Source: Cryptosporangium aurantiacum (lineage in GTDB: Bacteria > Actinomycetota > Actinomycetes > Mycobacteriales > Cryptosporangiaceae). Taken from it: a DNA stretch of 64,000 nucleotides. Every line of letters begins with the position of its first letter. Within the stretch, counting starts at the first letter, position 1. Of the stretch, positions 1 through 64,000 are shown piece by piece. Position numbers and translations under genes: made by a program. The stretch spans positions 1 to 64,000 of the forward strand of contig NZ_FRCS01000003.1 of the NCBI RefSeq assembly GCF_900143005.1, read 5' to 3'. The notes under the pieces were generated by a model. It did no database searches. It saw only the letters and a list, made by a program, of their open reading frames with translations, and was not told where the DNA came from.

Positions 1-107
1 GCCCCTGGCACCACCACCGCGTCCACGACCAAGGCTGGCACCTGAACTTCGACGGACACACCCTCACCATCCACCGACCCGACGGCACCACCCTCGACCC
101 ACCCTGA
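1..107 (+). CDS. C-terminal end of a DUF222/HNH endonuclease-like protein (partial)
   Basis: Only the tail of this gene is inside the window; the readable frame begins at base 3 and ends with TGA at 105-107. The visible residues include HHHRVHDQGWHLNFDGHTL followed by a short Asp/Pro-rich end. This matches the finish of actinobacterial DUF222-HNH proteins, where the HNH motif is followed by a His-rich segment, a Gly-Trp and a short beta hairpin. Such genes are multicopy and often lie near mobile or repeated DNA. The zinc/HNH catalytic residues lie upstream of the window, so nuclease activity cannot be judged. The family call rests on about 34 residues only. Confidence 0.6.
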   Translation, partial: PWHHHRVHDQGWHLNFDGHTLTIHRPDGTTLDPP

Positions 108-289
108 CACCACGCCTGAACCCGCCGACCACCCGGAACGCCACCGCGCTCCGGGCCATCGGCATGTCCACGCTCAGATCAGGACCACAATGGTCATCCT
201 TGGCGAGACGACACGATCACCGAAGACCGGGCCAGAGCGACGGCGTACTCGGCGGCGGCGAGGCGTGCCTGTTCGCGCCCCTCCTCGCC

Positions 290-426
290 GCCCGCGGACA
301 CGAACAGGCCGGCCCGCCGGCGGACACGAACGAGCCGCCCGCCCGCGGACACGAACGAGCCGGCCCGCCCGCGGACACGAACGAGCCGCCCGCCCGCGGA
401 CACGAACGAGCCGGCCCGCCCGCGGA
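290..426. repeat. GC-rich minisatellite, about five 25-26 bp units
   Basis: Units beginning GCGGACACGAACGAGCC recur about five times with small differences (one versus two G before the CCCG run), giving a 51-bp higher-order period that is itself duplicated. The first unit has CAGGCC for CGAGCC and the last ends in GCGGACGCC. The repeat lies just beyond the point where a GntR-like reading frame falls apart, and replication slippage here may have helped break that gene. There is no dyad symmetry or unique spacer, so this is not a CRISPR array. Bases 108-289 before it hold nothing recognisable. Confidence 0.85.
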
Positions 427-439
427 CGCCAACGATCCG

Positions 440-565
440 GCCGGCCTTCGGGTCTCGATCAGCCCCGTGCCCACGGCCTGCGTCTGGTCCTGGATCTGCC
501 GGGCGAGTCGGACGCGGAGCTGCTCGAACGGCGGGATCGGCGAAGGTCGAGTCGATGACGATCAT
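440..565 (-). pseudogene. Frameshifted N-terminal remnant of a GntR-family regulator
   Basis: From ATG at 565 the minus strand reads MIVIDSTFADP. After a one-base shift it continues PPFEQLRVRLARQIQDQTQ and AVGTGLIETRRPAG. This reproduces the order of short GntR regulators: a start like V-I-D-P-x-x-P, then PPFEQLR, R-Q-I and P/A-V-G-T-x-L-x-x-x-R-x-L-A. The recognition helix and the rest are gone, replaced by the minisatellite. GntR genes of this type commonly sit with small membrane-protein genes, which fits the two membrane ORFs immediately upstream on the same strand. It is called a pseudogene because of the frameshift and truncation. Confidence 0.5.
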
Positions 566-625
566 TCGGCGCTCGCGGTGGGTTGGAGAGAGGGCGTCAA
601 CATTGCGGCAAGTCAACCGCGGGGG

Positions 626-1123
626 CTACGGCATGTCGGCGGCGATCTGTCCCGCGACCACCGCACCGGTGAACGCGAGCAGGTACGCGATCGTGATCGT
701 CCAGAATCGCGCCCGCCGACCGGCCACGCAGCCACCCAGACCGAGCATCAGCGCGGCGCCCGCCGAGCACGACGGCAGGAACGCGGCCAGCGTCAGCCAG
801 CCGTCGCTGCAGATCAGCTCGGTGGAGCCGTCCGTGCAGTTGCCGCTGGCCATGAACACTCCCATCGGCCAGGCAAGGGTCGAGCCCACCCACGCCACCA
901 GACCGATCAGCGCGACCACGGTCAGCACGATGTCGATCACCGCGACGGCATGCGTCACGGTCACGGCCCGCTGCTTCGCAGCACGGGCGTGCGCGGGCGG
1001 TACACCACCAGACACGGCCCGCTGCTTCGCAGCACCGGCGTGCGCGGGCGGTACACCACCAGAAGGGTTCACCGTCGAGCCCCCGGGACGAGCGCGCATG
1101 GAGGAAAGAAGTCGGGCACGCAT
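626..1123 (-). CDS. Small integral membrane protein, unknown function
   Basis: A 165-residue protein starting at ATG 1123, which shares one base (TGATG) with the stop of the upstream membrane-protein gene, so the two are probably translationally coupled. The first ~55 residues are unusual: they contain two copies of a GGVPPAHA(G/R)AAKQRAV segment encoded by an inserted DNA repeat. The remainder has three or four hydrophobic segments (for example AVIDIVLTVVALIGLVAWVG and WTITIAYLLAFTGAVVAG) around a Cys-bearing loop, NCTDGSTELICSDGW. No family is recognised. The true start could be GTG or ATG after the repeats, with the repeat copies being a later N-terminal insertion. Confidence 0.6.
   Translation of the reverse strand: MRARLLSSMRARPGGSTVNPSGGVPPAHAGAAKQRAVSGGVPPAHARAAKQRAVTVTHAVAVIDIVLTVVALIGLVAWVGSTLAWPMGVFMASGNCTDGSTELICSDGWLTLAAFLPSCSAGAALMLGLGGCVAGRRARFWTITIAYLLAFTGAVVAGQIAADMP
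962..1061. repeat. Two tandem copies of a ~50-bp palindrome-bearing element
   Basis: Two nearly identical copies (about 962-1010 and 1014-1060) each carry GCTGCTTCGCAGC, a perfect five-base stem with a three-base loop, then a GCGGGCGGTACACCACCAG tail. They lie inside the coding frame of the membrane protein at 626-1123 and preserve its frame. The look is that of a REP/MITE-like dispersed element. Confidence 0.75.
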
Positions 1124-1422
1124 CAGTAGCCCGGGCGTGACCAGAGGAAGGACAGGCCCGCGTACGCGAGGATCAGCAGCACCACGGCGACCCGGACCAG
1201 CCACCCGGCCGCGCGCACCGGCCGAAGAATCGCAACCGTGCCCACCGTCACCGACAACAGCGCGGCCGCGACGACCAGCAGCACACCGGTGAGCTCGGCG
1301 TCCGCGCTGCCTCGATGGACCTGGAAAGCGGTGTAGAGGCCACCCAGCCCGAGGTAGACGGCCACGCCACCGGCGACCCGGCGCTGCAGAACCGGATCGA
1401 TGGGCAGCCGGGTGCGCCTCAC
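1123..1422 (-). CDS. Small membrane protein, unknown function
   Basis: A 99-residue protein with a GTG start at 1422 preceded by GGGCGAGG. It has three hydrophobic stretches (VAGGVAVYLGLGGLYTAF, LTGVLLVVAAALLSVTVGTV and AGWLVRVAVVLLILAYAGLSF) and basic residues at the N-terminus. It lies directly downstream of the tRNA array on the same strand and overlaps the next membrane-protein gene by one base. With that gene and the broken GntR piece it may be the remains of a GntR-membrane protein operon. No family is recognised and no function can be proposed. Confidence 0.65.
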   Translation of the reverse strand: MRRTRLPIDPVLQRRVAGGVAVYLGLGGLYTAFQVHRGSADAELTGVLLVVAAALLSVTVGTVAILRPVRAAGWLVRVAVVLLILAYAGLSFLWSRPGY

Positions 1423-1455
1423 GACCTCGCCCCGCTTCGCGCGTGAAGCCCGGAC

Positions 1456-1473
1456 GGCACCACGATCGGTGCC
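1456..1473 (-). terminator. Hairpin downstream of the tRNA array
   Basis: GGCACC and GGTGCC flank a six-base loop, giving a perfect six-bp stem between the last tRNA-like element and the membrane-protein gene. It has no T-tract, so it could be either a terminator or a processing hairpin. Confidence 0.35.
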
Positions 1474-1522
1474 CGATCAACTCCGATGAGTATCAAGAAG
1501 TCCACGGTGGATGGCACGGACG

Positions 1523-1601
1523 AGACCGCAGCCGGGTTCGAAACGGCGTCGACCGCTTTGCAGGGCGGAATCTGACGCTCTCTCCACTGAGCTACGAAGG
1601 C
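1523..1601 (-). pseudogene. Decayed tRNA at the end of the array (Ala-UGC-like)
   Basis: The 5' part, GCCTTCG-TA-GCTC with a normal D arm, and a T-loop TTCGAAC are recognisable. The anticodon stem cannot be folded canonically: about six extra bases precede a CCGC-CCTGCAAA-GCGG hairpin with an eight-base loop. The 3' acceptor strand (TGCGGTC) mismatches the 5' strand at two or more pairs, and T-stem pair 53-61 is broken. CTGCAAA suggests an original UGC anticodon. Probably non-functional. Confidence 0.6.
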
Positions 1602-1616
1602 GACCGAACAACAACG

Positions 1617-1700
1617 TGCGGGCGGAGGGACTCGAACCCCCTCAGCGCGAAGCAACCGGTTTACAGCCGGCCCCGACTCTCCGATCGTCGGCGCGCCCGC
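1617..1700 (-). tRNA. tRNA-Tyr (GUA)
   Basis: An 84-base class II tRNA. Acceptor GCGGGCG pairs with CGCCCGC and the discriminator is A. The anticodon stem GCCGG/CCGGT encloses loop CTGTAAA (GTA). A 13-base variable arm contains a TTCG tetraloop, as expected for bacterial tRNA-Tyr. Its 5' end is only two bases from the 3' end of tRNA-His, so processing must separate them. Confidence 0.9.
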
Positions 1701-1702
1701 GG

Positions 1703-1773
1703 GGTGACCGGCCGGAGTCGAACCGGCATGGCCAGGGTCACGACCTGGTGCTCTGCCATTGAGCTACGGCCAC
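1703..1773 (-). tRNA. tRNA-His (GUG), atypical
   Basis: Acceptor GTGGCCG pairs with CGGTCAC and the discriminator is C73, the histidine hallmark. The anticodon stem CCAGG/CCTGG encloses TCGTGAC, giving GTG. Two oddities are visible: position 33 is C instead of the nearly universal U, and the encoded base before G1 is T, so the G-1 identity element is not genome-encoded. The variable loop is four bases. It may be a weak or non-functional tRNA. Confidence 0.8.
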
Positions 1774-1796
1774 ACTCGCGGCCTTGATCAGGCCAG

Positions 1797-1869
1797 TGCC
1801 CGCGCCGGGCGTCGAACCCGGGGTCTCCGCCGTGTGACGGCGACGCTCTTCCTCCTGAGCTCCACGGAC
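1797..1869 (-). tRNA. tRNA-Val (CAC)
   Basis: Acceptor GTCCGTG pairs with CGCGGGC and the discriminator is A. D stem GCTC/GAGC. The anticodon loop GTCACAC gives CAC, reading GUG, a frequent codon in high-GC genomes. T stem CCGGG/CCCGG. All stems close. Confidence 0.9.
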
Positions 1870-1894
1870 GACATCACGGCGCTTCCGCCGCCTG

Positions 1895-1967
1895 CTCCCC
1901 CGGCTGGACTCGAACCAGCACCGTGACGATTAACAGTCGCCTGCCCTGCCGATTGGGCGACGAGGGA
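1895..1967 (-). tRNA. tRNA-Asn (GUU)
   Basis: Acceptor TCCCTCG pairs with CGGGGGA; U1-A72 and G73 are typical of tRNA-Asn. The anticodon loop CTGTTAA gives GTT. T stem GCTGG/CCAGC. All stems fold. Confidence 0.92.
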
Positions 1968-1968
1968 A

Positions 1969-1998
1969 TGCAACGCGCGCGGGACTCGAACCCGCTAC
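1969..1998 (-). pseudogene. Isolated tRNA T-arm fragment
   Basis: Between tRNA-Pro and tRNA-Asn the minus strand carries a T stem-loop, GCGGG-TTCGAGT-CCCGC, followed by an acceptor-like GCGCGTTGCA, with no D or anticodon arm. It looks like the 3' third of a deleted tRNA, evidence of past recombination between array members. Confidence 0.6.
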
Positions 1999-2005
1999 GC
2001 CGTGG

Positions 2006-2078
2006 TCGGATCGGCCGGGCTCGAACCGGCGGCCTTCGCATCCCGAATGCGACGCGCTCCCTACTGCGCCACGATCCG
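2006..2078 (-). tRNA. tRNA-Pro (CGG)
   Basis: Acceptor CGGATCG pairs with CGATCCG, including the C1-G72 pair expected for bacterial tRNA-Pro. D stem GCGC/GCGC. The anticodon loop TTCGGGA gives CGG. The discriminator A is followed by a genome-encoded CCA, which I do not see in the other members of the array. Confidence 0.92.
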
Positions 2079-2109
2079 TCGAACGTGCTGCGCCCCGGTG
2101 GGGCGGGCG

Positions 2110-2183
2110 TGCCGCCAGAAGGAATTGAACCTTCGACCTCCGAGGTATCAGCTCGGCGCTCTCACCAACTGAGCTATAGCGAC
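2110..2183 (-). tRNA. tRNA-Ile (GAU)
   Basis: Acceptor GTCGCTA pairs with TGGCGGC using G-U pairs; discriminator A. The anticodon stem CCGAG/CTCGG encloses CTGATAC (GAT). T stem GAAGG/CCTTC. Well formed. Confidence 0.9.
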
Positions 2184-2191
2184 GTATCGAG

Positions 2192-2265
2192 CGCCCCGCA
2201 CCGGGTTCGAACCGGCGACCTCCCGCGTGACAGACGGGCGCTCTGACCTGCTGAGCTAACGGAGC
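2192..2265 (-). tRNA. tRNA-Asp (GUC)
   Basis: Acceptor GCTCCGT pairs with GCGGGGC; G73 is the aspartate discriminator. The anticodon stem CCCGT/GCGGG encloses CTGTCAC (GTC). T stem GCCGG/CCGGT. Confidence 0.92.
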
Positions 2266-2277
2266 AGCGGTACTGCG

Positions 2278-2350
2278 TGGACCCAGCCGGACTCGAACCG
2301 GCCACCTTCCGCTTGCAAGGCGGACGCTCTCCCAGATGAGCTATGAGCCC
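2278..2350 (-). tRNA. tRNA-Ala (UGC)
   Basis: Acceptor GGGCTCA pairs with TGGGTCC through two G-U pairs. Pair 3-70 is G-U, the alanine identity determinant, and the discriminator is A. The anticodon stem TCCGC/GCGGA encloses CTTGCAA (TGC). Confidence 0.92.
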
Positions 2351-2379
2351 GTCATCCCCGTGCGTCGGGGAGTCGTGCG

Positions 2380-2452
2380 TACCCGGAGCGCGAGTCGAAC
2401 GCGCACTGTCGCGGTTCTGAGCCGCGTGCCTCTGCCTTTGGGCTACCCGGGC
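2380..2452 (-). tRNA. tRNA-Leu (CAG) with short, class I variable loop
   Basis: Acceptor GCCCGGG pairs with TCCGGGT, with G-U at both ends. The anticodon stem CGCGG/CCGCG encloses CTCAGAA (CAG, reading CUG). The variable region is just ACAGT, five bases, whereas bacterial tRNA-Leu normally has a long variable arm. It shares its D arm (AGCCCAAnGGCAGAGGCA) and variable loop pattern with the adjacent Leu-GAG gene, so the pair arose by duplication. Confidence 0.82.
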
Positions 2453-2469
2453 GTGGGTTTGGTGCTGCG

Positions 2470-2543
2470 TGCCCTCGACGCGATTCGAACGCGCACTGGC
2501 GACGTCCTCAACGTCGTGCCTCTGCCTGTTGGGCTACGAGGGC
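2470..2543 (-). tRNA. tRNA-Leu (GAG) with short, class I variable loop
   Basis: Acceptor GCCCTCG pairs perfectly with CGAGGGC and the discriminator is A. The anticodon stem CGACG/CGTCG encloses TTGAGGA (GAG, reading CUC). The variable loop is CCAGT, so it lacks the long arm that marks canonical bacterial tRNA-Leu. It is a sister of the CAG gene downstream. Which synthetase charges it cannot be told from sequence. Confidence 0.82.
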
Positions 2544-2579
2544 ATGTGCTGCGAGCGGCTGGTTGTGCACTCGACTGCG

Positions 2580-2653
2580 TCGCCCGTCCGGGGGCCGAAC
2601 CCGGTCCTCTGGCTTGAGAGGCCAGCGGTCTACCTTCCTCAACCTCACGGGCG
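2580..2653 (-). tRNA. tRNA-Glu (CUC)
   Basis: Acceptor CGCCCGT pairs with ACGGGCG; discriminator A. D stem GGTT/GACC. The anticodon stem CTGGC/GCCAG encloses CTCTCAA (CTC, reading GAG). The first base pair is C1-G72 rather than the usual G1-C72, so it is somewhat divergent from housekeeping tRNA-Glu. Confidence 0.85.
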
Positions 2654-2665
2654 TTCGTACCTGCG

Positions 2666-2739
2666 TGCCTTCCGTCGGGGTCGAACCGACATCCTCGCGG
2701 GCTTCAACCGCGCGCTCTACCAACCTGAGCTTGGAAGGC
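2666..2739 (-). tRNA. tRNA-Phe (GAA)
   Basis: Acceptor GCCTTCC pairs with GGAAGGC; discriminator A. The anticodon stem CGCGG/CCGCG encloses TTGAAGC (GAA). T stem GTCGG/CCGAC. Position 37 is G. Confidence 0.9.
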
Positions 2740-2747
2740 AAGGAACG

Positions 2748-2821
2748 TGTCCCCGGACGGAATCGAACCGCCGACTCCCAGGTTCGTAGCCTGGTGCTCT
2801 GATCCGCTGAGCTACGGGGAC
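2748..2821 (-). tRNA. tRNA-Arg (ACG), first gene of the array
   Basis: Acceptor GTCCCCG pairs with CGGGGAC; discriminator A. The anticodon stem CCAGG/CCTGG encloses CTACGAA, giving ACG, which in bacteria is edited to ICG by TadA. T stem GGCGG/CCGTC with a G-U pair. It lies nearest the upstream leader motif, so it is probably the first tRNA of the transcript. Confidence 0.92.
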
Positions 2822-2862
2822 AGGTGCGCCGGCGCGCGCCCCGCCCGAGAGCGGGAACGCCC

Positions 2863-2898
2863 GGCACCTCTGTGTGCCATCCACTGTGGAGTTCTCAA
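2863..2898 (-). promoter_or_regulatory. rRNA-leader-like box ahead of the tRNA array
   Basis: On the minus strand, TTGAGAACTCCACAGTG is followed by a small GGCAC/GTGCC hairpin, about 40 bases before tRNA-Arg. It closely resembles the TTTGAGAACTCAACAG-type sequence of actinobacterial rRNA leaders, which is linked to antitermination/processing of stable RNA. The resemblance is by eye. Confidence 0.5.
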
Positions 2899-2926
2899 TG
2901 ATCGGATCCGCCGGCGGGCCGGGGAC

Positions 2927-2953
2927 AAGCTACGCCCATAAGAATTGAAACAA
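2927..2953 (-). promoter_or_regulatory. Candidate promoter of the tRNA array
   Basis: In a locally A/T-rich patch the minus strand has TTGTTT, a 15-base spacer and TAGCTT (TAnnnT). This lies about 30 bases upstream of the rRNA-leader-like box. The spacer is short, so this is tentative. Confidence 0.3.
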
Positions 2954-3529
2954 TTTTGCGGCAGCACGAAGAAACAATTGTCGGAAACAAAAACCGCCCG
3001 TTCCCGGCGGGGAGGGGCGGCGTGAGCGCAACGCTGATTGCGTTACCTCAGCCACCGTTCCCGGCGGGGTTCCTGCTCGTCATCGCCCAGGTAGGAGGGG
3101 CGCCCGGCGCACAGGGCACCGCGGCTGAGCAGCATAAATCGCTGCTCCGCAATGCTGGTGTGCCGCAACATTCTGGTCTCCTGACTGGATCAGTGGTGAT
3201 CGGTGCTGTCGTAGACGATAGAGGGCGACCGCTGAGGCGCCAACTCAATTATGCGCAGCGATTACGCACTAATCAATAGCGCGCGACTTGGTCTTCGCTG
3301 CGCCCCAGGAAACAGGTCAAGCCGGACGTCACGAGCAGCAGCGCGATGCCCGCCGCCAAGAGGACGTCGACCCGTCGAGCGGGGACGGCACCGGCTGCGG
3401 CTCCGGTGGGACGTTCGGTGGGCCGCCGGTGACATAGGCAACTGCGGCCCGAGAGCGTTGCCCACTGTGGAGAGACACGGCCATGCTCATCGAGGTAAGG
3501 ACGGTCCGACCCCGCAGAGGAGCCGAGTG
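2954..3529. other. Intergenic stretch between tRNA array and P450 gene
   Basis: No convincing gene. CCGTTCCCGGCGGGG occurs twice (about 2998 and 3055). There is an inverted repeat GAGCAGC-7-GCTGCTC at 3127-3147. The P450 frame stays open upstream to 3251, but without coding character before 3530. Confidence 0.5.
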
Positions 3530-4759
3530 ATGGTCAGTGAGCTCGCGGCGAGTTTCGATCCGCTAGGGGCGCACTACGACGACCCGTACGGGTTTTACGC
3601 CCGGGCACGACGTGACGAGCCGGTCTTCTACTCCCCGCGCCTGGACGCCTGGGTCGTCACGCGATTCGCCGACGTCGACGCGGTCCTCAAGGACCCGACC
3701 GCGTTCTCGTCGGTCAACAGCCTCCGCCCGATCCGGGCCCCGTATCCGGCCGCGTTGGCCGTGCTGGCCACCGGCTACCCGCAGACGCCCGATCACGTGA
3801 CGTCGGACGGCGTCGATCATCGCCGTCTCCGCACTCCGTACGCCAAGCATCTGACGACGCCCGGGTTCGTCAAGGGACGGGAAGCCGCGATCCGGCAGCG
3901 CGCCGACACCCTCATCGGCGAGTTCGACGAAGCGGGCCACGCCGACCTGATCGCGCAGTACGCCACGCTGCTGCCTGCCGCGACCGCGGGCGAGCTGTTC
4001 GGATTCGCGCCGGACGATATCCCGGTGGCGAAGGCGGGCAGCGAGGCCCTGTTCTCGCTGGGCAGCGCCGACCTGACCGAGGACGAGGAAGCGCGGGCCG
4101 CCGAGACCGTCGTCGCGTTCCAGCAGCTCCTGGCCGAGTACGCCAGGCGGCGGCGCGCCGCACCAACCGGCGACCTGATGAGCGACGTCGTCGCCGCGCT
4201 GGCGCCCGGTGACGACCCGCTGACGTACGACCAGGAGGCCGAGCTCGTCGGGACGTTCGGCAGCACGTTCGGCGCCAGCCACATCACGACCGCCGACGGC
4301 ATCGGCAGCGCTCTGCGGCTGTTACTCAGCCGCCCCGACCAGTGGGAGCTGCTGTGCAGGAAGCCGGAGCTGGCGCCGTATGCCGTCGAGGAGGTCCTGC
4401 GGTTCGAGGCGCCGATTCCCGCCATGTTCCGCCGCGTCTCCCACCCGGCCACGGTCGCGGGCGTGAAACTTCCGGAGGGCGCCGACGTGCTGCTCGCGTT
4501 CGCGTCGGCCAACCGCGACGAGGACCGCTACCCCGACGCCGATCGGTTCGACGTGACCCGCACGCCGAGCCGCCACTTCGCGTTCGGAGCCGGCATCCAC
4601 ACCTGCGTCGGCGCGGCGATGGCACGCCTGCAGATGCGGATCGCGCTCCAGACGCTGATCGAGCGCCTGCCCGGACTGCGCCTGGCACCGGATCAGCACA
4701 TCGAGGTACGGCGGTCGATCAACGTCCGCGGTCCGCTGGCCCTGGAAGCGCGCTGGTGA
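3530..4759 (+). CDS. Cytochrome P450
   Basis: A 409-residue soluble class I P450 monooxygenase; such enzymes take electrons from a ferredoxin and insert one oxygen atom into a small molecule. The ATG at 3530 follows AGAGGAG and begins MVSELAASFDPLG, a normal bacterial P450 N-terminus. The frame is open further upstream to 3251 but that part lacks coding character. ExxR is at E288-R291 and the heme loop FAFGAGIHTCVG has Cys359. The I helix reads GSTFGASHITTADG, so the usual A-G-x-D/E-T-T has Ser-His-Ile in place of the acidic residue, suggesting altered proton delivery. No ferredoxin gene is adjacent. It ends 41 bases inside the convergent aldehyde dehydrogenase gene. Substrate unknown. Confidence 0.92.
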   Translation: MVSELAASFDPLGAHYDDPYGFYARARRDEPVFYSPRLDAWVVTRFADVDAVLKDPTAFSSVNSLRPIRAPYPAALAVLATGYPQTPDHVTSDGVDHRRLRTPYAKHLTTPGFVKGREAAIRQRADTLIGEFDEAGHADLIAQYATLLPAATAGELFGFAPDDIPVAKAGSEALFSLGSADLTEDEEARAAETVVAFQQLLAEYARRRRAAPTGDLMSDVVAALAPGDDPLTYDQEAELVGTFGSTFGASHITTADGIGSALRLLLSRPDQWELLCRKPELAPYAVEEVLRFEAPIPAMFRRVSHPATVAGVKLPEGADVLLAFASANRDEDRYPDADRFDVTRTPSRHFAFGAGIHTCVGAAMARLQMRIALQTLIERLPGLRLAPDQHIEVRRSINVRGPLALEARW

Positions 4760-6317
4760 CCCCGGTGCCGGGCAAAGCCAGGACGCCGTCCACGCGCCGC
4801 GGGATGCCCTCGTAACCGTCCCGCAGCTCCGCCGGCAGCACGTGTTCCGGCGCGTTCTGCCAGGTCAGCGGCCGGAGGAAGCGCCGGATCGCGGTCGGGC
4901 CCACGGAGGTGTGCACGGTATTGGTGGAGGGCCACGGCCCGCCGTGGGTCTGTGCCCAGGAGACCAGCACGCCGGTCGGGTACGCGTCGAACAGCAGGCG
5001 GCCCGCCCGGGGCTGCAGCACGGCCAGCAGCGGGCCCAGGTCGTCGCCGTCCGCGGAGTGGACGGTTGCCGTCAGCGACCCGGGCAGCGACGCCAGCACG
5101 TCCAGCAGCTCCGCCGAGGACGAGTACCGCACGATCAGCGCGAGCGGCCCGAAGCACTCCTCGGCCAGCGCCGGGGTGAACCCGGCGGCATCCACGGTCA
5201 ACAGCGCCGGCACGGCCGCGCCGCCCGCGCCCCCCGCGCCCGAAAGCCCCGCGGCCGCGCCCCCCGCGCCCGAAAGCCCCGCGGCCGCGCCCCCCGCGCC
5301 CGAAAGCCCCGCGTCCGAGAACCCCGCGTCCGAGAACCCCGCGTCCGAGAGCCCCTCGCCCCCGACCCGCGGCCCGGCGAGAGCAACCCCGGGCTCCGCA
5401 CGCAGCGACGCGCCGATGGCGGCGTACCCCTCCGAGACCCGCTCGTTGAGCAGCCGGCCCGCCGGTGCCGCGGCGACCAGCGACGCCGCCCGCGCGACCA
5501 GCTCGTCACCCGAAGCGTCCGCGGGCACGAACACCAGACCTGGCTTCGTGCACAGCTGGCCCAGCGAACCGGTGATCGACGCGACGAGCCCGTCCGCGAT
5601 GGACGCTGCCCGCTCAGCCGCCGCCCCCGGCGTCACCACCAGCGGGTTCAGGCTCGCGAGCTCGCCGTAGAACGGGATCGGCGAGGGCCGCGTCTCGATC
5701 AGTGCCCGCAGCGCCTGCCCTCCCGCCAGCGATCCGGTGAACCCGACGGCGGTGATCAGCGGGTCGGTGACCAGCTCCGCGCCGGCCTCCCGCCCGTACA
5801 CGATCCCGACGGTCCCGGACGGTGCTCCCACCCGCGAGGCTGCCGCCTCCAACGCCGAAAACGCCAATGCGGACGTCGAGGGATGCGACTCGTGGGCCTT
5901 CACCACCACCGGGCACCCGGCCGCCAGCGCCGACGCCGTGTCGCCACCGGGCACCGAGAACGCCAGCGGGAAGTTCGACGCCCCGAACACCGCGACCGGG
6001 CCGACCGGCACCAGCATCCGGCGCAGGTCGGGCCCCGGCCCCATCGGGGTGTCCCCGGCGTGGTCGATCGTGGCCTCCAGATAGGAGCCCTCGTCGAGGA
6101 CGTCGGCGAAGACCCGCAGCTGATAGGCGGTGCGGGTGACCTCACCACCGAGCCGGGCGTCCCCCAGGAACGTCTCGCGCGCGGCGGTGGCGACGAGCGC
6201 CTCGCGGCGCGCCTCGATCTCCTCAGCGGCGGCCCGCAGCAGCCGGGCACGCCCGGCGCGCCCGAGAGCAGCAAGGCCAGGAACGGCGTCGGCGGCAGCA
6301 GCGGTAACACGGTTCAC
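4719..6317 (-). CDS. Alpha-ketoglutarate-semialdehyde (2,5-dioxovalerate) dehydrogenase-like ALDH
   Basis: A 532-residue aldehyde dehydrogenase expected to oxidise 2,5-dioxopentanoate to 2-oxoglutarate with NAD(P), the last step of non-phosphorylative pentose or sugar-acid routes. The catalytic Cys256 sits in SLGQLCTKPGLVF and the general-base Glu219 in FYGELASLNP, a pattern typical of the KGSADH subfamily. GTG start at 6317 overlaps the LacI stop by GTGA, so it is the last gene of the operon. Residues about 319-368 are a Gly/Ala/Ser repeat encoded by three 30-bp and three 15-bp tandem units, an in-frame insertion absent from ordinary ALDHs. The start of the catalytic core is intact. Subfamily assignment is by motif and context. 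Confidence 0.85.
   Translation of the reverse strand: MNRVTAAAADAVPGLAALGRAGRARLLRAAAEEIEARREALVATAARETFLGDARLGGEVTRTAYQLRVFADVLDEGSYLEATIDHAGDTPMGPGPDLRRMLVPVGPVAVFGASNFPLAFSVPGGDTASALAAGCPVVVKAHESHPSTSALAFSALEAAASRVGAPSGTVGIVYGREAGAELVTDPLITAVGFTGSLAGGQALRALIETRPSPIPFYGELASLNPLVVTPGAAAERAASIADGLVASITGSLGQLCTKPGLVFVPADASGDELVARAASLVAAAPAGRLLNERVSEGYAAIGASLRAEPGVALAGPRVGGEGLSDAGFSDAGFSDAGLSGAGGAAAGLSGAGGAAAGLSGAGGAGGAAVPALLTVDAAGFTPALAEECFGPLALIVRYSSSAELLDVLASLPGSLTATVHSADGDDLGPLLAVLQPRAGRLLFDAYPTGVLVSWAQTHGGPWPSTNTVHTSVGPTAIRRFLRPLTWQNAPEHVLPAELRDGYEGIPRRVDGVLALPGTGVTSALPGPADRGR
5221..5355. repeat. In-frame tandem repeats inside the aldehyde dehydrogenase gene
   Basis: Three 30-bp units (5221-5250, 5251-5280, 5281-5310) encode GLSGAGGAAA-type decapeptides on the minus strand. 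Three 15-bp units (5311-5355) encode GFSDA pentapeptides. Both unit lengths are multiples of three, so copy-number change would not break the frame. Confidence 0.9.
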
Positions 6318-7345
6318 GAAGACTCCCGGATGACGATCTCGAATCCCACGTCGCGGGCCGGCGTGGTGACCTCCCGGCCGGCCATGCGCTCGCGGAGCAG
6401 CCGTGCGGCCAGTGCACCGATCTCGGTGTTGGGCACGGCGACGGTGGTCAGGGACGGCACCAGGTGCCGGGACATCTCGAAGTCACCGAACCCGGCGATC
6501 GCCAGCCTTCCCGGCACGTCCAGACCGCGCCGGACACAGGCCAGCAGCGCACCGGCCGCGTACACGTCGCTGGCGAACACGATCGCGTCGGTGTCGGGGT
6601 AGCGGTCGAGGACAGCGTCGAGCATCGCCACGCCGGTGTCCATCGTGGCCGGCCGGTCACCGGCGTCCACGACCCGCGGAGAGGCGCCCAGGTCCGACAC
6701 GGCCGCGCTGTACCCCGCCAGCCGCTCGGCGGCCCGCGAATCCCCGGGCAACTGCCGTCCGGCGAACGTGATCCGCCGCCGCCCGCGCGCGGCGAGGTGC
6801 CGCACCAGCGCCGCGGTGGCGTCGGCGTGGGAGAACCCGACCAGCAGGTCGATCGGGTCGCCGGTCCAGCCCCACGTCTCGACGACCGGCACGCCGCGCA
6901 GCAGCGCGCGGGTCCGCTCGGTGTGCGAGGTGCCGATCATCAGGACGCCGTCGGGGCGGCGGCCGAGGAAGCTCGCGACGAGCTCCTCCTCGTGCTCGGG
7001 CCGGTAGTCGGTGGTGCCGACGAAGATCTGGTAGCCGTCGGTGGCCAGCTCGGCGGCGAACGCGTGCACGGTCTCGGCGAACACCGACGCGTTGAGGTTG
7101 GGCAGCAGCGCGGCCACGGTGAGGCTGCGGTTGGACGCCAGGTTGCTCGCCGTGAGGTTGCGGACGTAACCGGTGGCTGCGATCGCCTCCTCGACGCGGG
7201 CGCGGACCTCGTCCCCGACCGTGTCGGGCTCGCGAATCACCCGGGAGACGGTCTGCGCGGACACACCCGCGGCCTCGGCGACGTCGGCGAGCGTCACCGA
7301 GCGAGTCGCCGAGCGCTTTCGGGGCCTCCCGATACCGGTCGTCAT
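6314..7345 (-). CDS. LacI-family transcriptional regulator
   Basis: A 343-residue repressor-type regulator. The N-terminal helix-turn-helix is VTLADVAEAAGVSAQTVSRV, followed by the hinge and a periplasmic-binding-protein-like sugar sensor domain with LPNLNASVF and IAGFGDFEMSRHL. The ATG at 7345 overlaps the stop of the preceding FAH-family gene as ATGA; the frame is open to 7399 but a further-upstream start would sit deep inside that gene. It is co-transcribed with the operon it probably controls. The likely operator is the double palindrome at 11492-11515 between the two divergent operons. The effector is presumably a sugar acid or keto-deoxy acid of the pathway. Confidence 0.93.
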   Translation of the reverse strand: MTTGIGRPRKRSATRSVTLADVAEAAGVSAQTVSRVIREPDTVGDEVRARVEEAIAATGYVRNLTASNLASNRSLTVAALLPNLNASVFAETVHAFAAELATDGYQIFVGTTDYRPEHEEELVASFLGRRPDGVLMIGTSHTERTRALLRGVPVVETWGWTGDPIDLLVGFSHADATAALVRHLAARGRRRITFAGRQLPGDSRAAERLAGYSAAVSDLGASPRVVDAGDRPATMDTGVAMLDAVLDRYPDTDAIVFASDVYAAGALLACVRRGLDVPGRLAIAGFGDFEMSRHLVPSLTTVAVPNTEIGALAARLLRERMAGREVTTPARDVGFEIVIRESS

Positions 7346-8502
7346 CGCGCCGTCAGACTTCGCATCAGGTCGGCGACGCCGAACGTCCATGGCTCGCATT
7401 CGTCGGCGGGGCGGATGCGGTTGGTCAGCGTGCCCAGCCGGGGCGACGAGACCGTCACCACGTCACCGTCGTCGTGGGTGAAACCCAGACCGGGCGCGTG
7501 CCGGTCGGCGGTCGGGGCGAACATCGTGCCCAGGTAGAGCACAGCGCCGTCGGGGTACGAGTGGTGCGCCATGAGCTGGGCCGCCAGGTCGGCCGGGTCG
7601 CGGCTGATCTGGGCCATCGACGACTCGCCGTCCAGGTGGTAACCGTCTTCGCCGTCAACGGTCAGCGTCACGGTGGCGTCGCGGACGTCGTCCAGATCGA
7701 ACGAAGCATCGAAGAGGCGCACGAACGGGCCGACCGCGGCCGACGCGTTGTTGTCCTTGGCCTGCGGCAGGAGCAGCGCGGAGCGTCCCTCGACATCGCG
7801 CAGGTTGACGTCGTTGCCGAGCGTCGCGCCGACGATCCCCCCCGTCGAGGACACGACCACGACGACCTCGGGCTCCGGGTTGTTCCAGGTCGAATCGCGG
7901 CGTACCCCGGCGTCGACCGCGGTGCCGACCGCGGCGAGCACCGGCGCCTTGGTGAAGATCTCCGCGTCCGGGCCGAGACCGACCTCGAGGTACTGGCTCC
8001 AGCGGCCCTCGGCGACGAGCACCTCGCGCAGCCTGGCGGCCTCCGGCGAGCCGGGCCGGGGCGTGGAGTCGCCGATCAGCGCGTGGATGTCGGCGCGCGC
8101 GTCCGCGGCGGCACCCGCCTCACCGCGGACCCGTTCCTCGATCACCCGCTCGAGCATAGAGGCGGCGAACGTGACCCCCGCGGCCTTGACGACGTGCAGG
8201 TCGATGGGGGCGAGCAGGTGCGGACGGCCGGGGTCGCGGGTCTCCGGCGGGGTGTTGGCGAGGATCTCGGCCAGCGTTCCGAGAGCCTCCCCGGGAGCGG
8301 AGCGCAGCTCCTTGGCCGGGTCGGGCGTCTCCGTGAGGTCGCGGACCGTCGGAAAGACTGCGGTGACGTCGAACAACGCGCCGTTTCGCACGACGACGAC
8401 GGACGGGCCGAGCCCGGGGCGCCACACGCGCCCGGCGAGCGTCGCCGCGTCGGCGTCGACGGGCAACACCTCGGTGGGCGGCCAGCTGGGCGAAGCACTC
8501 AT
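7342..8502 (-). CDS. FAH-fold protein, candidate 2-keto-3-deoxy-pentonate dehydratase
   Basis: A 386-residue member of the fumarylacetoacetate-hydrolase superfamily, longer than the 280-residue hydrolases because of an N-terminal domain. Visible features are the catalytic-core motifs TFAASMLERVIEERV, EPEVVVVVSSTGGIVGATLGND and YPDGAVLYLGTMFAP, with acidic metal ligands in the EPE segment. FAH-fold enzymes of this longer type include 2-keto-3-deoxy-D-arabinonate dehydratase, which makes 2,5-dioxopentanoate. Its position two genes from an alpha-ketoglutarate-semialdehyde dehydrogenase supports that reaction. It starts at ATG 8502, seven bases beyond the enoyl-CoA hydratase stop, and overlaps the LacI gene. 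A hydrolase role remains possible. Confidence 0.8.
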   Translation of the reverse strand: MSASPSWPPTEVLPVDADAATLAGRVWRPGLGPSVVVVRNGALFDVTAVFPTVRDLTETPDPAKELRSAPGEALGTLAEILANTPPETRDPGRPHLLAPIDLHVVKAAGVTFAASMLERVIEERVRGEAGAAADARADIHALIGDSTPRPGSPEAARLREVLVAEGRWSQYLEVGLGPDAEIFTKAPVLAAVGTAVDAGVRRDSTWNNPEPEVVVVVSSTGGIVGATLGNDVNLRDVEGRSALLLPQAKDNNASAAVGPFVRLFDASFDLDDVRDATVTLTVDGEDGYHLDGESSMAQISRDPADLAAQLMAHHSYPDGAVLYLGTMFAPTADRHAPGLGFTHDDGDVVTVSSPRLGTLTNRIRPADECEPWTFGVADLMRSLTAR

Positions 8503-8509
8503 CGGCGGT

Positions 8510-9280
8510 TCACCTCCGGTGGAAGGTCGCGGGGCGGCGGGCGGCGAACGCGGCGCGTCCCTCCGCAGCGTCCTCGGTCGCGAAGCAGATCGTCTGCAGA
8601 TCGCGCTCGTAGGCGATCGCCTGCTCGACCGGCATCGAGTACGCCGCGCGGAGGTTCGCCTTCGCGGTCTCGGCCGCGATCGGGGCCCGGGACGCGATCG
8701 TCGCGGCGATCTCCCGTGCCCGCCCGAGCAGGTCCGCGCCGGGAACGACCTCGCTGACCAGGTGCCACTGCAACGCTCGCTGCGCGTCGATACGGTCGCC
8801 GGTCATCGTCATCAGCGCGGTGTTGCTCGGGCCGATCGCCTGCGCGAGCAGCGGGGTCATACCCCCGCCGCCGATCCAGCCGAGCGTGATCTCCGGCGCG
8901 CCGAAGCTCGCGGTGTCCGACGCGATGCGAATGTCGCAGGACAGCGCGGTCTCCAGGCCGCCGCCGAGCGCGTAGCCGTTGACCGCGGCGATCGTCGGGG
9001 TCCGCGCGGCGCGGATCGCGTCGCAGTAGTCGGTGCGGTTCCGGAAGTCCCACGGGGTGGCGTACTTGTCGAGCTCGGTGATGTCGGAGCCCGCGCAGAA
9101 CGCGCGCTCGCCCGCGCCGGTGACGACGATCGCGCGCACGTCCGGCGAGTCGTCGCACCAGGTCACGGCCTCGACCAGCGCGGCGGACATGGCCGGCGTG
9201 ACCGCGTTGAGCTTCGTCGGCCGGTTGAGCGTGACGACGGCGACGAGGTCGGCGACGTCGAGAGTCACCTCGTCGATCAT
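8510..9280 (-). CDS. Enoyl-CoA hydratase/isomerase (crotonase family)
   Basis: A 256-residue crotonase-fold protein. ERAFCAGSDITEL and NGYALGGGLETALSCDIRIAS supply the two oxyanion-hole segments and the CoA-binding loop, and the C-terminal region ends in a normal trimerisation segment. ATG 9280 overlaps the stop of the preceding gene (ATGA). Crotonases act on CoA thioesters (hydration, isomerisation or C-C cleavage). It lies between a CoA-transferase and keto-deoxy-acid enzymes, so its substrate may be a CoA-activated sugar-derived acid rather than a fatty acid. The Glu pair of classical hydratases is not clearly present: the second position is in the APEITLGWIGGGGM segment, so isomerase or lyase activity is as likely. 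Confidence 0.88.
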   Translation of the reverse strand: MIDEVTLDVADLVAVVTLNRPTKLNAVTPAMSAALVEAVTWCDDSPDVRAIVVTGAGERAFCAGSDITELDKYATPWDFRNRTDYCDAIRAARTPTIAAVNGYALGGGLETALSCDIRIASDTASFGAPEITLGWIGGGGMTPLLAQAIGPSNTALMTMTGDRIDAQRALQWHLVSEVVPGADLLGRAREIAATIASRAPIAAETAKANLRAAYSMPVEQAIAYERDLQTICFATEDAAEGRAAFAARRPATFHRR

Positions 9281-10251
9281 GGGAGCACCTCCGAGAGCTC
9301 GGCCAGGCAGGTTCGATGGCTGATGACGCCGTCCAGCGCGTCGCGCACCAGCGCGGAGGCCCGCGCCTGGAACGGGATGAAACCGGGGTGCCGGGGACGG
9401 ACCCAGGCGGCGTCGAGCGTGCGCGCGGTGTCGGCGTAGAAGCCCGGAGTCTCCCAGGCGCGCCGGGCGCTGGGCTGGCCGGCGTGGGCGGGGATGAACC
9501 CGCACTGGGTGTCCTCTCGCATCAGCCAGCGCACGTGGTCGAGCAGCTCCGGCGTGACCGCGCAGCGGCGGGTGATCGCGAGGCCGGTGCCGCCGAGCGT
9601 CGAGCCGAGCCCCGGCGCGTCGCTGAACCGGACGGCCGGCGCGTAGTTGACGTAGCCGAACACCAGCGGGATCAGCGCGATGTCGGTCGTGGACGCCGCC
9701 CGTTCGAGCAGGCCGATCGGGTTGAGCGTGTCGGTGCCGACCGGGGCTCGGGCGTGCAGCGTCGCCATGACGTCGAGCGCGGCCTCGGACCCCCCGAGCG
9801 CCACCGAGAGCGAACACAACGTCAGGAACGCGTGCGGCCCGGCCAGCGACAGCGCGACCGGCTCCCGTACCGCGAGCACCTCGTCCCAGGTCGAGGGCGG
9901 CGACGGCAGCAGGTCGGGCCGGCGGGCACACACCTGCGCGGCCGCGTCGAGCGGCACCGCCCACTGCCGGCCCGCGTAGTGGTACGACCGCATCGTCGCC
10001 CCGATCGAGCCCGCGCCCCAGGCGGCCAGCTCCTCCGCGGAGAACAGCGAGTCCAGCGGCACCAGGCAGTCGGTCGACACCGCCTCCCCGAGGTGCGGAT
10101 GGTCGATGACCAGCAGGTCGTACCGCTCCGCGAGGTCCGCGAGCGGATGCGCCTCGAAGCCCTCCAGCGGCTGGGTGTCCCAGGTGATCAGATCACCCGC
10201 GGCGGCCAGCGCCTCGTAGCCGCGAGGGTGGTCCCAGGTCAGGCCCCTCAT
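9277..10251 (-). CDS. Solute-binding-protein-like protein without signal peptide
   Basis: A 324-residue protein resembling the extracellular solute-binding proteins of carbohydrate ABC importers. It has W-D-x-P-R-G-Y at the start, ADLAERYDLLVIDHPHLGE, GRQWAVPLDAAAQ, STWDEVLAV and a Pro/Trp-rich C-terminal lobe. It begins MRGLTWDHPRG at ATG 10251 and has neither a hydrophobic signal sequence nor a lipobox, so it is predicted cytoplasmic. It is locked between the CoA-transferase and enoyl-CoA hydratase genes by ATGA overlaps at both ends, with no permease beside it. It may have been recruited as an intracellular small-molecule-binding or enzymatic subunit. Function unknown. Confidence 0.7.
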   Translation of the reverse strand: MRGLTWDHPRGYEALAAAGDLITWDTQPLEGFEAHPLADLAERYDLLVIDHPHLGEAVSTDCLVPLDSLFSAEELAAWGAGSIGATMRSYHYAGRQWAVPLDAAAQVCARRPDLLPSPPSTWDEVLAVREPVALSLAGPHAFLTLCSLSVALGGSEAALDVMATLHARAPVGTDTLNPIGLLERAASTTDIALIPLVFGYVNYAPAVRFSDAPGLGSTLGGTGLAITRRCAVTPELLDHVRWLMREDTQCGFIPAHAGQPSARRAWETPGFYADTARTLDAAWVRPRHPGFIPFQARASALVRDALDGVISHRTCLAELSEVLP

Positions 10252-11441
10252 GCGGTCTCAGCCACGACGCCGTCGGAGAGCAGCGCGTCGACCTCGGTCT
10301 CCCCGATGCCGAGCTCGACGAGCACCTCGCGGGTGTGCTCGCCGGTCAGCGGCGCACCGCGCGTGATGCGCGGCGGCGTCGCCGAGAACTTGTACGGGAA
10401 CCCGGGCGTGGTCACGGTTCCCTCAGTCGGGTGCACGTAGGTGACGAACGTCTTGTTGTGGACGATCTGAGGGTCACCAACGAGGTCGTCGTACGAGTAC
10501 ACCGGGCCGGCCCAGATCCCCGCCGCCTCGAACAGCGCCAACCAGTGCGCGGTCGGCTCGGTGACCAGCCGCGCCGCGGTCTTCGCGAACAGCTCGTCTC
10601 GGCGGGTCCAGCCGTCCTCCTCGTCGACCGCGTCGGCGAACGAGTCCTCGCCGATCAGCTCGCCCAGCAGTTTCAGCGGCGGGAACGCCAGCGCCAGGTA
10701 CCCGTCGGAGGTGGCGAACGTGCCGTACGGAGCCCGGATGTAGACGTGCGCGTGCGGCTCCGCGCTGCGCTCCTGGGGCAGGCCGCCGACCGTGTGCACG
10801 GACAGTTCCTGCATCTGCAGCGTGGTGATCGCGTCGAGCATGTTGACGGTGACCAGCTGCCCTTCGCCGGTGCGCTCGCGGTGCAGCAGCGCGGCCAGCA
10901 CTCCTTCGAACGCGGTGGAGGCGGTCACCGCGTCGACCAGGTACTGACCGGCCGCGCGCGGCGGCTCACCGGCCCGGCCGGTGGAGAGCATCGCGCCGGA
11001 CATGGCCTGCAGCAGCAGGTCCTGCCCCGGACGCTGCGCGTAGGGCCCGTCCTCGCCGTAGCCGGAGATCGACACGTAGACCAGCCGCGGGTTGACCTCC
11101 CGCAGCGTCTCGTAGTCGACGCCGAGCCGCTGGGCCACCCCCGGCCGGTAGTTCTGCAGGAACACGTCGGCGCTCGCGACCAGCTTCACCAGCAGCGCTT
11201 TCCCGGCGGACGTCTTGAGGTCGACGGCTAACGACCGCTTGTTCCGGTTCAGCGACAGGAACGAGACGTTGATGCGGTTGCCCGCGGCGCCGCCTGCCGC
11301 CGCGTGCCGCTGCCACTCCCCCGCGACGGGTTCGATCTTCACCACGTCGGCGCCCAGGTCGCCGAGGCGCTGCGCGGCGAACGGCCCGGCCATCGCGATC
11401 GAGCAGTCCAGCACCCGGTATCCGGCGAGCACACCGTCCAT
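10248..11441 (-). CDS. CaiB/BaiF-family CoA-transferase
   Basis: A 397-residue class III CoA-transferase, first gene of the minus-strand operon. ATG 11441 follows GGGAGG; an in-frame ATG at 11456 is less well placed. Family features: GYRVLDCSIAMAGPFAAQRLGDLGADVVKIE at the N-terminus, LNRNKRSLAVDLK, FLQNYRPG and VSISGYGEDGPY, and the catalytic Asp probably in QYLVDAVTAST. These enzymes transfer CoA between carboxylic acids. In this operon the acceptor may be an acid from sugar oxidation, but the substrate cannot be read from the sequence. Transcription probably starts near the double palindrome at 11492-11515. Confidence 0.9.
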   Translation of the reverse strand: MDGVLAGYRVLDCSIAMAGPFAAQRLGDLGADVVKIEPVAGEWQRHAAAGGAAGNRINVSFLSLNRNKRSLAVDLKTSAGKALLVKLVASADVFLQNYRPGVAQRLGVDYETLREVNPRLVYVSISGYGEDGPYAQRPGQDLLLQAMSGAMLSTGRAGEPPRAAGQYLVDAVTASTAFEGVLAALLHRERTGEGQLVTVNMLDAITTLQMQELSVHTVGGLPQERSAEPHAHVYIRAPYGTFATSDGYLALAFPPLKLLGELIGEDSFADAVDEEDGWTRRDELFAKTAARLVTEPTAHWLALFEAAGIWAGPVYSYDDLVGDPQIVHNKTFVTYVHPTEGTVTTPGFPYKFSATPPRITRGAPLTGEHTREVLVELGIGETEVDALLSDGVVAETA

Positions 11442-11491
11442 CACGGGACCTCCCATTGAGTTCCGCACGACCGAGCGCTATCGTCGGCTGC

Positions 11492-11515
11492 GTTAGCGCT
11501 AACGTTAGCGCTAAC
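11492..11515. promoter_or_regulatory. Double LacI-type operator
   Basis: Two abutting perfect 12-bp palindromes, GTTAGCGCTAAC, lie in the 163-bp gap between the divergent CoA-transferase and SDR operons. Even-length palindromes with a central CG are the hallmark of LacI-family operators, and the minus operon encodes such a regulator (6314-7345). One regulator could therefore control both operons. Confidence 0.75.
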
Positions 11516-11604
11516 GCAGACCGTAGCAGGGCCCGATCCCGTGTCAATGAGGCCGGTAGGCCGGTCCCGAACAAGTCTCACCGCAGAGATGGGGGACCCC
11601 ACAC

Positions 11605-12354
11605 ATGAGTCCACCGCAGGGACGCGTCGCGCTGGTGACCGGCGCGGGCGGGGCGCTGGGCCGGGCCACCGCGGCCCGGTTGGCCACCGACGGCTTCGAC
11701 GTCGCGATCCTCGACGTCGACGCGGCCGGCCTGGACGCCACCGCCGAACACGTCGCGAAGGCGGGCGCGCGGGCGCTCCCGCTGGTCGCCGACCTCCGCG
11801 ACGCCGACGCACTCACGGCAGCCGTCGATAGGGCCGCGGGCTTCGGCCGGCTGTCCGCGCTGGTGAACAACGCGGCGATCTACCCCGCCCGCCCGTTCCT
11901 CGAGGTCCCGATCGCCGAGTACGACGACGTCGTCGCCGTGAACCAGCGCGCGTACTGGCTCGCCGCACAGACCGCCGCCCGGCACCTGATCGCCAACGGC
12001 GGCGGGGCCATCGTCAACATCGCGTCGATCACGATGCACGGCGGCTGGTCCGACCTCGCGGCCTACGTGTCGACGAAGGGCGCCGCGGTGACGCTGACCA
12101 GGGCACTCGCCCGCGAGCTCGGCCCGCACGAGATCCGCGTCAACGCGGTCTCCCCCGGCGCCTTCCCCACCGCGGCCGAGGAGATCCACGAGGACCCCGA
12201 GGCCTACCAGGCGTTCGTGCTCGAGCGGCAGTCGCTGAAGCGCCGGGGAACTCCGGACGAGCTCGCCGCCGTTGTCTCGTTCTTGGTCGGGACGAACGCG
12301 TCGTTCGTGACTGGTCAGTGCATTGAGGTAGACGGAGGGTGGGTAATGGTATGA
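11605..12354 (+). CDS. Short-chain dehydrogenase/reductase
   Basis: A 249-residue classical SDR that starts at ATG 11605 and opens the plus-strand operon. The Rossmann motif is TGAGGALGRATA, NNAAIYP follows, the catalytic Ser is in NIASITMHGG, and Y-x-x-x-K is YVSTKGA. The C-terminus ends in the usual Gly-Gly tail (VDGGWVMV). Its stop overlaps the next start by ATGA. Probably an NAD(P)-dependent oxidation of a sugar or sugar acid, given the operon. Substrate not identifiable. Confidence 0.9.
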   Translation: MSPPQGRVALVTGAGGALGRATAARLATDGFDVAILDVDAAGLDATAEHVAKAGARALPLVADLRDADALTAAVDRAAGFGRLSALVNNAAIYPARPFLEVPIAEYDDVVAVNQRAYWLAAQTAARHLIANGGGAIVNIASITMHGGWSDLAAYVSTKGAAVTLTRALARELGPHEIRVNAVSPGAFPTAAEEIHEDPEAYQAFVLERQSLKRRGTPDELAAVVSFLVGTNASFVTGQCIEVDGGWVMV

Positions 12355-13394
12355 ATCGGTTGTTCTTAGCGCGCCACGCGGGCGACACGAGCGCCGCCGG
12401 CGGCGTCCGGGCCGTCGTGCTCGACGACGGGCCCGAACGGGGCATCCGCGCGTTGGAGTTCCGCACCGGTGCCGGGCTGAACTTCGACGTGCTCGTGGAC
12501 CGCGCGCTGGACCTGGGCACCGCGGAGTTCCGCGGCGACGGCTTCGGATGGCGCTCGGCGACCGGCTTCCGCCACCCCGGCCTGCACGACTACGCCGACG
12601 ACGACGGCCTCTCGATCATGCGCAGCTTCAGCGGTCTGCTGCTCACCGCCGGGCTCGACCACACGCTGTTCGGCGCCGAGGTCGACGCCTCGAACTACCG
12701 CTATCCGCCCAAGGAGACCGTGAAGAACGGTCTGCACGGGCGAGTCGGCAACATCCCCGCCCGCCTGCACGGTTACGGCGAACGCTGGGAGGACGACGAC
12801 ACCTGCGTGCTGTGGGCCGAGGGCGAGGTGCGTCAGGCCGCGATCTTCGGTGAGCACCTGCGGTTGACGCGGCGCGTCGAAGCCACCGTCGGCACCTCGG
12901 AGATCCGCCTGATCGACGTCGTCCGGAATGCAGGTTTTGACCCGACGCCGCACATGTACCTGTACCACGTCAACATCGGGTGGCCGTTCCTCGCCGAAGG
13001 CGCTCGGTACGAGCTGCCGTTGCAGGAGACGATCTGGCAGACCGACAGCGTCGCCGAACAGGGTGTGTCGAACGTGGTCATGCCCGGCCCGCAAAAGGGG
13101 TTCGTCGAGCAGGTCTACGAGCACGTCCTCAAGCCCGACGCCGACGGGAAGGCCCGGCCGCGGCTGGTGAACGAGGAGCTCGGGGTGTTCTTCGAGCTGG
13201 AGTACGACACCGCGCAGTTCCCCGCGTTCTTCCAGTGGCTGCACCTGCGCGAGGGCGCCTACGCGGTGGGCTTCGAGCCCTCGACCCACCACGTGCAGGG
13301 CGCCCAGGCGGCTCGCGACGACGGTTCGATGATCTGGCTCGGTCCGGGCGAGGAGCGCCGGTACACGACGACGTTCCGGGTAGGCACGCTATGA
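12351..13394 (+). CDS. DUF4432 / aldose-1-epimerase-like protein
   Basis: A 347-residue galactose-mutarotase-like beta-sandwich protein of the DUF4432 type. Visible features are RALEFRTGAGLNFDVLVDRALDLG, FSGLLLTAGLDH, ENGLHGRV-like KNGLHGRVGNIPA and a late HLREGAYAVGFEPSTHH segment. Aldose epimerases interconvert anomers; DUF4432 members are usually found in sugar-catabolic operons. ATG 12351 overlaps the SDR stop; GTG 12339 is an alternative start. The stop overlaps the next gene by ATGA. A mutarotase role on the pathway's aldose is the simplest reading. Confidence 0.85.
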   Translation: MNRLFLARHAGDTSAAGGVRAVVLDDGPERGIRALEFRTGAGLNFDVLVDRALDLGTAEFRGDGFGWRSATGFRHPGLHDYADDDGLSIMRSFSGLLLTAGLDHTLFGAEVDASNYRYPPKETVKNGLHGRVGNIPARLHGYGERWEDDDTCVLWAEGEVRQAAIFGEHLRLTRRVEATVGTSEIRLIDVVRNAGFDPTPHMYLYHVNIGWPFLAEGARYELPLQETIWQTDSVAEQGVSNVVMPGPQKGFVEQVYEHVLKPDADGKARPRLVNEELGVFFELEYDTAQFPAFFQWLHLREGAYAVGFEPSTHHVQGAQAARDDGSMIWLGPGEERRYTTTFRVGTL

Positions 13395-14482
13395 CGCGGA
13401 TAGTCCCTGACCAGCCCGTCCGGCACCGCGGGTTCGGCATCGGCGCGGTCGGCGCCGGGTTCATCATGGCCGACGTCCAGCTCGACGCGTACGCGCGCGC
13501 GGGCTTCCCGGTGAAGGCGATCGCCTCCCGCACGCGGGCGAACGCCGAGCAGGTCGCGAAGCGCTGGAACATCCCCACGGTGCACGGTTCGATCGAGGAA
13601 CTGCTGGCGGATCCGTCGGTCGAGATCCTCGACGTCGCGTTCCCGCCGCACCTGCAGCCCGACGTCATCCGCGCGGCGCTGCGCCACGACCACATCCGCG
13701 GCATCCTCGCGCAGAAGCCGCTCGCGCTGAACCTCGCCGACGCCACCGCGCTGGTCGCGGAGGTCGAGGCCGCGGGCAAGGTCATGTCGGTCAACCAGAA
13801 CATGCGGTACGACCAGTCGATCCGGGCGGTCAAGCAACTGATCGACGCCGGGGAACTGGGTGAGATCGTCACCGCCAGCGTCGACATGCGCGCGGTGCCG
13901 CACTGGCAGCCGTTCCTGTGCGACTACGACCGGCTGACGATCGCGAACATGAGCGTCCACCACCTGGACGCGCTGCGGTTCCTGTTCGGCGAGCCGCTCG
14001 ACGTCTACACGGCGGTGCGGCCGGATCCGCGCACCGAGTTCGCGCACTCCGACGGGATCGTGGCCAGCGTGCTGCGGTTCACCGGCGGGGTGCTCGCGAC
14101 CAGCATCGAGGACGTCTGGGGCGGGCCGGTCAAGGAGGGCTGCGAGGGCGACGTCGCGATCCGCTGGCGCGTCGAAGGGACGCGTGGCCTGGCCACCGGC
14201 ACGCTCGGCTGGCCCGAATTCCCCGACGGCAGCCCGTCGACGCTGCGCTACTCGACGCTGGAGTCCGGCGGGTGGGTGACACCGGAGTGGTCCACCCGCT
14301 GGTTCCCGGACGCGTTCGGCGGCGTCATGGAGCAGCTGCAGTACGCGCTGGCGACCGGTGCCGAACCGGCGCTCCCGGCCCGCGACAACCTCCGCACGAT
14401 GGCGCTGATCGAGGCCTGCTACCGGTCGATCGAGGAGCGCCGCGCTGTTTCCCCCTCGGAGTTCCACGAAGGAGTGGCGTAA
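13391..14482 (+). CDS. Gfo/Idh/MocA-family oxidoreductase
   Basis: A 363-residue NAD(P)-dependent sugar oxidoreductase. The N-terminal dinucleotide-binding motif is GIGAVGAGFIMADVQ. The family's (E/A)KP lysine lies in ILAQKPLALNLADA, and the second-domain region NQNMRYDQSIRAVKQLIDAGELG is typical. ATG 13391 overlaps the DUF4432 stop and its own stop TAA abuts the next ATG. Family members oxidise hydroxyl groups of sugars, inositols or sugar acids. With the neighbouring TIM-barrel isomerase it forms a common dehydrogenase-isomerase pair. Substrate unknown. Confidence 0.92.
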   Translation: MTRIVPDQPVRHRGFGIGAVGAGFIMADVQLDAYARAGFPVKAIASRTRANAEQVAKRWNIPTVHGSIEELLADPSVEILDVAFPPHLQPDVIRAALRHDHIRGILAQKPLALNLADATALVAEVEAAGKVMSVNQNMRYDQSIRAVKQLIDAGELGEIVTASVDMRAVPHWQPFLCDYDRLTIANMSVHHLDALRFLFGEPLDVYTAVRPDPRTEFAHSDGIVASVLRFTGGVLATSIEDVWGGPVKEGCEGDVAIRWRVEGTRGLATGTLGWPEFPDGSPSTLRYSTLESGGWVTPEWSTRWFPDAFGGVMEQLQYALATGAEPALPARDNLRTMALIEACYRSIEERRAVSPSEFHEGVA

Positions 14483-15385
14483 ATGCTGACCGTCGGCATC
14501 TTCACCGGCATCTACCAGTACGACCACGACGAGGCCGCGCGCCGCGCCCGCGCGCACGGCTTCGGCGCCGTCCAGTTCGACCTCGACTTCACCAAGCCCG
14601 AGTACGCCGAGAACGGTCTGTCCGAGGACGAGGCCAAGCGCATCAAGGAGATCTACCGGTCGCACGACCTGCCGATCGTGTCGGTGTCCGGTTACACCAA
14701 CATCATCCACCCGGACCTGGACGAGCGGGAGCGCCGTCTGGAGCGGCTGCGCGGCCTGATCCGCAACGGCCGGGCGCTGGGCACGCCGTACGTGATCAGC
14801 GAGACCGGCACGTACAACCTGGAGAGCGACTGGGCACCGGACCCGGCCAACTTCACCGAGGCCCGCTACGCCGAGACCCTCGACGTGATCGGCGGGCTGG
14901 TCGAGGTCGCCGCCGCGCACGACGCGGTGTTCTGCGTGGAGACCTACGTCAACAACGTCATCGGCACGATCGACGCGACGCTGCGCCTGTTCCGCGACAT
15001 CAACAGCCCCCACCTGGGCCTGGTGATGGACCCGACGAACTACTACGAGGACCACAACCTCGACGACATGGACGGCGTCCTGAAGCGGCTCTTCGCCGAA
15101 CTGGGCTCGTACGTGAAGATCGCGCACGCCAAGGACGTGGGCCGGGCCACCGACTCCGCGGAGAAACACGCCGACACCGGCGCGGCGGAGTACCTGTCGT
15201 TCCGCGGCGTCGGCGCGATGGAGCTGGGCGGCCCCGGCTCCGGCGCGCTGAACTACCCGCTGTTCCTGAGCCTGCTCGCCCAGCAGCACCCGAACATGCC
15301 GGTCATCATCGAGCACGTCACCGAGGACGAGGTGCCCGCGGCGAAGGACTTCGTCTACAAGGCACTCGCCGAGGCCGGCGTCTGA
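14483..15385 (+). CDS. Sugar phosphate isomerase/epimerase (xylose-isomerase-like TIM barrel)
   Basis: A 300-residue AP-endonuclease-2/xylose-isomerase-type TIM barrel. It begins MLTVGIFTGIYQYDHDEAARRA immediately after the previous stop. Metal-binding and active-site regions include ISETGTYNLESDW, FCVETYVNNVIGT, LVMDPTNYYEDHN and VKIAHAKDVGRA, and the late GSGALNYPLFLSLL is also family-like. Such proteins isomerise keto sugars or act as epimerases or dehydratases with a divalent metal. It is the last gene of the operon and is followed by a strong hairpin at 15402-15424. Confidence 0.88.
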   Translation: MLTVGIFTGIYQYDHDEAARRARAHGFGAVQFDLDFTKPEYAENGLSEDEAKRIKEIYRSHDLPIVSVSGYTNIIHPDLDERERRLERLRGLIRNGRALGTPYVISETGTYNLESDWAPDPANFTEARYAETLDVIGGLVEVAAAHDAVFCVETYVNNVIGTIDATLRLFRDINSPHLGLVMDPTNYYEDHNLDDMDGVLKRLFAELGSYVKIAHAKDVGRATDSAEKHADTGAAEYLSFRGVGAMELGGPGSGALNYPLFLSLLAQQHPNMPVIIEHVTEDEVPAAKDFVYKALAEAGV

Positions 15386-15401
15386 GTTCTGTTCCGGAGC
15401 C

Positions 15402-15424
15402 GCTAGGGCGTGCTGCGCCCTAGC
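15402..15424. terminator. Bidirectional terminator between convergent genes
   Basis: GCTAGGGCG and CGCCCTAGC form a perfect nine-bp stem with loop TGCTG between the isomerase and the opposing FadR-type gene, overlapping the latter's last codons. Confidence 0.7.
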
Positions 15425-16164
15425 GCTCCGTGCACCTCGGGGCGGCGGCGGTTCCAGGAGCCGACGATGTGCGTGCGCATCAGCGCGCCCACGCCGTCCG
15501 CATCGCCGGCCCGGATCAGCGCCTCGATCCGCCGGTGCTCGGCCATCGACTGTTCCAGGTCGGCGGCCGTGGGCGTCCCGTTGTAGCGGCTGGAGAGCCG
15601 GGCCTTGCTGTGGATGCTGTGGATGATCGCGTGCCCCAGCCGGTTACCGGACGCGACCATGATCAGGTCGTGGAACACCACGTCCTCGGCGGCGTAGCCC
15701 TCGGCGTCGTCCAGCAGTGACGCCAGCACGTCCAGCTGCTCGGCCAGCGTTTGCTGCTGCACCGCCGTGATCACACGAGCGGTCTGGGCGACCATGTCGC
15801 TCTCCAGCGCCGCCCGCACGTTCACCAGATCGTCCAGAATGCCCAGTTCGCGGTCGTGCCGGATCTGCGCTTCGAGCACGATCGGGTCCAGCAGGTTCCA
15901 CCCGGGCGCCTCCAGCACCCGAGTGCCGCGGCCCGGCGTCGCCCGCACGAGCCCCTTCTCCTCGAGGAGCTTGATCGACTCGCGGATCACCGTCCGGGAC
16001 ACCCCGAACTCCTCGCAGAGCTCCGGTTCGGTGGGCAGCGCGCTGTCCACCGGGTATTCGCCGGACACGATCCGGTCGACCAGGTAGGTGACGACGGTGT
16101 CGCCCAGGCGCCCCGAACGACGGGGGCGCACAGGCCCGAGCGGGCTCCCGAAATCCACAGTCAC
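15403..16164 (-). CDS. GntR/FadR-family transcriptional regulator
   Basis: A regulator of about 253 residues. The winged helix is TELCEEFGVSRTVIRESIKLLEEKGLVRATPGRGTRV-like: the visible core is PELCEEFGVSRTVIRES and GRGTRVLEAP. An FCD ligand-binding domain follows with the FHDLIMVASGNRLG and AEHRRIEALIRAGD metal-binding His segments. The likely start is GTG 16164 (or 16158), downstream of AAGGGG; the frame is open to 16428 but would run into the enolase-family gene. It is divergent from that gene with a symmetric site at 16187-16203 between them, so it probably controls the dehydratase-transporter operon in response to a sugar acid. Confidence 0.9.
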   Translation of the reverse strand: MTVDFGSPLGPVRPRRSGRLGDTVVTYLVDRIVSGEYPVDSALPTEPELCEEFGVSRTVIRESIKLLEEKGLVRATPGRGTRVLEAPGWNLLDPIVLEAQIRHDRELGILDDLVNVRAALESDMVAQTARVITAVQQQTLAEQLDVLASLLDDAEGYAAEDVVFHDLIMVASGNRLGHAIIHSIHSKARLSSRYNGTPTAADLEQSMAEHRRIEALIRAGDADGVGALMRTHIVGSWNRRRPEVHGALGRSTP

Positions 16165-16186
16165 CGCGGCAGCATACCCCTTGCGG

Positions 16187-16203
16187 CATACGTAATTCGT
16201 ATG
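16187..16203. promoter_or_regulatory. Probable operator of the FadR-type regulator
   Basis: CATACG-TAATT-CGTATG, a perfect inverted repeat with six-bp arms and a five-base spacer, lies in the short divergent gap between the regulator and the enolase-family gene. Confidence 0.6.
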
Positions 16204-16243
16204 ATGAAGTGGCGCCCACCACATCGCGTCAGGAGCCGCAGGC

Positions 16244-17323
16244 GTGCGCATCACCCATCTCGAGTGCCACCTCGTCACCGTTCCCGGGCCCAACCCGCCG
16301 TTCGTCTGGCGGGACGGCTTGCCCGGGTCGTGGCCGGACGGCGAGGGCGCCGTGCTGCGGATCTGTACGGACGAGGGCCACGAGGGCGTCGCGTTCTCGC
16401 CCCGCAAAGGCATGATCGTGCGGGACATCGTCGACCGGCTGCTGCGGCCGGAGCTGATCGGCGCCGACCCGTTACAGCGCGAGTGGCTCTGGCACCGCGC
16501 CTGGGAGCTGGACCGCGTCGAGGAGATGCCGATCTACGTCCTCGGGCTGGTCGACATCGCGCTCTGGGACCTGGCCGCGAAGGCGGTCGGCCTGCCGGTC
16601 TGGCAACTGCTCGGCGGCTACCGCACGTCGATCCCGGCGCAGGCGTCCACGGTCACGTTCGGATCGGTCGAGGAGTTCCTCGACGTGGCCGACCAGTGCA
16701 TCGCGCTCGGCTACACCTCGATCAAGCTGCACGCCTGGGGCGACTGGCGGCGGGACGCCAAGCTCTGCGTCGCGCTGCGCGAGCACGTCGGCGACGACTT
16801 CCCGCTCGCGTACGACGGCTCGGCGGGCTTCGACCTGCCGGACGCGATCCGCCTCGGACAGGTGCTCAGCGACGCTGATTACCTCTGGTACGAGGAGCCG
16901 ATGCGCGAGTTCAGCGTCACCGCGTACCAGTGGCTGGCCGCGAAAGTCGGCGTCCCCCTGCTGGTCGGGGAGACGTCCGACGGCGCGCACATGAACACGG
17001 CCGACTTCATCGCGTCCGGAGCCGCGACCGGCGGCGTCCGGACCAGCGCCGAGCTCCGGGGCGGTTTCACCGGCGCGATGCGCATCGCGCATCTGGCCGA
17101 CGCGTTCCGGCTCCGCGCCGAGGTGCACGGTCCGATCATCCCGCACCAGCACCTGTGCATGGCGATCCCGAACAACACGTACTACGAGTCGCTGATCACC
17201 TCCAACCCGGTCCGCCGCGAACCCTGCGTGGACGAGAACGGGCTGGTGCACGCGCCGACCGCACCCGGCGTCGGCCTTCCCCCCGATTTGGACTATCCGG
17301 CCGCACTGAGCCGGCACGTCTGA
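16244..17323 (+). CDS. Enolase-superfamily sugar acid dehydratase (mandelate racemase-like)
   Basis: A 359-residue member of the mandelate racemase/muconate-lactonising group. GTG 16244 is preceded by AGGAGCC. The capping domain precedes a barrel with TSIKLHAWGDW (Lys-x-His in place of Lys-x-Lys), metal ligands in LAYDGSAGFDLP, YEEPM and GETSDG, and a late VHGPIIPHQHL. This set suggests a sugar acid dehydratase such as fuconate, arabinonate or galactonate dehydratase, making a 2-keto-3-deoxy acid. It begins an operon that continues into the sugar ABC transporter and an aldose dehydrogenase, which agrees with that role. The exact acid is not determinable. Confidence 0.85.
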   Translation: MRITHLECHLVTVPGPNPPFVWRDGLPGSWPDGEGAVLRICTDEGHEGVAFSPRKGMIVRDIVDRLLRPELIGADPLQREWLWHRAWELDRVEEMPIYVLGLVDIALWDLAAKAVGLPVWQLLGGYRTSIPAQASTVTFGSVEEFLDVADQCIALGYTSIKLHAWGDWRRDAKLCVALREHVGDDFPLAYDGSAGFDLPDAIRLGQVLSDADYLWYEEPMREFSVTAYQWLAAKVGVPLLVGETSDGAHMNTADFIASGAATGGVRTSAELRGGFTGAMRIAHLADAFRLRAEVHGPIIPHQHLCMAIPNNTYYESLITSNPVRREPCVDENGLVHAPTAPGVGLPPDLDYPAALSRHV

Positions 17324-17373
17324 CACCCCTTCCAAAGGCGACTCCGTTTCCAACGACGGAAAGGAACCCCCTC

Positions 17374-18699
17374 ATGAGACTGCGGCTCGCCGGTGCGCTG
17401 ATCGCCGTCAGCGCGCTCGCCCTGAGCGCGTGCGGAAGTGCCGACCCCGAACCCCAGCAGGCCGCCGCCGCGTCCGGCTTCAAACCCGTCGCGCAGGACG
17501 AGAAGAGCGAGATCACGGTCTGGGCGGACGCCACCCGGGTCCCGGTCGTCGAGGCCTACAAAAAGGCGCATCCGGACGTGAAGGTCAAGGTCGTCACGTA
17601 CAGCGGCGACGCGAACGGCGCCACCGACCTGCAGACCAAGGTGCAGCTGTTCGACCGCACGAACAGCGGCTGGCCGGACGTGGCGTTCAGCGTCACGTTC
17701 GCCGACACCGCCTGGGCGGCCTACGGGAAGAAGCCGTACGCGGCCCCGGTCGACAAGGTTCTCGACGAGTCCACGCTGTCCGGCTTCGCGCCCGGCGCGC
17801 TCGACCCGTGCACGGTCGACGGCAGCGTCTACTGCGTCCGCAACGACCTCGCACAGGGCGTGCTCTGGTACAACAAGACGCTCCTCGACCAGTTCGGTTA
17901 CCAGGTGCCGACGACCTGGGAGGAGTACCAGGCACTCGGCGAGAAGGTCGCGAAGGAGCACCCCGGTTACCTCGTCGGCACCGCGGGCGACCCCTGGGCA
18001 CCGGAGATCTACCTCTGGGCCAGCCAGTGCCCCGCCTCGACGGTCTCCGGCGAGAAGAACGTCACGATCAACCTGAAGGACGCCAAGTGCACCCGGGCGG
18101 TCAGCATGCTCGACACGCTGATCAAAGCCGGTTCGGTGTCCAAGGCCAGCGTGTTCGACGCCGGGTTCATCAAGAACCAGGCGTCGAAGGTACTGATGAT
18201 GCCCGGTCCGTCCTGGTACGGCCAGGTGCTGTTCAACTCGACGTTCAAGACGCCGAAGGGGCAGATCGCGGCCGCCGCACCGCCGAAATTCGCGTCCGAC
18301 AGCGAGACGTACACCGGCAACGTCGGCGGTGGGGTCTGGTTCATCTCGTCGCACAGCAAGAACCTCAAGGCGTCCGGTGACCTGGTGAAGTGGGTGACGA
18401 CCGCGACCGAGGCGCAGGCCACCGCGGGCACCTACCCCGCCTACGCGGAGGCGGCCACCGCCTGGCTGGCCAACCAGAAGTCGACCGGCTACTTCGCCGA
18501 GGACGTCGGCCCGGCGTTCACGAAGGCCGCCGAGCAGGTGTGGCCGGGCTGGTCGGCGACGCAGTACAGCCACGAGGCGATCTACGCGTCCACCGTCGTC
18601 CCGGCGCTCAACCAGGGCAAGACGATCGCGTCGGTGGTCGACGACTGGCAGACCGCGATCGAGAACAAAGCGACGTCGCTCGGCTACAAGGTCACGTGA
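17374..18699 (+). CDS. Sugar ABC transporter substrate-binding lipoprotein
   Basis: A 441-residue CUT1-type solute-binding protein. The signal peptide ends in LALSAC with Cys20 as the lipidated residue, so it is anchored outside the membrane. The body shows EITVWADATRVPVVEAYKK, LWYNKTLLDQFGYQVPTTWEEY and a late GNVGGGVWFISSHSKN, typical of extracellular sugar-binding proteins. ATG 17374 follows GGAAAGGAAC. It is followed directly by two permease genes. The bound sugar is probably the aldose oxidised by the reductase encoded downstream. Confidence 0.92.
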   Translation: MRLRLAGALIAVSALALSACGSADPEPQQAAAASGFKPVAQDEKSEITVWADATRVPVVEAYKKAHPDVKVKVVTYSGDANGATDLQTKVQLFDRTNSGWPDVAFSVTFADTAWAAYGKKPYAAPVDKVLDESTLSGFAPGALDPCTVDGSVYCVRNDLAQGVLWYNKTLLDQFGYQVPTTWEEYQALGEKVAKEHPGYLVGTAGDPWAPEIYLWASQCPASTVSGEKNVTINLKDAKCTRAVSMLDTLIKAGSVSKASVFDAGFIKNQASKVLMMPGPSWYGQVLFNSTFKTPKGQIAAAAPPKFASDSETYTGNVGGGVWFISSHSKNLKASGDLVKWVTTATEAQATAGTYPAYAEAATAWLANQKSTGYFAEDVGPAFTKAAEQVWPGWSATQYSHEAIYASTVVPALNQGKTIASVVDDWQTAIENKATSLGYKVT

Positions 18700-18701
18700 C
18701 G

Positions 18702-19592
18702 ATGGCGGTCGCTACTCCTCCCCTGCGCTCTCGCGAGCGCAGGGGCAAGGCCGGTTACTTCTTCGTGTCCGGCTACGTCGTGCTGCTGGTCGCGTTCGGC
18801 ATCCTGCCGACGCTGTACGCGATCTGGCTGTCGCTCTCGAACTCCCGCCATCAGCTGGTGGGGCTCGGCAACTTCACCCGGACGTTCACCGACTACCGGT
18901 TCGCCGCCGCGTTCACACACATCGTCGTCTACGTCGCGATCTGGCTGTTGACGCTGATGGTGCTGGTCGTCGGGCTCGCGCTGATGCTGCACGGCCGGAT
19001 GCGCCGCACCAGCGCCGCGCTGCGGTTCGTGTTCTACCTGCCCGGTGCGCTGGCCGGGGTGGCCAGCGTCGTGCTCTGGCTGATCCTGCTCGACCCGGCG
19101 AACTCCCCGATCGGGTTCCTGCTGCGGGCGTTCGGCTGGGACTCGCTGGCCACCGTCATCCTGCCGTCCCACCTGCCGGTGCTGTTCACGATCATCGCGT
19201 TCTGGACCGGCGCCGGCGGCTGGATCATCATCATGTACGGCGCGCTGAACAACATCCCGTCCGAGCTGATCGAGGCCGCCCGGATGGACGGGGCGAGCGC
19301 CTGGCAGATCGCGCGGAACATCCAGCTGCCGATGCTGCGCAAGTGGATCGCGTACATGCTCATCCTCGCGTTCGCGACCGGCACGCAGCTGTTCGTCGAG
19401 CCGCAGCTGGTGTCGACCGCGAGCTTCGGCATGATCCCGGACGGCTGGGCACCGAACCAGCTGTCCTATCTCTATGCGTTCCAGGCCGGGGACTTCCACG
19501 GCGCGGCGGCGCTCTCGGTCGACCTGCTGTTCATCGGCGTGGCGTCCGCGACCGTGATCGTGTTCCGCGGCGGCTTGTTCCGGAGGGATTGA
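18702..19592 (+). CDS. Sugar ABC transporter permease (MalF type)
   Basis: A 296-residue inner-membrane permease with about six transmembrane segments. The EAA loop, which contacts the ATPase, is ELIEAARMDGASAWQIARNI followed by QLPMLR. ATG 18702 lies three bases after the binding-protein stop; GTG 18696, overlapping that stop, is an alternative. Partner of the second permease. No nucleotide-binding subunit is encoded nearby, as is common for actinobacterial CUT1 importers that share a multitask ATPase such as MsiK. Confidence 0.93.
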   Translation: MAVATPPLRSRERRGKAGYFFVSGYVVLLVAFGILPTLYAIWLSLSNSRHQLVGLGNFTRTFTDYRFAAAFTHIVVYVAIWLLTLMVLVVGLALMLHGRMRRTSAALRFVFYLPGALAGVASVVLWLILLDPANSPIGFLLRAFGWDSLATVILPSHLPVLFTIIAFWTGAGGWIIIMYGALNNIPSELIEAARMDGASAWQIARNIQLPMLRKWIAYMLILAFATGTQLFVEPQLVSTASFGMIPDGWAPNQLSYLYAFQAGDFHGAAALSVDLLFIGVASATVIVFRGGLFRRD

Positions 19593-19593
19593 G

Positions 19594-20466
19594 ATGGCGA
19601 CACGCGCGATCGCCGGGCGGGCCGGATGGTTCGCCGGGATGGCGTTCTTCCTGCTGTTCTTCGCGCTGCCGGTGGTCTGGCTGATCCTGGCCACGACGAA
19701 GTCCGACGCGGACATCGTCCGGGGCCACCCGTTCGCGATCGGCAGCTGGCACGACTTCCAGCAGACCTGGCACAACCTGTTGAACTTCCAGGACGGCGCG
19801 ATCGTGCTCTGGATGAAGAACTCGGCGATCTACGCGTTCGGCGCGCTGGCGCTGACGCTGATCACCGCGATCCCGGCCGGTTACGGGCTGGCGCTCACCC
19901 AGTTCATCGGACGCAAGACGCTGCTGTCGATCACGCTGATCGTGATGATCATGCCGGCGGCCGCGCTGGTGCTGCCGCTGTACCTGGAGATCAACGCGAT
20001 CGGCCTGACCGGGACGATCTGGTCGGTGATCCTGCCGCTCTCGTTCTTCCCCTTCGGCGTCTACCTGGCCTACATCTACTACTCGTCGACGGTGCCGTCC
20101 GACCTGCTGGCCGCGGCGCGGCTGGACGGCTGCTCGGAGTGGCAGGTGTTCCGGCACATCGCGCTGCCGCTGGCTCGGCCGGTGATCGCGCTGGTCAGCT
20201 TCTTCAGCTTCGTCGGGAACTGGAACAACTTCTTCCTGCCGTTCGTCATGCTGCCGGACTCGCAGCAGTACCCGGCGCAGGTGGGCCTCTCGAACCTCCT
20301 GACCGCCTCAGCGGTGTTCAACACCTCGGCCGGTACCGAGTCCCAGATCCTGCGGCCGGAGCTCGCGCTCGCGGCGCTGTTCACGATCCTTCCGGTGCTG
20401 CTCGTGTTCCTGTTCTCGCAGCGGGCGCTGGTGTCCGGGATGCTCGCGGGCGGCACCAAGGAATGA
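19594..20466 (+). CDS. Sugar ABC transporter permease (MalG type)
   Basis: A 290-residue permease with six predicted transmembrane segments. The EAA loop is LLAAARLDGCSEWQVFRHI followed by ALPLARP. ATG 19594 is one base after the previous stop and its own stop overlaps the aldo/keto reductase start by ATGA, so the reductase belongs to the same transcription unit. Forms the channel with the MalF-type subunit. Confidence 0.93.
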   Translation: MATRAIAGRAGWFAGMAFFLLFFALPVVWLILATTKSDADIVRGHPFAIGSWHDFQQTWHNLLNFQDGAIVLWMKNSAIYAFGALALTLITAIPAGYGLALTQFIGRKTLLSITLIVMIMPAAALVLPLYLEINAIGLTGTIWSVILPLSFFPFGVYLAYIYYSSTVPSDLLAAARLDGCSEWQVFRHIALPLARPVIALVSFFSFVGNWNNFFLPFVMLPDSQQYPAQVGLSNLLTASAVFNTSAGTESQILRPELALAALFTILPVLLVFLFSQRALVSGMLAGGTKE

Positions 20467-21359
20467 ACGTCGTCCTGGGGACGGCCGCGCTGGCCGGGCT
20501 GTTCGACGCGGTGCCGGCGGACCAGGCGCGGGCCACGCTCGCCGAGGCCTGGCGGCTGGGCGTCCGAAGCTTCGACACCGCACCGCACTACGGGGCCGGG
20601 CTGGCCGAGCAGCGGCTCGGGGAGTTCCTCCCGGCGGGTGCCCGGGTCTCGACCAAGGTGGGCCGGTTGCTGGTGCCGTCCGGCACGCCGGGGAGCACCG
20701 AGGCGGCCGAGTTCCCCGGCACCGGCCTGGCGCGGGTGCGCGACTACTCGGCGTCCGGGGTGCTGCGCAGCCTGGAGCAGAGCCTGGAGCGGCTCGGGCT
20801 CTCCTCCGTCGATCTGGCGCTCGTTCACGATCCGGACGACCAACTCGACCAGGCGATCGCGGAGGCGCTTCCGGCGCTGGCCTCGTCCGGCCTGGCCCGG
20901 GCGGTCGGCGTCGGCATGGTCGACGCGTCTGCCCTGGCCCGTGTGGTCGCCGCGAGCCCGCTGGACTACGTTCTGGTCGCCGGGCGGTACACGCTGCTCG
21001 ACCGCACCGCCGAGCGGGAGCTGCTGCCGCTCTGCGCCGAGCGCGGTGTGACGGTGCTGGCCGCCGGGTTGCTCAACAGCGGCGTCCTCGCGGATCCGCG
21101 GCCGGGCTCGCGGTTCGACTACGCTCCCGCGTCCCCGGAGGTGCTGTCGGCCGCGCAGCGGATGGCCGCCGCGTGCGCGCGGCACCGCGTTCCGCTGGTG
21201 GCGGCCGCGCTCCAGCACGCGTACCGCCACCCGGCGGTGGGCGCGGTCGTGCTCGGCGCGCGCAGTCCGGCCGAGGTCCGCGACGGACTCGACGGGCTGG
21301 CCGTCCCGATCCCCGACGAGCTGTGGGCGGAGCTGGACGCCTGCGCGGTGCGGCGCTAG
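20463..21359 (+). CDS. Aldo/keto reductase, candidate L-fucose / D-threo-aldose 1-dehydrogenase
   Basis: A 298-residue AKR. FDTAPHYGAGLAEQRLGEFL carries the catalytic Asp-Tyr region, STKVGRLL the Lys, DLALVHDPD the His, and AGRYTLLD is the segment typical of the D-threo-aldose/L-fucose dehydrogenase branch. These enzymes oxidise the C1 hydroxyl of L-fucose, D-arabinose or L-xylose to the lactone. Coupling to the permease by ATGA links uptake to the first oxidation. It would feed the enolase-family dehydratase encoded at the head of the operon. Subfamily call is from motifs and context. Confidence 0.85.
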   Translation: MNVVLGTAALAGLFDAVPADQARATLAEAWRLGVRSFDTAPHYGAGLAEQRLGEFLPAGARVSTKVGRLLVPSGTPGSTEAAEFPGTGLARVRDYSASGVLRSLEQSLERLGLSSVDLALVHDPDDQLDQAIAEALPALASSGLARAVGVGMVDASALARVVAASPLDYVLVAGRYTLLDRTAERELLPLCAERGVTVLAAGLLNSGVLADPRPGSRFDYAPASPEVLSAAQRMAAACARHRVPLVAAALQHAYRHPAVGAVVLGARSPAEVRDGLDGLAVPIPDELWAELDACAVRR

Positions 21360-21375
21360 CGGCCCTCGATCCCTT

Positions 21376-21411
21376 CTGGATCAGCGCACGGCCGATCGCC
21401 CGCTGATCCAG
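21376..21411. terminator. Bidirectional terminator, 11-bp perfect stem
   Basis: CTGGATCAGCG and CGCTGATCCAG pair around a 14-base loop, between the convergent reductase and SDR genes. Confidence 0.8.
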
Positions 21412-21419
21412 TGCGGATC

Positions 21420-22169
21420 TCAGGAGCGGGGGCGCAGGCGGAGGCCGGCCATGCCGCCGTCGACGGCCAGTTCGGTACCGGTGGTGGAGCCGGCGCGGGG
21501 TGAGGCGAGGTAGACCACGGCGTGGGCGATCTCGTCGGCGGTGACCAGCCGCCCGTGGGGCTGGCGGGCTTCGAGGGCTGCGCGTTCGGCGGCCGGGTCG
21601 GCGGCGGTGTTCAGCAGGCGGCCGATCCAGGGCGTGTCGGCGGTGCCGGGGTTCACGGCGTTGACCCGGATGCGGTCGGGCATGCCGTCGGCGGCCATCG
21701 CGCGGGTCAGGGCGGAGATCGCGCCCTTGCTGGCCGAGTAGATCGCGCGCTGGGGCAGACCGGCGATGGCGGCGATCGAGGAGGTGTTGATGATCGCGGC
21801 GTTCCCGGAGGCGCGGAGGTGTGGCCAGGCGGCGCGGGAGACGCGGGCGGTGCCGATGAGGTTGACGTCGAGCACGTGGTGCCAGTCGTCGTCGGTGCTG
21901 TGTTCGACCGGGCCCTGGGCGCCGATCCCGGCGTTGTTGACCAGGATGTCGAGACCACCGAGCGCGTCGACGGCCGTGGCCACGGCGGCGCGGACCGCGG
22001 TGTCGTCGGTGACATCGGCCTGGACGTAGAGCGTTCCGGGTGGTCCCTCGGCCGCGCGGTCGAGCACGGCGACGCTCGCGCCCTCGGCCGCGAACGCGTT
22101 CGTGATCGCTAGTCCGATGCCCGACGCGCCGCCGGTGACCAGTGCTTTCAGGCCTGCGAGTTCGCTCAT
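21420..22169 (-). CDS. SDR, candidate 2-keto-3-deoxy-L-fuconate 4-dehydrogenase
   Basis: A 249-residue classical SDR. Rossmann motif [20 protein letters not shown], Ser in NTSSIAAIAG, and YSASKGA for Tyr-x-x-x-Lys. The C-terminal VDGGMAGLRL is normal. ATG 22169 lies one base after the upstream FAH-family stop, so both are one unit. In oxidative L-fucose or L-rhamnose pathways an SDR oxidises the 2-keto-3-deoxy acid at C4 and an FAH-family hydrolase then cleaves the diketo product; the gene order here matches that pairing. Confidence 0.82.
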   Translation of the reverse strand: MSELAGLKALVTGGASGIGLAITNAFAAEGASVAVLDRAAEGPPGTLYVQADVTDDTAVRAAVATAVDALGGLDILVNNAGIGAQGPVEHSTDDDWHHVLDVNLIGTARVSRAAWPHLRASGNAAIINTSSIAAIAGLPQRAIYSASKGAISALTRAMAADGMPDRIRVNAVNPGTADTPWIGRLLNTAADPAAERAALEARQPHGRLVTADEIAHAVVYLASPRAGSTTGTELAVDGGMAGLRLRPRS

Positions 22170-22170
22170 C

Positions 22171-23007
22171 TCAGGCCTGCCGGAACGTCTGGCGCTGCCG
22201 GCCCAGGCCGCTGATCTCCAGCTCCACGACGTCACCGTCGCGCAGGAACCCGCCGTCGGGGCGGCCCAGCGCCACCCCGGCCGGGGTGCCGGTGTTGATC
22301 ACGTCGCCGGGGTAGAGCGTCATGAACTGGCTCAGGTACCAGACCACGTGCGCCACGCCGAAGATCTGGTCCTTGGTCGTGCCGTCCTGCCGCAGCTCAC
22401 CGTTGACCCACAGCCGCAGGCCGAGGTCCTGCGGGTCAGGGATGTCCTCGGTGGTGGTGATCCAGGGGCCGAACGGGTTGAACGTCTCGCAGTTCTTGCC
22501 CTTGTCCCACTGCCCGCCGCGCTCGATCTGGAACTCTCGCTCGCTGACGTCGTTGCTGATCGCGTACCCGGCCACGTGCGCCAGCGCCTCGTCGGCGGAC
22601 GCCAGGTAGCGGGCGGTGGTGCCGATCACGACGGCCAGCTCGACCTCGTAGTCGGTCTTCACCGAAGCGCGCGGGATCAACACGTCGTCGGTGGGGCCGA
22701 CCACGGTGTCGGGTGCCTTCATGAACAGGATCGGCTCGGCCGGTGGGGTCGCGCCGGTCTCCGCCGCGTGATCGGTGTAGTTCAGCCCGATGCACACGAT
22801 CTTCCCGATGCTCGTGAGCGGCGGCGCGAACACCGTCGGCGCGTCCACCTCGGGAAGGTCGGCGGCCCGGATCGCCGCTAACGCGTCCAAGGTCAGCACC
22901 GCGGGCCCCACGGCCGGGTGGAGCGGACGGAGGTCGTACCACCGGTCGCCGCGACCGACGACCGGCACGGTCTCGGTGGAGCTGATCCGCGAATGAGCGA
23001 GGCGCAT
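22171..23007 (-). CDS. FAH-family hydrolase, candidate 2,4-diketo-3-deoxy-L-fuconate hydrolase
   Basis: A 278-residue protein of the compact FAH class. ATG 23007 is preceded by GGAGG. Core motifs: IVCIGLNYTDHAAETGATPP, DYEVELAVVIG with the metal-ligand acids, ISNDVSEREFQ, and the late GDVINTGTPAGVALGR. Enzymes of this class cleave C-C bonds of 2,4-diketo acids (for example 2,4-diketo-3-deoxy-fuconate to pyruvate and lactate) or act on acylpyruvates. The linked SDR and IclR regulator support a sugar-acid role. Confidence 0.85.
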   Translation of the reverse strand: MRLAHSRISSTETVPVVGRGDRWYDLRPLHPAVGPAVLTLDALAAIRAADLPEVDAPTVFAPPLTSIGKIVCIGLNYTDHAAETGATPPAEPILFMKAPDTVVGPTDDVLIPRASVKTDYEVELAVVIGTTARYLASADEALAHVAGYAISNDVSEREFQIERGGQWDKGKNCETFNPFGPWITTTEDIPDPQDLGLRLWVNGELRQDGTTKDQIFGVAHVVWYLSQFMTLYPGDVINTGTPAGVALGRPDGGFLRDGDVVELEISGLGRQRQTFRQA

Positions 23008-23025
23008 ACCGAGTTTCCTCCAAAT

Positions 23026-23040
23026 TCTCATTCAATGAGA
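23026..23040. promoter_or_regulatory. Probable IclR-type operator
   Basis: TCTCATT-C-AATGAGA, a perfect 15-bp inverted repeat just upstream of the FAH-SDR operon and downstream of the IclR gene; the size and symmetry fit an IclR site. Confidence 0.6.
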
Positions 23041-23068
23041 CATGGTCCCACTGGGCTGGAAAACAACT

Positions 23069-23830
23069 CTAACCTGCGGATGTCGGCGGGAGATAGCCCA
23101 GGCTGGCGGAGATCCGTGCGGCGGCGTCCCGGACGCGCGGTCCGATCTGGTCGATCATCGGATCCATCCGCTCCGCGACCCCGGCGACGCTCAGCGCCGC
23201 GACCGGCTCGCCGGTGTGATCGCGGATCGCCGCGCCGCAGCAGCAGCTGGACGGGTCGTACTCACGACGGTCCTCGGACCAGCCCCTGGCCCGCATGACG
23301 TCCAGTTTCGCCCGGAGGCCCGGCACGTCGAGGGTCGCGAGCACCTCGTCCAGCCGCGCGGGGCGCAACGCCATCAGGTACGCCCGCCCCACCGACGTGT
23401 TGTGGAACGGCCGGGTCGAGCCGGGGTGCGCCGCGACGCTCACCGTCCGCAGCGGCTGTTCCCGCGCGAGGAACACCATCTCGGTTCCGTTCGGCACCGC
23501 GAGGTTCGCGGTCTCCCCGGTTTCGGCGACCAGCTCGCGCAGCACGGGAAGGGCCACGTCGCGGAGGTTGACCGACTCGATCGCGGCGGCGGCGAGCTGG
23601 GCCGCGGTCGGGCCGAGCCGCACCGCGCCACCGTGGCCCTCGCTGATCAGCCAGCCCTCGTCCCGCAGCCGCTCGACCAGGCGGTAGGCAGTGGCGCGGC
23701 TCAGGCCGAGCGCATCGGCGATCCCGGCCACCGGCAGGCGCCGGTGCTGCGCGACCAGCCGCAGGATGGCGAGACCACGGTCGAGCGCACCGGACGCCGG
23801 ACGCGCCGAAGCGTCAACGGGCTCGGTCAT
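23069..23830 (-). CDS. IclR-family transcriptional regulator
   Basis: A 253-residue regulator. The N-terminal winged helix is RGLAILRLVAQHRRLPVAGIADALGLSRATAYRLVERL. More briefly, the recognition segment is GLSRATAYRLVERL, followed by an effector domain with ANLAVPNGTEMVFLAREQ and RAYLMALRP, and a Cys-rich SSCCCGAAIRD in the ligand pocket region. ATG 23830. It lies directly upstream of the FAH-SDR pair, with a symmetric site between them, and is divergent from a TetR gene. It probably controls the lower part of the sugar-acid pathway. Confidence 0.92.
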   Translation of the reverse strand: MTEPVDASARPASGALDRGLAILRLVAQHRRLPVAGIADALGLSRATAYRLVERLRDEGWLISEGHGGAVRLGPTAAQLAAAAIESVNLRDVALPVLRELVAETGETANLAVPNGTEMVFLAREQPLRTVSVAAHPGSTRPFHNTSVGRAYLMALRPARLDEVLATLDVPGLRAKLDVMRARGWSEDRREYDPSSCCCGAAIRDHTGEPVAALSVAGVAERMDPMIDQIGPRVRDAAARISASLGYLPPTSAG

Positions 23831-23910
23831 CCGCCCAGTCTGGCACGCGCGCCGGTCAGCGCCGGAGCGTCGTCACCTAACCTCGGAGACACCGCAGGAG
23901 CAGGAGGAAC

Positions 23911-24504
23911 ATGCCCATCCAGGTCAACCACGACGAACGGCGACGCCTGATCGCCGGCGCGCTCTGGACGCTCGCCCGCACCAAGGGCCTCGGGCGCGCC
24001 AGCCTGCGGGACGTCGCGGCCGAGGCCGGCATGTCCCTGGGCCAGCTGCAGCACTACTTCCCGACCCGGGAGGCGCTAGTCGACTACGCCATCGAGCTGG
24101 TGAGCGCCCAGACCAAGAGCCGCGTCCAGGAGGCGCTGGCGGCGCTGGGCGACGACCCGCACCCGCGTGACGTCCTGCGGGTGCTGCTCGTCGAGATGTT
24201 CCCGGTGGACGACGTCAGCAGCCAGGTCAACTCCGCCCGCCTGCTCGACGCCCTGCAGGCCGACCAGGTCCGTGGCCGGGTGCGCGAGGAGATGCTCGCG
24301 GTGCACGCCCTGGTCGAGACCGTGCTGCGCGAAAGCGTCACTGCGGGACTGGCTCCCTCCGATCTCGACGTTCCGGTCGAGGCCGCCCGGGTGGTGGCAC
24401 TCACCGGCCTCTCGCCGTTGCTCGAGGTCGGCGTCTACACGCGTGAGCAGGTGATCGCGGCCATCGACCGTCACCTCGACGAGCTGTTCGGTCCCTCGTC
24501 ATAA
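23911..24504 (+). CDS. TetR-family transcriptional regulator
   Basis: A 197-residue regulator whose N-terminal helix-turn-helix is RASLRDVAAEAGMSLGQLQHYFPTREALVDYA, of the BetI/YcdC-like subgroup; the recognition core is AGMSLGQLQHYF. The C-terminal domain is all-helical ligand-binding. It is followed 41 bases later by a carboxylesterase gene on the same strand, with an AAGTC-AGAC-GACTT dyad between them, so autoregulated control of the esterase is likely. Ligand unknown. Confidence 0.92.
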   Translation: MPIQVNHDERRRLIAGALWTLARTKGLGRASLRDVAAEAGMSLGQLQHYFPTREALVDYAIELVSAQTKSRVQEALAALGDDPHPRDVLRVLLVEMFPVDDVSSQVNSARLLDALQADQVRGRVREEMLAVHALVETVLRESVTAGLAPSDLDVPVEAARVVALTGLSPLLEVGVYTREQVIAAIDRHLDELFGPSS

Positions 24505-24516
24505 GTCAGTTGACCT

Positions 24517-24530
24517 AAGTCAGACGACTT
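24517..24530. promoter_or_regulatory. Candidate TetR operator ahead of the esterase
   Basis: AAGTC-AGAC-GACTT dyad, with a further direct AAGTCAG copy at 24503-24509, all within the 41-base gap between regulator and esterase. Confidence 0.4.
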
Positions 24531-24545
24531 GGAACGCTCCGAGGC

Positions 24546-25973
24546 ATGGAGCTCACGATCTCGTCCGGCCGACTGCGGGGCACCGACGACGGCGTCTTCC
24601 GCGGCATCCCGTACGCCGAGCCGCCCGTCGGCGCGCTGCGCCTGCGAGCCCCGGTCCCCGCTCGCCGCTGGGACGGCGTCCGGGATGCGCTCGCGTTCGG
24701 TCCGCCACCGCCGCAGTCCGCGCCCTGGGGTTCGGAGACCGCCGAGGACACCGGCTGGCTCACGCTCACCGTCTGGACGCCCGACCCCGGCGCCCGCGGC
24801 CTCCCGGTCCTGGTGTGGATCCACGGCGGCGCCTACGTGCTGGGCCACTGCGGCGACCCGCTCTTCGACGCCGCCGCGCTGGCCCGGACCGGGCTGGTGG
24901 TCGTCGCGCCGAACTACCGGCTCGGCGCCGAGGGGTTCGTGGAGGCCGAGGGCGCACCGAGCAATCGCGGTCTGCTCGACCAGCTGCTGGCGCTGCGCTG
25001 GGTTCAGGACAACATCGCTGCGTTCGGAGGCGATCCGGGCAACGTCACGGTGGCCGGCGAGTCGGCGGGTGGCGCCTCGGTCGCGGCTCTCGTGGCGGCA
25101 GCACCGGCGCGCGGGCTCTTCCGCCGGGCCATCGCGGCGAGCCCCCCGGCCGGGTTCCAGACGAAGGGCCTCGCGATGGGGCTGGGCCGGGCACTGCGCG
25201 ACCGGATCACGTCCGGGCGGCTGGCCGACGTTCCTCCGGACCGGCTCGCCGAGGCCTACAGCGAGTTCAGCGCGGAGCTGCCGAAGCTGCCGGAGGGCTG
25301 GGGGCTGGCCGGGCGGCTGGCCGCGCTCGGGCCGGTCGTGGACGGCGAACTGGTCGAGGACGTGCCGTGGCGGTCGCTCGCGGACGGCCGCGCCGGCGAC
25401 GTCGACCTGCTGGTGACGCACACCCGCGACGAGGCGCGCCTGTTCATCTCGATCAACGCCCAGCTGGACGTCGGGCCGCAGGACCTCGTCACGCTCGCAC
25501 CGGCGGCCGTCGCCGACGGGTACCGCCGGACCTGGCCGGACGCCGCACCCGACCAGCTCTACGAGACGCTCTACTCCGACGTGCTGATCCGGATGCCCGC
25601 GGCGCATTTGGCCGAGGCCCACGCCGAGACGGGAGGCCGGACGTTCGCCGGCGAGGTGACGGTCGAGTCGCCGACGCTCGGCGCCTGCCACGGCATCGAC
25701 GTGCCGCTGCTGTTCGGCACGTACGAGACGCCGCAGGCGCGGATGCTGCTGGGAACGCCGTCCGACGAGATCCGGGCCGCCGGTGACGCGCTGCGCCGGG
25801 CGTGGACGGAGTTCGCTCGCTGCGGAGACCCGGGGTGGCCGGAGTTCACCGGTCGCGGCGGTCCGACGCGGTTGCTCGGCACCGGCGACCCGGTGGTCGT
25901 CCCGTATCCGGAGGAGCGGTCGCGGGCGCTCTGGTCGGTCGACGACCTCGGCCCGTTCGACTCAAACCGGTAG
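24546..25973 (+). CDS. Type-B carboxylesterase
   Basis: A 475-residue alpha/beta hydrolase of the carboxylesterase type B family, cytoplasmic (no signal sequence). The oxyanion loop is IHGGAYVLGH, the nucleophile elbow GESAGGAS, and the Glu and His of the triad probably lie in the THTRDEARLFIS region and the ACHGIDVPLLFG region. ATG 24546. It overlaps the convergent PHB-depolymerase-like gene by 12 bases. Probable substrates are small carboxylic esters or lactones. Confidence 0.92.
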   Translation: MELTISSGRLRGTDDGVFRGIPYAEPPVGALRLRAPVPARRWDGVRDALAFGPPPPQSAPWGSETAEDTGWLTLTVWTPDPGARGLPVLVWIHGGAYVLGHCGDPLFDAAALARTGLVVVAPNYRLGAEGFVEAEGAPSNRGLLDQLLALRWVQDNIAAFGGDPGNVTVAGESAGGASVAALVAAAPARGLFRRAIAASPPAGFQTKGLAMGLGRALRDRITSGRLADVPPDRLAEAYSEFSAELPKLPEGWGLAGRLAALGPVVDGELVEDVPWRSLADGRAGDVDLLVTHTRDEARLFISINAQLDVGPQDLVTLAPAAVADGYRRTWPDAAPDQLYETLYSDVLIRMPAAHLAEAHAETGGRTFAGEVTVESPTLGACHGIDVPLLFGTYETPQARMLLGTPSDEIRAAGDALRRAWTEFARCGDPGWPEFTGRGGPTRLLGTGDPVVVPYPEERSRALWSVDDLGPFDSNR

Positions 25974-26858
25974 CGCGAACCGGGAGACGAAGTCCCACAG
26001 CACCTGGTTGGCGTTGATGTCCTTGGACGCGTTCCCGAGCGGCACCAGCGGATACGGATCGCCGCCCGGCCAGGCGTGGCCGCCACCGACGATCTGGTAG
26101 AGCACGACCGGCGCGTTCGCCGGGCAGCCCTGGTACTCGTGCCGGATCACCCGCGTGCCGTCGCCCGGATCGACGTCCGGCAGGGTGGTGTCGGTGGTGG
26201 TCGTGCCGCACCCGTTGTTCCTCGTCCAGAACGTCGCGGCCGGAGCGGTGGTGTCGTAGCTCACCAGCGGGTCGGCGTCACCGTGGAACATCACGACCGG
26301 AACCGCGCGGCCCGGCACACACGAGCCGGGGTCGCTCAGCTGTCCGGCGACCGGCGCGAACGCGGCGAAGACGTCGGGCAGTTCGCAGGCGGTGAGGCTG
26401 CTGAAGAACCCGCCGTTGCTCATCCCGGACGAGTAGATCCGGGACGGGTCGGCCCCGAATCGCTCGATGACGACGGCGGCCAGCGCGCGGATGTAACCCG
26501 GATCGTCGACGTCCGGGAACGGCGTACCCGCCGGAACGCCCTGCCAGCCGATGCCGAAGTGCTCGGGAATGACGAGCAGGTAGCCGTTGGCATCGGCGGC
26601 GGGCGCGAGTTTCCCGAACCGATCAGCGATCGCCGGGGTCTCGAGCAGGCCGGGGAAGTGGAAGAGCGCGGGCAGTCCGGCTTCGCCTCCGGGGGCCGGG
26701 GGCACCCGGACGAGCGCCGTGCGGTTGTGCCCGGCGTGGACGAACCGCACCGTGTGGTAACCCGGAGCTGGATCCCCCGGCGCCGCACGGACCGCCCCAG
26801 CCGGGACGGCGGCGATCGTGACCACGAGCCCGGCGAGGGCGGCGAGTAATCGCAGCAT
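25962..26858 (-). CDS. Secreted PHB-depolymerase-like / feruloyl-esterase-like hydrolase
   Basis: A 298-residue secreted alpha/beta hydrolase of the LpqC/poly(3-hydroxybutyrate)-depolymerase family. The N-terminus is a signal peptide (MLRLLAALAGLVVTIAAVPA) with a likely Ala-x-Ala cleavage around residue 25. The nucleophile motif is YSSGMSNGGFFS, the Asp region MFHGDADPLVSYD and the His region VGGGHAWPGG, completing the triad. It acts outside the cell on ester polymers or acylated polysaccharides. A long inverted repeat at 26879-26911 sits at its promoter. Confidence 0.88.
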   Translation of the reverse strand: MLRLLAALAGLVVTIAAVPAGAVRAAPGDPAPGYHTVRFVHAGHNRTALVRVPPAPGGEAGLPALFHFPGLLETPAIADRFGKLAPAADANGYLLVIPEHFGIGWQGVPAGTPFPDVDDPGYIRALAAVVIERFGADPSRIYSSGMSNGGFFSSLTACELPDVFAAFAPVAGQLSDPGSCVPGRAVPVVMFHGDADPLVSYDTTAPAATFWTRNNGCGTTTTDTTLPDVDPGDGTRVIRHEYQGCPANAPVVLYQIVGGGHAWPGGDPYPLVPLGNASKDINANQVLWDFVSRFALPV

Positions 26859-26878
26859 CTCAAAACTGTCCCAGTTGG

Positions 26879-26911
26879 AACCGATATTTACTAGTAAGGA
26901 CAGTATCGGTT
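26879..26911. promoter_or_regulatory. Nested inverted repeats in the esterase/kinase divergent region
   Basis: AACCGATA and TATCGGTT are perfect eight-bp arms 17 bases apart, and the spacer itself contains the palindrome TTACTAGTAA. The patch is A/T-rich in a GC-rich setting, 20 bases upstream of the secreted esterase start. Probable regulator site overlapping a promoter. Confidence 0.55.
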
Positions 26912-26989
26912 GTCACTCCGGCCGACCGCCGCCCCCACCGGTTTGCCGATGGTTCATAGACTCCCGGCTGCGACACGTTTGGGGAGTAC

Positions 26990-28561
26990 ATGGACTCGGC
27001 AGGGCGCCTGATCGGTGGCCGCTACCGGCTGATCGCGGAAATCGGCCGGGGTGGCATGGGCGTGGTCTGGCGTGCCCTCGACGAGCGGCTGGGCCGCGAG
27101 GTCGCGCTCAAAGCGCTGGCGATCCCGCCGCTGTCCACCGACGCGGAACGCGCCGCGATGGTCTCCCGCGCGATGCAGGAAGCGCGCATGGCCGGCGCGC
27201 TCGACCACCCGAACATCGTCGCGGTGTACGACGTGGTCGAGGAGGCCGGCCAGCCGTGCCTCGTGATGCGGCTGGTGCGCGGCCACTCGCTCGACCGGGT
27301 GGTGGCGGCGGCCGGCCCGTTGCCGCCGGACATCGCCGCGCGTCTCGGGCTGACCGTGCTCGACGCGCTGGCCGCCGCCCATCGCGCGGGCGTGGTGCAC
27401 CGGGACGTGAAACCGGCCAACGTCCTGATCCAGCCCGACGGCACCGTGCTGCTCAGCGACTTCTCGATCGCGTCCGCGCTCGGCGGTGGTACCCGAACCG
27501 CCGCCGGCGTACTGCTCGGGACGCCCGGCTACATCGCGCCCGAGCGACTGACCCAGGGCACTGCGGGCCCACCGGCCGACCTGTTCGCGCTCGGCGCCAC
27601 GCTCTACTTCGCGGTGGAGGGCACCGAGGCGTTCGTCATCGGGGACGCGCTCTCCGGCCTGTTCGCGGTCGCCACGGCGCCGCACCGCCCGCCGGAGCGC
27701 GCCGGTGCGCTCGCGCCGATCATCGACGGGCTCCTGGCTAAGGACCCGCGTCAACGGCCGGAGGCGCACGCCACAGCGGAGGCCCTGCAGGCCGTCGCCG
27801 CCCCGGACGGACGAGCGCTCGCGGCGCTGCTCGCCGCGACCCCGGCGCTCGTGATCTCCCCCGATCCGCCGCGGCCACCCATCCGTCCGACGACCGTCGA
27901 GCCTCTCCCTCCGTTCAACGGCGCAGGGCGACCCGGGCTCGGGGAGCGGATCCTGGCCCGGCCGTGGGCCGCGCTCGCCGCAGCCGGTGTCGTGCTGGTC
28001 CTCGTGCTCGGGCTGCTCGCATACGTGATCGCGTCGTCGGGCGGGAACGGGTCCGACCTCACCACGACCAACACCACGCGGACGCCGACGCCGTCGGCCA
28101 GCCCGACACGCTCGGCGTCGCCGTCCGCGAGCGCCCCCGCCGGCCTCTCGCCCGACGAGGTGACGCTCTGGAACGCGCTCCCCGGACGCGGGATCGACAA
28201 GCAGACCTGCCGCTCCGGCCCCGATCCCGACGGCTCCGATGTCGACGCCACGCTCGTCTGCGACACGGTCGGCGCGCTGCAGACGCAGGTCCGCTTCTAC
28301 CGCTTCGACAGCCAGCAGGACTACTCGACGCACTTCGAGGAGCTGGACGACCAGGACGGGGAGGACCCGTCCTGCGACAGTCCGGGCAACGAGGGGTACG
28401 GCAACTGGGGCCAGCGCGGCACGGTCGCCTGCTACTGGACCGGCGTGGGCTGGTGGATCAACTGGGGCGACCGGTCCGCGCTCCTCGGGGCCGAGGTCCA
28501 GGATTCGGACGCGGACGCGGTCGCGACCTGGTGGCGGACCAACAACGCGCTCGCCGGCTGA
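26990..28561 (+). CDS. Transmembrane Ser/Thr protein kinase with DFS motif
   Basis: A 523-residue PknB-type receptor kinase. Kinase domain ~10-270: glycine loop EIGRGGMGVVW, Lys41, catalytic HRDVKPAN (137-144) and a metal-binding motif that reads DFS (157-159) instead of DFG, then GTPGYIAPE. A Pro-rich juxtamembrane part leads to one transmembrane helix (about 325-349), a Ser/Thr/Pro linker and an extracellular domain with several Cys (QTCRSGPD, LVCDTVG, DPSCDS, TVACYW) that may form disulfides. ATG 26990. The extracellular domain is not PASTA. The catalytic Asp and Lys are intact, so activity is possible despite DFS. Confidence 0.92.
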   Translation: MDSAGRLIGGRYRLIAEIGRGGMGVVWRALDERLGREVALKALAIPPLSTDAERAAMVSRAMQEARMAGALDHPNIVAVYDVVEEAGQPCLVMRLVRGHSLDRVVAAAGPLPPDIAARLGLTVLDALAAAHRAGVVHRDVKPANVLIQPDGTVLLSDFSIASALGGGTRTAAGVLLGTPGYIAPERLTQGTAGPPADLFALGATLYFAVEGTEAFVIGDALSGLFAVATAPHRPPERAGALAPIIDGLLAKDPRQRPEAHATAEALQAVAAPDGRALAALLAATPALVISPDPPRPPIRPTTVEPLPPFNGAGRPGLGERILARPWAALAAAGVVLVLVLGLLAYVIASSGGNGSDLTTTNTTRTPTPSASPTRSASPSASAPAGLSPDEVTLWNALPGRGIDKQTCRSGPDPDGSDVDATLVCDTVGALQTQVRFYRFDSQQDYSTHFEELDDQDGEDPSCDSPGNEGYGNWGQRGTVACYWTGVGWWINWGDRSALLGAEVQDSDADAVATWWRTNNALAG

Positions 28562-28569
28562 CACCGCAC

Positions 28570-28604
28570 GGCGGTGGAAGGCCGCTCACCGGCCTCCCAC
28601 CGCC
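28570..28604. terminator. Bidirectional terminator between kinase and aztD
   Basis: GGCGGTGG/CCACCGCC with a small internal loop, then GGCCG/CGGCC around CTCAC: a strong two-part hairpin between convergent genes. Confidence 0.75.
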
Positions 28605-28619
28605 GGAACCTCCCGGACG

Positions 28620-29780
28620 TCAGTGCGTCAGCGTCCCGCTGATCTCGTTGGGGACGCCGTCGATCGAGACGGATCCGACCACCGCGCCGGTCGTGAGGTC
28701 GAGCCGGTGGATCTTCTTCGTGGCCGGCTCCGAGATGTACGCGTCGTTGCCGCGCACGAACACGGCCGGACGCGGCTGCTGCCAGTCCATCGGCTCCGTC
28801 CACGGGGCGACCACGGGCCAGGCGTCGACCAGCTTCGCCGAGACGGGATCGACCACGTGCAGCGCACCGTCGGTGCCGAGGATGAGGCCCTCACCCTTCG
28901 GGCCGCGGGCGAGCGACCGGAAGCTGTAGCTCACGCCCTTGGGCATCGGCACCACCCGCAGCGTGTTCGTCACCGTGTCGGTGAGCGCGAACTGCCCGGG
29001 GAACTCGCGCTCGGCGTTCGGGTCGATCTTGTAGTCACCGAGCACGATCGGTGAGGCGTCGCTGCCGACCTGCGTACCGACCGCGCTGTACGCCTTTCCG
29101 CCCTTGACCTTGACGAACGCGCCGTCCTTGAACAGCAGCACGCCGTCCTTGCAGCCGAACGCGACGACCTCACCCTGGGCGACCGCCTCGCCGTGGATGC
29201 CGTTGCACTCCTCGCTGCGGGCGATCTCCTTACCCTGAGCGTCCACCGCGATCGCTCCCGACCGCGACTCCTCGGTACCCAGCGTGACCAGGAGCGTGCC
29301 GTCGCTCAGTTCGACGGCGACGCCGTGGTGCGGCTGCGCGACCTTGTACTGTCGCCCCTCGGGCTTGCCGTCGGTGAGCTCGGCCGGGTCGAAGCTGTTG
29401 ACCTCGCCGGTGCCGTCGGTGAACAGGATCGTGCGGTCGCCGTGCAGCACCACGTGCCCCGGCTCGCTGCCCGGGTAGGTGACGTCGGTCATCGTGCCGG
29501 TCACCGCGTCGAGCACCTCGAAGCCGCGCTCGGTCGAGACGACGACGTTGGTCTTGTTGCCCGCCGGGTTCACCCGGTTGAAGCCGTCGAGCTCGACGTT
29601 GTGCACCACCTTCATCGACTCGCCGTCCAGCACGTAGATGCCACCCTCGTAGGTGACCGCGACCGGTTCGGTGGCGGACTTCGCGGCGGCCGCCGGCTCG
29701 TCCTTCTCGGTCGCGCAGGCGCTGAGCGCGAGTAACGCGGCGGCAGCGGCTGCCAGGCCGCGGATCGTTCGATCGGACAC
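28620..29780 (-). CDS. aztD: Zinc metallochaperone-like lipoprotein (AztD)
   Basis: A 386-residue exported lipoprotein. GTG 29780 follows AGGAGGGG; the signal sequence ends LLALSAC with Cys22. The body is a repeat-rich beta-propeller fold (YEGGIYVLDGESMKVV, GFEVLDAVTGTM, GALHVVDPVSAKLVD and so on) with His clusters in AQPHHGVAVELS and ECNGIHGEAVA. AztD proteins pass zinc to the AztC binding protein outside the membrane. It lies downstream of aztC with its own Zur-like box at 29801-29819. A second AztD-like domain is fused to the permease. Confidence 0.85.
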   Translation of the reverse strand: MSDRTIRGLAAAAAALLALSACATEKDEPAAAAKSATEPVAVTYEGGIYVLDGESMKVVHNVELDGFNRVNPAGNKTNVVVSTERGFEVLDAVTGTMTDVTYPGSEPGHVVLHGDRTILFTDGTGEVNSFDPAELTDGKPEGRQYKVAQPHHGVAVELSDGTLLVTLGTEESRSGAIAVDAQGKEIARSEECNGIHGEAVAQGEVVAFGCKDGVLLFKDGAFVKVKGGKAYSAVGTQVGSDASPIVLGDYKIDPNAEREFPGQFALTDTVTNTLRVVPMPKGVSYSFRSLARGPKGEGLILGTDGALHVVDPVSAKLVDAWPVVAPWTEPMDWQQPRPAVFVRGNDAYISEPATKKIHRLDLTTGAVVGSVSIDGVPNEISGTLTH

Positions 29781-29800
29781 GAATACCCCTCCTAAATAAC

Positions 29801-29819
29801 AATGACAATCTTTTTCATT
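29801..29819. promoter_or_regulatory. Zur-type zinc box upstream of aztD
   Basis: AATGACAATCTTTTTCATT has the symmetry AATGAnAAnnnTTnTCATT, like actinobacterial Zur sites. It sits about 20 bases before the GTG start, where a bound repressor would block initiation, and 14 of its 19 bases match the site between aztA and aztB. Confidence 0.75.
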
Positions 29820-29857
29820 CGAGGGCGGACTGCGGCCCTCGAGCAGAGCGGGGAGAC

Positions 29858-30760
29858 TCAGCCGGTCAGGCCGTCGATGATCGCTTCGGCGTTGAAGCGC
29901 ATCATCGCCAGATAGGTCGGGGCCTGACCGTCGGCGTCGCTGAGCGACTCGGAGTACAGCGCGATCACCCGCACCGTGACCCCGCCGGACGACGCCAGCA
30001 CCTCGGCGAGCCGCGCCGGCTGGGAGGTGTCGGCGAAGATCGCGGGTACGCGGTGGGTTGTGATCGCGGTGACCAGTGAGGCGAGGTCCGACGCGCTCGG
30101 TGACGCCAGCGTCGTCCCGCTCGGAATGATCGCGCCGACGACCTCGAGGGCATAGCGCTCGGCGAGGTAGCCGAACACGTGGTGGTTGGTGACCAGGACC
30201 CGCCTGGCGGCCGGGATCTCGGCGAACCGCTTGCGCAGCCCGGCGTCCAGCGCGCCGATCTCCTCGGCGTACGCGTCCGCGCGGTCGCGCAGCGCGTCGG
30301 CGTCCACACCGTCGACGTGGTCGACGATCTCGTCGGCGAGCAGCCGCACCGCGGTGCCCATGCGAGCCGGGTCGGTCCAGAAGTGCGGATCGGGAAGCCC
30401 GGCCGCGTCACCGTCCCGGTATTCGATCGGCTCGACGTTCGCCGCCACCTCGACCGTCGCGACGCCGGCGTCTTTTGCGGCCCGGACGTGGCGCAGTACG
30501 CCTTCCTCGAGGCCGAGGCCGTTGTAGACGACCAGATCGGCGGTCTGCAGGCCGTGCGCCTCCCGCGCGGAGATCGCGAACGAGTGCGGATCGGCGTTGG
30601 GTTTCATCAGCACGCTGACGCGAGCCTGGTCGCCGACGAGCTGCCGGACGACGTCGCCGAGGATGTTCGTCGTCACGACGATGTGGGTCCGCTCCGACGG
30701 CGTACAGGCGACGCCGCCCGCCAGCACGCAGAGCGCGAACAGTAACCGCAGGAGCTTCAT
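29858..30760 (-). CDS. aztC: Zinc ABC transporter substrate-binding protein (AztC)
   Basis: A 300-residue cluster 9 (ZnuA/TroA-like) binding protein that captures Zn outside the membrane. The N-terminus MKLLRLLFALCVLAGGVAC is a signal/lipobox with Cys19. Probable metal ligands are the His residues of NADPHSFAISA, LPDPHFWTDP and TNHHVFGYL, plus a late Asp/Glu. ATG 30760 overlaps the stop of the permease-fusion gene by ATGA, so it follows it in one operon. No His-rich loop is present, which fits AztC rather than ZnuA and the need for an AztD chaperone. Confidence 0.92.
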   Translation of the reverse strand: MKLLRLLFALCVLAGGVACTPSERTHIVVTTNILGDVVRQLVGDQARVSVLMKPNADPHSFAISAREAHGLQTADLVVYNGLGLEEGVLRHVRAAKDAGVATVEVAANVEPIEYRDGDAAGLPDPHFWTDPARMGTAVRLLADEIVDHVDGVDADALRDRADAYAEEIGALDAGLRKRFAEIPAARRVLVTNHHVFGYLAERYALEVVGAIIPSGTTLASPSASDLASLVTAITTHRVPAIFADTSQPARLAEVLASSGGVTVRVIALYSESLSDADGQAPTYLAMMRFNAEAIIDGLTG

Positions 30761-32748
30761 CGTCCGACCTCCACGGCCAGGTCCGGCTGGTCGGCGGCGC
30801 GCAGCGTACGGGCCGTCCGGAGCCCGTCGCGGTAATCGATCTCGTGGATCAGGCGGGCGCGCGGCTCGGTCAGGTACGCACGGTTGATGTCCAGCGTCAG
30901 GCTCGCGCCGGTGCTCGACGCCAGCACGGGAACCGTCCGGAGCGCCGTGCCGGTCGCCAGGTCGTAGCTGGTCAGCGCACCGGACTCGTCGAGGGCGAGC
31001 ACCGTGCTGCCGTCCGCCGGCGAGGCGGCGACCGCGAGACGGCGGCCGGTGGCCGCCACGTACCGGACCGTGGCCTCGGCCGCGTGCACCGACCAGATAC
31101 CGGACCGGTCGGCCACGGCCGCCTCATTGCTGCGGGGACGGTAGACGAATCCGTTGGGCGGGATCGGGGCACGCGGGACGGCCGTGGTCGTGGCCATGAG
31201 TCGCTCACCCTGGCGTTTGATCCGGACGATTCGGGAGTCGCAGGCGATCACCGCACCCGCGCGCAGCACCGCCCACCCGCGTGGCGCCGCGCACGGCACG
31301 TCCAGCGCACCGCTGGGCGCACCGCCGGCGTCCGTCGCGACGAGACGGCCGTCCGCCGCGACGAGGAGCTGGTCGGCATACGGGACGGCCAGTGGGGTGT
31401 CACCCGCGGAAGCGATTCTGGCCAGCTCGACGATCTCGCCAGATCCGAGCTTCCGGCGGTCGATCACGGTGACGCGCCCGTCGGCGGTGCCGATCGTCGT
31501 GTGGGCCTCGGACCCGACGATCGTCTCGATCCGCGTCGCGAACGTGATCGTTCCGACCGACCTGGCCGGCGCGCGGTAGTAGTGGACGTGATCGCCGTGG
31601 TCGACCGTCCAGACGCCCGCGTCGACGATCTCGAGTCTTCGGTCGCCGTCGGTGACGTAGACGAACCGGCCGTCCTCCACGATGCGCCGCGCGCTGAACG
31701 GCAGCTCGATCACTTTCTCGGTCTCGGTGATCAGGTCGAGCAGGCGCAAACGCCGTGAGCCGAGGCTCGCGTAGGCGATGGCCGACTGCGGTTCGGGTAA
31801 CTCCTCGGCGCCGGCGACGTAGCCGTGGGGTGTCTCGTCCGTCTTCTGCACGGGTTCGTCCGCCGACGCGCAGCCCGAGAGCGTCAGCACGACGGTCATC
31901 GCGGCGGCGGTGAGAGCAGAGCCGCGCGGCGAAGCCTCCCGGATCCGGCGCGCGCCGAGGATCAGAAAGAAGAGCAGTACCGCGACGGCGGCGATCGTGG
32001 CCCCGGCCGCGGTCGCCGCGAACCAGGAGATCCACAGGCCGATCACGGTGGCGACCGTGCCGATCCCGAACGCGGTGAGCATGACGACGGGAAGCCGCCG
32101 GGCCACGAGCATCGCCGCCGCAGAAGGGGCGATGAGCATGCCGAACGCGAGCAGCGTGCCGACGACGCTGAAGGCGACCGCCATCGTGATCGTGAGCAGT
32201 GTCAGCATCACGGCGTTGGTGACGTCGGGCCGCAGGCCGAGCGTCCTGGCCTTGCGCGCGTCGAACGTCAGGGCCAGGAACGGCCGGTAGCAGACCGCGG
32301 TGACCCCCGCGACGACGAGGGCCGCGGCCGCCAGCAACAGCAGGTCGGGTGACCGGATCGCCAGCACGTCGCCGAACAGGAACGCGGTGAGGTCGGTCGC
32401 GAACGACCGCGAGTGCGAGACGACGATGACGCCGATCGAGAGCAGCCCGACGAACAGCAGCCCGATGCTCGTGTCACGCCCGAACTCGCGGCTGTGCCGC
32501 AGGGCGTTGACGCCGAGCGCCATCGCGAACGCGCTCGTGGCGGCGCCGACGACGAGGCTGCCACCGAGGATCGACGCGACCGCGACACCGGGCAGCATGC
32601 CGTGGCTCATCGCCTCGCCCAGGAACGTCATCCCGCGGGCGATCACCCACACGCCGACGAGCGCACAGACGGCCGCCAGCAGCACGCCGCCGAGCAGGGC
32701 GCGGATGACGAACGGCACCGTGAACGGCTCGACCAGGGCTGTCAGCAT
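30757..32748 (-). CDS. aztB: Zinc ABC permease (AztB) fused to an AztD-like lipoprotein domain
   Basis: One 663-residue frame. Residues 1-270 are an AztB/ZnuB permease (MLTALVEPFTVPFVIRALLG, GEAMSHGMLPG, seven to nine hydrophobic segments). Without a stop, residues 271-293 form a basic stretch, hydrophobic helix and lipobox LTLSGC (Cys293). Residues 294-663 are an AztD-like beta-propeller with the metal-binding-looking DHGDHVHYY. ATG 32748 lies just behind TATAGT, suggesting a leaderless transcript; ATG 32778 is an alternative. An internal ATG at 31899 could start the second part separately, but its signal sequence would be very short. So either a true fusion or two genes lacking a stop between them. 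Confidence 0.85.
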   Translation of the reverse strand: MLTALVEPFTVPFVIRALLGGVLLAAVCALVGVWVIARGMTFLGEAMSHGMLPGVAVASILGGSLVVGAATSAFAMALGVNALRHSREFGRDTSIGLLFVGLLSIGVIVVSHSRSFATDLTAFLFGDVLAIRSPDLLLLAAAALVVAGVTAVCYRPFLALTFDARKARTLGLRPDVTNAVMLTLLTITMAVAFSVVGTLLAFGMLIAPSAAAMLVARRLPVVMLTAFGIGTVATVIGLWISWFAATAAGATIAAVAVLLFFLILGARRIREASPRGSALTAAAMTVVLTLSGCASADEPVQKTDETPHGYVAGAEELPEPQSAIAYASLGSRRLRLLDLITETEKVIELPFSARRIVEDGRFVYVTDGDRRLEIVDAGVWTVDHGDHVHYYRAPARSVGTITFATRIETIVGSEAHTTIGTADGRVTVIDRRKLGSGEIVELARIASAGDTPLAVPYADQLLVAADGRLVATDAGGAPSGALDVPCAAPRGWAVLRAGAVIACDSRIVRIKRQGERLMATTTAVPRAPIPPNGFVYRPRSNEAAVADRSGIWSVHAAEATVRYVAATGRRLAVAASPADGSTVLALDESGALTSYDLATGTALRTVPVLASSTGASLTLDINRAYLTEPRARLIHEIDYRDGLRTARTLRAADQPDLAVEVGR

Positions 32749-32766
32749 GAGGGCCACTATACTGAA

Positions 32767-32785
32767 GATGAAATTCATTGTCGTT
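32767..32785. promoter_or_regulatory. Zur-type box between aztA and aztB
   Basis: On the minus strand AACGACAATGAATTTCATC matches the aztD box (AATGACAATCTTTTTCATT) at 14 of 19 bases. Near-overlapping -10 elements flank it: TATACT on the plus strand (32758) and TATAGT on the minus strand. One bound regulator would shut both directions. Confidence 0.7.
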
Positions 32786-32790
32786 AAGGG

Positions 32791-33420
32791 GTGAAGCTCG
32801 TGGTCGTCGTCGCCGCGGAACGTGTGACGTTCCGCTACGCAGACGTTCCGGTTCTGCGCGCGGTGGACCTGCGGGTCGAGCCGGCCTCCGTCACGGTCGT
32901 GACCGGCACGAACGGGTCCGGCAAGAGCACGCTCCTCCACCTGCTGGCCGGCCTCGCGACGCCGGACGAAGGCCACATCCGACGCCGTGCGGGCGCGCGC
33001 GTCGCGTTGTTGCCGCAGCGGACCAGCGACATCGACGCGCTACCGCTGACGGTTCTCGACAGCGTCCGGATCGGACGGTTCACACCCGGCCGGCTGCTAC
33101 GGCGCCTGACCCGGACCGACCACGCGGCGGTGGCGTCGGCGATGGAGCAGCTCGGCATCGCCCACCTGGCCCGGCGGCGGCTCCGCGAGCTGTCCGGCGG
33201 TCAGCGGCAGCGCACGCTGCTGGCCCAGACGCTCGTCCAGGACGCCGACGTCTACCTGCTGGACGAGCCCACCGCAGCGCTCGACGTCCGGAGCAGGCAG
33301 CGCGTCCACGAGTTGCTCGTCGAACGGAGCCGGGCCGGCGCAGCGGTCGTCCTGGCCAGCCACGACCAGGCCGAGGTGTCGCTCGCCGACCGCAGCCTCG
33401 ATCTCCCGGCCCACGCCTGA
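32791..33420 (+). CDS. aztA: Zinc ABC transporter ATPase (AztA)
   Basis: A 209-residue ABC ATPase. Walker A GTNGSGKST, Q-loop LLPQRTSDID, signature LSGGQRQR, Walker B DVYLLDEPTAALD and the H-loop SHDQAEVS are all present. GTG 32791 lies six bases after the Zur-like box; a second in-frame GTG at 32800 is possible. It is divergent from the permease-chaperone-binding protein operon and powers it. Slightly shorter than usual ATPases, typical of AztA. Confidence 0.92.
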   Translation: MKLVVVVAAERVTFRYADVPVLRAVDLRVEPASVTVVTGTNGSGKSTLLHLLAGLATPDEGHIRRRAGARVALLPQRTSDIDALPLTVLDSVRIGRFTPGRLLRRLTRTDHAAVASAMEQLGIAHLARRRLRELSGGQRQRTLLAQTLVQDADVYLLDEPTAALDVRSRQRVHELLVERSRAGAAVVLASHDQAEVSLADRSLDLPAHA

Positions 33421-33450
33421 CGGTTGTCGGCGCCGTGCAGACTCGCCCGC

Positions 33451-34452
33451 ATGACGACGTACCGCGAGGTGGCCGCGACCCTGATCGCGCTGGGCATGCT
33501 GTCCCCCGCGACCGCCGAGGAGGTCCTGGCCTACCAGAGCGGTCCGATCGACGACCCGGACGAGGTCCTCTGGGCTTTCGAGGAGTTCCGGGTGGCGTTC
33601 CATCTCGACGCGGAGCAGAAAGCCGGCAGCGGTATCGAGGCGCACGAGCGGGGTTACCGCGACTGGCTCGAGTACGTCGCCGGAACCACCCGGGGCGCGG
33701 TCGTGATCGAGGACGTCGTGCTGATCCGGCCGGATCCCGGCTACGCGTTCCTGCACTTCCGGACGAACGGCCGGACCTGTTGGTGGAACATCGAGGCCGA
33801 GTTCCTCGATTCGGCGTATCTCGACGCGATGCCGCTGCCGAACATCTCCGACTACGAGCCCGGGGGCGACGATCCGCGTCAGTTCGCCGAGATCTACCGC
33901 GACGGCGCGAGCACCGGCTACCACGTGCTGGTCAGCGACGAACAGCAGCGCGCGCTCGCGCGGACCTACGACCTCGAGCTACGAGGGCGGATCGCCCAGC
34001 CCGAGCCGGCACCCCGGAAGTCGGTCGACGCGTGGCTGGCCGAGGACTCTCCCGCTGCGCGCGCGGAGCTGCCGCCACCGGGTGAGGTCGACGCGCTCGA
34101 GCGGCTGATCCTCGACCGGTTCCCGGACCAGGACGCGTACCGGGCCGCCGAGGACACGCCGTTCGTGAACGCGGCGGCCCGCTACCTCGGCGAGGAGTTC
34201 CTCCGGTCGGCGCCGAGCCACTGGACCACCGACCTGCACCCGCGGTGGTTCACGGTCGCTCTCGACGACGTCCCGCGCGAGTTCCAGCCCGACGGATGTC
34301 CGTTCCGCGACCTCTGGTGGCTCGTGGACGATCGGCGGCCCGGAACGCTGCGCGCCGAAGTCACCCGGTTCCGGCAGTACTACGACCGGTATCTGCGCGT
34401 TGTCGCCGAACTCGACCGCCGTCTCGCCGGCCGCGACGGAGAGGACGACTAG
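33451..34452 (+). CDS. Conserved hypothetical protein, unknown function
   Basis: A 333-residue soluble acidic protein. ATG 33451 starts MTTYREVAATLIALGM; the frame is open from 33424 (TTG) but that extension is unlikely. There is no signal sequence or membrane segment. Features seen are an N-terminal helical start, a central aromatic/beta region (AFLHFRTNGRTCWWNIEAEF), a Pro-rich linker (QPEPAPRKSVDAW) and a C-terminal part with APSHWTTDLHPRWFTVAL and CPFRDLWWLVDDRRPG. I do not recognise a family. It follows aztA by 31 bases on the same strand and might be co-transcribed. Confidence 0.75.
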   Translation: MTTYREVAATLIALGMLSPATAEEVLAYQSGPIDDPDEVLWAFEEFRVAFHLDAEQKAGSGIEAHERGYRDWLEYVAGTTRGAVVIEDVVLIRPDPGYAFLHFRTNGRTCWWNIEAEFLDSAYLDAMPLPNISDYEPGGDDPRQFAEIYRDGASTGYHVLVSDEQQRALARTYDLELRGRIAQPEPAPRKSVDAWLAEDSPAARAELPPPGEVDALERLILDRFPDQDAYRAAEDTPFVNAAARYLGEEFLRSAPSHWTTDLHPRWFTVALDDVPREFQPDGCPFRDLWWLVDDRRPGTLRAEVTRFRQYYDRYLRVVAELDRRLAGRDGEDD

Positions 34453-34462
34453 CCGTCGCGGG

Positions 34463-36130
34463 TCAGGAGGGCGCGCTCTTTCTGGCCTGCTCGGCGGCCC
34501 AGCGGTAGTCGGCCTTCCCGGACGGCGACCGAGCGATCTCCGGGACGCGGATCACGGTTTTCGGCAGCTTGTAGCGGGCGATGTGCTGGGCGGCCTCGGC
34601 GAGCAGGTCGTCGTCGGTCGCCTCGACGTCCGGGTTCAGCTCCACGATCGCGACGACCTCGCTGCCCCACCGCTCCGACGGGCGGCCGGCGACGATCACG
34701 TCGCGGACGGCGGAGTGGGCGAGCATCGCGCGTTCGACCTCCTCGGCGAAGACCTTCTCGCCGCCGGTGTTGATCGTGGCGCTGTCCCGGCCGAGCAGCC
34801 GGATGCGTCCGTCGTCCAGAATCTCGACCCGATCGCCCGGCAGTGACCACCGCACGCCGCCGACGACGGGGAACGTCCGGGCGGACTTGTCCGGATCCCC
34901 GAGGTAACCCAGCGGGATCCGTCCCCGCCGGGCCAGCCAGCCCTGCCCCTCCCCCGGCTCCAGGACACGGGAGTAGGTGTCGTCGATGACCGCTGTCTCC
35001 TGGTGCGGTTCGAACAGCCCGGCCTCGATCATCGCCCCGCTGGCCGAGAGCGCCCCCATCTGGATGCCGGTCTCCGACGATCCGGCGGCGTCCAGCAGAA
35101 GGAGGTTGGGCAGCACGCGCAGCACCCGTTCCCGCATCCCCGGGGAGAGCGGTGCGCCTCCGTTGGAGATCGCCGCGAGACCGGAGAGGTCGTACGGCTC
35201 GCCGGCCTCGATCGCGCGCTCGATCTCCTCGACGAGCGGGAGCACCACCGCGTCGCCGAGCACCGGGATCGAGTTGACGCCCTCGCTGACGATCAGGCGC
35301 AACGCCTGTGCGGCGTCGAAATGATGCACGTCGTCCAGCAGGATCACGGTTCCACCGTTGGTGAACACGTAGAACGCGCTCCACTGCGCGGCCCCGTGGA
35401 TGAACGGCGGGATCATCAGCAGCCGCTGGCCGCCGGGGTTCGCGGTGGCCGCCGCGGCGATCTCCTCGTAGGAGGCGAACGGCTCGGGGGTGCCGAACGG
35501 GGTGCCGCCCATCGCGGCCACGTAGATGTCGTCCTGCCGCCAGAGGACGCCCTTCGGCATCCCGGTCGTTCCTCCGGTGTAGAGGATGAGCAGGTCGTCG
35601 CCGGTGGGCGCCGGCATACCGCCCGGCGGGGGTGGGGTGCTGACGATCGACTCGTACGCGACGGCGCCGTCGAGGAGGTCGTTGCCGCTCTCGTCGGCGA
35701 CCTGGATCAGGACCTCCAGATCGGGTAACCGGTCGCGGATCTCCTGGAGGCAGGGCGCGAACTCCGCGTGGTAGACCAGCACCCGGGCACGCGCGTCCCG
35801 GAGGAGGTACAGCAGCTCCTCGGCGACGTAGCGGTAGTTGACGTTGAACGGCGCCAGGCGGGCACGGAAGCTCCCGACCATCGCTTCGACGTACTCGGGG
35901 CAGTTCCGCAGGTAGAGGCCCACCTGGTCCTGACCTGACTCGTGGCCGCGGAGTTCCGCGCGCTCCCGCCGCGCACCGAGCCCCAGGCCGGCCAGGTAGT
36001 GGGCGACGCCGTCCGCCCGCTCGTCCACGGCACGGTAGGTGAGCCGGCGATCGCGCCAGATCAGCGCCTCGGTGTCCGGAACGGAGTCGGCGGCCGTGCG
36101 GAAGACCTGCGACAGGTTGAAGCTGATCAC
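34463..36130 (-). CDS. Acyl-CoA synthetase (AMP-forming), FadD-like
   Basis: A 555-residue ANL-superfamily ligase. GTG 36130 (MISFNLSQVFRTAADSVPD) is preceded by AGGAG; the frame runs to 36199 without better starts. The P-loop is LLILYTGGTTGMPKGVLW, with the A5-type motif LLLLDAAGSSETG, the hinge/adenylate region SLPGDRVEILDDGRIRLLGRDS and the terminal catalytic Lys in GKADYRWA. It activates a carboxylic acid to acyl-AMP and then acyl-CoA. Long-chain or ring acids are typical of this clade in actinobacteria. Stands alone here. Confidence 0.9.
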   Translation of the reverse strand: MISFNLSQVFRTAADSVPDTEALIWRDRRLTYRAVDERADGVAHYLAGLGLGARRERAELRGHESGQDQVGLYLRNCPEYVEAMVGSFRARLAPFNVNYRYVAEELLYLLRDARARVLVYHAEFAPCLQEIRDRLPDLEVLIQVADESGNDLLDGAVAYESIVSTPPPPGGMPAPTGDDLLILYTGGTTGMPKGVLWRQDDIYVAAMGGTPFGTPEPFASYEEIAAAATANPGGQRLLMIPPFIHGAAQWSAFYVFTNGGTVILLDDVHHFDAAQALRLIVSEGVNSIPVLGDAVVLPLVEEIERAIEAGEPYDLSGLAAISNGGAPLSPGMRERVLRVLPNLLLLDAAGSSETGIQMGALSASGAMIEAGLFEPHQETAVIDDTYSRVLEPGEGQGWLARRGRIPLGYLGDPDKSARTFPVVGGVRWSLPGDRVEILDDGRIRLLGRDSATINTGGEKVFAEEVERAMLAHSAVRDVIVAGRPSERWGSEVVAIVELNPDVEATDDDLLAEAAQHIARYKLPKTVIRVPEIARSPSGKADYRWAAEQARKSAPS

Positions 36131-36254
36131 GGCGTCTCCTACGAAGGTCAGACGTACCGAGTCAGAGCAGGGGTGTTGTTGGCAAACGGAAACCTTCACG
36201 CAACGGCGTGATCATAAACGGACTGTGAGCGTCAGCAGGTGGGTTCTGCGAGGT

Positions 36255-38087
36255 CTAGCTCGCCAGGACCCCCAGGATCTGCTCCCCGTACCGGTCCCGC
36301 TTCGTCTCGCCGACGCCGCTTATCGTGTCCAATTCGGCCAGCGTCGTCGGCATGTCGGTGGCGATCTGCCGCAGCGTCTTGTCGTGGAAGATCACGTAGG
36401 GCGGCACGCTCTGCTCCTTGGCCGCCGCCGCGCGCCACGCCCGCAGCCGCTCGAAGACGGTCTCCGCCTCGGGGCTCAGGTCGGCCACGAGCTGCTTCTT
36501 CGCCCCGCCGGACCGTGACGCCGAACGTTTTGTCCTCTCGGGCTCGCGCCGCATCATCACCGCGCGCTCCCGGCTGAGCACCGGGCCGCTCTTGTCGGTC
36601 AGCGCGAGCACGCCGTATTCACCCTCGACCGCGAGGAGCCCCTGGGCCAGAAGCTGGCGGACGACGCCGCGCCACTGGGGTTCGCTCAGATCCTCACCGA
36701 TACCGAAGACCGACAGCTCGTCGTGGCGGAAGCGGGTGACCTTCTCCGTGCGGCGCCCGAGGAGGATGTCGATGGCCTGACCGGCGCCGAACTTCTGCCC
36801 GCGCTCACGGTCGAGCCGCACCACGGTCGAGAGCAGCTTCTGGGCCGGGACCGTCCCGTCCCACGACTCCGGCGGTTCCAGGCACGTGTCGCAGTTGCCG
36901 CACGCCCCGCCCTCCTGGCCGAAGTACTGCAGCAGCTGGGAGCGGCGGCACTCGACGGTCTCGCAGAGCGCCAGCATCGCGTCGAGGTGGGTCGCCAGCA
37001 TCCGCCGGTGGGCCAGGTCGCCGTCCGAGCCGTCGATCATCTTCCGCTGCTGGACAACGTCCTGCAGCCCGTACGCGAGCCACGCGGTCGACGGCAGCCC
37101 GTCCCGCCCGGCGCGGCCGGTCTCCTGGTAGTACCCCTCGACGGATTTCGGTAGGTCGAGGTGGGCGACGAACCGGACGTCGGGCTTGTCGATGCCCATG
37201 CCGAACGCGATCGTCGCGACCATCACCAGCCCGTCCTCGCGGAGGAACCGGGACTGGTTGGCCGCGCGGGTGCGGGAGTCGAGGCCCGCGTGGTACGGCA
37301 GCGCGGGAATGCCCTGGGAGACGAGGAAGTCCGCGACCTTCTCCACCGACGCCCGGGACAGGCAGTAGACGATGCCGGCCTCACCGGGGTGCTCGGTGCG
37401 CAGCAGCTCCAGCAGTTGCTTGCGCGGCTCGGCCTTGGGCGCGATGCGGTAGCGGATGTTCGGCCGGTCGAAGCTCGCGACGAAGTGCGGGGCGTCGTCG
37501 AGCTTCAGGCGCGTCGCGATGTCGGCGCGCGTCCGCGACGTCGCGGTCGCGGTCAGCGCGATCCGCGGCACGTCGGGCCACCGCTCGTGCAGCATCGACA
37601 ACGCCAGGTAGTCGGGCCGGAAGTCGTGGCCCCACTGGGAGACGCAGTGCGCCTCGTCGATCGCGAACAGCGAGATCCGGCCGCGCTCCAGCAGCCGCAT
37701 CGTCGACGACGTGCCGCCGGCCAACGCCTCCGGCGCGAGGTAGAGCAGGTCGAGCTCGCCGGTGAGGAACGCCTTCTCGACCGCGCGACGGTCTTCGAGT
37801 TGCTGGCTCGAGTTGAGGAAGCCCGCCCGCACACCGAGCGCGGTCAACGCGTCGACCTGGTCCTGCATCAGCGCGATCAGCGGTGAGATCACGACGCCGA
37901 CGCCGTCGCGCACCAGCGCGGGGATCTGGTAGCAGAGCGACTTGCCACCGCCGGTCGGCATCAGCACCAGCGCGTCGCCGCCGCCGATCACGTGCTCGAT
38001 GATCTTCTGCTGTTCGCCGCGGAACGCGTCGTAACCGAAGACTCGGCGAAGTACGTCCACTGCGTTCGTCGGCACATCCACGGGCAC
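36255..38087 (-). CDS. recQ: ATP-dependent DNA helicase RecQ
   Basis: A 610-residue 3'-5' helicase for recombination and repair. Motif I is [14 protein letters not shown] is [19 protein letters not shown] (DEAH), with [17 protein letters not shown] and [10 protein letters not shown] as helicase domain motifs. The zinc subdomain reads [10 protein letters not shown], and the winged-helix domain and the C-terminal HRDC-like domain (about the last 80 residues) follow. GTG 38087 is five bases after the acyl-CoA dehydrogenase stop; TTG 38111 would overlap that gene. The C-terminus ends [21 protein letters not shown], a helix-hairpin-type end. Confidence 0.92.
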
Positions 38088-38091
38088 GATC

Positions 38092-39270
38092 CTAGGAGCT
38101 TCCACCGACAAGACCGGTGGCTCGCTTCACGAGCTGGCCCACGATGACGTTGCGCTGGATCTCGTTCGTCCCCTCGCCGACGATCATCAGCGGCGCGTCC
38201 CGGAAGTACCGCTCGACGTCGAACTCGGTCGAATAGCCGTACCCGCCGTGGATCCGCACCGCGTTCAGCGCGACGGTCATCGCGGTCTCCGACGCGAACA
38301 GCTTCGCCATCCCGGCTTCCATGTCGACGCGACGCCCGGCGTCGTACTCGCGCGCCGCGTACAGCGTGAGCTGACGGGCGGCCTCCAGCCCGGTCGCCAT
38401 GTCGGCGAGGTAGTTGCCGATCGACTGGTGCTTCCAGATCGGCTGACCGAACGACTCCCGCTCCTGGGCGTAGGCCAGCGCGTCGTCGAACGCGGCGCGA
38501 CCGACACCGAGGGCGCGCGCCGCGACCTGGAGCCTGCCGGTCTCCAGCCCTTTCATCATCTGGGCGAAGCCACGCCCGGGGACACCGCCGAGGAGGTGGT
38601 CCACCGGCACCCGGCAGTCGTCGAAGCGCAGCTCGCAGCTCTCGACGCCCTTGTACCCGAGCTTGGGCAGGTCACGGGACACCTCCAGGCCGGGCCCCGG
38701 TTCGACGAGCAGCACGCTGATCCCGCGGGAGCGCGGCTGCGCGTCCGGGTCGGTCTTGCACAGCAGCGCGGTGAGGCCCGCCCGCCTGGCGTTCGTGATC
38801 CAGGTCTTGGAGCCGTTCACGCGGTACTCGCCGTCCACCTCGCGTGCGGTGGTGCGCAGCGCCTGGAGGTCGGAACCGCCGCCGGGCTCGGTGAGCGCCA
38901 TCGTCGCCCGGACCTCGCCGGTCGCGAGCCGGGGAAGCCAGGCCGCCTTCTGGGCGTCGGTGCCGAACCGCGTGAGGAGCGTGACGACGACGGTGTGACC
39001 GCCCATCGCACCGGCCAGGCTCATCCAGCCGCGCGCGAGCTCCTCGGTGACCAGGACATAACACTGCATGCTGACGTCGACGCCGCCGTACTCCTCCGGG
39101 ACCGCCAGGCCGTAGATGCCCAGCTCCTTCATCGACTCGATGAGGGCCTCGGGGTAGGTGTTCGTGTGCTCCAGCTCGCGGACGACGGGTTTGACCTGCT
39201 GGTCGACGAAGTCCGCGACGGTACGCACGATGTCCCGCTCGTCGGCATCCAGTGCATCCAGGTAGCCCAT
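38092..39270 (-). CDS. Acyl-CoA dehydrogenase
   Basis: A 392-residue flavoprotein of the medium/short-chain ACAD type. ATG 39270 ([15 protein letters not shown]). The FAD/substrate signature [20 protein letters not shown] is typical; [17 protein letters not shown] and the late [26 protein letters not shown] region complete the fold. The catalytic base is probably the Glu of [10 protein letters not shown]. It is divergent from a MaoC-like dehydratase gene with only 25 bases between the start codons. Both probably act on the same acyl-CoA or acid, under the GntR regulator encoded beyond. Confidence 0.92.
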
Positions 39271-39295
39271 GGAAAATATTCTATAGAGTTGAGCC
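39271..39295. promoter_or_regulatory. Divergent leaderless promoter with shared palindromic -10
   Basis: The 25 bases between two ATG codons hold the palindrome TCTATAGA (39280-39287). On each strand TATAGA ends eight or nine bases before its ATG, the spacing expected for leaderless transcription. Confidence 0.55.
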
Positions 39296-40153
39296 ATGGA
39301 GCTGCGCGAGATACCCGGCGCGTGGAAGCCGGAACCGGTCGAGGACGAACAGGTCCTGGATCCGGCCGCCGGAGCCGCGGCGGCCGGGCTCTGGAACCAG
39401 CCGCCGCCGGGCGAGCACGTGCCACCGCTCTGGCACTGGTTCCACTTCCTGGACTGGCCGCCGCACTCCGCGCTGGGCGCCGACGGCCACCCCCGTGTCG
39501 GTGTGTTCCTGCCACCGGTCGACGACCGGCGCCGGATGTTCGCGGGTGGGCGCTGGACCCGGGAACGGCCGCTGCGCTACGGCGTCGCGACGCAGCGCCG
39601 CCGCGCGCTCGTCTCCACCCGCACCACCAGCGGGCGTACCGGCGAGCTGCTGTTCGTCACCGTGCTCACCGAACTGAGCCAGGACGGCCGGACCTGTGTC
39701 TCGGAGGAGCAGGACCTCGTCTACCGCAGCGGGCCGTCCGCCGTCGACCTGCGCGGGACGCCGCTCGCCACCACCGCGCCCGCCGAGGACGGGCTGCGGC
39801 TCCACCCCGACGCGACGCTGCTGTTCCGGATGAGCGCGCTGACCGGCAACCACCACCGGATCCACTACGACCACCCGTACGCGGTCGGCGTCGAGCACTA
39901 CCCGGGGCTGGTCGTGCACGGCCCGCTCCTCGTGCTGCACCTGGCCGAGACGCTCCGCCGGGCGTCGTCCCCGACGCCGGACGCGCTCGAGTTCCGCCTG
40001 CACGCGCCGGCGTTCGCAGGCGAGCCGCTCGTGGCCGCGACCGGCCCGGAACCCGGCGCGCTGCGGCTGGCCAGCGGGCGGAATGCGGCCCACGTCACCG
40101 CCGCGGCTCGTTGGCGCACCGCGGCCGGTGTCGCGGCTACAGTCCGCCCATGA
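39296..40153 (+). CDS. MaoC/FAS1-type dehydratase (mesaconyl-CoA hydratase-like)
   Basis: A 285-residue hot-dog-fold protein with an N-terminal MaoC-like half and a C-terminal half with the hydratase 2 signature region FRMSALTGNHHRIHYDHPYAV and GLVVHGPLLVLHLAE. The His-x-x-x-x-x-Asp/Asn pairing looks intact (HYDHPYA). Relatives are HTD2-like or mesaconyl-C4-CoA hydratases. ATG 39296 follows a leaderless-type -10. The stop overlaps the GntR gene by ATGA. Probable substrate: an unsaturated acyl-CoA produced by the divergently encoded dehydrogenase. Confidence 0.85.
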   Translation: MELREIPGAWKPEPVEDEQVLDPAAGAAAAGLWNQPPPGEHVPPLWHWFHFLDWPPHSALGADGHPRVGVFLPPVDDRRRMFAGGRWTRERPLRYGVATQRRRALVSTRTTSGRTGELLFVTVLTELSQDGRTCVSEEQDLVYRSGPSAVDLRGTPLATTAPAEDGLRLHPDATLLFRMSALTGNHHRIHYDHPYAVGVEHYPGLVVHGPLLVLHLAETLRRASSPTPDALEFRLHAPAFAGEPLVAATGPEPGALRLASGRNAAHVTAAARWRTAAGVAATVRP

Positions 40154-40839
40154 CCCAACCCCCGGGGCGCCGGATCCGGATGCGGCTGTCCGACGAGGTC
40201 GCCGACTACGTACGGGAGCGCATCGTCCTCGGCCGGATCCGCCCCGGCGACTACGTCCGGCCGGAGAAGATCGCCGAGGAGCTCGACCTGAGCGCGACGC
40301 CCGCGCGGGAGGGACTGCTCACGCTCCAGGCCGAGGGTTTCCTGCGGGTGGTGCCACGCCGGGGTTTTGTCGCCGAAGGGCTGTCGCCCACCGACGTCGA
40401 GGACATCTTCGTCGGCCAGGCGTTGCTCGCCGGGGAGCTGACCGCGCGGGCCGCTGCCCGGCTCACGCCCGCGGAGGTCGGCGAGCTCGCCGAGTTGCAG
40501 ACCGGGATCGAGGTCGCCGCCGACGGCGGCGACCTCTCGACCGTGCAGGAACTCAACGACCGCTTCCACCGCGCGGTCTACCGTGCCGCCGACGCTCCGC
40601 GTCTGCTGCGCCTGCTGAAGCAGACGCTCGGCTACGCGCCCCGCCTGCTCTGGACGACGGTCGAGGGCTGGCCCGAGCTCACCGTGCACGACCATCGCGA
40701 CGTCATCGCCGCGCTCGAACAGCGCGATGCCGACGCCGCCCGCCGCGCCATGCACGACCATCTCGTCGCGGCAGGCACCGTCCTCGCCACCCGCCTCCGC
40801 GCAGCCGCCGCGGCTCCCCCACCGGGAGCGGACACCTAG
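40150..40839 (+). CDS. GntR/FCD-family regulator
   Basis: A 229-residue regulator. The winged helix shows RPGDYVRPEKIAEELDLSATPAREGLLTLQAEGFLRVVPRRGF; its core is EELDLSATPAREGLL. The FCD domain carries LNDRFHRAVYRAA and HDHRDVIAALEQRDADAARRAM, the metal-binding His set. ATG 40150 overlaps the preceding stop (ATGA), so it is in the operon with the MaoC-like gene and probably controls the 39271-39295 promoter. Confidence 0.92.
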   Translation: MTQPPGRRIRMRLSDEVADYVRERIVLGRIRPGDYVRPEKIAEELDLSATPAREGLLTLQAEGFLRVVPRRGFVAEGLSPTDVEDIFVGQALLAGELTARAAARLTPAEVGELAELQTGIEVAADGGDLSTVQELNDRFHRAVYRAADAPRLLRLLKQTLGYAPRLLWTTVEGWPELTVHDHRDVIAALEQRDADAARRAMHDHLVAAGTVLATRLRAAAAAPPPGADT

Positions 40840-40879
40840 TTTCCCCACCGACCCGAGCAGGCGCGTGGGAGCATGAGCC

Positions 40880-41371
40880 GTGACCGAGGAGACTCCCCCG
40901 TACGGGTTGCGCTGGGCGATCAAGCGCTCGTTCGTCGACTACGTCCGCCGCATGCCCGACGGCAAAGGCTTCGTGAGCGCAGGCGCGTTCCCGGCCGGAC
41001 CACACGACATCGTTTTCCCCCCGGAGGCGGCAGGCCGGCGCACCGCCCCGGACGGCACCGCCGAGCGGTACTGGACCTTCCACGGCGACGTCCGCTTCAG
41101 CGGCCACTTCGGGATGCTTTTCGTGCAGTTCGCCGAGCCGCGGATCGACCTGCGCGGCGAGCAGGGTGAGCTGAGTATCGCCGACGGTTCCGAGCGCCTC
41201 TCGCTCGCCACGCTCCGGATCGCGCCGGTGCCGACCGACGAGGACGTCGAGCTCTGGGCCGGCACCGAGGTCGCGCTCACCGAGTCGGGCGCCGGTCTGT
41301 TCAACGACGTCTATCCGGTGGGTGAGCAGCTCGAGGACCTGCTGATCACGCTGCCGGTCACCACGGAGTGA
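40880..41371 (+). CDS. HtaA-domain protein without signal peptide
   Basis: A 163-residue protein made of one HtaA domain. GTG 40880; YGLRWAIKRSFVDYVRRMPDG is the typical HtaA start, followed by ERYWTFHGDVRFSGHFGMLFVQFAEPRIDL. HtaA domains bind hemin and are normally on secreted or cell-wall proteins of Corynebacterium-like and other actinobacteria. Here there is no signal peptide, membrane helix or LPXTG motif, so it is predicted cytoplasmic. The heme-ligand Tyr region YWTFHGDVRF is preserved. Role unclear: intracellular heme handling is inferred from the domain only. Confidence 0.85.
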   Translation: MTEETPPYGLRWAIKRSFVDYVRRMPDGKGFVSAGAFPAGPHDIVFPPEAAGRRTAPDGTAERYWTFHGDVRFSGHFGMLFVQFAEPRIDLRGEQGELSIADGSERLSLATLRIAPVPTDEDVELWAGTEVALTESGAGLFNDVYPVGEQLEDLLITLPVTTE

Positions 41372-41391
41372 CCGCGGCCGGGATCCCGGCG

Positions 41392-43908
41392 TCACTCAGT
41401 CGCTAGCGCGCGGAGGACGTCGACCCTGGCCGCGCGGCGGCCCGGCAGCGCCGCGGCGAGCAGGCTCGCCAGCACCGCGCCACCCGCGCACGCGACGAGC
41501 AGCGCGACGGGCACGTCGGTCGCCGACAGGTTGAGGGCACGGGTCGTGGCCCAGCCCACCAGCGACCCGAGCGCGAGGCCGATCACCGCACCGGTGGCGG
41601 CGACGGTGGCCGCCTCCCAGCAGAGCATCGCCCGGATCTGGCGCCGCTGCATTCCGACCACGCGCAGCAGGCCGATCTCGCGGACGCGTTCGAGCACCGA
41701 CAGCGCGAGCGTGTTGGCGATGCCGAACAGCGCGATCACGATCATCAGCCCGAACAGGCTGAAGTAGACCCGCAGCGCCGGGTCGAGGTCGGCGGCCAGC
41801 TGCCCGCGCAGCTCGGCCCGGCTGGTGATCTCGACGGTCGGGTGGCCGGCGAGTGAGCGTCCGATGGCTGTGCGCGCTCTGTCGGGTGGAACGCCGTCGC
41901 GCAGCGACGCGTAGACCGTCGTGACCCCCGGGTCACCGATGAGCCGCCGGAAGTCGGCCGGCGTGATCACCGCGTCGAAGTCGGCGATCCGGGAAGCGAC
42001 CAGGTCACCGAAGCCGGACGTGTCGTAGATCGCCCGGACGACGAACGTCCGCTCGCTGTCGCCGGCGCCCCGTACCCGCACGGACGACCCGACCGTCACC
42101 CCCCGTTCCCGGGCGACGCTGCGCCGCAGCGCGATGCCGCCGTCCGTCACGTCGGCCAGGTTGCCGTTCAACGCCAGCGTCGCCGCGAGCCGGGAAGGGT
42201 CCACCCCGACGAGGCCGATCCCGGCGGCCTCCCGGTCGCGGGCGGTCAGCTCGGCGTCCGCGGACTGGATCGCGGCCACGACCGCCACCTCGGGCAACGC
42301 CTCCAGCCGGCGCGGCACGGCCGGGCTCATCGACGCGTCGGGGCTGAACGCCCGCGCCTGGAAGTCGGCGCGGAACGCGTGATCAAAACCGCCGGTGGCC
42401 GACGCACGGCTGCCTGCCGCCAGCGTCGTGAGGAAACCGACCAGCGCCAGCCCGATCACCAGCGGCAGGACGGTCGCCGCTGTCCGGCGCGGGCTGCGCA
42501 CCGCGTTCTCTGCCGCGAGCCGCCCTGCGACGCCGCGGCCGGGGTGGATCAGCCGGCCCACCAGCCGCGCGATCGGCGGCGTCGATACCGGACCGAGCAC
42601 CAGCACCCCGACGACGGTGAGCCCGGCACCGACCCGGACCAACGCATCCGCGGCCGGGTCGGCCAGCCCACCGGCCAGCAGCAGACCGATCCCGCAGAGG
42701 CTCGCGAGACCACCCACGATCGCGCGCACCCGACGGACCCGGCGGTCCAGGACGTACACCTCACCCCGCAGCGCCGCGATCGGCGGCACCCGGGTCGCGC
42801 GCCGGGCCGGACCCCACGCCGAGATCAGCGCGGTGACGACGCCGACCGCCAGCGTGATCGCGACCGTGCGCGGCAGGAGCCGCGGCATGCGCCCGGTGAC
42901 GTCGACCGGCACCGCACCGGCTGCCTCCAGGAGCGCGGCGACACCCCAGCCGATCGCCACACCGAGCACCAGCCCGCCCAGCGACGCCACCGTGCCGACG
43001 ATCGCCGCCTCCAGCAGCACCGCGCGGCGCAGCTGGCGGCGTTGCGCCCCGACGCAACGCAGCAGGGCCAGCTCGCGAGCCCGGGACGCCAGGACGATCG
43101 TGTACGTGTTGCGGATCAGGAAGGCACCGATGAACAGCGCGACCAGGCTCGCGATCAGGAAGATCGTGGTGAAGAGCGGGTCGGGTTCGGCGGCGCTGTC
43201 CACTTCGGCCTGCAGCTCAGACCCGGTGATCACCGGGTACTGCTCTCCGACGACTGCTGACACCCGGTCCCGCAGCACCCGCTCGTCGGTTCCCGGCGTC
43301 CCGCGCACTTCGACGAAACTGACCAGGCCGGGGCGGGCGAGCAGGTCCCTGGCGGCGCTCGGGTGGACGCCGACGAACGCGGCGCCCGGCTGCTCCGGCG
43401 GATCGAGCAACCCCACGACCGTGACGGGTTCCGGCAGGCTCGCCGAGCTGACGATCCGGATCTCGTCGCCCACGCGGTAGCGCTCCGACGCGGCCGTGGC
43501 CGGGTCGATGACCACCTCCCCCGGCCGGGCAGGCACCCGTCCGGCGCGCAGGCTGTCGTCGAACGACGCGTCGATCGTCCGGGCCATCGGGTCACGGCCC
43601 GCGACCGGATGGCCGTCGCGTCCGAGGATCTGTGCGACGCCGACGACGACGCCCGTGGTCGAGGCCACCCCCTCGACGCGCTCCAACCGATCCATCAGCG
43701 CCGCCGGCACCGGTTCGTCCCCGTCGTGTCCGACCACGACGTCGACGCCGCGCGGACGGTGGTGCGCGCTCGCGTCGGCGGCCGCCCGCCAGGTGTCGAT
43801 CACGACGAACGTGGCGGCGACCAGGCTCACCCCGAGCGTGATCGCGAGGGCGGTCAGCAGCAGGCGTCCTTTGTGGGCCCGGACGCTGGACAGGACGTAC
43901 CGCAGCAT
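41392..43908 (-). CDS. FtsX-like ABC transporter permease, no ATPase nearby
   Basis: An 838-residue MacB/FtsX-type protein. ATG 43908 follows GGAGGTGG; MLRYVLSSVRAHKGRLLLTALAITLGVSLVAA is the first transmembrane segment and amphipathic start. A large extracellular domain follows, then three transmembrane helices with NTYTIVLASRARELALLRCVGAQRRQLRR as the FtsX coupling segment. A second half repeats the design (NTLALSVLERVREIGLLRVVGM). So it is a fused two-repeat permease that could work as a dimer alone. The ATPase gene that normally precedes it is not present; the neighbour is a divergent sensor kinase. Confidence 0.92.
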   Translation of the reverse strand: MLRYVLSSVRAHKGRLLLTALAITLGVSLVAATFVVIDTWRAAADASAHHRPRGVDVVVGHDGDEPVPAALMDRLERVEGVASTTGVVVGVAQILGRDGHPVAGRDPMARTIDASFDDSLRAGRVPARPGEVVIDPATAASERYRVGDEIRIVSSASLPEPVTVVGLLDPPEQPGAAFVGVHPSAARDLLARPGLVSFVEVRGTPGTDERVLRDRVSAVVGEQYPVITGSELQAEVDSAAEPDPLFTTIFLIASLVALFIGAFLIRNTYTIVLASRARELALLRCVGAQRRQLRRAVLLEAAIVGTVASLGGLVLGVAIGWGVAALLEAAGAVPVDVTGRMPRLLPRTVAITLAVGVVTALISAWGPARRATRVPPIAALRGEVYVLDRRVRRVRAIVGGLASLCGIGLLLAGGLADPAADALVRVGAGLTVVGVLVLGPVSTPPIARLVGRLIHPGRGVAGRLAAENAVRSPRRTAATVLPLVIGLALVGFLTTLAAGSRASATGGFDHAFRADFQARAFSPDASMSPAVPRRLEALPEVAVVAAIQSADAELTARDREAAGIGLVGVDPSRLAATLALNGNLADVTDGGIALRRSVARERGVTVGSSVRVRGAGDSERTFVVRAIYDTSGFGDLVASRIADFDAVITPADFRRLIGDPGVTTVYASLRDGVPPDRARTAIGRSLAGHPTVEITSRAELRGQLAADLDPALRVYFSLFGLMIVIALFGIANTLALSVLERVREIGLLRVVGMQRRQIRAMLCWEAATVAATGAVIGLALGSLVGWATTRALNLSATDVPVALLVACAGGAVLASLLAAALPGRRAARVDVLRALATE

Positions 43909-44060
43909 GGCTACGCCACCTCCGGCAGGCTCTTCGGGTCGCTCATGGCCCCAACCTGGCGGCCCGGGCCAGGGCCGGACATCCGGTGGGCCGCTGCCGG
44001 ACTTCGGGACAACCGGGCGGGGCTGCCGGGTGTGGCGGCGCAGCCCGGTCCGGCACGCTG

Positions 44061-45332
44061 GTGAGCGTGGCGCGGTTACTGCGACGGTGGTACGGCAGAC
44101 GGACGTGGGGCCGACTGCTGTATGCGGTGCTGGGCGTCCCGCTGGCCGTGATCGGCTTCGTCTCCGCGCTGGTCGTGCTCGTTCCCGGCGTGCTCCTGTC
44201 GCTGACGCCGATCGGGCTGCCCTGGCTGGCCGTCGGCCTGCGCGGCGCCCGGGATCTCGCCGCCCTGCACCGGGAACTGTCCCGGCGGCTGCTCGGTGAA
44301 CCCCTCGAGCCCCCACCGGCGGTGGTTCGGGGACGCGGGATCGTGGACTGGGTCCGGGCCGGGCTGACCGACGCCGCCGGCTGGCGCGCGCTCGCCTACC
44401 TGATCGGAAAGTCTCCGGTCGCGCTGGTGCTCGGCGCGGCCGCGGCGTTGACCTGGGCGTACGGGATCGCCTTCGCGTCCTATCCGGTCTGGAGCCGGTT
44501 CGTGGTCTTCCCCTCCGAGACCGACGAGCACGGCACCCACCTGGTGACCCCGACCTTCGGCGACTGGTCGATGCCGGAGTGGCTGTACGTCCCCACGGTG
44601 GGCGTCGTCGGCCTACTCCTGCTCCTCGCCGCCCCCTGGATCACCCGGGGGCTGCTCTGGCCGGAGCGGCTCCTGGCCAGAACGCTGCTGCGGCCCACCC
44701 GCGCCGACACGCTGCGCCAGGCCCACGCGCAGGCGATGGACGACTCCGCCGCGCGGCTGCGGCGGATCGAACGAGACCTCCACGACGGCGCCCAGGCCCA
44801 ACTCGTCACACTGGCGCTCGAGCTGGGGCTCGCCAAGGACGAGCTGGCCGAGGGTGACCCCGCGGCGGCCCTGGCGCTGGTGGACACCGCACACCAGGGC
44901 GCCAAGCAGGCCCTCGTCGAACTGCGTGACCTGGTGCGCGGGATCCACCCGCCGGTGCTCGACACCGGGCTGGGGCCCGCACTGCAGACGCTGTCGGCGC
45001 GCAGCCCCGTCCCGGTGGAGCTGGACGTCCAGCTGCCGGACCGCCCGTCACCGGCGATCGAGACCATCGCCTACTTCACCGCCGCCGAACTCCTGGTCAA
45101 CGTCGCGAAACACAGCAGAGCACGCGCAGCGGCCCTGTCGCTGACCGCCGTGCGGCCGGGCTGGCTGCGGCTCACCGTGCGCGACGACGGAACCGGCGGC
45201 GCCCGGCGGACGCCGGCCGGCGGTCTGGCCGGCCTGACCCACCGGGTCGGCACGGTCGACGGCACGCTGGAGCTCGTCAGCCCGCCCGGCGGCCCTACGG
45301 TGGTCACTGTGGAACTCCCGGTGCGTGCCTGA
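44061..45332 (+). CDS. Sensor histidine kinase (NarL-type partner)
   Basis: A 423-residue membrane kinase. GTG 44061 (MSVARLLRRW), GTG 44067 also possible. Four hydrophobic segments: LLYAVLGVPLAVIGFVSALVVLV region, a second near residue 125 and a third ahead of WITRGLLWPE. The DHp helix is ERDLHDGAQAQLVTLALEL (HisKA_3) and the ATPase box includes ELLVNVAKHS, VRDDGTGG and GGLAGLTHRV. It senses an unknown envelope signal and phosphorylates the next gene's product; the stop overlaps that gene by TGATG. Confidence 0.93.
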   Translation: MSVARLLRRWYGRRTWGRLLYAVLGVPLAVIGFVSALVVLVPGVLLSLTPIGLPWLAVGLRGARDLAALHRELSRRLLGEPLEPPPAVVRGRGIVDWVRAGLTDAAGWRALAYLIGKSPVALVLGAAAALTWAYGIAFASYPVWSRFVVFPSETDEHGTHLVTPTFGDWSMPEWLYVPTVGVVGLLLLLAAPWITRGLLWPERLLARTLLRPTRADTLRQAHAQAMDDSAARLRRIERDLHDGAQAQLVTLALELGLAKDELAEGDPAAALALVDTAHQGAKQALVELRDLVRGIHPPVLDTGLGPALQTLSARSPVPVELDVQLPDRPSPAIETIAYFTAAELLVNVAKHSRARAAALSLTAVRPGWLRLTVRDDGTGGARRTPAGGLAGLTHRVGTVDGTLELVSPPGGPTVVTVELPVRA

Positions 45333-45976
45333 TGCGGGTCGTCGTCGCCGAGGACTCGGCGCTGCTCCGTGACGGCCTCGTGCACCTGCTCCAGCGGCGC
45401 GGCCACGACGTCGTAGCGGCGGTCGCCGACGCCGACGCGCTGCTCGCCGCGGTCGCCGCGCACCGGCCGGACATCGCGGTGGTCGACGTCCGCATGCCCC
45501 CCACCCATACCGACGAGGGGCTCCGCGCCGCCCTGACGCTGCGCCAGGATCATCCCGACGTGGCGGTGCTCGTGCTCTCCCAGTACATCGAGACCCGCTA
45601 CGCCACCCAGCTGCTGTCCGGGCGGTGCGAGGGCATCGGCTACCTGCTGAAGGACCGGGTGGCCGACGTCGGCGACTTCCTCGACGCGCTGACCCGGGTC
45701 GCCGGCGGGGCGACCGTGCTCGACCCGGAAGTCGTCAGCCAGATCCTCGGGGCGAGCCGCCGGGTGTTCGCGCTGGAAACGCTCACCGCGCGCGAACGGC
45801 AGGTGCTCGGGCTGATGGCCGAGGGACGGTCGAACTCCGCGATCGCGGGTGCGCTCGCGGTGAGTCCCGCGTCGGTGGAGAAGTACGTGACGAGCATCTT
45901 CGTCAAGCTCGGCCTGCCGCCGTCGGACAGTGACCACCGACGCGTGCTGGCCGTGCTGCGCTACCTGGATTCGTAG
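45332..45976 (+). CDS. NarL/FixJ-type response regulator
   Basis: A 214-residue LuxR-type regulator. The receiver begins MRVVVAEDSALLRDGL, the phospho-Asp is in IAVVDVRMP, and LVLSQYIETRYA and LLKDRVADVGDF complete it. The C-terminal helix-turn-helix is LTARERQVLGLMAEGRSNSAIAGALAVSPASVEKYV-like, with the recognition core SNSAIAGALAVSPASVEKYV. ATG 45332 overlaps the kinase stop. It probably regulates the adjacent divergent FtsX-type permease. Confidence 0.93.
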   Translation: MRVVVAEDSALLRDGLVHLLQRRGHDVVAAVADADALLAAVAAHRPDIAVVDVRMPPTHTDEGLRAALTLRQDHPDVAVLVLSQYIETRYATQLLSGRCEGIGYLLKDRVADVGDFLDALTRVAGGATVLDPEVVSQILGASRRVFALETLTARERQVLGLMAEGRSNSAIAGALAVSPASVEKYVTSIFVKLGLPPSDSDHRRVLAVLRYLDS

Positions 45977-46003
45977 CGCAGCACGGCGATCGCGTTCCGG
46001 CGG

Positions 46004-46354
46004 TTACTTGATCTGGCCGGCGAGGTCCGAGACGACGTCGATCAGCTGGTCCTTCGTCAGAACCTGATTGTGGGCCTCGAGGATCAGGACCCGCTTCTCC
46101 GGCAGCGCGATCCGCACCTCGGTGTAGTCGGCCTCCGCCGAGAAGCGCCAGTGCCGAACCGTCATCGCCTGGCCCTGCGGCCCCTTCCGTGAGACGCAGC
46201 CGCCGTCCTTCGTGCACGTGAGGGACCTGACCGCGTCGTTCTCGACGGCGTCGGCGGTGTGCCAGTCGCGGCACAGCAGAAACGCGCTGCGTCGCCAGCG
46301 GTCCATCCGCTCCTCGACGAAGGCCGTGAACCGTTCTTCGTCTGCTTTACGCAA
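46004..46354 (-). pseudogene. Chimeric remnant: SigE-family sigma N-terminus joined to an unrelated C-terminus
   Basis: From TTG 46354 the product reads LRKADEERFTAFVEERMDRW and RRSAFLLCRDWHTADAV, which is the start of SigE-family ECF sigma factors. It then changes abruptly to ENDAVRSLTCTKDGGCVSRKG and a C-terminal 60 residues (AMTVRHWRFSAEADYTEVRI, QLIDVVSDLAGQIK) that resembles the C-terminus of the small exported protein usually encoded next to such sigma factors. The sigma region 2 DNA-binding part and region 4 are missing. An internal deletion that fused two neighbouring genes is the best explanation. Confidence 0.6.
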
Positions 46355-46406
46355 GGCCGGGACTCCTGTCGGGCGAGAGATACCCGTACGACGGAGTGAT
46401 CGCGCC

Positions 46407-46544
46407 TCAGGGTTGCACGAGGTCGTCCGAGCGTCCGGCGGCCACCCGGGGCAGCCGCCTTCTTCGGACCCGGAGCCGGTCCAGCTCCGCCTGGAAGGCG
46501 GACCGGTCGACGACCGGGGGCAGGTTGGTCGTGGTGTCACTCAT
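46407..46544 (-). pseudogene. Truncated DUF899-family gene start
   Basis: A 45-residue ORF from ATG 46544, overlapping the MFS stop by ATGA. It reads NLPPVVDRSAFQAELDRLRV then RRRRLPRVAA and stops. DUF899 (thioredoxin-like) proteins begin with PPVVDRxxFQAELDxLRVREKAHTR and continue R-R-R-L-P-M-V. About 18 residues between the two parts have been deleted and the remainder of the ~230-residue protein is gone. Remnant only. Confidence 0.6.
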
Positions 46545-47995
46545 GACTGCTCCTTGGTTCCGAGGCAGGCTTCTTCACCCTGACGCTCCACCGACGAACT
46601 GAGCGACTCCGGATCGACATCGGCGAGCGGACGCTCCTCGACGCCCGCGAGCCCGACCCCGGCGGTGACCACGCCGAGAGCCGCGAGGAGGCCGATCAGC
46701 GCGAACGCGGCGTGGAAGCCGGCGAGACCGGATCGCGCCACGAGCACGGTCGACACCACCGCGACGCCCGCGGCGCCACCGATCTCCCGCATCGTCTCCA
46801 CGAGACCGGACGCCAGCCCCGACGCCGACCGCGACACGCCGGACAGCGCGCCGATCTGCAGCGCGGGGCCGCAGAACCCGAAACCCACCCCGACGAGCAG
46901 AAAGGCGGGCAGCAGGTCGGCGGGGTAGCCGGCGGCGGCCGGAATCCTCGTCAGCCACAGCGCTCCGGCGGTGACCAGCGAGAGCCCGCTGATCAGCACC
47001 CACCGCACCCCCGCCACGCCGACGAGCCGGCCGCCGACCACCGCAGCCACGAAGCTCGTCGCGGTCGTGGCCAGCCAGGCCACGCCGGTCCTCAGCGGCG
47101 AGTACCCGAGCGCCTGCTGCATCAGCAGCGAGCCGAGGAAGATGAACGAGAACAGCGCGCAGTACGCGAGAAACGCGGCGGCGTTCGCCGCGACCAGGCT
47201 TCGGTTGCGCCACGTCGCGGGAGGCACGAGCGGAGCAGCGGACCGTGCCTCGATCCGCGCGAACGCGACCAGGAGGCCGACCGCCGCGACGAACAGCGCC
47301 GCCGTGGACCCGGAGATCCACCCCTCGGTGGCGCCGTGGTGCAGCGCGTAGACGAACAGCAGCAGGCCGCCGGTCACCGCGGACGCCCCGGCCAGGTCGA
47401 GTCGCGCGGCGCGGTCACGGGCCTGATCCGGGGCGAGGAACAGGACGGCGGACACGACGAACACGACGCCGGCCGGGACGTTGAGGAGGAAGGCCCAGCG
47501 CCAGCCGGGCCCGGCGGTCAGCAGACCTCCGGCGACGACCCCCACCGACCCGGCCACTCCGGCCACTCCGCCGAAGATGCCGACCGCGCGGGCACGTTCC
47601 CGCCCCTCGGCGAACGTGACCGCGATCAGCGAGAGCGCGGCCGGCGCGACGAGCGCGGCGCCGAATCCCTGGAGGCCGCGCGCCGCGATCAGGACACCGG
47701 CCTGCTGCGCGGCGCCGGCCACGAACGACGCAGCGGTGAAGATCACGAGCCCGGCCAGGAAGACGCGCCGACGTCCCAGTTGGTCGGCCATCCGCCCGCC
47801 GACCAGGAGGAATCCGCCGAGCAGCAGGGCGTACGCGACGACCACCCACTGCAGCGCGCCCGGCCCGACGCCGAGATCGGATTGGATCGAGGGCAGCGCG
47901 ACGTTCACGATCGCGACGTCGAGGCCCACCATGGCCGTGGAGGCGCAGGCCAGGGCCAGTACGAGACCCCGCCGGGGCCTCTCGGTTCGTAACAT
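46541..47995 (-). CDS. MFS drug exporter (DHA2, 14-TMS type)
   Basis: A 484-residue EmrB/QacA-type transporter. ATG 47995 (MLRTERPRRGLVLALACAST). Signature segments: LDVAIVNVALPSIQSDLG, GGRMADQLGRRRVFLAG (motif A), LIAARGLQGFGAALVAPAALSL (motif C-like) and about 14 hydrophobic helices. It should export hydrophobic drugs by proton antiport. It lies 63 bases downstream of the ECF sigma factor gene on the same strand and may be its target. The frame upstream of 47995 is antisense coding noise. Confidence 0.92.
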   Translation of the reverse strand: MLRTERPRRGLVLALACASTAMVGLDVAIVNVALPSIQSDLGVGPGALQWVVVAYALLLGGFLLVGGRMADQLGRRRVFLAGLVIFTAASFVAGAAQQAGVLIAARGLQGFGAALVAPAALSLIAVTFAEGRERARAVGIFGGVAGVAGSVGVVAGGLLTAGPGWRWAFLLNVPAGVVFVVSAVLFLAPDQARDRAARLDLAGASAVTGGLLLFVYALHHGATEGWISGSTAALFVAAVGLLVAFARIEARSAAPLVPPATWRNRSLVAANAAAFLAYCALFSFIFLGSLLMQQALGYSPLRTGVAWLATTATSFVAAVVGGRLVGVAGVRWVLISGLSLVTAGALWLTRIPAAAGYPADLLPAFLLVGVGFGFCGPALQIGALSGVSRSASGLASGLVETMREIGGAAGVAVVSTVLVARSGLAGFHAAFALIGLLAALGVVTAGVGLAGVEERPLADVDPESLSSSVERQGEEACLGTKEQS

Positions 47996-48057
47996 CACAA
48001 GTTCCTTCGTCCGGTGGTTTCGCCCCACCGACGAAGGAGACGGTTCGGGATCGACAG

Positions 48058-49275
48058 TCAGAGCCCGCGAATTCGATCGGTCAGATAACGACGCTCCGCG
48101 TCGGTCGGCGCCAGCCGGAGTGCCTCCTCGTACGCGACCTTCGCTTCCGGCGCCCGGCCTGCCCGCCTGAGCAGGTCGGCCCGGGTGGCAGGCAGCAGGT
48201 GGTACCCGTTCAATCGTCCGGACGCTGTGAGCTGGTCCACCAGCGCGAGACCGGCCGGGATCCCCTCGGACATCGCGATCGCCACCGCCCGGTTGAGCTC
48301 CACCACCGGGGACGGCGCCAGGCGGGCCAGTTCGCCGTAGAGGGCCGCGATCTGCGGCCAGTCGGTGCTCTCCGCGTCGGGCGCCGTGACGTGGCAGGCG
48401 GCGATGGCGGCCTGCACCTGGTACGGCCCGGGCCCGCGCAGCCCCAGCGCCTCGTCGAGCACGGCGACACCCTCGTCGATCAGGGCGCGGTCCCACCGGG
48501 AGCGGTCCTGCTGTTCGAGCGTGACCAGCACACCGTCCTCGGTCCGCGTCGCCCGCCGCGCCTCGCCGAGCAACATCAGCGCGAGCAGACCGCGGGGCTC
48601 GGGCTCCTGCGGCATCAGCCGGACGAGTGTCCGCGCGAGGGAGATCGCCTCCGCCGCCAGCGCGCGGCGTCCGTCCTGCTCGTCGTAGCCCTCGTTGAAG
48701 ATCAGGTAGAGAACCGCGAGGACCGAGGCCAGCCGTTCCGGCAGCACCTCGGCGGGTGGGACGCGGTACGGGATACCGGCCTCGGCGATCTTGCGCTTCG
48801 CCCGGACCAGTCGCTGCGCCATCGTGGATTCGGCGGTGAGGAACGCTTTGGCGATCTCGGCGGTGCTCAGACCGGCGAGCGTGCGGAGGGTGAGCGCGAT
48901 CCGGGCCTCGAACGACAGCGCCGGGTGGCAGCAGGTGAAGATCAGCCGCAACCGCTCGTCGGGGATCTCCTCGGTGGGCGGCTCGTCCGGATCCCGCGCC
49001 AACACCGCGATCTGCCGCAGCTTCGTCCGCCCCACGGTGTCTCGCCGCAGCCGGTCCGCCGCGCGGTTGCGCGCGGTCGTGGTGAGCCAGGCGCCCGGGC
49101 GGTTCGGGATGCCGTCGCGCGGCCACGTCGACAGCGCGGTGGCGAACGCCTCCTGCGCGCAGTCCTCGGCGAGATCCCAGTCCCCGGTCATCCCGATCAG
49201 CGTCGCGACGACCTGACCCCAGTCGCTCCGGTAGGCGGCGTCAACGGCAGCGCGCACGTCACCCGCCGAATTCAC
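48058..49275 (-). CDS. ECF sigma factor with C-terminal TPR-like domain (ECF42 type)
   Basis: A 405-residue sigma factor. GTG 49275 overlaps the YCII gene stop as GTGA. Region 2 begins DAAYRSDWGQVVATLIGM with WDLAEDCAQEAFATAL; region 4 includes LTLRTLAGLSTAEIAKAFLTAESTMAQRL. The long C-terminal domain (about 230 residues, YLIFNEGYDEQDGRRALAAEAI and repeats) is the ECF42/DUF6596 type with helical repeats, replacing a classical anti-sigma. Its partner is the DGPF/YCII protein encoded just upstream. Probably controls the MFS gene downstream. Confidence 0.9.
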   Translation of the reverse strand: MNSAGDVRAAVDAAYRSDWGQVVATLIGMTGDWDLAEDCAQEAFATALSTWPRDGIPNRPGAWLTTTARNRAADRLRRDTVGRTKLRQIAVLARDPDEPPTEEIPDERLRLIFTCCHPALSFEARIALTLRTLAGLSTAEIAKAFLTAESTMAQRLVRAKRKIAEAGIPYRVPPAEVLPERLASVLAVLYLIFNEGYDEQDGRRALAAEAISLARTLVRLMPQEPEPRGLLALMLLGEARRATRTEDGVLVTLEQQDRSRWDRALIDEGVAVLDEALGLRGPGPYQVQAAIAACHVTAPDAESTDWPQIAALYGELARLAPSPVVELNRAVAIAMSEGIPAGLALVDQLTASGRLNGYHLLPATRADLLRRAGRAPEAKVAYEEALRLAPTDAERRYLTDRIRGL

Positions 49276-49607
49276 TCCCAAACCGGGCGGATCTCGACGC
49301 AGCCCCACCGGGCGTAGGGGTGTCCGGCGGCGACCACGATCGCCTCGTCCAGATCGGCGGCCTCGATCAGCGCGACGCCACCGATGAAGTCCTTGGTCTC
49401 GGCGAACGGTCCGTCCGAGACCAGGGTCTCGCCGTCGCGGACGCGGACCGTCGTGGCCTCGGCGACCGGCCGCAAGCGGGCGCCCGCCGACAGTGCTCGA
49501 CGCCCGTTCAGGTCCGACTCCCAGGCCCGGAGCACCGGATCAGCCCCGAGTTCCTCACTGCTCAGGGAGACCGACTCGTCATCGCAGATCAGCAACACGT
49601 ACTTCAT
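49272..49607 (-). CDS. YCII-related DGPF-domain protein
   Basis: A 111-residue ferredoxin-like-fold protein. ATG 49607 (MKYVLLICDDES); VSDGPFAETKDFIGG is the DGPF motif. This family is encoded next to ECF42 sigma factors, and genes of the pair are translationally coupled by GTGA here. Role may be sensing or enzymatic; in most cases it is unknown. Confidence 0.93.
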   Translation of the reverse strand: MKYVLLICDDESVSLSSEELGADPVLRAWESDLNGRRALSAGARLRPVAEATTVRVRDGETLVSDGPFAETKDFIGGVALIEAADLDEAIVVAAGHPYARWGCVEIRPVWE

Positions 49608-49732
49608 GCGCACCAGTCTTGCACCGCCGGAGCGCCGATCCGTTTGCCAACGCTGCGGAAATCCGCTCTGACCGATCATTCACAAGGGGTGGGACAAGGA
49701 CGAACAACCACGCCCTTTTAGGGAGAACTGCC

Positions 49733-50593
49733 ATGACGACGTACGCCGAGAGCGAGGTCCATGTCGGCGACCCGAACTGCTCTGAACGGGTACTGGGTGG
49801 CCGTTATCGGTTGGAAGAACGCATCGGCGCCGGCGGTATGGGGGAAGTGTGGCGAGCCACCGATGCGGTGTTCCTCCGCACGGTGGCCGTCAAGATCCCG
49901 CTCCCGTCCTTGCCGTCCGATCAGGACTCCGGCGGCCGCTTCCGGACCGAAGCGCGCCTCCTCGCGTCGTTGCGGCACTCCGGGATCGTCCGGGTCTACG
50001 ACTACGGCACCGACGAGACGCCCGAGGGCGACCACCGGGAGTACCTCGTCATGGAACACATCGACGGCTGGGCCCTCGCCGACCACATCGCCTCCGCCGG
50101 CCGCCTGGGCAGTGCGGACACGCTGTCCGTGCTGGCCCAGGCCGCGGCGGCGCTACAGGTCGCGCACCGGGCCGGGCTCGTGCACCGGGACGTCAAACCC
50201 CGCAACCTGATGATCCAGCCGGACTGCCGGGTCGTGCTGGTGGACTTCGGGCTGGCCCGCTCGATCCGCTCCGCGGAAGCACCGGCGGGGCTGATGTTCG
50301 GCTCGCCGTACTACATGGCGCCCGAGCAGATCACCGCGGGCGGGATCTCGCCGGCCACCGACGTCTACGCGCTCGGTGCGGTCGCGTACAGCTGTCTGGC
50401 CGGCCGGGCACCGTTCACCGGCGACAGCCTGACGGAGATCGTCCAGCTCGTCGTCCGCCAGGAGCCCGCGCCGCTGCCCGACGACGTCCCGGTGGGCCTG
50501 GCGGCGGCGGTCCTCCGCGCGCTGAGCAAGGTTCCGGCCGCGCGCTACGCCGACGCGTCCGAGTTCGCCGCCGCCCTCCGCGGCGCCCGCTAG
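49733..50593 (+). CDS. Soluble Ser/Thr protein kinase
   Basis: A 286-residue kinase that is almost entirely catalytic domain. RIGAGGMGEVW glycine loop (ERIGAGGMGEVWRATD), Lys54, HRDVKPRN (151-158), DFG (171-173) and GSPYYMAPEQ activation segment are all intact. No transmembrane helix or sensor domain follows; the end is at the kinase C-lobe (DASEFAAALRGAR). ATG 49733. It lies between the ECF42 locus and a two-component system, without clear operon partners. Confidence 0.92.
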   Translation: MTTYAESEVHVGDPNCSERVLGGRYRLEERIGAGGMGEVWRATDAVFLRTVAVKIPLPSLPSDQDSGGRFRTEARLLASLRHSGIVRVYDYGTDETPEGDHREYLVMEHIDGWALADHIASAGRLGSADTLSVLAQAAAALQVAHRAGLVHRDVKPRNLMIQPDCRVVLVDFGLARSIRSAEAPAGLMFGSPYYMAPEQITAGGISPATDVYALGAVAYSCLAGRAPFTGDSLTEIVQLVVRQEPAPLPDDVPVGLAAAVLRALSKVPAARYADASEFAAALRGAR

Positions 50594-50631
50594 CCGAGCT
50601 GGTCGCGGCGGCGGCTCAGGTGGGCGGCAGC

Positions 50632-51753
50632 TCAATCCGACACGGCGGGGAACGCGATCTCAAACACGAGACCACCCTCCGGGCGTGCGTGCGCGTCGAG
50701 CTCGGCGGAGTGCGCGGCGACGATGGCCCGGACGATCGACAGACCGAGCCCGTGGTGGGCGTCGTCGGACACCCGGTGCAACCGCTGGAACGGTTCGAAG
50801 AGCCGCGGTACGTGCTCGGGTGGGACGACGGGTCCGGTGTTCGCGATGACCAGCACCGCCCGGCCGGTGTCGAGGCGCGTGCTGACGTCGATCTCGCCGC
50901 CCGGGACGTTGTAGTGGATCGCGTTGTCGCAGAGGTTGGCGACCAGCCGCGCGATCAGCGTCGGATCGCCGAGGAGCCAGGCGGGCCGGGCGGCGGCCAT
51001 GACCCGGAGCCCGTGCCGGTCGAGGCTCGCGGATCGGTCCCGGATCGCCTGCTGCACGACCTCGGCGAGGTCCACCTTGTCGACGCGGTCGCGGACGTGT
51101 TCGCTGCCGGCGAGCGTGAGCAGCGACTCCAGCAGCCGGCCGCGCTGCCGGTTGACTGCGAGCAGGCGCTCGAAGTTCGCGCGGTACGCCTCGACGGTCG
51201 CGTCCGGGTCGATCAGCGGCTCCTCGATCAGCGCGGATTCGACGGTCAACGGTGTTCGTAGCTCGTGGGCCGCGTTGGCGACGAAGCGTTTGTGGCCGTT
51301 GAGCGCGGATTCGAGACGGGTGAGCAGGCCGTCGATGGTGTCGGCGAGGTCCTTGAACTCGTCGCGGGGACCCCCCACGGCCAGCCGCTCGTGGACGTTG
51401 GAGCCGGAGATCTGCCGCAGGCGCAGCGTCATCGACTGCACCGGGCGCAGCATGCGGCCGGCGAACACCCAGCCCAGCACCAGCGAGACCGGCGCCATGA
51501 CCGCGAGCGCGATACCTGACACCAGCAGCATGTCGGTTCTGAAGTCGACGTACACGGCGGGTGCGCCGACCACTGGTTCGGCGTCGGGTGGTGCGGCGTC
51601 GGATGGTGCGGCGTCGGATGGTGCGGCGACGTCCGCGGGCGGGAGGCTCCGGGCCAACACGACGACGATCGCGAGCAGCGTCATGCCGGACAGCACCGAG
51701 ATCAGGCCGTAGAGCAGGGTGAAACGCAGCCGCACCCGGTGGACGGCGCGCAT
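50632..51753 (-). CDS. Sensor histidine kinase (OmpR-type partner)
   Basis: A 373-residue kinase. Two transmembrane helices (about residues 10-35 and 72-98) enclose a short extracellular loop rich in SDAAP repeats. The HAMP linker and the H-box NAAHELRTPLTVESALIE follow, then N-box LVANLCDNAIHYN, HHGLGLSIVRAI and a G2 region. ATG 51753 lies one base from the regulator stop. Probably senses a cell-envelope condition and controls the ABC exporter encoded just beyond the regulator. Confidence 0.93.
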   Translation of the reverse strand: MRAVHRVRLRFTLLYGLISVLSGMTLLAIVVVLARSLPPADVAAPSDAAPSDAAPPDAEPVVGAPAVYVDFRTDMLLVSGIALAVMAPVSLVLGWVFAGRMLRPVQSMTLRLRQISGSNVHERLAVGGPRDEFKDLADTIDGLLTRLESALNGHKRFVANAAHELRTPLTVESALIEEPLIDPDATVEAYRANFERLLAVNRQRGRLLESLLTLAGSEHVRDRVDKVDLAEVVQQAIRDRSASLDRHGLRVMAAARPAWLLGDPTLIARLVANLCDNAIHYNVPGGEIDVSTRLDTGRAVLVIANTGPVVPPEHVPRLFEPFQRLHRVSDDAHHGLGLSIVRAIVAAHSAELDAHARPEGGLVFEIAFPAVSD

Positions 51754-51754
51754 C

Positions 51755-52408
51755 TCAGATCCGGTAGCCGGCGCGGGCGACGGTCTCGATGAGCGGCGGG
51801 TCGCCGAGTTTCGTCCGCAGCCGGTTGATCGTCGCCTTCACCGTGGTGGTGAACGGGTCGGCCGCCTCGTCCCACACCCGTTCGAGCAGTTCTTCGGCGG
51901 AGATCACCCGGCCCTGACCGGTCAGCAGGTGTTCGAGCACGGCGAACTCCTTCGGGCTGAGCGCCAGGCGAGCACCGGCGCGGGTGGCGGTGCGCTGTGC
52001 CGGGTCGAGCCGGAGGTCGCCGTGGACGAGGATCGGCGACGCCGCCGGACGGGTCCGGCGACCGACGGCACGGATCCGGGCCACGAGTTCGGCGTACGCG
52101 AACGGTTTCGGCAGGTAGTCGTCGGCGCCGAGTCCGAGCCCGTCGACGCGCTCCGCGACGGTGCCCGAAGCCGTCAGCATCAGCACGCGGCTGGACGCGT
52201 CCCGGGCGACCAGCGTGCGGCAGACGTCGTCGCCGTGCACGCCGGGCAGGTCACGGTCCAGCACGACGACGTCGTAGTCGACAACGTCCGAGCGCTCCAG
52301 CGCGGCTGTGCCGTCGTAGGCGACGTCGACCGCCATACCCTCCCGGCGCAGCACCCGCGCCACCGAGTCGGCGAGCTCAGCCTGGTCCTCGACCACCAGC
52401 ACCCTCAT
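51755..52408 (-). CDS. OmpR/PhoB-family response regulator
   Basis: A 217-residue regulator. Receiver: MRVLVVEDQAELADSV, phospho-Asp in YDVVVLDRDLPG, Thr in LMLTAS, Lys in LPKPF. The C-terminal winged helix includes LSPKEFAVLEHLL and TTTVKATINRLRTKLG. ATG 52408 at the divergent promoter region with the ABC exporter genes; about 87 bases separate the start codons. First gene of a two-gene operon with the kinase. Confidence 0.94.
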   Translation of the reverse strand: MRVLVVEDQAELADSVARVLRREGMAVDVAYDGTAALERSDVVDYDVVVLDRDLPGVHGDDVCRTLVARDASSRVLMLTASGTVAERVDGLGLGADDYLPKPFAYAELVARIRAVGRRTRPAASPILVHGDLRLDPAQRTATRAGARLALSPKEFAVLEHLLTGQGRVISAEELLERVWDEAADPFTTTVKATINRLRTKLGDPPLIETVARAGYRI

Positions 52409-52494
52409 CGTCCGAGGCTATCGGCGGACCGGTCACACCACGGTCACAACAACGCGGACGCTGCTGTGACCGTCCATTTCCTACAACTGGCGCC

Positions 52495-53322
52495 ATGACC
52501 TCGATCATCACCACCGAGCAGCTCAGCAAACGCTACCGCCGGACGACGGCGCTGACCGACTGCACCCTGCGAATACCGGCCGGGCGGATCGTCGGTCTGG
52601 TCGGTCCGAACGGCGCGGGAAAGTCCACGCTGCTCGGGCTGGTCTGTGGCTTGCTCACGCCGACCGCCGGAAGCATCACGGTGCTGGGCGACCGCCCCGC
52701 CGCCGGAGCGGCGCAACTGGCCAGAGTCGGGTTCGTCGCGCAGGACGCGCCGGTCTACTCCAGGCTGTCGGTCGCCGACCACCTGCGGCTGGGCGCCCGG
52801 CTCAACCCCCGCTGGGACATGGCCCTGGCGCAGCGGCGCGTCCAGCAACTCGGCTTCGACCCCGCGCAGAAGGCCGGCCGGCTGTCCGGTGGCCAGCGGG
52901 CCCAGCTCGCGCTCACGGTCGCCGCCGCCAAACGCGCCGAGCTGCTGATCCTCGACGAACCGGTCGCCTCCCTGGACCCGCTGGCCCGCAGCGCGTTCCT
53001 GCGCGATCTGCTGGACTTCGTCGCCGAACTCGGAGTCAGCGTCGTCCTCTCCTCGCACCTGCTCGGTGATCTGGAGCGGGTCTGTGACCACCTCGTCGTC
53101 CTGGCCGCGTCGCGGGTGCAACTCGCCGGCGACGTCGCGGACCTCCTCGCCCTGCACTACCGGGTCAGTGACGGCGACGCCCTCCCGCCCGGCGCGGAAG
53201 TCATCGACGCGCACATCGCGCGAAGCACCGATCCGATCCCCGGCACGGACCACCCCCACCTCGAAGAACTCGGGCTCGCGTACATGACCCGTGCCCTTGT
53301 CCCCGTGGAGGCATCGCGATGA
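52495..53322 (+). CDS. ABC transporter ATPase (ABC-2 exporter type)
   Basis: A 275-residue ATPase. Walker A VGPNGAGKSTL, signature LSGGQRAQL, Walker B ELLILDEPVASLD and H-loop SSHLLGDLERV are present. ATG 52495. It is divergent from the two-component operon and its stop overlaps the permease gene by ATGA. Drug, lipid or peptide exporters of this type are commonly controlled by a neighbouring two-component system. Confidence 0.94.
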   Translation: MTSIITTEQLSKRYRRTTALTDCTLRIPAGRIVGLVGPNGAGKSTLLGLVCGLLTPTAGSITVLGDRPAAGAAQLARVGFVAQDAPVYSRLSVADHLRLGARLNPRWDMALAQRRVQQLGFDPAQKAGRLSGGQRAQLALTVAAAKRAELLILDEPVASLDPLARSAFLRDLLDFVAELGVSVVLSSHLLGDLERVCDHLVVLAASRVQLAGDVADLLALHYRVSDGDALPPGAEVIDAHIARSTDPIPGTDHPHLEELGLAYMTRALVPVEASR

Positions 53323-54311
53323 TCTGGCTGACCTGGCGGCAGTTCCGCATCCAGGCGATCGTCGCGTCCGCGGCGCTGATCGCGCTGGCGATCTACCTCG
53401 TTCTCCTCGGCCGCCAGATGGGGCAGGCCTACACCAACGACATCGTCGGCTGCCTGCCGTCGGACTGCGCCAGCGCCCGCCGCGGCTTCGATAACACGTA
53501 CGGCGTGCAGGTCGCGTTGATCGGCGCGCTGCTGCTGGGCGTGCCGGCGCTGATCGGGGTCTTCTGGGGCGCGCCGCTGATCACCCGCGAACTCGAGGAG
53601 AAGACCGACCGTTTGGTCTGGAACCAGAGCATCACCCGGGTGCGCTGGCTCGCGGTCAAGCTGACGCTTCTCGCGCTGGCGAGCATGGCCGTCACCGGGC
53701 TGTACAGCCTGCTGCTGACGTGGAGCGCCAGCCGCTACGACCAGCTGATCGGTGAACGGTTCGGTGCGTTGACGTTCGCCTCGCGCAATATCGTCCCGGT
53801 CGGGTACGCGGTCTTCGCGTTCGTCCTCGGCACGGTCGTCGGTCTGCTCGTGCGCCGGACGCTGCCGGCGATGGCGCTGACCCTGGTGCTGTTCGCCGTC
53901 ATCCAGGTCGTGATGCCCACCGCTCTTCGTCAGCACCTGATGACGCCGGTCACCAGCACGGTGAAGCTCGACGCCGAGGCGATGTCGCGCGCGGACTTCA
54001 TGGGGATCAACGCGCGCGGTGCTCAGATCGACGGTTACACGATGCCCGGCGCGTGGTCGCTGACGTCCAGCAGCCAGGTGTTCAACGCCGACGGCACGCC
54101 GTACACGCTCGAACAATCGGAGCAGTGCGACCAGAGCGACCCGCAGGAGGGGATGGCGTGCACCGCCCGGCAGAACCTGCACTTCAGCTACGAGTACCAG
54201 CCGGCCGACCGCTACTGGAGGTTCCAGTGGATCGAGCTGTCGGTGTTCCTCGCGCTCAGCCTGTCGCTGACCGGGTTCGGGCTGTGGCGGATCCGAACCT
54301 ATTCCGGCTGA
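53319..54311 (+). CDS. ABC-2-type permease
   Basis: A 330-residue membrane protein that pairs with the ATPase encoded immediately upstream. It has about six hydrophobic segments: IVASAALIALAIYLVLLG, VQVALIGALLLGVPALIG, LTLLALASMAVTGLYSLLLT, VGYAVFAFVLGTVVGLLV, LPAMALTLVLFAVIQVVM and a C-terminal LSVFLALSLSLTGFGLW. ATG 53319. A soluble loop between helices 5 and 6 contains the Cys pair CDQSDPQEGMAC. Likely an exporter of a hydrophobic or antimicrobial molecule. Confidence 0.88.
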   Translation: MIWLTWRQFRIQAIVASAALIALAIYLVLLGRQMGQAYTNDIVGCLPSDCASARRGFDNTYGVQVALIGALLLGVPALIGVFWGAPLITRELEEKTDRLVWNQSITRVRWLAVKLTLLALASMAVTGLYSLLLTWSASRYDQLIGERFGALTFASRNIVPVGYAVFAFVLGTVVGLLVRRTLPAMALTLVLFAVIQVVMPTALRQHLMTPVTSTVKLDAEAMSRADFMGINARGAQIDGYTMPGAWSLTSSSQVFNADGTPYTLEQSEQCDQSDPQEGMACTARQNLHFSYEYQPADRYWRFQWIELSVFLALSLSLTGFGLWRIRTYSG

Positions 54312-54435
54312 GGGTCAATCGGCGATTACGCACGAAATGCGAACCGCCGTTCACTAGAGTGAGGACGCCGTAGCTCGACCAGCGTCGTCGTGCGGCATCC
54401 GACCGTTTCCGAGGAAATTAGGTGAACGCCCGAAC

Positions 54436-55212
54436 ATGGAGATCAACGGCGCAAGCGCGATCGTCACCGGTGGCGCGTCGGGTATCGGTGCCGCCGCAGC
54501 CCGCCAGCTCGCGGCAAAGGGTGCGACCGTCGTGGTCGCCGACTTGCAGGTCGACAAGGGTGAGGCACTCGCGAAGGAGATCGGCGGCGTCTTCACGCGG
54601 GTCGACGTCACCGACACCGACCAGATCAAGGCGGCCGTGAACGCTGCGACCGAGCTCGCCCCACTCCGCGCGGTCGTCAACTCCGCCGGCATCGGCTGGG
54701 CTCAGCGCACCGTCGGCCGCGACGGTGAGTTCGAGTCCGCCCACGACCTCGACGCGTTCCGCAAGGTGATCGCGATCAACCTGGTCGGCACCTTCGACGT
54801 GGTGCGCCTGGCCGCGACCGCGATGAGCCGCAACGAGCCCGACGCCGACGGCTCCCGTGGTTCGATCGTCAACCTCGCGTCGGTCGCCGCGTTCGACGGG
54901 CAGATCGGCCAGGCGTCGTACTCCGCGTCGAAGGGCGGCGTCGTCGGAATGACCCTCCCGGTCGCCCGCGACCTGTCCGCGGTCGGCGTCCGGCTCAACA
55001 CGATCGCACCCGGGCTGATCGACACCCCGATCTACGGCGAAGGCGAGGGCGCCGAGGCGTTCAAGGCCAAGCTCGGGCAGAGCGTGCTCTTCCCCAAGCG
55101 CCTCGGCATCGCCGACGAACTCGCCAGCATGGTGGTCGAGGTGCTCACCAACAGCTACATGAACGCGGAGGTCATCCGCGTCGACGGCGGCATCCGGATG
55201 CCTCCCAAGTAG
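54436..55212 (+). CDS. SDR, 3-hydroxyacyl-CoA dehydrogenase type 2-like
   Basis: A 258-residue SDR resembling 17-beta-HSD10/3-hydroxyacyl-CoA dehydrogenases. [12 protein letters not shown] binds the cofactor, NSAGIGW is the NNAG counterpart, [13 protein letters not shown] has the Ser, and YSASKGG the Tyr-x-x-x-Lys. The insertion before Ser and [19 protein letters not shown] match that clade. ATG 54436. A strong terminator follows at 55220-55248. Probably oxidises a 3-hydroxyacyl-CoA in beta-oxidation. Confidence 0.9.
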
Positions 55213-55219
55213 CCGCAGC

Positions 55220-55248
55220 CGGCCGGGCGAGACCCGCTCGCCCGGCCG
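55220..55248 (+). terminator. Strong intrinsic hairpin after the SDR gene
   Basis: CGGCCGGGCGAG and CTCGCCCGGCCG form a perfect 12-bp stem with loop ACCCG, eight bases after the SDR stop. Confidence 0.8.
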
Positions 55249-55363
55249 AGCCTACCGGCCCGATTTCTGCGCAACTTGCTCGATTCTGTTTTATTGACCT
55301 TTGTGGCGAATAAGCGCAATCTCAATCCACCCTCATTGGCGCGCCATTGGGAGGTGGGGACGA

Positions 55364-56593
55364 ATGCGACGTTCGTTCACCACTCGGTTACTTCTCGCGC
55401 TCGTCGTCGTGCTCGCGGTCGGCGTTCCGCCTGCGGCGCAGGCCGCCAGGGGCGCCGGAACGACGGTCGCCCCGGCACTCGGCCCGGACGGCGACGCGTT
55501 CTACACCCCGCCCTCGCCGCTCCCGGCCGGCCGCCCGGGTGACGTCATCCGGTTCCGGCCGCTCGCCCCGAAACAACTCGGGGCAAGCGCTCCGCCGGCC
55601 CGTGGCTACCTCGTCATGTACCTCTCGCGGAACGCCGCCGGCGCTCCGAACGCCGTCACGGGCACGATCCTCGTCCCGCTCGGGCGCGACCCCGCGACGG
55701 TGCCCATCGTCGGCGTCGCGCCGGGGACGCTGGGCATGGGCGACCAGTGCGCGGCGTCGAAGTCGCTGGCCAAGGGGCTGCTGTTCACCGAGTTCTACCT
55801 CGACGCGATGCTCCGGCGGGGGTGGGCGGTGGCGGTGACCGACTACGAAGGCCTCGGGACGCCCGGCGATCACACCTACGTGGTCGGCCAGTCGACCGGT
55901 CGCTCCCTGATCGACGCCGTCCGGGCGGCGCAGCGCCTCCCGGCCGCCGGGCTCACCGCGTCCGCAGCAGTGGGTTTTTACGGATATTCGGAAGGCGGCG
56001 GAGCCGCAGCCTGGGCAGCACAGTTACAACCCAGGTATGCGCCTGAGCTTTCGGTGGTCGGCGTCGCCGCCGGTGGAGTGCCGGCCGACCTGTACGTGAT
56101 CGCGCGTTCGCTGGACGGGACGCTGGCCGCCGCCCTGCTCGGGTACGCCGCGATCGGGCTGAACGCGTCCTATCCGGACCTGCGACTCGACTCGTACCTC
56201 AGCCCGTACGGGAAGAAAGTGATCACCGCACTCCGAACGAGTTGCACGCCGGACGGCCTGACCCCGTACGCGTTCACGCAGCTGCGCCAGCTGGTCACGA
56301 CGGATCCGCTGACCACGGCGGTCTGGCAGCGGCGGCTGGCGCAGAACTCGCTCGGCCGGCAGGCGCCCGGCGCGCCGGTGTTCCTCTGGCACGGGGTGGT
56401 CGACCAGGTCCTGCCGTTCACGCAGGCCGTCGCGCTGCACCGGGCCTGGTGCGGCCTCGGGGCTCAGGTCGTCTGGCGGCCGTTCGTGGCCGAGCACGTG
56501 ACCGGGGCGATCGGCTCGGTCGACGCGCTGGCGTTCCTCGCCGACCGTTTCGCCGGTCGTCCCGTCCAGGCGGATTGCGCTCGGAAGACCTAG
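55364..56593 (+). CDS. Secreted lipase (LIP/secretory lipase family)
   Basis: A 409-residue secreted alpha/beta hydrolase. ATG 55364 after GGGAGGTGGGG; signal peptide MRRSFTTRLLLALVVVLAV to AQA. The nucleophile motif is GFYGYSEGGGAA, the Asp region VFLWHGVVDQVLPF and the His region VAEHVTGAIG. It belongs to the secretory lipases similar to those of mycobacteria and Candida LIP proteins. It hydrolyses extracellular lipids or esters. Ends four bases inside the opposing HSL-type hydrolase gene. Confidence 0.9.
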   Translation: MRRSFTTRLLLALVVVLAVGVPPAAQAARGAGTTVAPALGPDGDAFYTPPSPLPAGRPGDVIRFRPLAPKQLGASAPPARGYLVMYLSRNAAGAPNAVTGTILVPLGRDPATVPIVGVAPGTLGMGDQCAASKSLAKGLLFTEFYLDAMLRRGWAVAVTDYEGLGTPGDHTYVVGQSTGRSLIDAVRAAQRLPAAGLTASAAVGFYGYSEGGGAAAWAAQLQPRYAPELSVVGVAAGGVPADLYVIARSLDGTLAAALLGYAAIGLNASYPDLRLDSYLSPYGKKVITALRTSCTPDGLTPYAFTQLRQLVTTDPLTTAVWQRRLAQNSLGRQAPGAPVFLWHGVVDQVLPFTQAVALHRAWCGLGAQVVWRPFVAEHVTGAIGSVDALAFLADRFAGRPVQADCARKT

Positions 56594-57540
56594 GACTCGT
56601 CCGCCGGTGCCGCCGGGAACAGCGCGGCGCGCAGCGCACGGGCCTGCGCCCGCCAGAACTCCTTCGACACGTCCTTCCGGCGGAACAGCGCGTCGAAGCC
56701 GTGGAACGCGCCGTCGACGATGAGGAGCTCGCAGTCCACGCCGCTGCGGCGGAGACGCTCGGCGTACTCGACGTCTTCGTCGTGGAACAGGTCGAGGTCG
56801 CCCACACCGATCCACGCCGGCGGTAGCCCGGTGAGGTCTTCACGGCGCGCCGGGACCGCGTACGGCGGGACGCCGGGGTCGCCCGGTGCCTGGCCACCGA
56901 GGTACGCGGTCCACCCGTAGCGGTTGCTTCCCGGTGTCCACACGCGGACGTTGGTGGTGTCCAGGTCCGTCCGGAGGACCGTGCGGTCGTCCAGCATCGG
57001 GTACACGAGCAGCTGGAACGCCGGTCGGATCTCACCCCGGTCGTGCGCGAGCTGGGCGAGCGAGGCCGTGATCCCGCCGCCTGCGCTGGCACCACCGATC
57101 GCGATCCGGCCCGGGTCTATCCGGCGTTCGACCGCTTCGGCGGCCAACCACGACAGCACCGCGTAGGCGTCCTCGACCGCCGCGGGCGCCGGGTGCTGCG
57201 GGGCGAGACGGTACTCCACCGACACGACCGTGATGCCGAGCACGCGCGCGAACGCGACGTTCGTCGTCTCGTCCTGGATTCGGCTCCCGCCGACCATCCC
57301 GCCGCCGTGGATCCAGATCAGCGCGGGCATGACGCCGGTGACCGCCCGCGGCCGGTAGACCCGGACCGGCACCGCGGGAGCCCCCGGCGGTCCCGGTACC
57401 TGCACGTCCTGTACGGCCACGTCGTCCGGTAGCGGCCCCGATTTCATCGGGATCCGGTTGATCAGGGCGACCGAGCGCGGCCCCACCGAGAAGCGGGGGA
57501 TGAAACGTCCGGCCTTCAGATCAGGATGAAACGCTGACAT
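56590..57540 (-). CDS. Alpha/beta hydrolase, hormone-sensitive lipase family
   Basis: A 316-residue HSL-type esterase. The oxyanion motif is IWIHGGGMVGG, the nucleophile GGASAGGGITA, the Asp region WIGVGDLDLFHDED, and the His in GAFHGFDALF. ATG 57540 (MSAFHPDLKAGRF). Cytoplasmic; no signal. Hydrolyses short- to medium-chain esters. It is convergent with the secreted lipase, suggesting a shared lipid-degradation theme but separate transcription. Confidence 0.93.
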   Translation of the reverse strand: MSAFHPDLKAGRFIPRFSVGPRSVALINRIPMKSGPLPDDVAVQDVQVPGPPGAPAVPVRVYRPRAVTGVMPALIWIHGGGMVGGSRIQDETTNVAFARVLGITVVSVEYRLAPQHPAPAAVEDAYAVLSWLAAEAVERRIDPGRIAIGGASAGGGITASLAQLAHDRGEIRPAFQLLVYPMLDDRTVLRTDLDTTNVRVWTPGSNRYGWTAYLGGQAPGDPGVPPYAVPARREDLTGLPPAWIGVGDLDLFHDEDVEYAERLRRSGVDCELLIVDGAFHGFDALFRRKDVSKEFWRAQARALRAALFPAAPADES

Positions 57541-57639
57541 ACGGCTCCTTCGCCGGTAGGGGTCGGCACCCCGTTGACCCAGGCTAGACGCTCACCGGGT
57601 CCTGAGCGCGGACTCCCGGCGAGTCACCCGTGTGCCGCG

Positions 57640-58491
57640 CTAGCCCGCCGCGAGGGGCGCGGTCACCCGGAGGAAGTCGAGCTTCTCCGCGTCCTCGGAC
57701 CCGGCCGGGGCGGTGTACGTGACGATCCGCAGGTCCGCGCAGGGCACGGTCAGCACGTCGCAGTCCACGCGCACCGGCCCGACGACCGGATGTGCGATCG
57801 TCTTCCGGTCTGCGATGTGGACGCCGACCGCGCCCGACGCCCAGAGCCGCGCGAACCGCTCGCTGCCCGCCTGCGCCTCGGCGATCAAATCGGTGACTCG
57901 CGGATCGTCCGGATAGCGGGCCTCAGCCGACCGCAGGTCGGACACCACCGCCGTGTCGAGCACCTCCGGACCCAGCTCGGAGAGGACCGGCCAGCGGGAC
58001 AGCACGGTTTCCGTCGCCAGGCCGAACCGGGCCCGGACCAGGTTCCGGTCGGCGGGCGCGACGCTTTCCGGGTCACCCACCAGCGCGGCCCAGAGCGGGC
58101 TCCAGCGGATCAGCCGCCAATCCGCGGCGAACACGCCGAGCGGGATCTCGCCGAGCCGGGTGAGAATTCGCTGCACGCCGGGCGGGACGTGGTCGGACAC
58201 CAGCCCGGCGGCCGGCGGCTGTAGCCCGGCCAGCAGATACAGGTGGTCGCGCTCGCAGGAGTCCAGCTGCAGCGCTCGCGCGAGCGCGGCCAGGACCTGC
58301 GCCGACGGCGTGGTGGCACGGCCCTGCTCGAGGCGCACCACGTAGTCGACCGAGAGCCCGGCCAGGTTCGCCAGCTCCTCGCGGCGCAGCCCGGGTGTCC
58401 GGCGCTTGCTGGCGACCCGGAGCCCGGCGTCGGCCGGGGAGAGCCGATCGCGCCAGGTTCGGAGCGTCGCGCCGAGCGTGTCGTGTGCCAT
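57640..58491 (-). CDS. XRE-type regulator with MmyB-like ligand domain
   Basis: A 283-residue regulator. The N-terminal helix-turn-helix LRREELANLAGLSVDYVVRLEQGRATTPS is XRE type; its core is LANLAGLSVDYVVRLEQG. The C-terminal MmyB-like domain (about 110-280) is PAS-like, with FAADWRLIRWSPLWAALVGD and VGPVRVDCDVLTVP. ATG 58491. Divergent from the SDR gene 58593-59288, which it probably controls; this pairing is common in actinobacteria. Confidence 0.93.
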   Translation of the reverse strand: MAHDTLGATLRTWRDRLSPADAGLRVASKRRTPGLRREELANLAGLSVDYVVRLEQGRATTPSAQVLAALARALQLDSCERDHLYLLAGLQPPAAGLVSDHVPPGVQRILTRLGEIPLGVFAADWRLIRWSPLWAALVGDPESVAPADRNLVRARFGLATETVLSRWPVLSELGPEVLDTAVVSDLRSAEARYPDDPRVTDLIAEAQAGSERFARLWASGAVGVHIADRKTIAHPVVGPVRVDCDVLTVPCADLRIVTYTAPAGSEDAEKLDFLRVTAPLAAG

Positions 58492-58592
58492 GCCTCCATG
58501 ATTCCTCGCGCCGCGGAGAACACCCTGGTACTGCTGGTCCTACCGTCGAGAGCTCCCTGGTAGGGCACGCCACCGCGGCGCACGGTGGGGCC

Positions 58593-59288
58593 ATGACGAT
58601 CACGTTCATCACCGGAGCCAACAAGAGCCTCGGATACGAAACCGCCCGCCGTCTGATCGGCCTCGGCCACACGGTCCTCGTCGGTGCTCGCGACCCGGAG
58701 CGCGGACGGGCTGCTGCCGAGGCGCTCGGCGCCCGCTTTGTTCAGATCGACGTCACGGACGGCGCATCGGTCGCTGCGGCGGCCGCGGACGTGGCCGCCC
58801 ACGAGGGCCACCTCGACGTGCTGGTCAACAACGCCGGAATCCCCGGCACGTTCGCACCGGCGGCGGAGATCACCGCCGAGCACGCCGCCGCGGTCTACGA
58901 CACGAACGTGATCGGCATCGTCCGGGTCACCCACGCGTTCCTGCCGCTGCTGAAGAACTCCGCGGCGCCGGTCGTCGTCAACGTCAGCAGCGGCCTCGGT
59001 TCGTTCGGCGTCACGCACGACCCGGAGCGGATCGAGTCGGGGATCGCGATGCCGCTCTACGCGTCGTCGAAGGCGGCCGTCACGATGCTGACCACCCAGT
59101 ACGCCAAGGGGGTGCCGGAGGTCTTGTTCAACGCCGTCGACCCCGGTTACACCGCGACCGACTTCAACAACCACAGCGGCCCGCAGACCGTCGAAGAGGG
59201 CACCGACGCGATCGTGGCCCTGGCGACGATCGGCCCCGACGGCCCGACCGGCACGTTCCGCGACCGCCACGGCGTGATGCCCTGGTAG
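58593..59288 (+). CDS. Short-chain dehydrogenase
   Basis: A 231-residue SDR. TGANKSLGYETA, DVLVNNAGIPG, VNVSSGLGS and YASSKAAV are the cofactor, NNAG, Ser and Tyr-Lys motifs. ATG 58593. Divergent from the MmyB-type regulator gene. Unknown substrate, perhaps a carbonyl detoxification role. Followed by a 12-bp stem terminator. Confidence 0.92.
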   Translation: MTITFITGANKSLGYETARRLIGLGHTVLVGARDPERGRAAAEALGARFVQIDVTDGASVAAAAADVAAHEGHLDVLVNNAGIPGTFAPAAEITAEHAAAVYDTNVIGIVRVTHAFLPLLKNSAAPVVVNVSSGLGSFGVTHDPERIESGIAMPLYASSKAAVTMLTTQYAKGVPEVLFNAVDPGYTATDFNNHSGPQTVEEGTDAIVALATIGPDGPTGTFRDRHGVMPW

Positions 59289-59305
59289 TCAGCCACGGTT
59301 CACCG

Positions 59306-59337
59306 GGCCGAGCACGCGTACGTCGGCGTGCTCGGCC
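59306..59337 (+). terminator. Intrinsic hairpin separating SDR and van genes
   Basis: GGCCGAGCACGC and GCGTGCTCGGCC form a perfect 12-bp stem with an eight-base loop, followed by TATT. Insulates vanHAX from upstream transcription. Confidence 0.8.
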
Positions 59338-59348
59338 TATTGTCGGCG

Positions 59349-59359
59349 TATCAAAAACC
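59349..59359 (+). promoter_or_regulatory. Candidate VanR site upstream of vanH
   Basis: TATCAAAAACC, just beyond the terminator. The same element, TATCCAAAACC, lies upstream of vanR at 63923-63933. Flanked by GTATC-8-GATAC symmetry at 59348-59365. A/T-rich and well placed for an activator site. Confidence 0.4.
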
Positions 59360-59474
59360 AGATACGGGACGGCAACGCCACAATTCCTTGACTGAGGGCA
59401 TGACCTTCAGCGGACCAACACGAACTGCGGCCGGTCGCCCCCGATCGCCGGTGTCGTCCTCCACGCTCCCGACA

Positions 59475-60434
59475 ATGGGAGTGACGGTGTACGGATGCGG
59501 GCAGGGCGACGCGGCTTTGTTCCGGCAGTGGGCGCCTCGCTTGGGCGTAGCGCCGACCATCACCGCGACGCCGGTTTCTGCCGTCAACATCGATTTGGCT
59601 CTCGGCAATCGGTGCATCAGCGTCGACCACAGGACTCGGATCACCAACGCCACTCTCGGCGCGCTGCGCGATGCCGGCGTCGAGTACGTTTCCACCCGAA
59701 GTATCGGCTACGACCACATCGATACGGGTTACGCGGAGAGCATCGGCCTCACCGTCGAGAACGTCGTCTACTCGCCGGACAGCGTTGCCGACTACACGCT
59801 GATGCTCATCCTGATGGCGGTGCGCGACGCACGATCCACCGTCCGCCGTACCGACGATCATGATTACCGGCTGAGCGATACGCCGGGGCACGAACTGCGC
59901 GACCTGACCGTCGGAGTAGTGGGAACAGGGCGCATCGGCACGGCAGTCATCCACAGGCTGCGCGGGTTCGGCTGCCGGATACTCGCCCACGACAGCGACC
60001 CGAGGATCGCTGCCGACTACGTTCCGCTGGACGAATTGGTGCGCCTCTGCGACGTCGTCACGCTCCACACCCCGCTCGACGCGCGTACGCACCACCTCCT
60101 GAATCGTCAGCGCATCGGGCAGCTGAAACTGGGCGCGTTCGTGATCAACACCGGGCGCGGTTCACTGATCGACACCGAGGCTCTGATTCCGGCACTGGAG
60201 AGCGGCCGGCTGGGTGGCGCGGCGCTGGATGTCCTCGAAGGCGAAGAGGGCATCTTCTCCGCCGACCACCGGAACGCATCCGTTCCGAGCGAGCCGCTGT
60301 TACGTCTGCAGAAGCTGCCGAACGTGCTGATCAGCCCGCACACCGCTTACTACACGGATCGCGCGCTCAACGACATGGTCGAAAACAGCCTCCTCAACTG
60401 TGTGAACTTCGAAGGCGGTACGCGGCGTGGATAG
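59475..60434 (+). CDS. vanH: D-lactate dehydrogenase VanH
   Basis: A 319-residue 2-hydroxyacid dehydrogenase that reduces pyruvate to D-lactate for VanA. ATG 59475 gives MGVTVYGCGQ, the familiar VanH start; the frame is open to 59328 and ATG 59400 is an alternative. Strongly VanH-like blocks are STRSIGYDHID, VENVVYSPDSVADYTLMLI, GVVGTGRIGTAV (cofactor), FVINTGRGSLIDT (Arg), GGAALDVLEGEEG (Glu) and ISPHTAYYTDRAL (His). The stop overlaps vanA by eight bases. First gene of the vanHAX operon. Confidence 0.97.
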   Translation: MGVTVYGCGQGDAALFRQWAPRLGVAPTITATPVSAVNIDLALGNRCISVDHRTRITNATLGALRDAGVEYVSTRSIGYDHIDTGYAESIGLTVENVVYSPDSVADYTLMLILMAVRDARSTVRRTDDHDYRLSDTPGHELRDLTVGVVGTGRIGTAVIHRLRGFGCRILAHDSDPRIAADYVPLDELVRLCDVVTLHTPLDARTHHLLNRQRIGQLKLGAFVINTGRGSLIDTEALIPALESGRLGGAALDVLEGEEGIFSADHRNASVPSEPLLRLQKLPNVLISPHTAYYTDRALNDMVENSLLNCVNFEGGTRRG

Positions 60435-61467
60435 GTTGAAGGTCGGCATTCTTTTCGGGGGCGCGTCCGAAGAACACCCCGTCTCGGTCAAGTCCGCGCA
60501 AGAGGTCGCACGAAGCCTCGATACCACAAAATACGAACCGTTCTGGATCGGGATCACGGACCGCGGCGCGTGGAAGCTCTGCGATGGCCCCGGCACGGAC
60601 TGGGAGACGAACGGTAGCCGTCCGGCCGTGTTGTCGCCGGACCGAAGCATGCTCGGGCTGCTCGTGCTGGAACAGGGACGCTACGAGGTGCTCAGCCTGG
60701 ACCTCGTGTTACCGGTTCTGCACGGCACGTTCGGCGAGGACGGTGTGATCCAGGGCTTGCTGGAACTCTCCGGCATCCCCTACGTCGGCTGTGATGTGCA
60801 GAGTTCCGCCCTGTGCATGGACAAGTCCCTCACGTACCTCGTCGCCGGACACGCGGGAATCACCACACCGACGTTCTGGGCGGTGACGGCGAACGAGGAT
60901 CTTGACCCCGACCGGATCCGCTATCCCGTCTACGTCAAGCCGGCGCGTTCGGGCTCGTCGTTCGGCGTGAGCAAGGTGTCACACAAAGCGGAACTGCCGA
61001 GCGCGCTGGAGGCCGCGAGGAAGTACGACTCGAAGGTGCTGATCGAGGAGGCGGTGGTCGGCAGCGAGGTCGGATGCGCGGTCCTGGGAAACGATTCGGA
61101 CCTGATCGTGGGCGAGGTGGATCGCATCCATCTCTCGCACGGGTTCTTCCGGATCCACCAGGAAGACGACCCGGAGAGTGGTTCCACCAACTCGACGCCG
61201 ATCGTTCCCGCTGACATCTCGGCGGACCTTCGCGCGCTCGTCCAGGAGACCGCGAAAACCGTCTATCGCGCGCTGGGCTGCCGAGGGCTATCGCGGGTGG
61301 ACATGTTCCTGAAAGAGGACGGAGCGGTGGTCCTCAACGAGGTCAACACGTTGCCGGGACTCACGTCGTACAGCCGCTACCCGCGGATGATGGCGGCCGC
61401 GGGGCTGCCGCTCGCCGAGGTGATCGACCGGCTCGCCTCGTTGACGCTGACAGGAAAACTCGAATGA
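60427..61467 (+). CDS. vanA: D-alanine-D-lactate ligase VanA
   Basis: A 346-residue ATP-grasp ligase that makes D-Ala-D-Lac, the peptidoglycan precursor end that vancomycin binds poorly. GTG 60427 (MDRLKVGILFGGASEEHPVS). VKPARSGSSFGVSK is the ATP-grasp loop, GFFRIHQEDDPESGST is the VanA-type omega loop whose His replaces the Tyr of D-Ala-D-Ala ligases and gives D-Lac specificity, and LNEVNTLPGLTSYS ends the site. It overlaps vanH and, by ATGA, vanX. Could be called VanA/VanB/Ddl-lactate type; the omega loop argues against a housekeeping Ddl. Confidence 0.97.
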   Translation: MDRLKVGILFGGASEEHPVSVKSAQEVARSLDTTKYEPFWIGITDRGAWKLCDGPGTDWETNGSRPAVLSPDRSMLGLLVLEQGRYEVLSLDLVLPVLHGTFGEDGVIQGLLELSGIPYVGCDVQSSALCMDKSLTYLVAGHAGITTPTFWAVTANEDLDPDRIRYPVYVKPARSGSSFGVSKVSHKAELPSALEAARKYDSKVLIEEAVVGSEVGCAVLGNDSDLIVGEVDRIHLSHGFFRIHQEDDPESGSTNSTPIVPADISADLRALVQETAKTVYRALGCRGLSRVDMFLKEDGAVVLNEVNTLPGLTSYSRYPRMMAAAGLPLAEVIDRLASLTLTGKLE

Positions 61468-62072
61468 TCAAAGACTTTACCTTTGTCGACGAGATGGTTC
61501 CCGGAATACGCTGGGACGCCAAATATGCCACCTGGGACAACTTTACCGGCAAGCCCGTGGACGGGTATCTGGCGAACCGGATAGTCGGCACGAGCGCTCT
61601 GTGCGCGGCCCTGGCGCGTGCGCGGGAAGAGGCCGCATCCCTGGGATTCGGGCTCCTTCTGTGGGACGGATATCGTCCGCAACGGGCCGTGGATTGTTTT
61701 TGGTGTTGGTCGAAACAGCCGGAGGACGGCCGGACGAAACGGCGGCACTACCCCAACATCGACAAACCGGAGATGTTCGAACAGGGATACGTCGCCACCA
61801 AATCAGGTCACAGCCGGGGCAGCACCGTCGACTTGACGCTCTATCACCTGGCCACCGGCGAACTGGTTCCGATGGGCGGTGGCCATGACCTGATGGATCC
61901 GATCTCACGCCACGGTGCCGCCGGAGTCACACCGGTCGAGGCGAGGAACCGCCAGTACCTCTGCTCGGTCATGGAGAACAGCGGTTTTTGTCGCTATGAC
62001 GTCGAGTGGTGGCACTACACGCTCAGAGACGAACCATATCCGGACACGTATTTCGACTTTCCGATCACGTAG
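61464..62072 (+). CDS. vanX: D-Ala-D-Ala dipeptidase VanX
   Basis: A 202-residue zinc dipeptidase that destroys residual D-Ala-D-Ala so only D-Ala-D-Lac enters the wall. ATG 61464 overlaps vanA (ATGA). MIKDFTFVDEMVPGIRWDAKY and LLLWDGYRP are typical, SGHSRGSTVDLTL holds the His and Asp zinc ligands, and VEWWHYTL the catalytic Glu and third ligand His. Codon use at the start is clearly A/T-richer than neighbouring genes. No vanY or vanW genes follow. Confidence 0.97.
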   Translation: MIKDFTFVDEMVPGIRWDAKYATWDNFTGKPVDGYLANRIVGTSALCAALARAREEAASLGFGLLLWDGYRPQRAVDCFWCWSKQPEDGRTKRRHYPNIDKPEMFEQGYVATKSGHSRGSTVDLTLYHLATGELVPMGGGHDLMDPISRHGAAGVTPVEARNRQYLCSVMENSGFCRYDVEWWHYTLRDEPYPDTYFDFPIT

Positions 62073-62109
62073 TGCGTTTGGTCAACGACATGTTCGACGC
62101 GATGGGCGC

Positions 62110-63198
62110 CTAGATCGAGAGCTGCACGGTCACGCGGAGTCCGCCCTCGGGGCGAGGGGTAAGCGTGAGGGTTCCACCGTGCGCCTGGGTGATGCTCTTG
62201 ACGATGGCCAGGCCGAGTCCGACACCCGCGTGGCCGTCGCGTATCCGTCCGGTCGCGCGCTGAAACGGCTCGACGATCGTGGCCACCAACTGCGGGGAGA
62301 GGTGCTCACCGGTGTTCTCGACGGTGAGCACCACGTTCTTCGGCTGCGCGCTGGTCGTGATCCACACCGCGCCCCGTTCCGGGCAGTTGTGGACGATCGC
62401 GTTGTGCACGAGGTTCGTCGTCAACTGCAGCAGGAGCGCGTGAGAGCCGACGGTGGGGGCGACCTCGCCGGAGGTCTCGATCGTGAGGCCGCGCTTCTCC
62501 GCGAGCGGAAGAAGCGTTTCGACGGCTTCCTCCGCGAGGAGGGACAGATCGACGGGTTCGCGGACGAACGAGCGCTGGTCCGCGCGGCTGAGCAGGAGCA
62601 ACGCTTCGGTGAGGTCGATCGCGCGGGCGTTGACAAAATGCAGGCGTTCGACGAGCCCGCCGGTGACGCTGCTCGGATCGGTGCGAGCCACGTCGAGCAG
62701 TGCCTGGGTGATCGCCAGCGGGGTGCGCAGCTCGTGGGAGGCGTTGGCGGCGAACCTCTGCTGTTCGACGACCTGTGCTTCCAGCCGCGCGAGCATGGTG
62801 TCGAAACCGTCGGCGAGTTCGCGGAACTCGTCTTCGCGGCCTTCCAGCTGGATCCGGTGAGAGAGCGATCCGTCCGCGGCCAGGCGGGTGGCGTTGGTGA
62901 TGCGAGTCAGCGGCGCGAGCATGCCGCCGGCGAGAATCCACCCTCCCACCAGGCCGAACATCAGCAGGAACACCATCGCGAGCGTCGCCTTCGGGACGAA
63001 GGCACGCACCAGATCCGAGCGATCCGGGTTGGGCAGGCTCGGCGCGTTTCCGAACCGGGGCTCGTGCCACCCCTCGGGGACGTACCGCAGCAGGAACACC
63101 CACACCACGGCGAGAAGCAACGCGCCTGCGACCATGAGGAAGCCCGCGTAACTGAGCGTGAGTTTGAGGCGAACGCTCAACCCGGGCGCCCTATCCAC
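62110..63198 (-). CDS. vanS: Sensor histidine kinase VanS-type
   Basis: A 362-residue kinase. GTG 63198 follows GGAGGAGCGC. Two transmembrane helices (~LSYAGFLMVAGALLLAVVW and VFLLMFGLVGGWILAGG) enclose a ~35-residue extracellular loop. HAMP, H-box ASHELRTPLAITQALLDVA, N-box TNLVHNAIVHN and GVGLGLAIVK follow. The loop could be where a glycopeptide or wall signal is sensed. It overlaps vanR by eight bases and is convergent with vanX. Confidence 0.82.
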   Translation of the reverse strand: MDRAPGLSVRLKLTLSYAGFLMVAGALLLAVVWVFLLRYVPEGWHEPRFGNAPSLPNPDRSDLVRAFVPKATLAMVFLLMFGLVGGWILAGGMLAPLTRITNATRLAADGSLSHRIQLEGREDEFRELADGFDTMLARLEAQVVEQQRFAANASHELRTPLAITQALLDVARTDPSSVTGGLVERLHFVNARAIDLTEALLLLSRADQRSFVREPVDLSLLAEEAVETLLPLAEKRGLTIETSGEVAPTVGSHALLLQLTTNLVHNAIVHNCPERGAVWITTSAQPKNVVLTVENTGEHLSPQLVATIVEPFQRATGRIRDGHAGVGLGLAIVKSITQAHGGTLTLTPRPEGGLRVTVQLSI

Positions 63199-63886
63199 GC
63201 GCTCCTCCTTCGCAGCCGCCGCCGGATGCGGCATGGATGCGGTAGCCGACGCCGGGCACCGTCGCGATCAGCCAGGGTTCGCCCAGCCGCTTGCGCAGCG
63301 CCGAGACCGTGATGCGCACGGCGTTGGTGAACGGGTCGGCGTTCTCGTCCCAGGCCCGCTCCAGTAGCTCCTCGGCGCTGATGACACCGCCTTCGGCGGC
63401 GACGAGCACCTCGAGCACGGCGAACTGCTTCCGGGTGAGCGCGACGTACCGGCCGTCCCGGTAGACCTCGCGGCGGAACGGATCCAGCCGCAAGCCTCCG
63501 ATCTCCCGCACCGGCGGTCGGCTGTGCACGCGCCTGCGGTCGAGCGCTCGGAGCCTGAGCACGAGTTCGCGCAGCTCGAACGGCTTGGTGAGGTAGTCGT
63601 CGGCTCCGAGCCCGAATCCGGAAGCCTTGTCGTCGAGCCGGTCCGCGGCGGTGAGCATCAGGATCGGCATGCCGGTGCCCGAGGTCACGATGCGTCTGGC
63701 GACCTCGTCCCCGGACGGCCCGGGGATGTCGCGGTCGAGGACGGCGATGTCGTAGGCGTTGACGCTCAGCAGTTGCAGAGCGGTGTCGCCGTCGCCGGCG
63801 ATGTCCGCCGCGATCGCTTCCAGGCGCAATCCGTCGCGGATCGCCTCCGCCATGTAGGGCTCGTCCTCGACGATCAACACACGCAT
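63191..63886 (-). CDS. vanR: Response regulator VanR-type
   Basis: A 231-residue OmpR-family regulator. MRVLIVEDEPYMAEAIRDGL receiver, phospho-Asp in YDIAVLDRDIPGPSG, Thr in LMLTAA, Lys in YLTKPF, and winged helix LTRKQFAVLEVLV with TNAVRITVSALRKRLGEPW. ATG 63886; the frame is open to 63979 but lacks coding character. It is followed by vanS with overlapping ends. Expected to activate vanHAX; the shared TATCnAAAACC element supports this. Confidence 0.85.
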   Translation of the reverse strand: MRVLIVEDEPYMAEAIRDGLRLEAIAADIAGDGDTALQLLSVNAYDIAVLDRDIPGPSGDEVARRIVTSGTGMPILMLTAADRLDDKASGFGLGADDYLTKPFELRELVLRLRALDRRRVHSRPPVREIGGLRLDPFRREVYRDGRYVALTRKQFAVLEVLVAAEGGVISAEELLERAWDENADPFTNAVRITVSALRKRLGEPWLIATVPGVGYRIHAASGGGCEGGARG

Positions 63887-63922
63887 GCCCTCAACGGTAG
63901 AAGCAGGCGCATATCGTCGCCC

Positions 63923-63933
63923 TATCCAAAACC
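63923..63933 (+). promoter_or_regulatory. Candidate VanR site upstream of vanR
   Basis: TATCCAAAACC, 10 of 11 bases identical to the element upstream of vanH. It lies about 37 bases from the vanR start codon, on the opposite strand to the gene. Confidence 0.35.
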
Positions 63934-64000
63934 CGGGTCCGGATGGCGCCCGGTCGCCCCGGGTGGCGAAGCGCTGCACATTTTGTGCCGTCAGAGGGGC

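Follow-up and report, generated by a model that had tools for sequence, protein, structure and literature searches.

Dense one-strand sets of supplementary, divergent tRNAs for up to 20 amino acids, with an HNH gene inside, occur on mycobacterial plasmids, phages and chromosomes (PMC5966550; PMC12803027). The tRNA array unit is defined by at least 20 tRNAs and at least 2 tRNAs per kb (PMC5966550), and the unit in M. avium contains an embedded HNH endonuclease gene (PMC12803027). The trn operon of Anabaena consists of 26 supplementary tRNAs that are normally silent and are induced by translational stress, including antibiotics (PMC10272220). It is controlled at the promoter by the repressor TrcR and not by a leader peptide; its sequence was not compared here. 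Ribosome-mediated attenuators of amino-acid operons and of whiB7, including the mycobacterial ilvB1 leader, combine a short leader open reading frame (ORF) with a choice between a terminator and a competing antiterminator at the last codons, in which ribosome stalling is meant to give readthrough (PMC13236596). In rRNA operons, boxA directs antitermination, and a leader-trailer helix closes over pre-23S rRNA (PMC10250234).

The window analysed here is the whole 64,000-nucleotide stretch at positions 1–64,000 of contig NZ_FRCS01000003.1 of Cryptosporangium aurantiacum. It contains a tRNA array (array A) that resembles the mycobacterial units in tRNA density, with 13 tRNAs in 1.2 kb, but falls below the minimum of 20 tRNAs and lacks an HNH gene, as no gap in array A exceeds 35 nucleotides. 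A second array of the same genome (array B) has 16 or 17 tRNAs, and relatives with 30–39 tRNAs reach the minimum. An HNH gene is present in the related array of another genome (G002). The boxA core is also found before the arrays of pJCM12272, pCBMA213_1 and pTY66_01, whereas the leader ORF, attenuator and stalk were not found in the two Mycolicibacterium arrays searched for them. Compared with known attenuators, which sense one or a few amino acids, the leaders described here carry 12–20 amino acids and match the tRNAs of the operon behind them, and the product is tRNA rather than enzymes. Compared with rRNA operons, the boxA core is identical to that of this genome's rRNA operons, but the RNA between the helix arms is a string of tRNAs. 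Supplementary tRNA arrays are already known; no report of this leader or of boxA/stalk control was found among the open-licence papers searched.

A supplementary tRNA array at shifting genomic places

ARAGORN identified 13 tRNAs of 12 isotypes, all on the minus strand, and 12 of them pass the gathering score of the Rfam tRNA model. The tRNA array noticed in the first-pass annotation is therefore real, although details differ. The gaps are 0–35 bases, not 2–38 as first given. The left end is not an intact tRNA but a remnant, and two further tRNA remnants are present; the identities of the remnants were assigned by reading them against array B and another genome (G001). The annotation had noted that most of the tRNAs lack an encoded CCA. 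Encoded CCA is indeed rare (1 of 13), but this is not a special feature, as it is found in 4 of 16 tRNAs of array B and in 15 of 49 other tRNAs of the genome.

The annotation interpreted the array as a mobile, supplementary set evolving apart from the housekeeping tRNAs, and the evidence supports this interpretation. It had also named in advance what would count against it: a genome without other copies of these isoacceptors, and close relatives with the same array at the same place. Neither was observed. The genome contains 49 tRNAs outside arrays A and B, covering all 20 amino acids. No evidence was found that array A is the housekeeping set, and this reading is rejected. The B locus is tRNA-free in all three congeners examined. 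The right-flank genes of array A lie elsewhere in these congeners with no tRNA nearby; the left flank was not compared because the contig starts 1.5 kb away. The flanks of the five arrays of the genus share no proteins, and one congener (G003) has no array. All 29 ARAGORN-called tRNAs of arrays A and B are closer to an array tRNA of another genome than to any housekeeping tRNA of their own, although this comparison is biased upward because more candidates exist among arrays. Mobility rests only on the changing locations and on related arrays on plasmids and two viral contigs, and no transfer gene was sought systematically beside array A. In a partial search, no further array tRNAs were found that would complete the 14 amino acids of G001. 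Genome G004 and Asanoa contig 20 have no boxA-headed array by the rule used, although G004 has one tRNA behind its boxA.

Features of array A and its control region
Position	Strand	Feature	Sequence or observation
3215..3243	-	promoter-like site	TTGGCG, 17 bp, TATCGT; same spacing in all 5 arrays of the genus; looser form in 58 of 64 leaders against a 0.7% null rate; consensus only
3178..3182	-	Shine-Dalgarno of the leader ORF	AGGAG
3043..3171	-	leader ORF, 42 codons plus stop	MLRHTSIAEQRFMLLSRGALCAGRPSYLGDDEQEPRRERWLR
3051..3062	-	predicted antiterminator segment in the last codons	GGGAACGGTGGC; complementary to the 5' arm of the terminator
2984..3021	-	intrinsic terminator	hairpin 2992-3021 (-19.3 kcal/mol) and T-rich tail
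2928..2940	-	remnant of the head of a tRNA-Trp	intact at this place in array B
2874..2898	-	boxA and 5' arm of the stalk	TTGAGAACTCCACAGTGGATGGCAC
2747..2821	-	tRNA-Arg (acg)	
2665..2739	-	tRNA-Phe (gaa)	
2579..2653	-	tRNA-Glu (ctc)	
2469..2543	-	tRNA-Leu (gag)	no long variable arm
2379..2452	-	tRNA-Leu (cag)	no long variable arm
2277..2350	-	tRNA-Ala (tgc)	
2191..2265	-	tRNA-Asp (gtc)	
2109..2183	-	tRNA-Ile (gat)	
2003..2078	-	tRNA-Pro (cgg)	the only one with encoded CCA
1970..1995	-	remnant, 3' half of a tRNA-Glu (ttc)	
1894..1967	-	tRNA-Asn (gtt)	
1796..1869	-	tRNA-Val (cac)	
1701..1773	-	tRNA-His (gtg)	
1616..1700	-	tRNA-Tyr (gta)	long arm; not over the Rfam gathering score
1532..1600	-	remnant, fused Arg-like (5' half) and Cys-like (3' half) tRNA pieces	
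1497..1517	-	3' arm of the stalk	inverted copy of the boxA arm

A control region with leader ORF, terminator, boxA and stalk

The array is preceded by a control region that the first-pass annotation missed, so that the locus is an operon with its own control region rather than a loose set of tRNAs. An rRNA-type boxA pairs with an inverted copy behind the array, as around 23S rRNA. The boxA core occurs exactly six times in the 9.58-Mb genome, at arrays A and B and at four rRNA-type places, and the reversed pattern does not occur. In searches for the motif, 10 of 10 and 62 of 62 places head arrays. When boxA without the GGATGGCA tail was searched in 394 genomes of the class, six places in five genomes were found besides the window, none with tRNAs within the loci; these are of rRNA-leader type. 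Of four IMG/VR contigs with the motif, two carry arrays and two do not. One of these two arrays has the leader and terminator, and the other has no terminator by the rule. No convincing boxA was found in phages Tonenili and Patelgo.

The stalk arm is present in 15 of 17 arrays, 12 of them scoring above all 200 shuffles, and compensating changes are observed. The same frame is found around 23S rRNA. The covariation is only partly beyond controls: arm swapping lowers stalk pairing only from 17.67 to 16.99, and the number of doubly changed pairs is not beyond shuffles (145/500). Stalk pairing in the M. alvei and CBMA213 plasmid arrays was not above shuffles. NusB binding and RNase III cleavage were not assayed.

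To examine the conservation of the leader, 67 boxA-headed arrays were compared, of which 66 had sufficient upstream sequence (array L200, with 130 nt of leader, was excluded from leader counts). The terminator is present in 66 of 66 and the leader ORF in 64 of 66; two leaders have no ORF by the rule. Arrays L250 and L281 were excluded from peptide counts. A strict ORF rule is satisfied by 53 of 64 leaders against 0.1 expected, although its limits were set on ranges seen in the preceding count and it was applied only to the 64 leaders that already had an ORF. None of 32 housekeeping tRNAs satisfies this rule, and one of 32 (tRNA-Ile) passes a looser rule. Substitutions fall evenly on codon positions, so the peptide is not conserved as a protein, and no Pfam match was found for the two peptides tried; a functional 42-residue protein was thus rejected. 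A promoter in the twin CAATTGTTT/AAATTGTTTC motif between the terminator and tRNA-Trp was also considered. The motif is seen in the genus but not in the other family, so it is not the general mechanism.

In folding predictions for the window, the terminator probability is 0.04 with the ribosome stalled and 0.97 with the ribosome at the stop codon, consistent with an exclusive antiterminator that is covered by a ribosome at the stop codon. Averaged over 64 leaders, the predicted switch is moderate, with terminator probabilities of 0.68 (stalled) and 0.96 (at the stop). Moreover, shuffled segments also sequester 0.57 of the arm, against 0.78 for the actual segments.

Correspondence between leader amino acids and array isotypes

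The amino acids missing from a leader are mostly those whose tRNA is lacking in its array. This holds for 129 of 150 cells against 86.8±4.9 by permutation (0/5000) and, with permutation within genera, against 107.6±4.0 (0/5000). Thirteen of 64 arrays whose end may lie outside the fetched stretch were left out of this test, and Met was left out of the main test because every ORF starts with it. Shared ancestry limits the permutation tests. The leader of array A is itself an exception, as it lacks Asn and Val although array A has both tRNAs. Codon compensation was not tested.

Plasmid arrays were used as a fresh test, and eight of nine fit. Seven of eight Micrococcales leaders hold all 20 amino acids, and the one without Cys heads an array that lacks only tRNA-Cys. 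The contradicting case is a Nonomuraea plasmid, in which a 31-residue leader without E, N, T, V and Y precedes an array with 20 isotypes. The plasmid leaders were found with a looser ribosome-site rule, which in three of the nine regions also listed other ORFs. Two Mycolicibacterium plasmid arrays have boxA but no such leader within 800 nt, and two Curtobacterium leaders lack a canonical terminator before tRNA-Trp.

An ordinary mobile supplementary array, as on mycobacterial plasmids and phages, kept for anti-defence by tRNAs that escape anticodon nucleases, is an unlikely alternative in which the leader would be an unrelated small gene with its own terminator and the array would have its own promoter behind it. 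This alternative agrees with the supplementary, divergent nature and shifting places of the arrays and with the HNH genes, partial RtcB-like ORF and RNA ligases found inside related arrays, and anti-defence roles have been proposed (PMC12803027, PMC10264068). However, it does not explain why leader amino acids follow array isotypes, why the ORF stop sits 9–25 nt before the terminator in 64 of 66 leaders, or where a promoter fits when tRNA-Trp starts 7–25 nt behind the T-run. The anti-defence purpose itself is compatible with the attenuator. A general translation-stress switch of the whiB7 kind, responding to any ribosome stalling, such as by antibiotics, with incidental amino-acid variety, is considered improbable. 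The whiB7 and ilvB1 leaders of mycobacteria work by uORF stalling and terminator/antiterminator choice, and the Anabaena trn operon responds to antibiotics, but the leader-isotype match and the plasmid leaders with all 20 amino acids have no reason under this reading. It is also doubtful that array A is a decaying relic without function and that only the larger relatives work. Array A has lost tRNAs and may be decaying, with three remnants, only 12 isotypes and a leader that does not cover Asn and Val. However, its 13 tRNAs, leader, terminator, boxA and stalk are all intact, and arrays A and B together cover 20 amino acids.

A predicted tRNA-sensing attenuator

The best explanation, held with fair confidence, is a supplementary tRNA operon under a translation-coupled attenuator that senses shortage of many tRNAs and releases a back-up set. 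The sequence itself demonstrates the anatomy of the locus, from the promoter-like site through the leader ORF, terminator, tRNA-Trp or its remnant, boxA and tRNAs to the stalk arm, as well as its conservation in related arrays and the match between leader amino acids and array isotypes. The working of the switch is inferred. RNA polymerase would start upstream of the leader. If the ribosome runs to the stop codon, it would cover the last codons, the terminator would form and transcription would end before the array. If the ribosome stalls earlier because a charged tRNA is scarce, through starvation, a tRNA-cleaving toxin or defence nuclease, or perhaps an antibiotic, the last codons would pair with the 5' arm of the terminator and polymerase would read on. 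No expression data of any kind were available, and neither processing nor relief of termination upon tRNA scarcity was measured. In this view, boxA would then load the Nus factors that serve rRNA, and the long precursor would be cut out at a stalk like that of pre-23S rRNA, giving a back-up set of divergent tRNAs.

In a further reading, judged somewhat more likely than not, the leader is a general tRNA gauge, a short peptide selected to hold a codon for each tRNA that the operon behind it can replace, so that loss of any one of them, through a toxin, a phage-defence nuclease or starvation, would release the whole back-up set, which would then be transcribed and cut out like a 23S rRNA. Leader and array would evolve together, the one dropping an amino acid when the other loses its tRNA, on chromosomes of Micromonosporaceae and of the window's family and on plasmids of Arthrobacter and Curtobacterium relatives.

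What supplementary tRNA arrays are for and when they are on is an open question, and their role is called unknown in the M. avium study (PMC12803027). A leader that mirrors its array would say when: as soon as any of those tRNAs runs short. This turns the question into a simple reporter experiment and gives a sequence test for finding such operons, and the leader would be an attenuator that senses nearly all amino acids instead of one or a few. The boxA and stalk suggest how an RNA of many tRNAs can be made and cut out in one piece.

The array and the housekeeping tRNA set

The dense tRNA array described in the first-pass annotation was confirmed. ARAGORN identifies 13 tRNAs in array A of the window, and 12 of them pass the Rfam gathering score. 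In the order of transcription, the tRNAs are Arg, Phe, Glu, Leu, Leu, Ala, Asp, Ile, Pro, Asn, Val, His and Tyr and are separated by gaps of 0–35 bases. Three tRNA remnants lie beside or among the intact genes and were recognized by inspection against array B, the second array of the genome, and against the congener G001. The two Leu tRNAs are 74 and 75 nt long and lack the long variable arm of the other Leu tRNAs in the genome. Of 30 Leu tRNAs in 17 arrays, 27 are 69–77 nt and three are 83–84 nt in length; how LeuRS handles the short kind is open.

The interpretation of array A as a set distinct from the housekeeping tRNAs was supported. The absence of other copies of these isoacceptors had been named in advance as an observation that would speak against this interpretation, but the genome holds a full separate set. 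The 9.58-Mb genome contains 76 Rfam tRNAs, and outside arrays A and B, 49 ARAGORN tRNAs cover all 20 amino acids, in addition to SeC. Array B contains 16 ARAGORN tRNAs and one more that is detected by Rfam and reads as an Asn tRNA. Array A has 12 isotypes and array B has 15, and together they give 20. The congener G002 has two arrays with 17 and 6 isotypes that also add up to 20. The congener G001 has one broken-up array with 14 isotypes, so completeness is not universal. The G001 array is interrupted by three insertions, with a ClpX-type zinc-finger ORF, a flavin reductase and a 435-residue ORF without a Pfam match. The congener G003 has no array and 40 Rfam tRNAs, against 67, 72 and 76 in the others. 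A divergent single tRNA-Val (tac; 45.1 bits) outside both arrays of the window's genome is perhaps a stray array tRNA.

The second condition named beforehand, that close relatives carry the same array at the same place, was likewise not observed. No protein match at E 1e-12 was found between the flanks of the five arrays of the genus apart from the cassette itself, in comparisons that covered about 8 kb or more on most sides but only 1.5 kb to the left of A. The genes on both sides of B are found near each other without any tRNA in G001, G002 and G003. The right-flank genes of A lie elsewhere in the congeners, also without tRNAs. Each of the 29 ARAGORN-called tRNAs of A and B is closer to an array tRNA of another genome than to any housekeeping tRNA of its own, although array candidates outnumber housekeeping ones, which favors this result. 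Against arrays outside the genus, the relationship holds for 28 of 29 tRNAs (not Ile), with a tiny margin for Lys-CTT.

Features of array A, array B and related loci
Locus	Position	Strand	Feature
window	280-430		short GC-rich tandem repeat
window	1497-1517		inverted copy of the head behind the last tRNA of A (19 of 21)
window	1532-1600		remnant, fused Arg/Cys piece
window	1616-2821	-	array A, 13 tRNAs
window	1970-1995		remnant, 3' half of a Glu-TTC tRNA
window	2379-2543		tRNA-Leu without a long variable arm
window	2928-2940		remnant, head of a tRNA-Trp
window	2928-2995		twin motif between terminator and tRNA-Trp
window	5220-5350		short GC-rich tandem repeat inside a long ORF on the - strand
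L039	11040-11140		twin motif between terminator and tRNA-Trp
contig C2 of the window's genome	493448-495104		array B
contig C28 of the window's genome (L052)	5908-5983		divergent single tRNA-Val (tac)
L110 (G001 array)	6298-10444		array interrupted by three insertions
L111 (G002 array)	8876-9391		HNH endonuclease ORF between Gly and Gln
L139 (Phytohabitans maris array)	5697-6563		partial RtcB-like ORF between Asp and Ser
L296 (Curtobacterium D40)	2500-2631		leader peptide annotated as a hypothetical protein (WP_258377915.1)
L304 (Curtobacterium plasmid array)	9679-10740		annotated ATP-dependent RNA ligase
L306 (Curtobacterium plasmid array)	2667-3728		annotated ATP-dependent RNA ligase

An rRNA-type head and stalk

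The sequence TTGAGAACTCCACAGTGGATGGCAC stands before the first tRNA of array A. Its boxA core, GAGAACTNNACAGTG, occurs exactly six times in the genome, before A, before B, at three contig ends of 16S-leader type and before the 23S rRNA, whereas the reversed pattern has no hit. An inverted copy follows the last tRNA of both A and B. In the rRNA operon, the same boxA arm pairs with sequence behind the 23S rRNA, so the tRNAs stand where a 23S rRNA would. Of the 19 loci analyzed first, 17 held boxA-headed arrays. A trailer arm was found in 15 of the 17 arrays and scored above every one of 200 shuffles in 12, and in 8 arrays it starts 2–6 nt after the last tRNA. Over 15 pairs of arms, the 17-pair helix is 94.9% paired. 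One pair appears as C-G, G-C, A-U and U-G, and another as U-A, C-G and U-G. Eleven cells are changed on both sides against 3.3 in shuffles (0/500), but the number of such pairs, 3, is not beyond shuffles (145/500), and swapping arms lowers pairing only from 17.67 to 16.99.

The specificity of the head for tRNA arrays was examined. In a collection of one genome per species, from which records near the window's own genome may have been left out, TTGAGAACTNNACAGTGGATGGCA has 10 exact hits. All 10 head tRNA arrays, in Asanoa, Phytohabitans, Catellatospora, Micromonospora, Amorphoplanes and two Micromonosporaceae MAGs. In 354 genomes of that family, 62 places in 56 genomes and 17 of 44 genera match with at most one mismatch. 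All 62 have at least two tRNAs within 1.6 kb, as do 67 of 67 when the five arrays of the window's genus are included. In IMG/VR, two of four hits head arrays. These two viral-collection contigs, L313 and L314 (106 and 112 kb), carry boxA-headed arrays of 32 and at least 10 tRNAs; L314 has a leader of 19 amino acids and a terminator, and L313 has no terminator by the rule used here. Among plasmid arrays, the boxA core stands exactly at the head in three Mycolicibacterium and two Curtobacterium plasmids, and one more Curtobacterium sequence ends in GCG instead of GTG. A variant form is located just behind tRNA-Trp in five Arthrobacter-group plasmids and one Nonomuraea plasmid, whereas a Tsukamurella array and two phages show none.

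A leader ORF, a terminator and a predicted switch

Upstream of A and B, a short ORF with a Shine-Dalgarno sequence is followed by a strong intrinsic terminator. Of 67 arrays, 66 had at least 300 nt of upstream sequence. The terminator (-16 to -33 kcal/mol) is present in all 66, and an ORF of 36–53 codons that ends 9–25 nt before the hairpin is present in 64 (none by the rule in loci L250 and L281). Where tRNA-Trp is called (38 arrays), it begins 7–93 nt after the start of the T-run, so in the tightest cases there is little room for another promoter. A strict form of the rule, with limits set on the same data, holds for 53 of the 64 leaders against 0.1 expected from Markov sequences. The same rule gives 0 of the 32 housekeeping tRNAs (of 49) for which 520 nt of upstream sequence was examined, although 14 have a terminator-like hairpin and one passes a looser rule. 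A promoter-like pair of hexamers stands upstream in 58 of 64 leaders against a null rate of 0.7%. In A and B, a twin motif, CAATTGTTT ... AAATTGTTTC, lies between the terminator and tRNA-Trp. The motif is degenerate in the other arrays of the genus and absent from the other family, and it is a possible operator.

The last codons of the leader (GGGAACGGTGGC in the window) can pair with the 5' arm of the terminator. The duplex is stronger than with shuffled segments (mean z -1.80, 45 of 64 below -1), whereas the 5' part of the same ORFs gives +0.52 and 3 of 64. With the ribosome taken as stalled upstream, the computed probability of the terminator is 0.04 in A and 0.14 in B; with the ribosome at the stop codon, it is 0.97 and 0.98, respectively. 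Over 64 leaders, the means are 0.68 and 0.96, and shuffled GC-rich segments also sequester part of the arm (0.57 against 0.78), so the effect is clear here and moderate in general.

The leader peptides are not conserved as proteins. In 42 close pairs, the differences fall evenly on the three codon positions (319, 297 and 349). The peptides are unusual in their variety, with 16.83 different amino acids in about 42 residues, against 15.21 in equal windows of genes of the window (0 of 2000 simulations) and 15.62 for random peptides of the leaders' own composition (0 of 2000). In 36 leaders under 50% identity, the figures are 16.92 and 15.25. Four of 64 leaders hold all 20 amino acids (0.035 expected). 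Alternative frames average 13.34 and shuffled DNA averages 14.57.

Leader amino acids and array isotypes

The amino acids of the leader mirror the isotypes of its array. The test used 51 arrays whose end lies inside the retrieved stretch, with Met set aside. Of 150 amino acids missing from a leader, 129 are also missing as isotypes from its array, against 86.8±4.9 when arrays are permuted (0 of 5000). Where the array has a tRNA, the leader has its amino acid in 533 of 554 cells; where the array lacks it, in 286 of 415. The result holds for 20 leaders under 40% identity (52 of 58 against 34.1±3.2) and when arrays are permuted only within genera (129 against 107.6±4.0, 0 of 5000). It also holds for the 38 arrays collected after the leader had been proposed (110 of 124 against 81.1±4.1), although the mirror test itself was framed when all arrays were in hand. 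In the window, the leader lacks Lys, Asn and Val, and the array lacks Lys but has Asn and Val, giving two exceptions. The anticodons of the own array read 56.9% of leader codons, and those of permuted arrays read 50.2±0.8%.

Nine plasmid arrays with a Trp-boxA head were examined as a fresh test. The leaders of five Arthrobacter-group and three Curtobacterium plasmids have 43–52 residues; seven hold all 20 amino acids, and one holds 19, without Cys. Of 50-residue windows of the window's genes, 0.11% hold 20. Before its isotypes were compared, the array behind the Cys-less leader (L302) was predicted to lack tRNA-Cys; it does, and it lacks nothing else. In all eight cases, the leader has every amino acid that the array serves. 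Related plasmids are not independent; random substitution from one leader to its relative would keep all 20 amino acids with a probability of 0.04–0.06 per pair. The ninth array, from Nonomuraea, contradicts the pattern, with a 31-residue leader without E, N, T, V and Y before an array of 20 isotypes. The further prediction that 20-amino-acid leaders head arrays of 20 isotypes was fulfilled in 4 of 7 cases, and three arrays (L305, L306 and L308) lack one or two isotypes in the retrieved stretch. Two of the three Curtobacterium leaders lack a canonical terminator before tRNA-Trp, and two Mycolicibacterium plasmid arrays show no such leader in 800 nt.

Published work was consulted for comparison (PMC12803027, PMC5966550, PMC10250234, PMC13236596, PMC10272220, PMC10264068). 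Among the best-ranked open-licence full texts on tRNA arrays, antitermination and boxA, none contained the term 'tRNA array', and those on tRNA arrays and RNase III were genome-editing papers. The tRNA-array papers among the best-ranked texts of a further search contained neither 'leader peptide' nor 'transcription attenuation'; subscription papers and lower-ranked texts were not covered, so this is not proof of absence. HNH genes, a partial RtcB-like ORF and annotated RNA ligases sit in related arrays. The partial RtcB-like ORF of L139 matches the first 249 of 426 positions of RtcB RNA ligase (E 5e-61) and looks incomplete. The annotated ATP-dependent RNA ligases of L304 and L306 lie among the array tRNAs and might repair cut tRNAs. 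ORFs similar to the HNH endonuclease ORF of the G002 array stand in the same gap of seven other arrays. Phage tRNAs have been argued to resist anticodon nucleases (PMC10264068). A role against tRNA-cleaving toxins or phage defense is plausible on these grounds but is an inference rather than an observation of this analysis. The most economical account of the locus is a supplementary tRNA operon under ribosome-mediated attenuation that senses shortage of any of many tRNAs and is transcribed and processed with rRNA-type signals.
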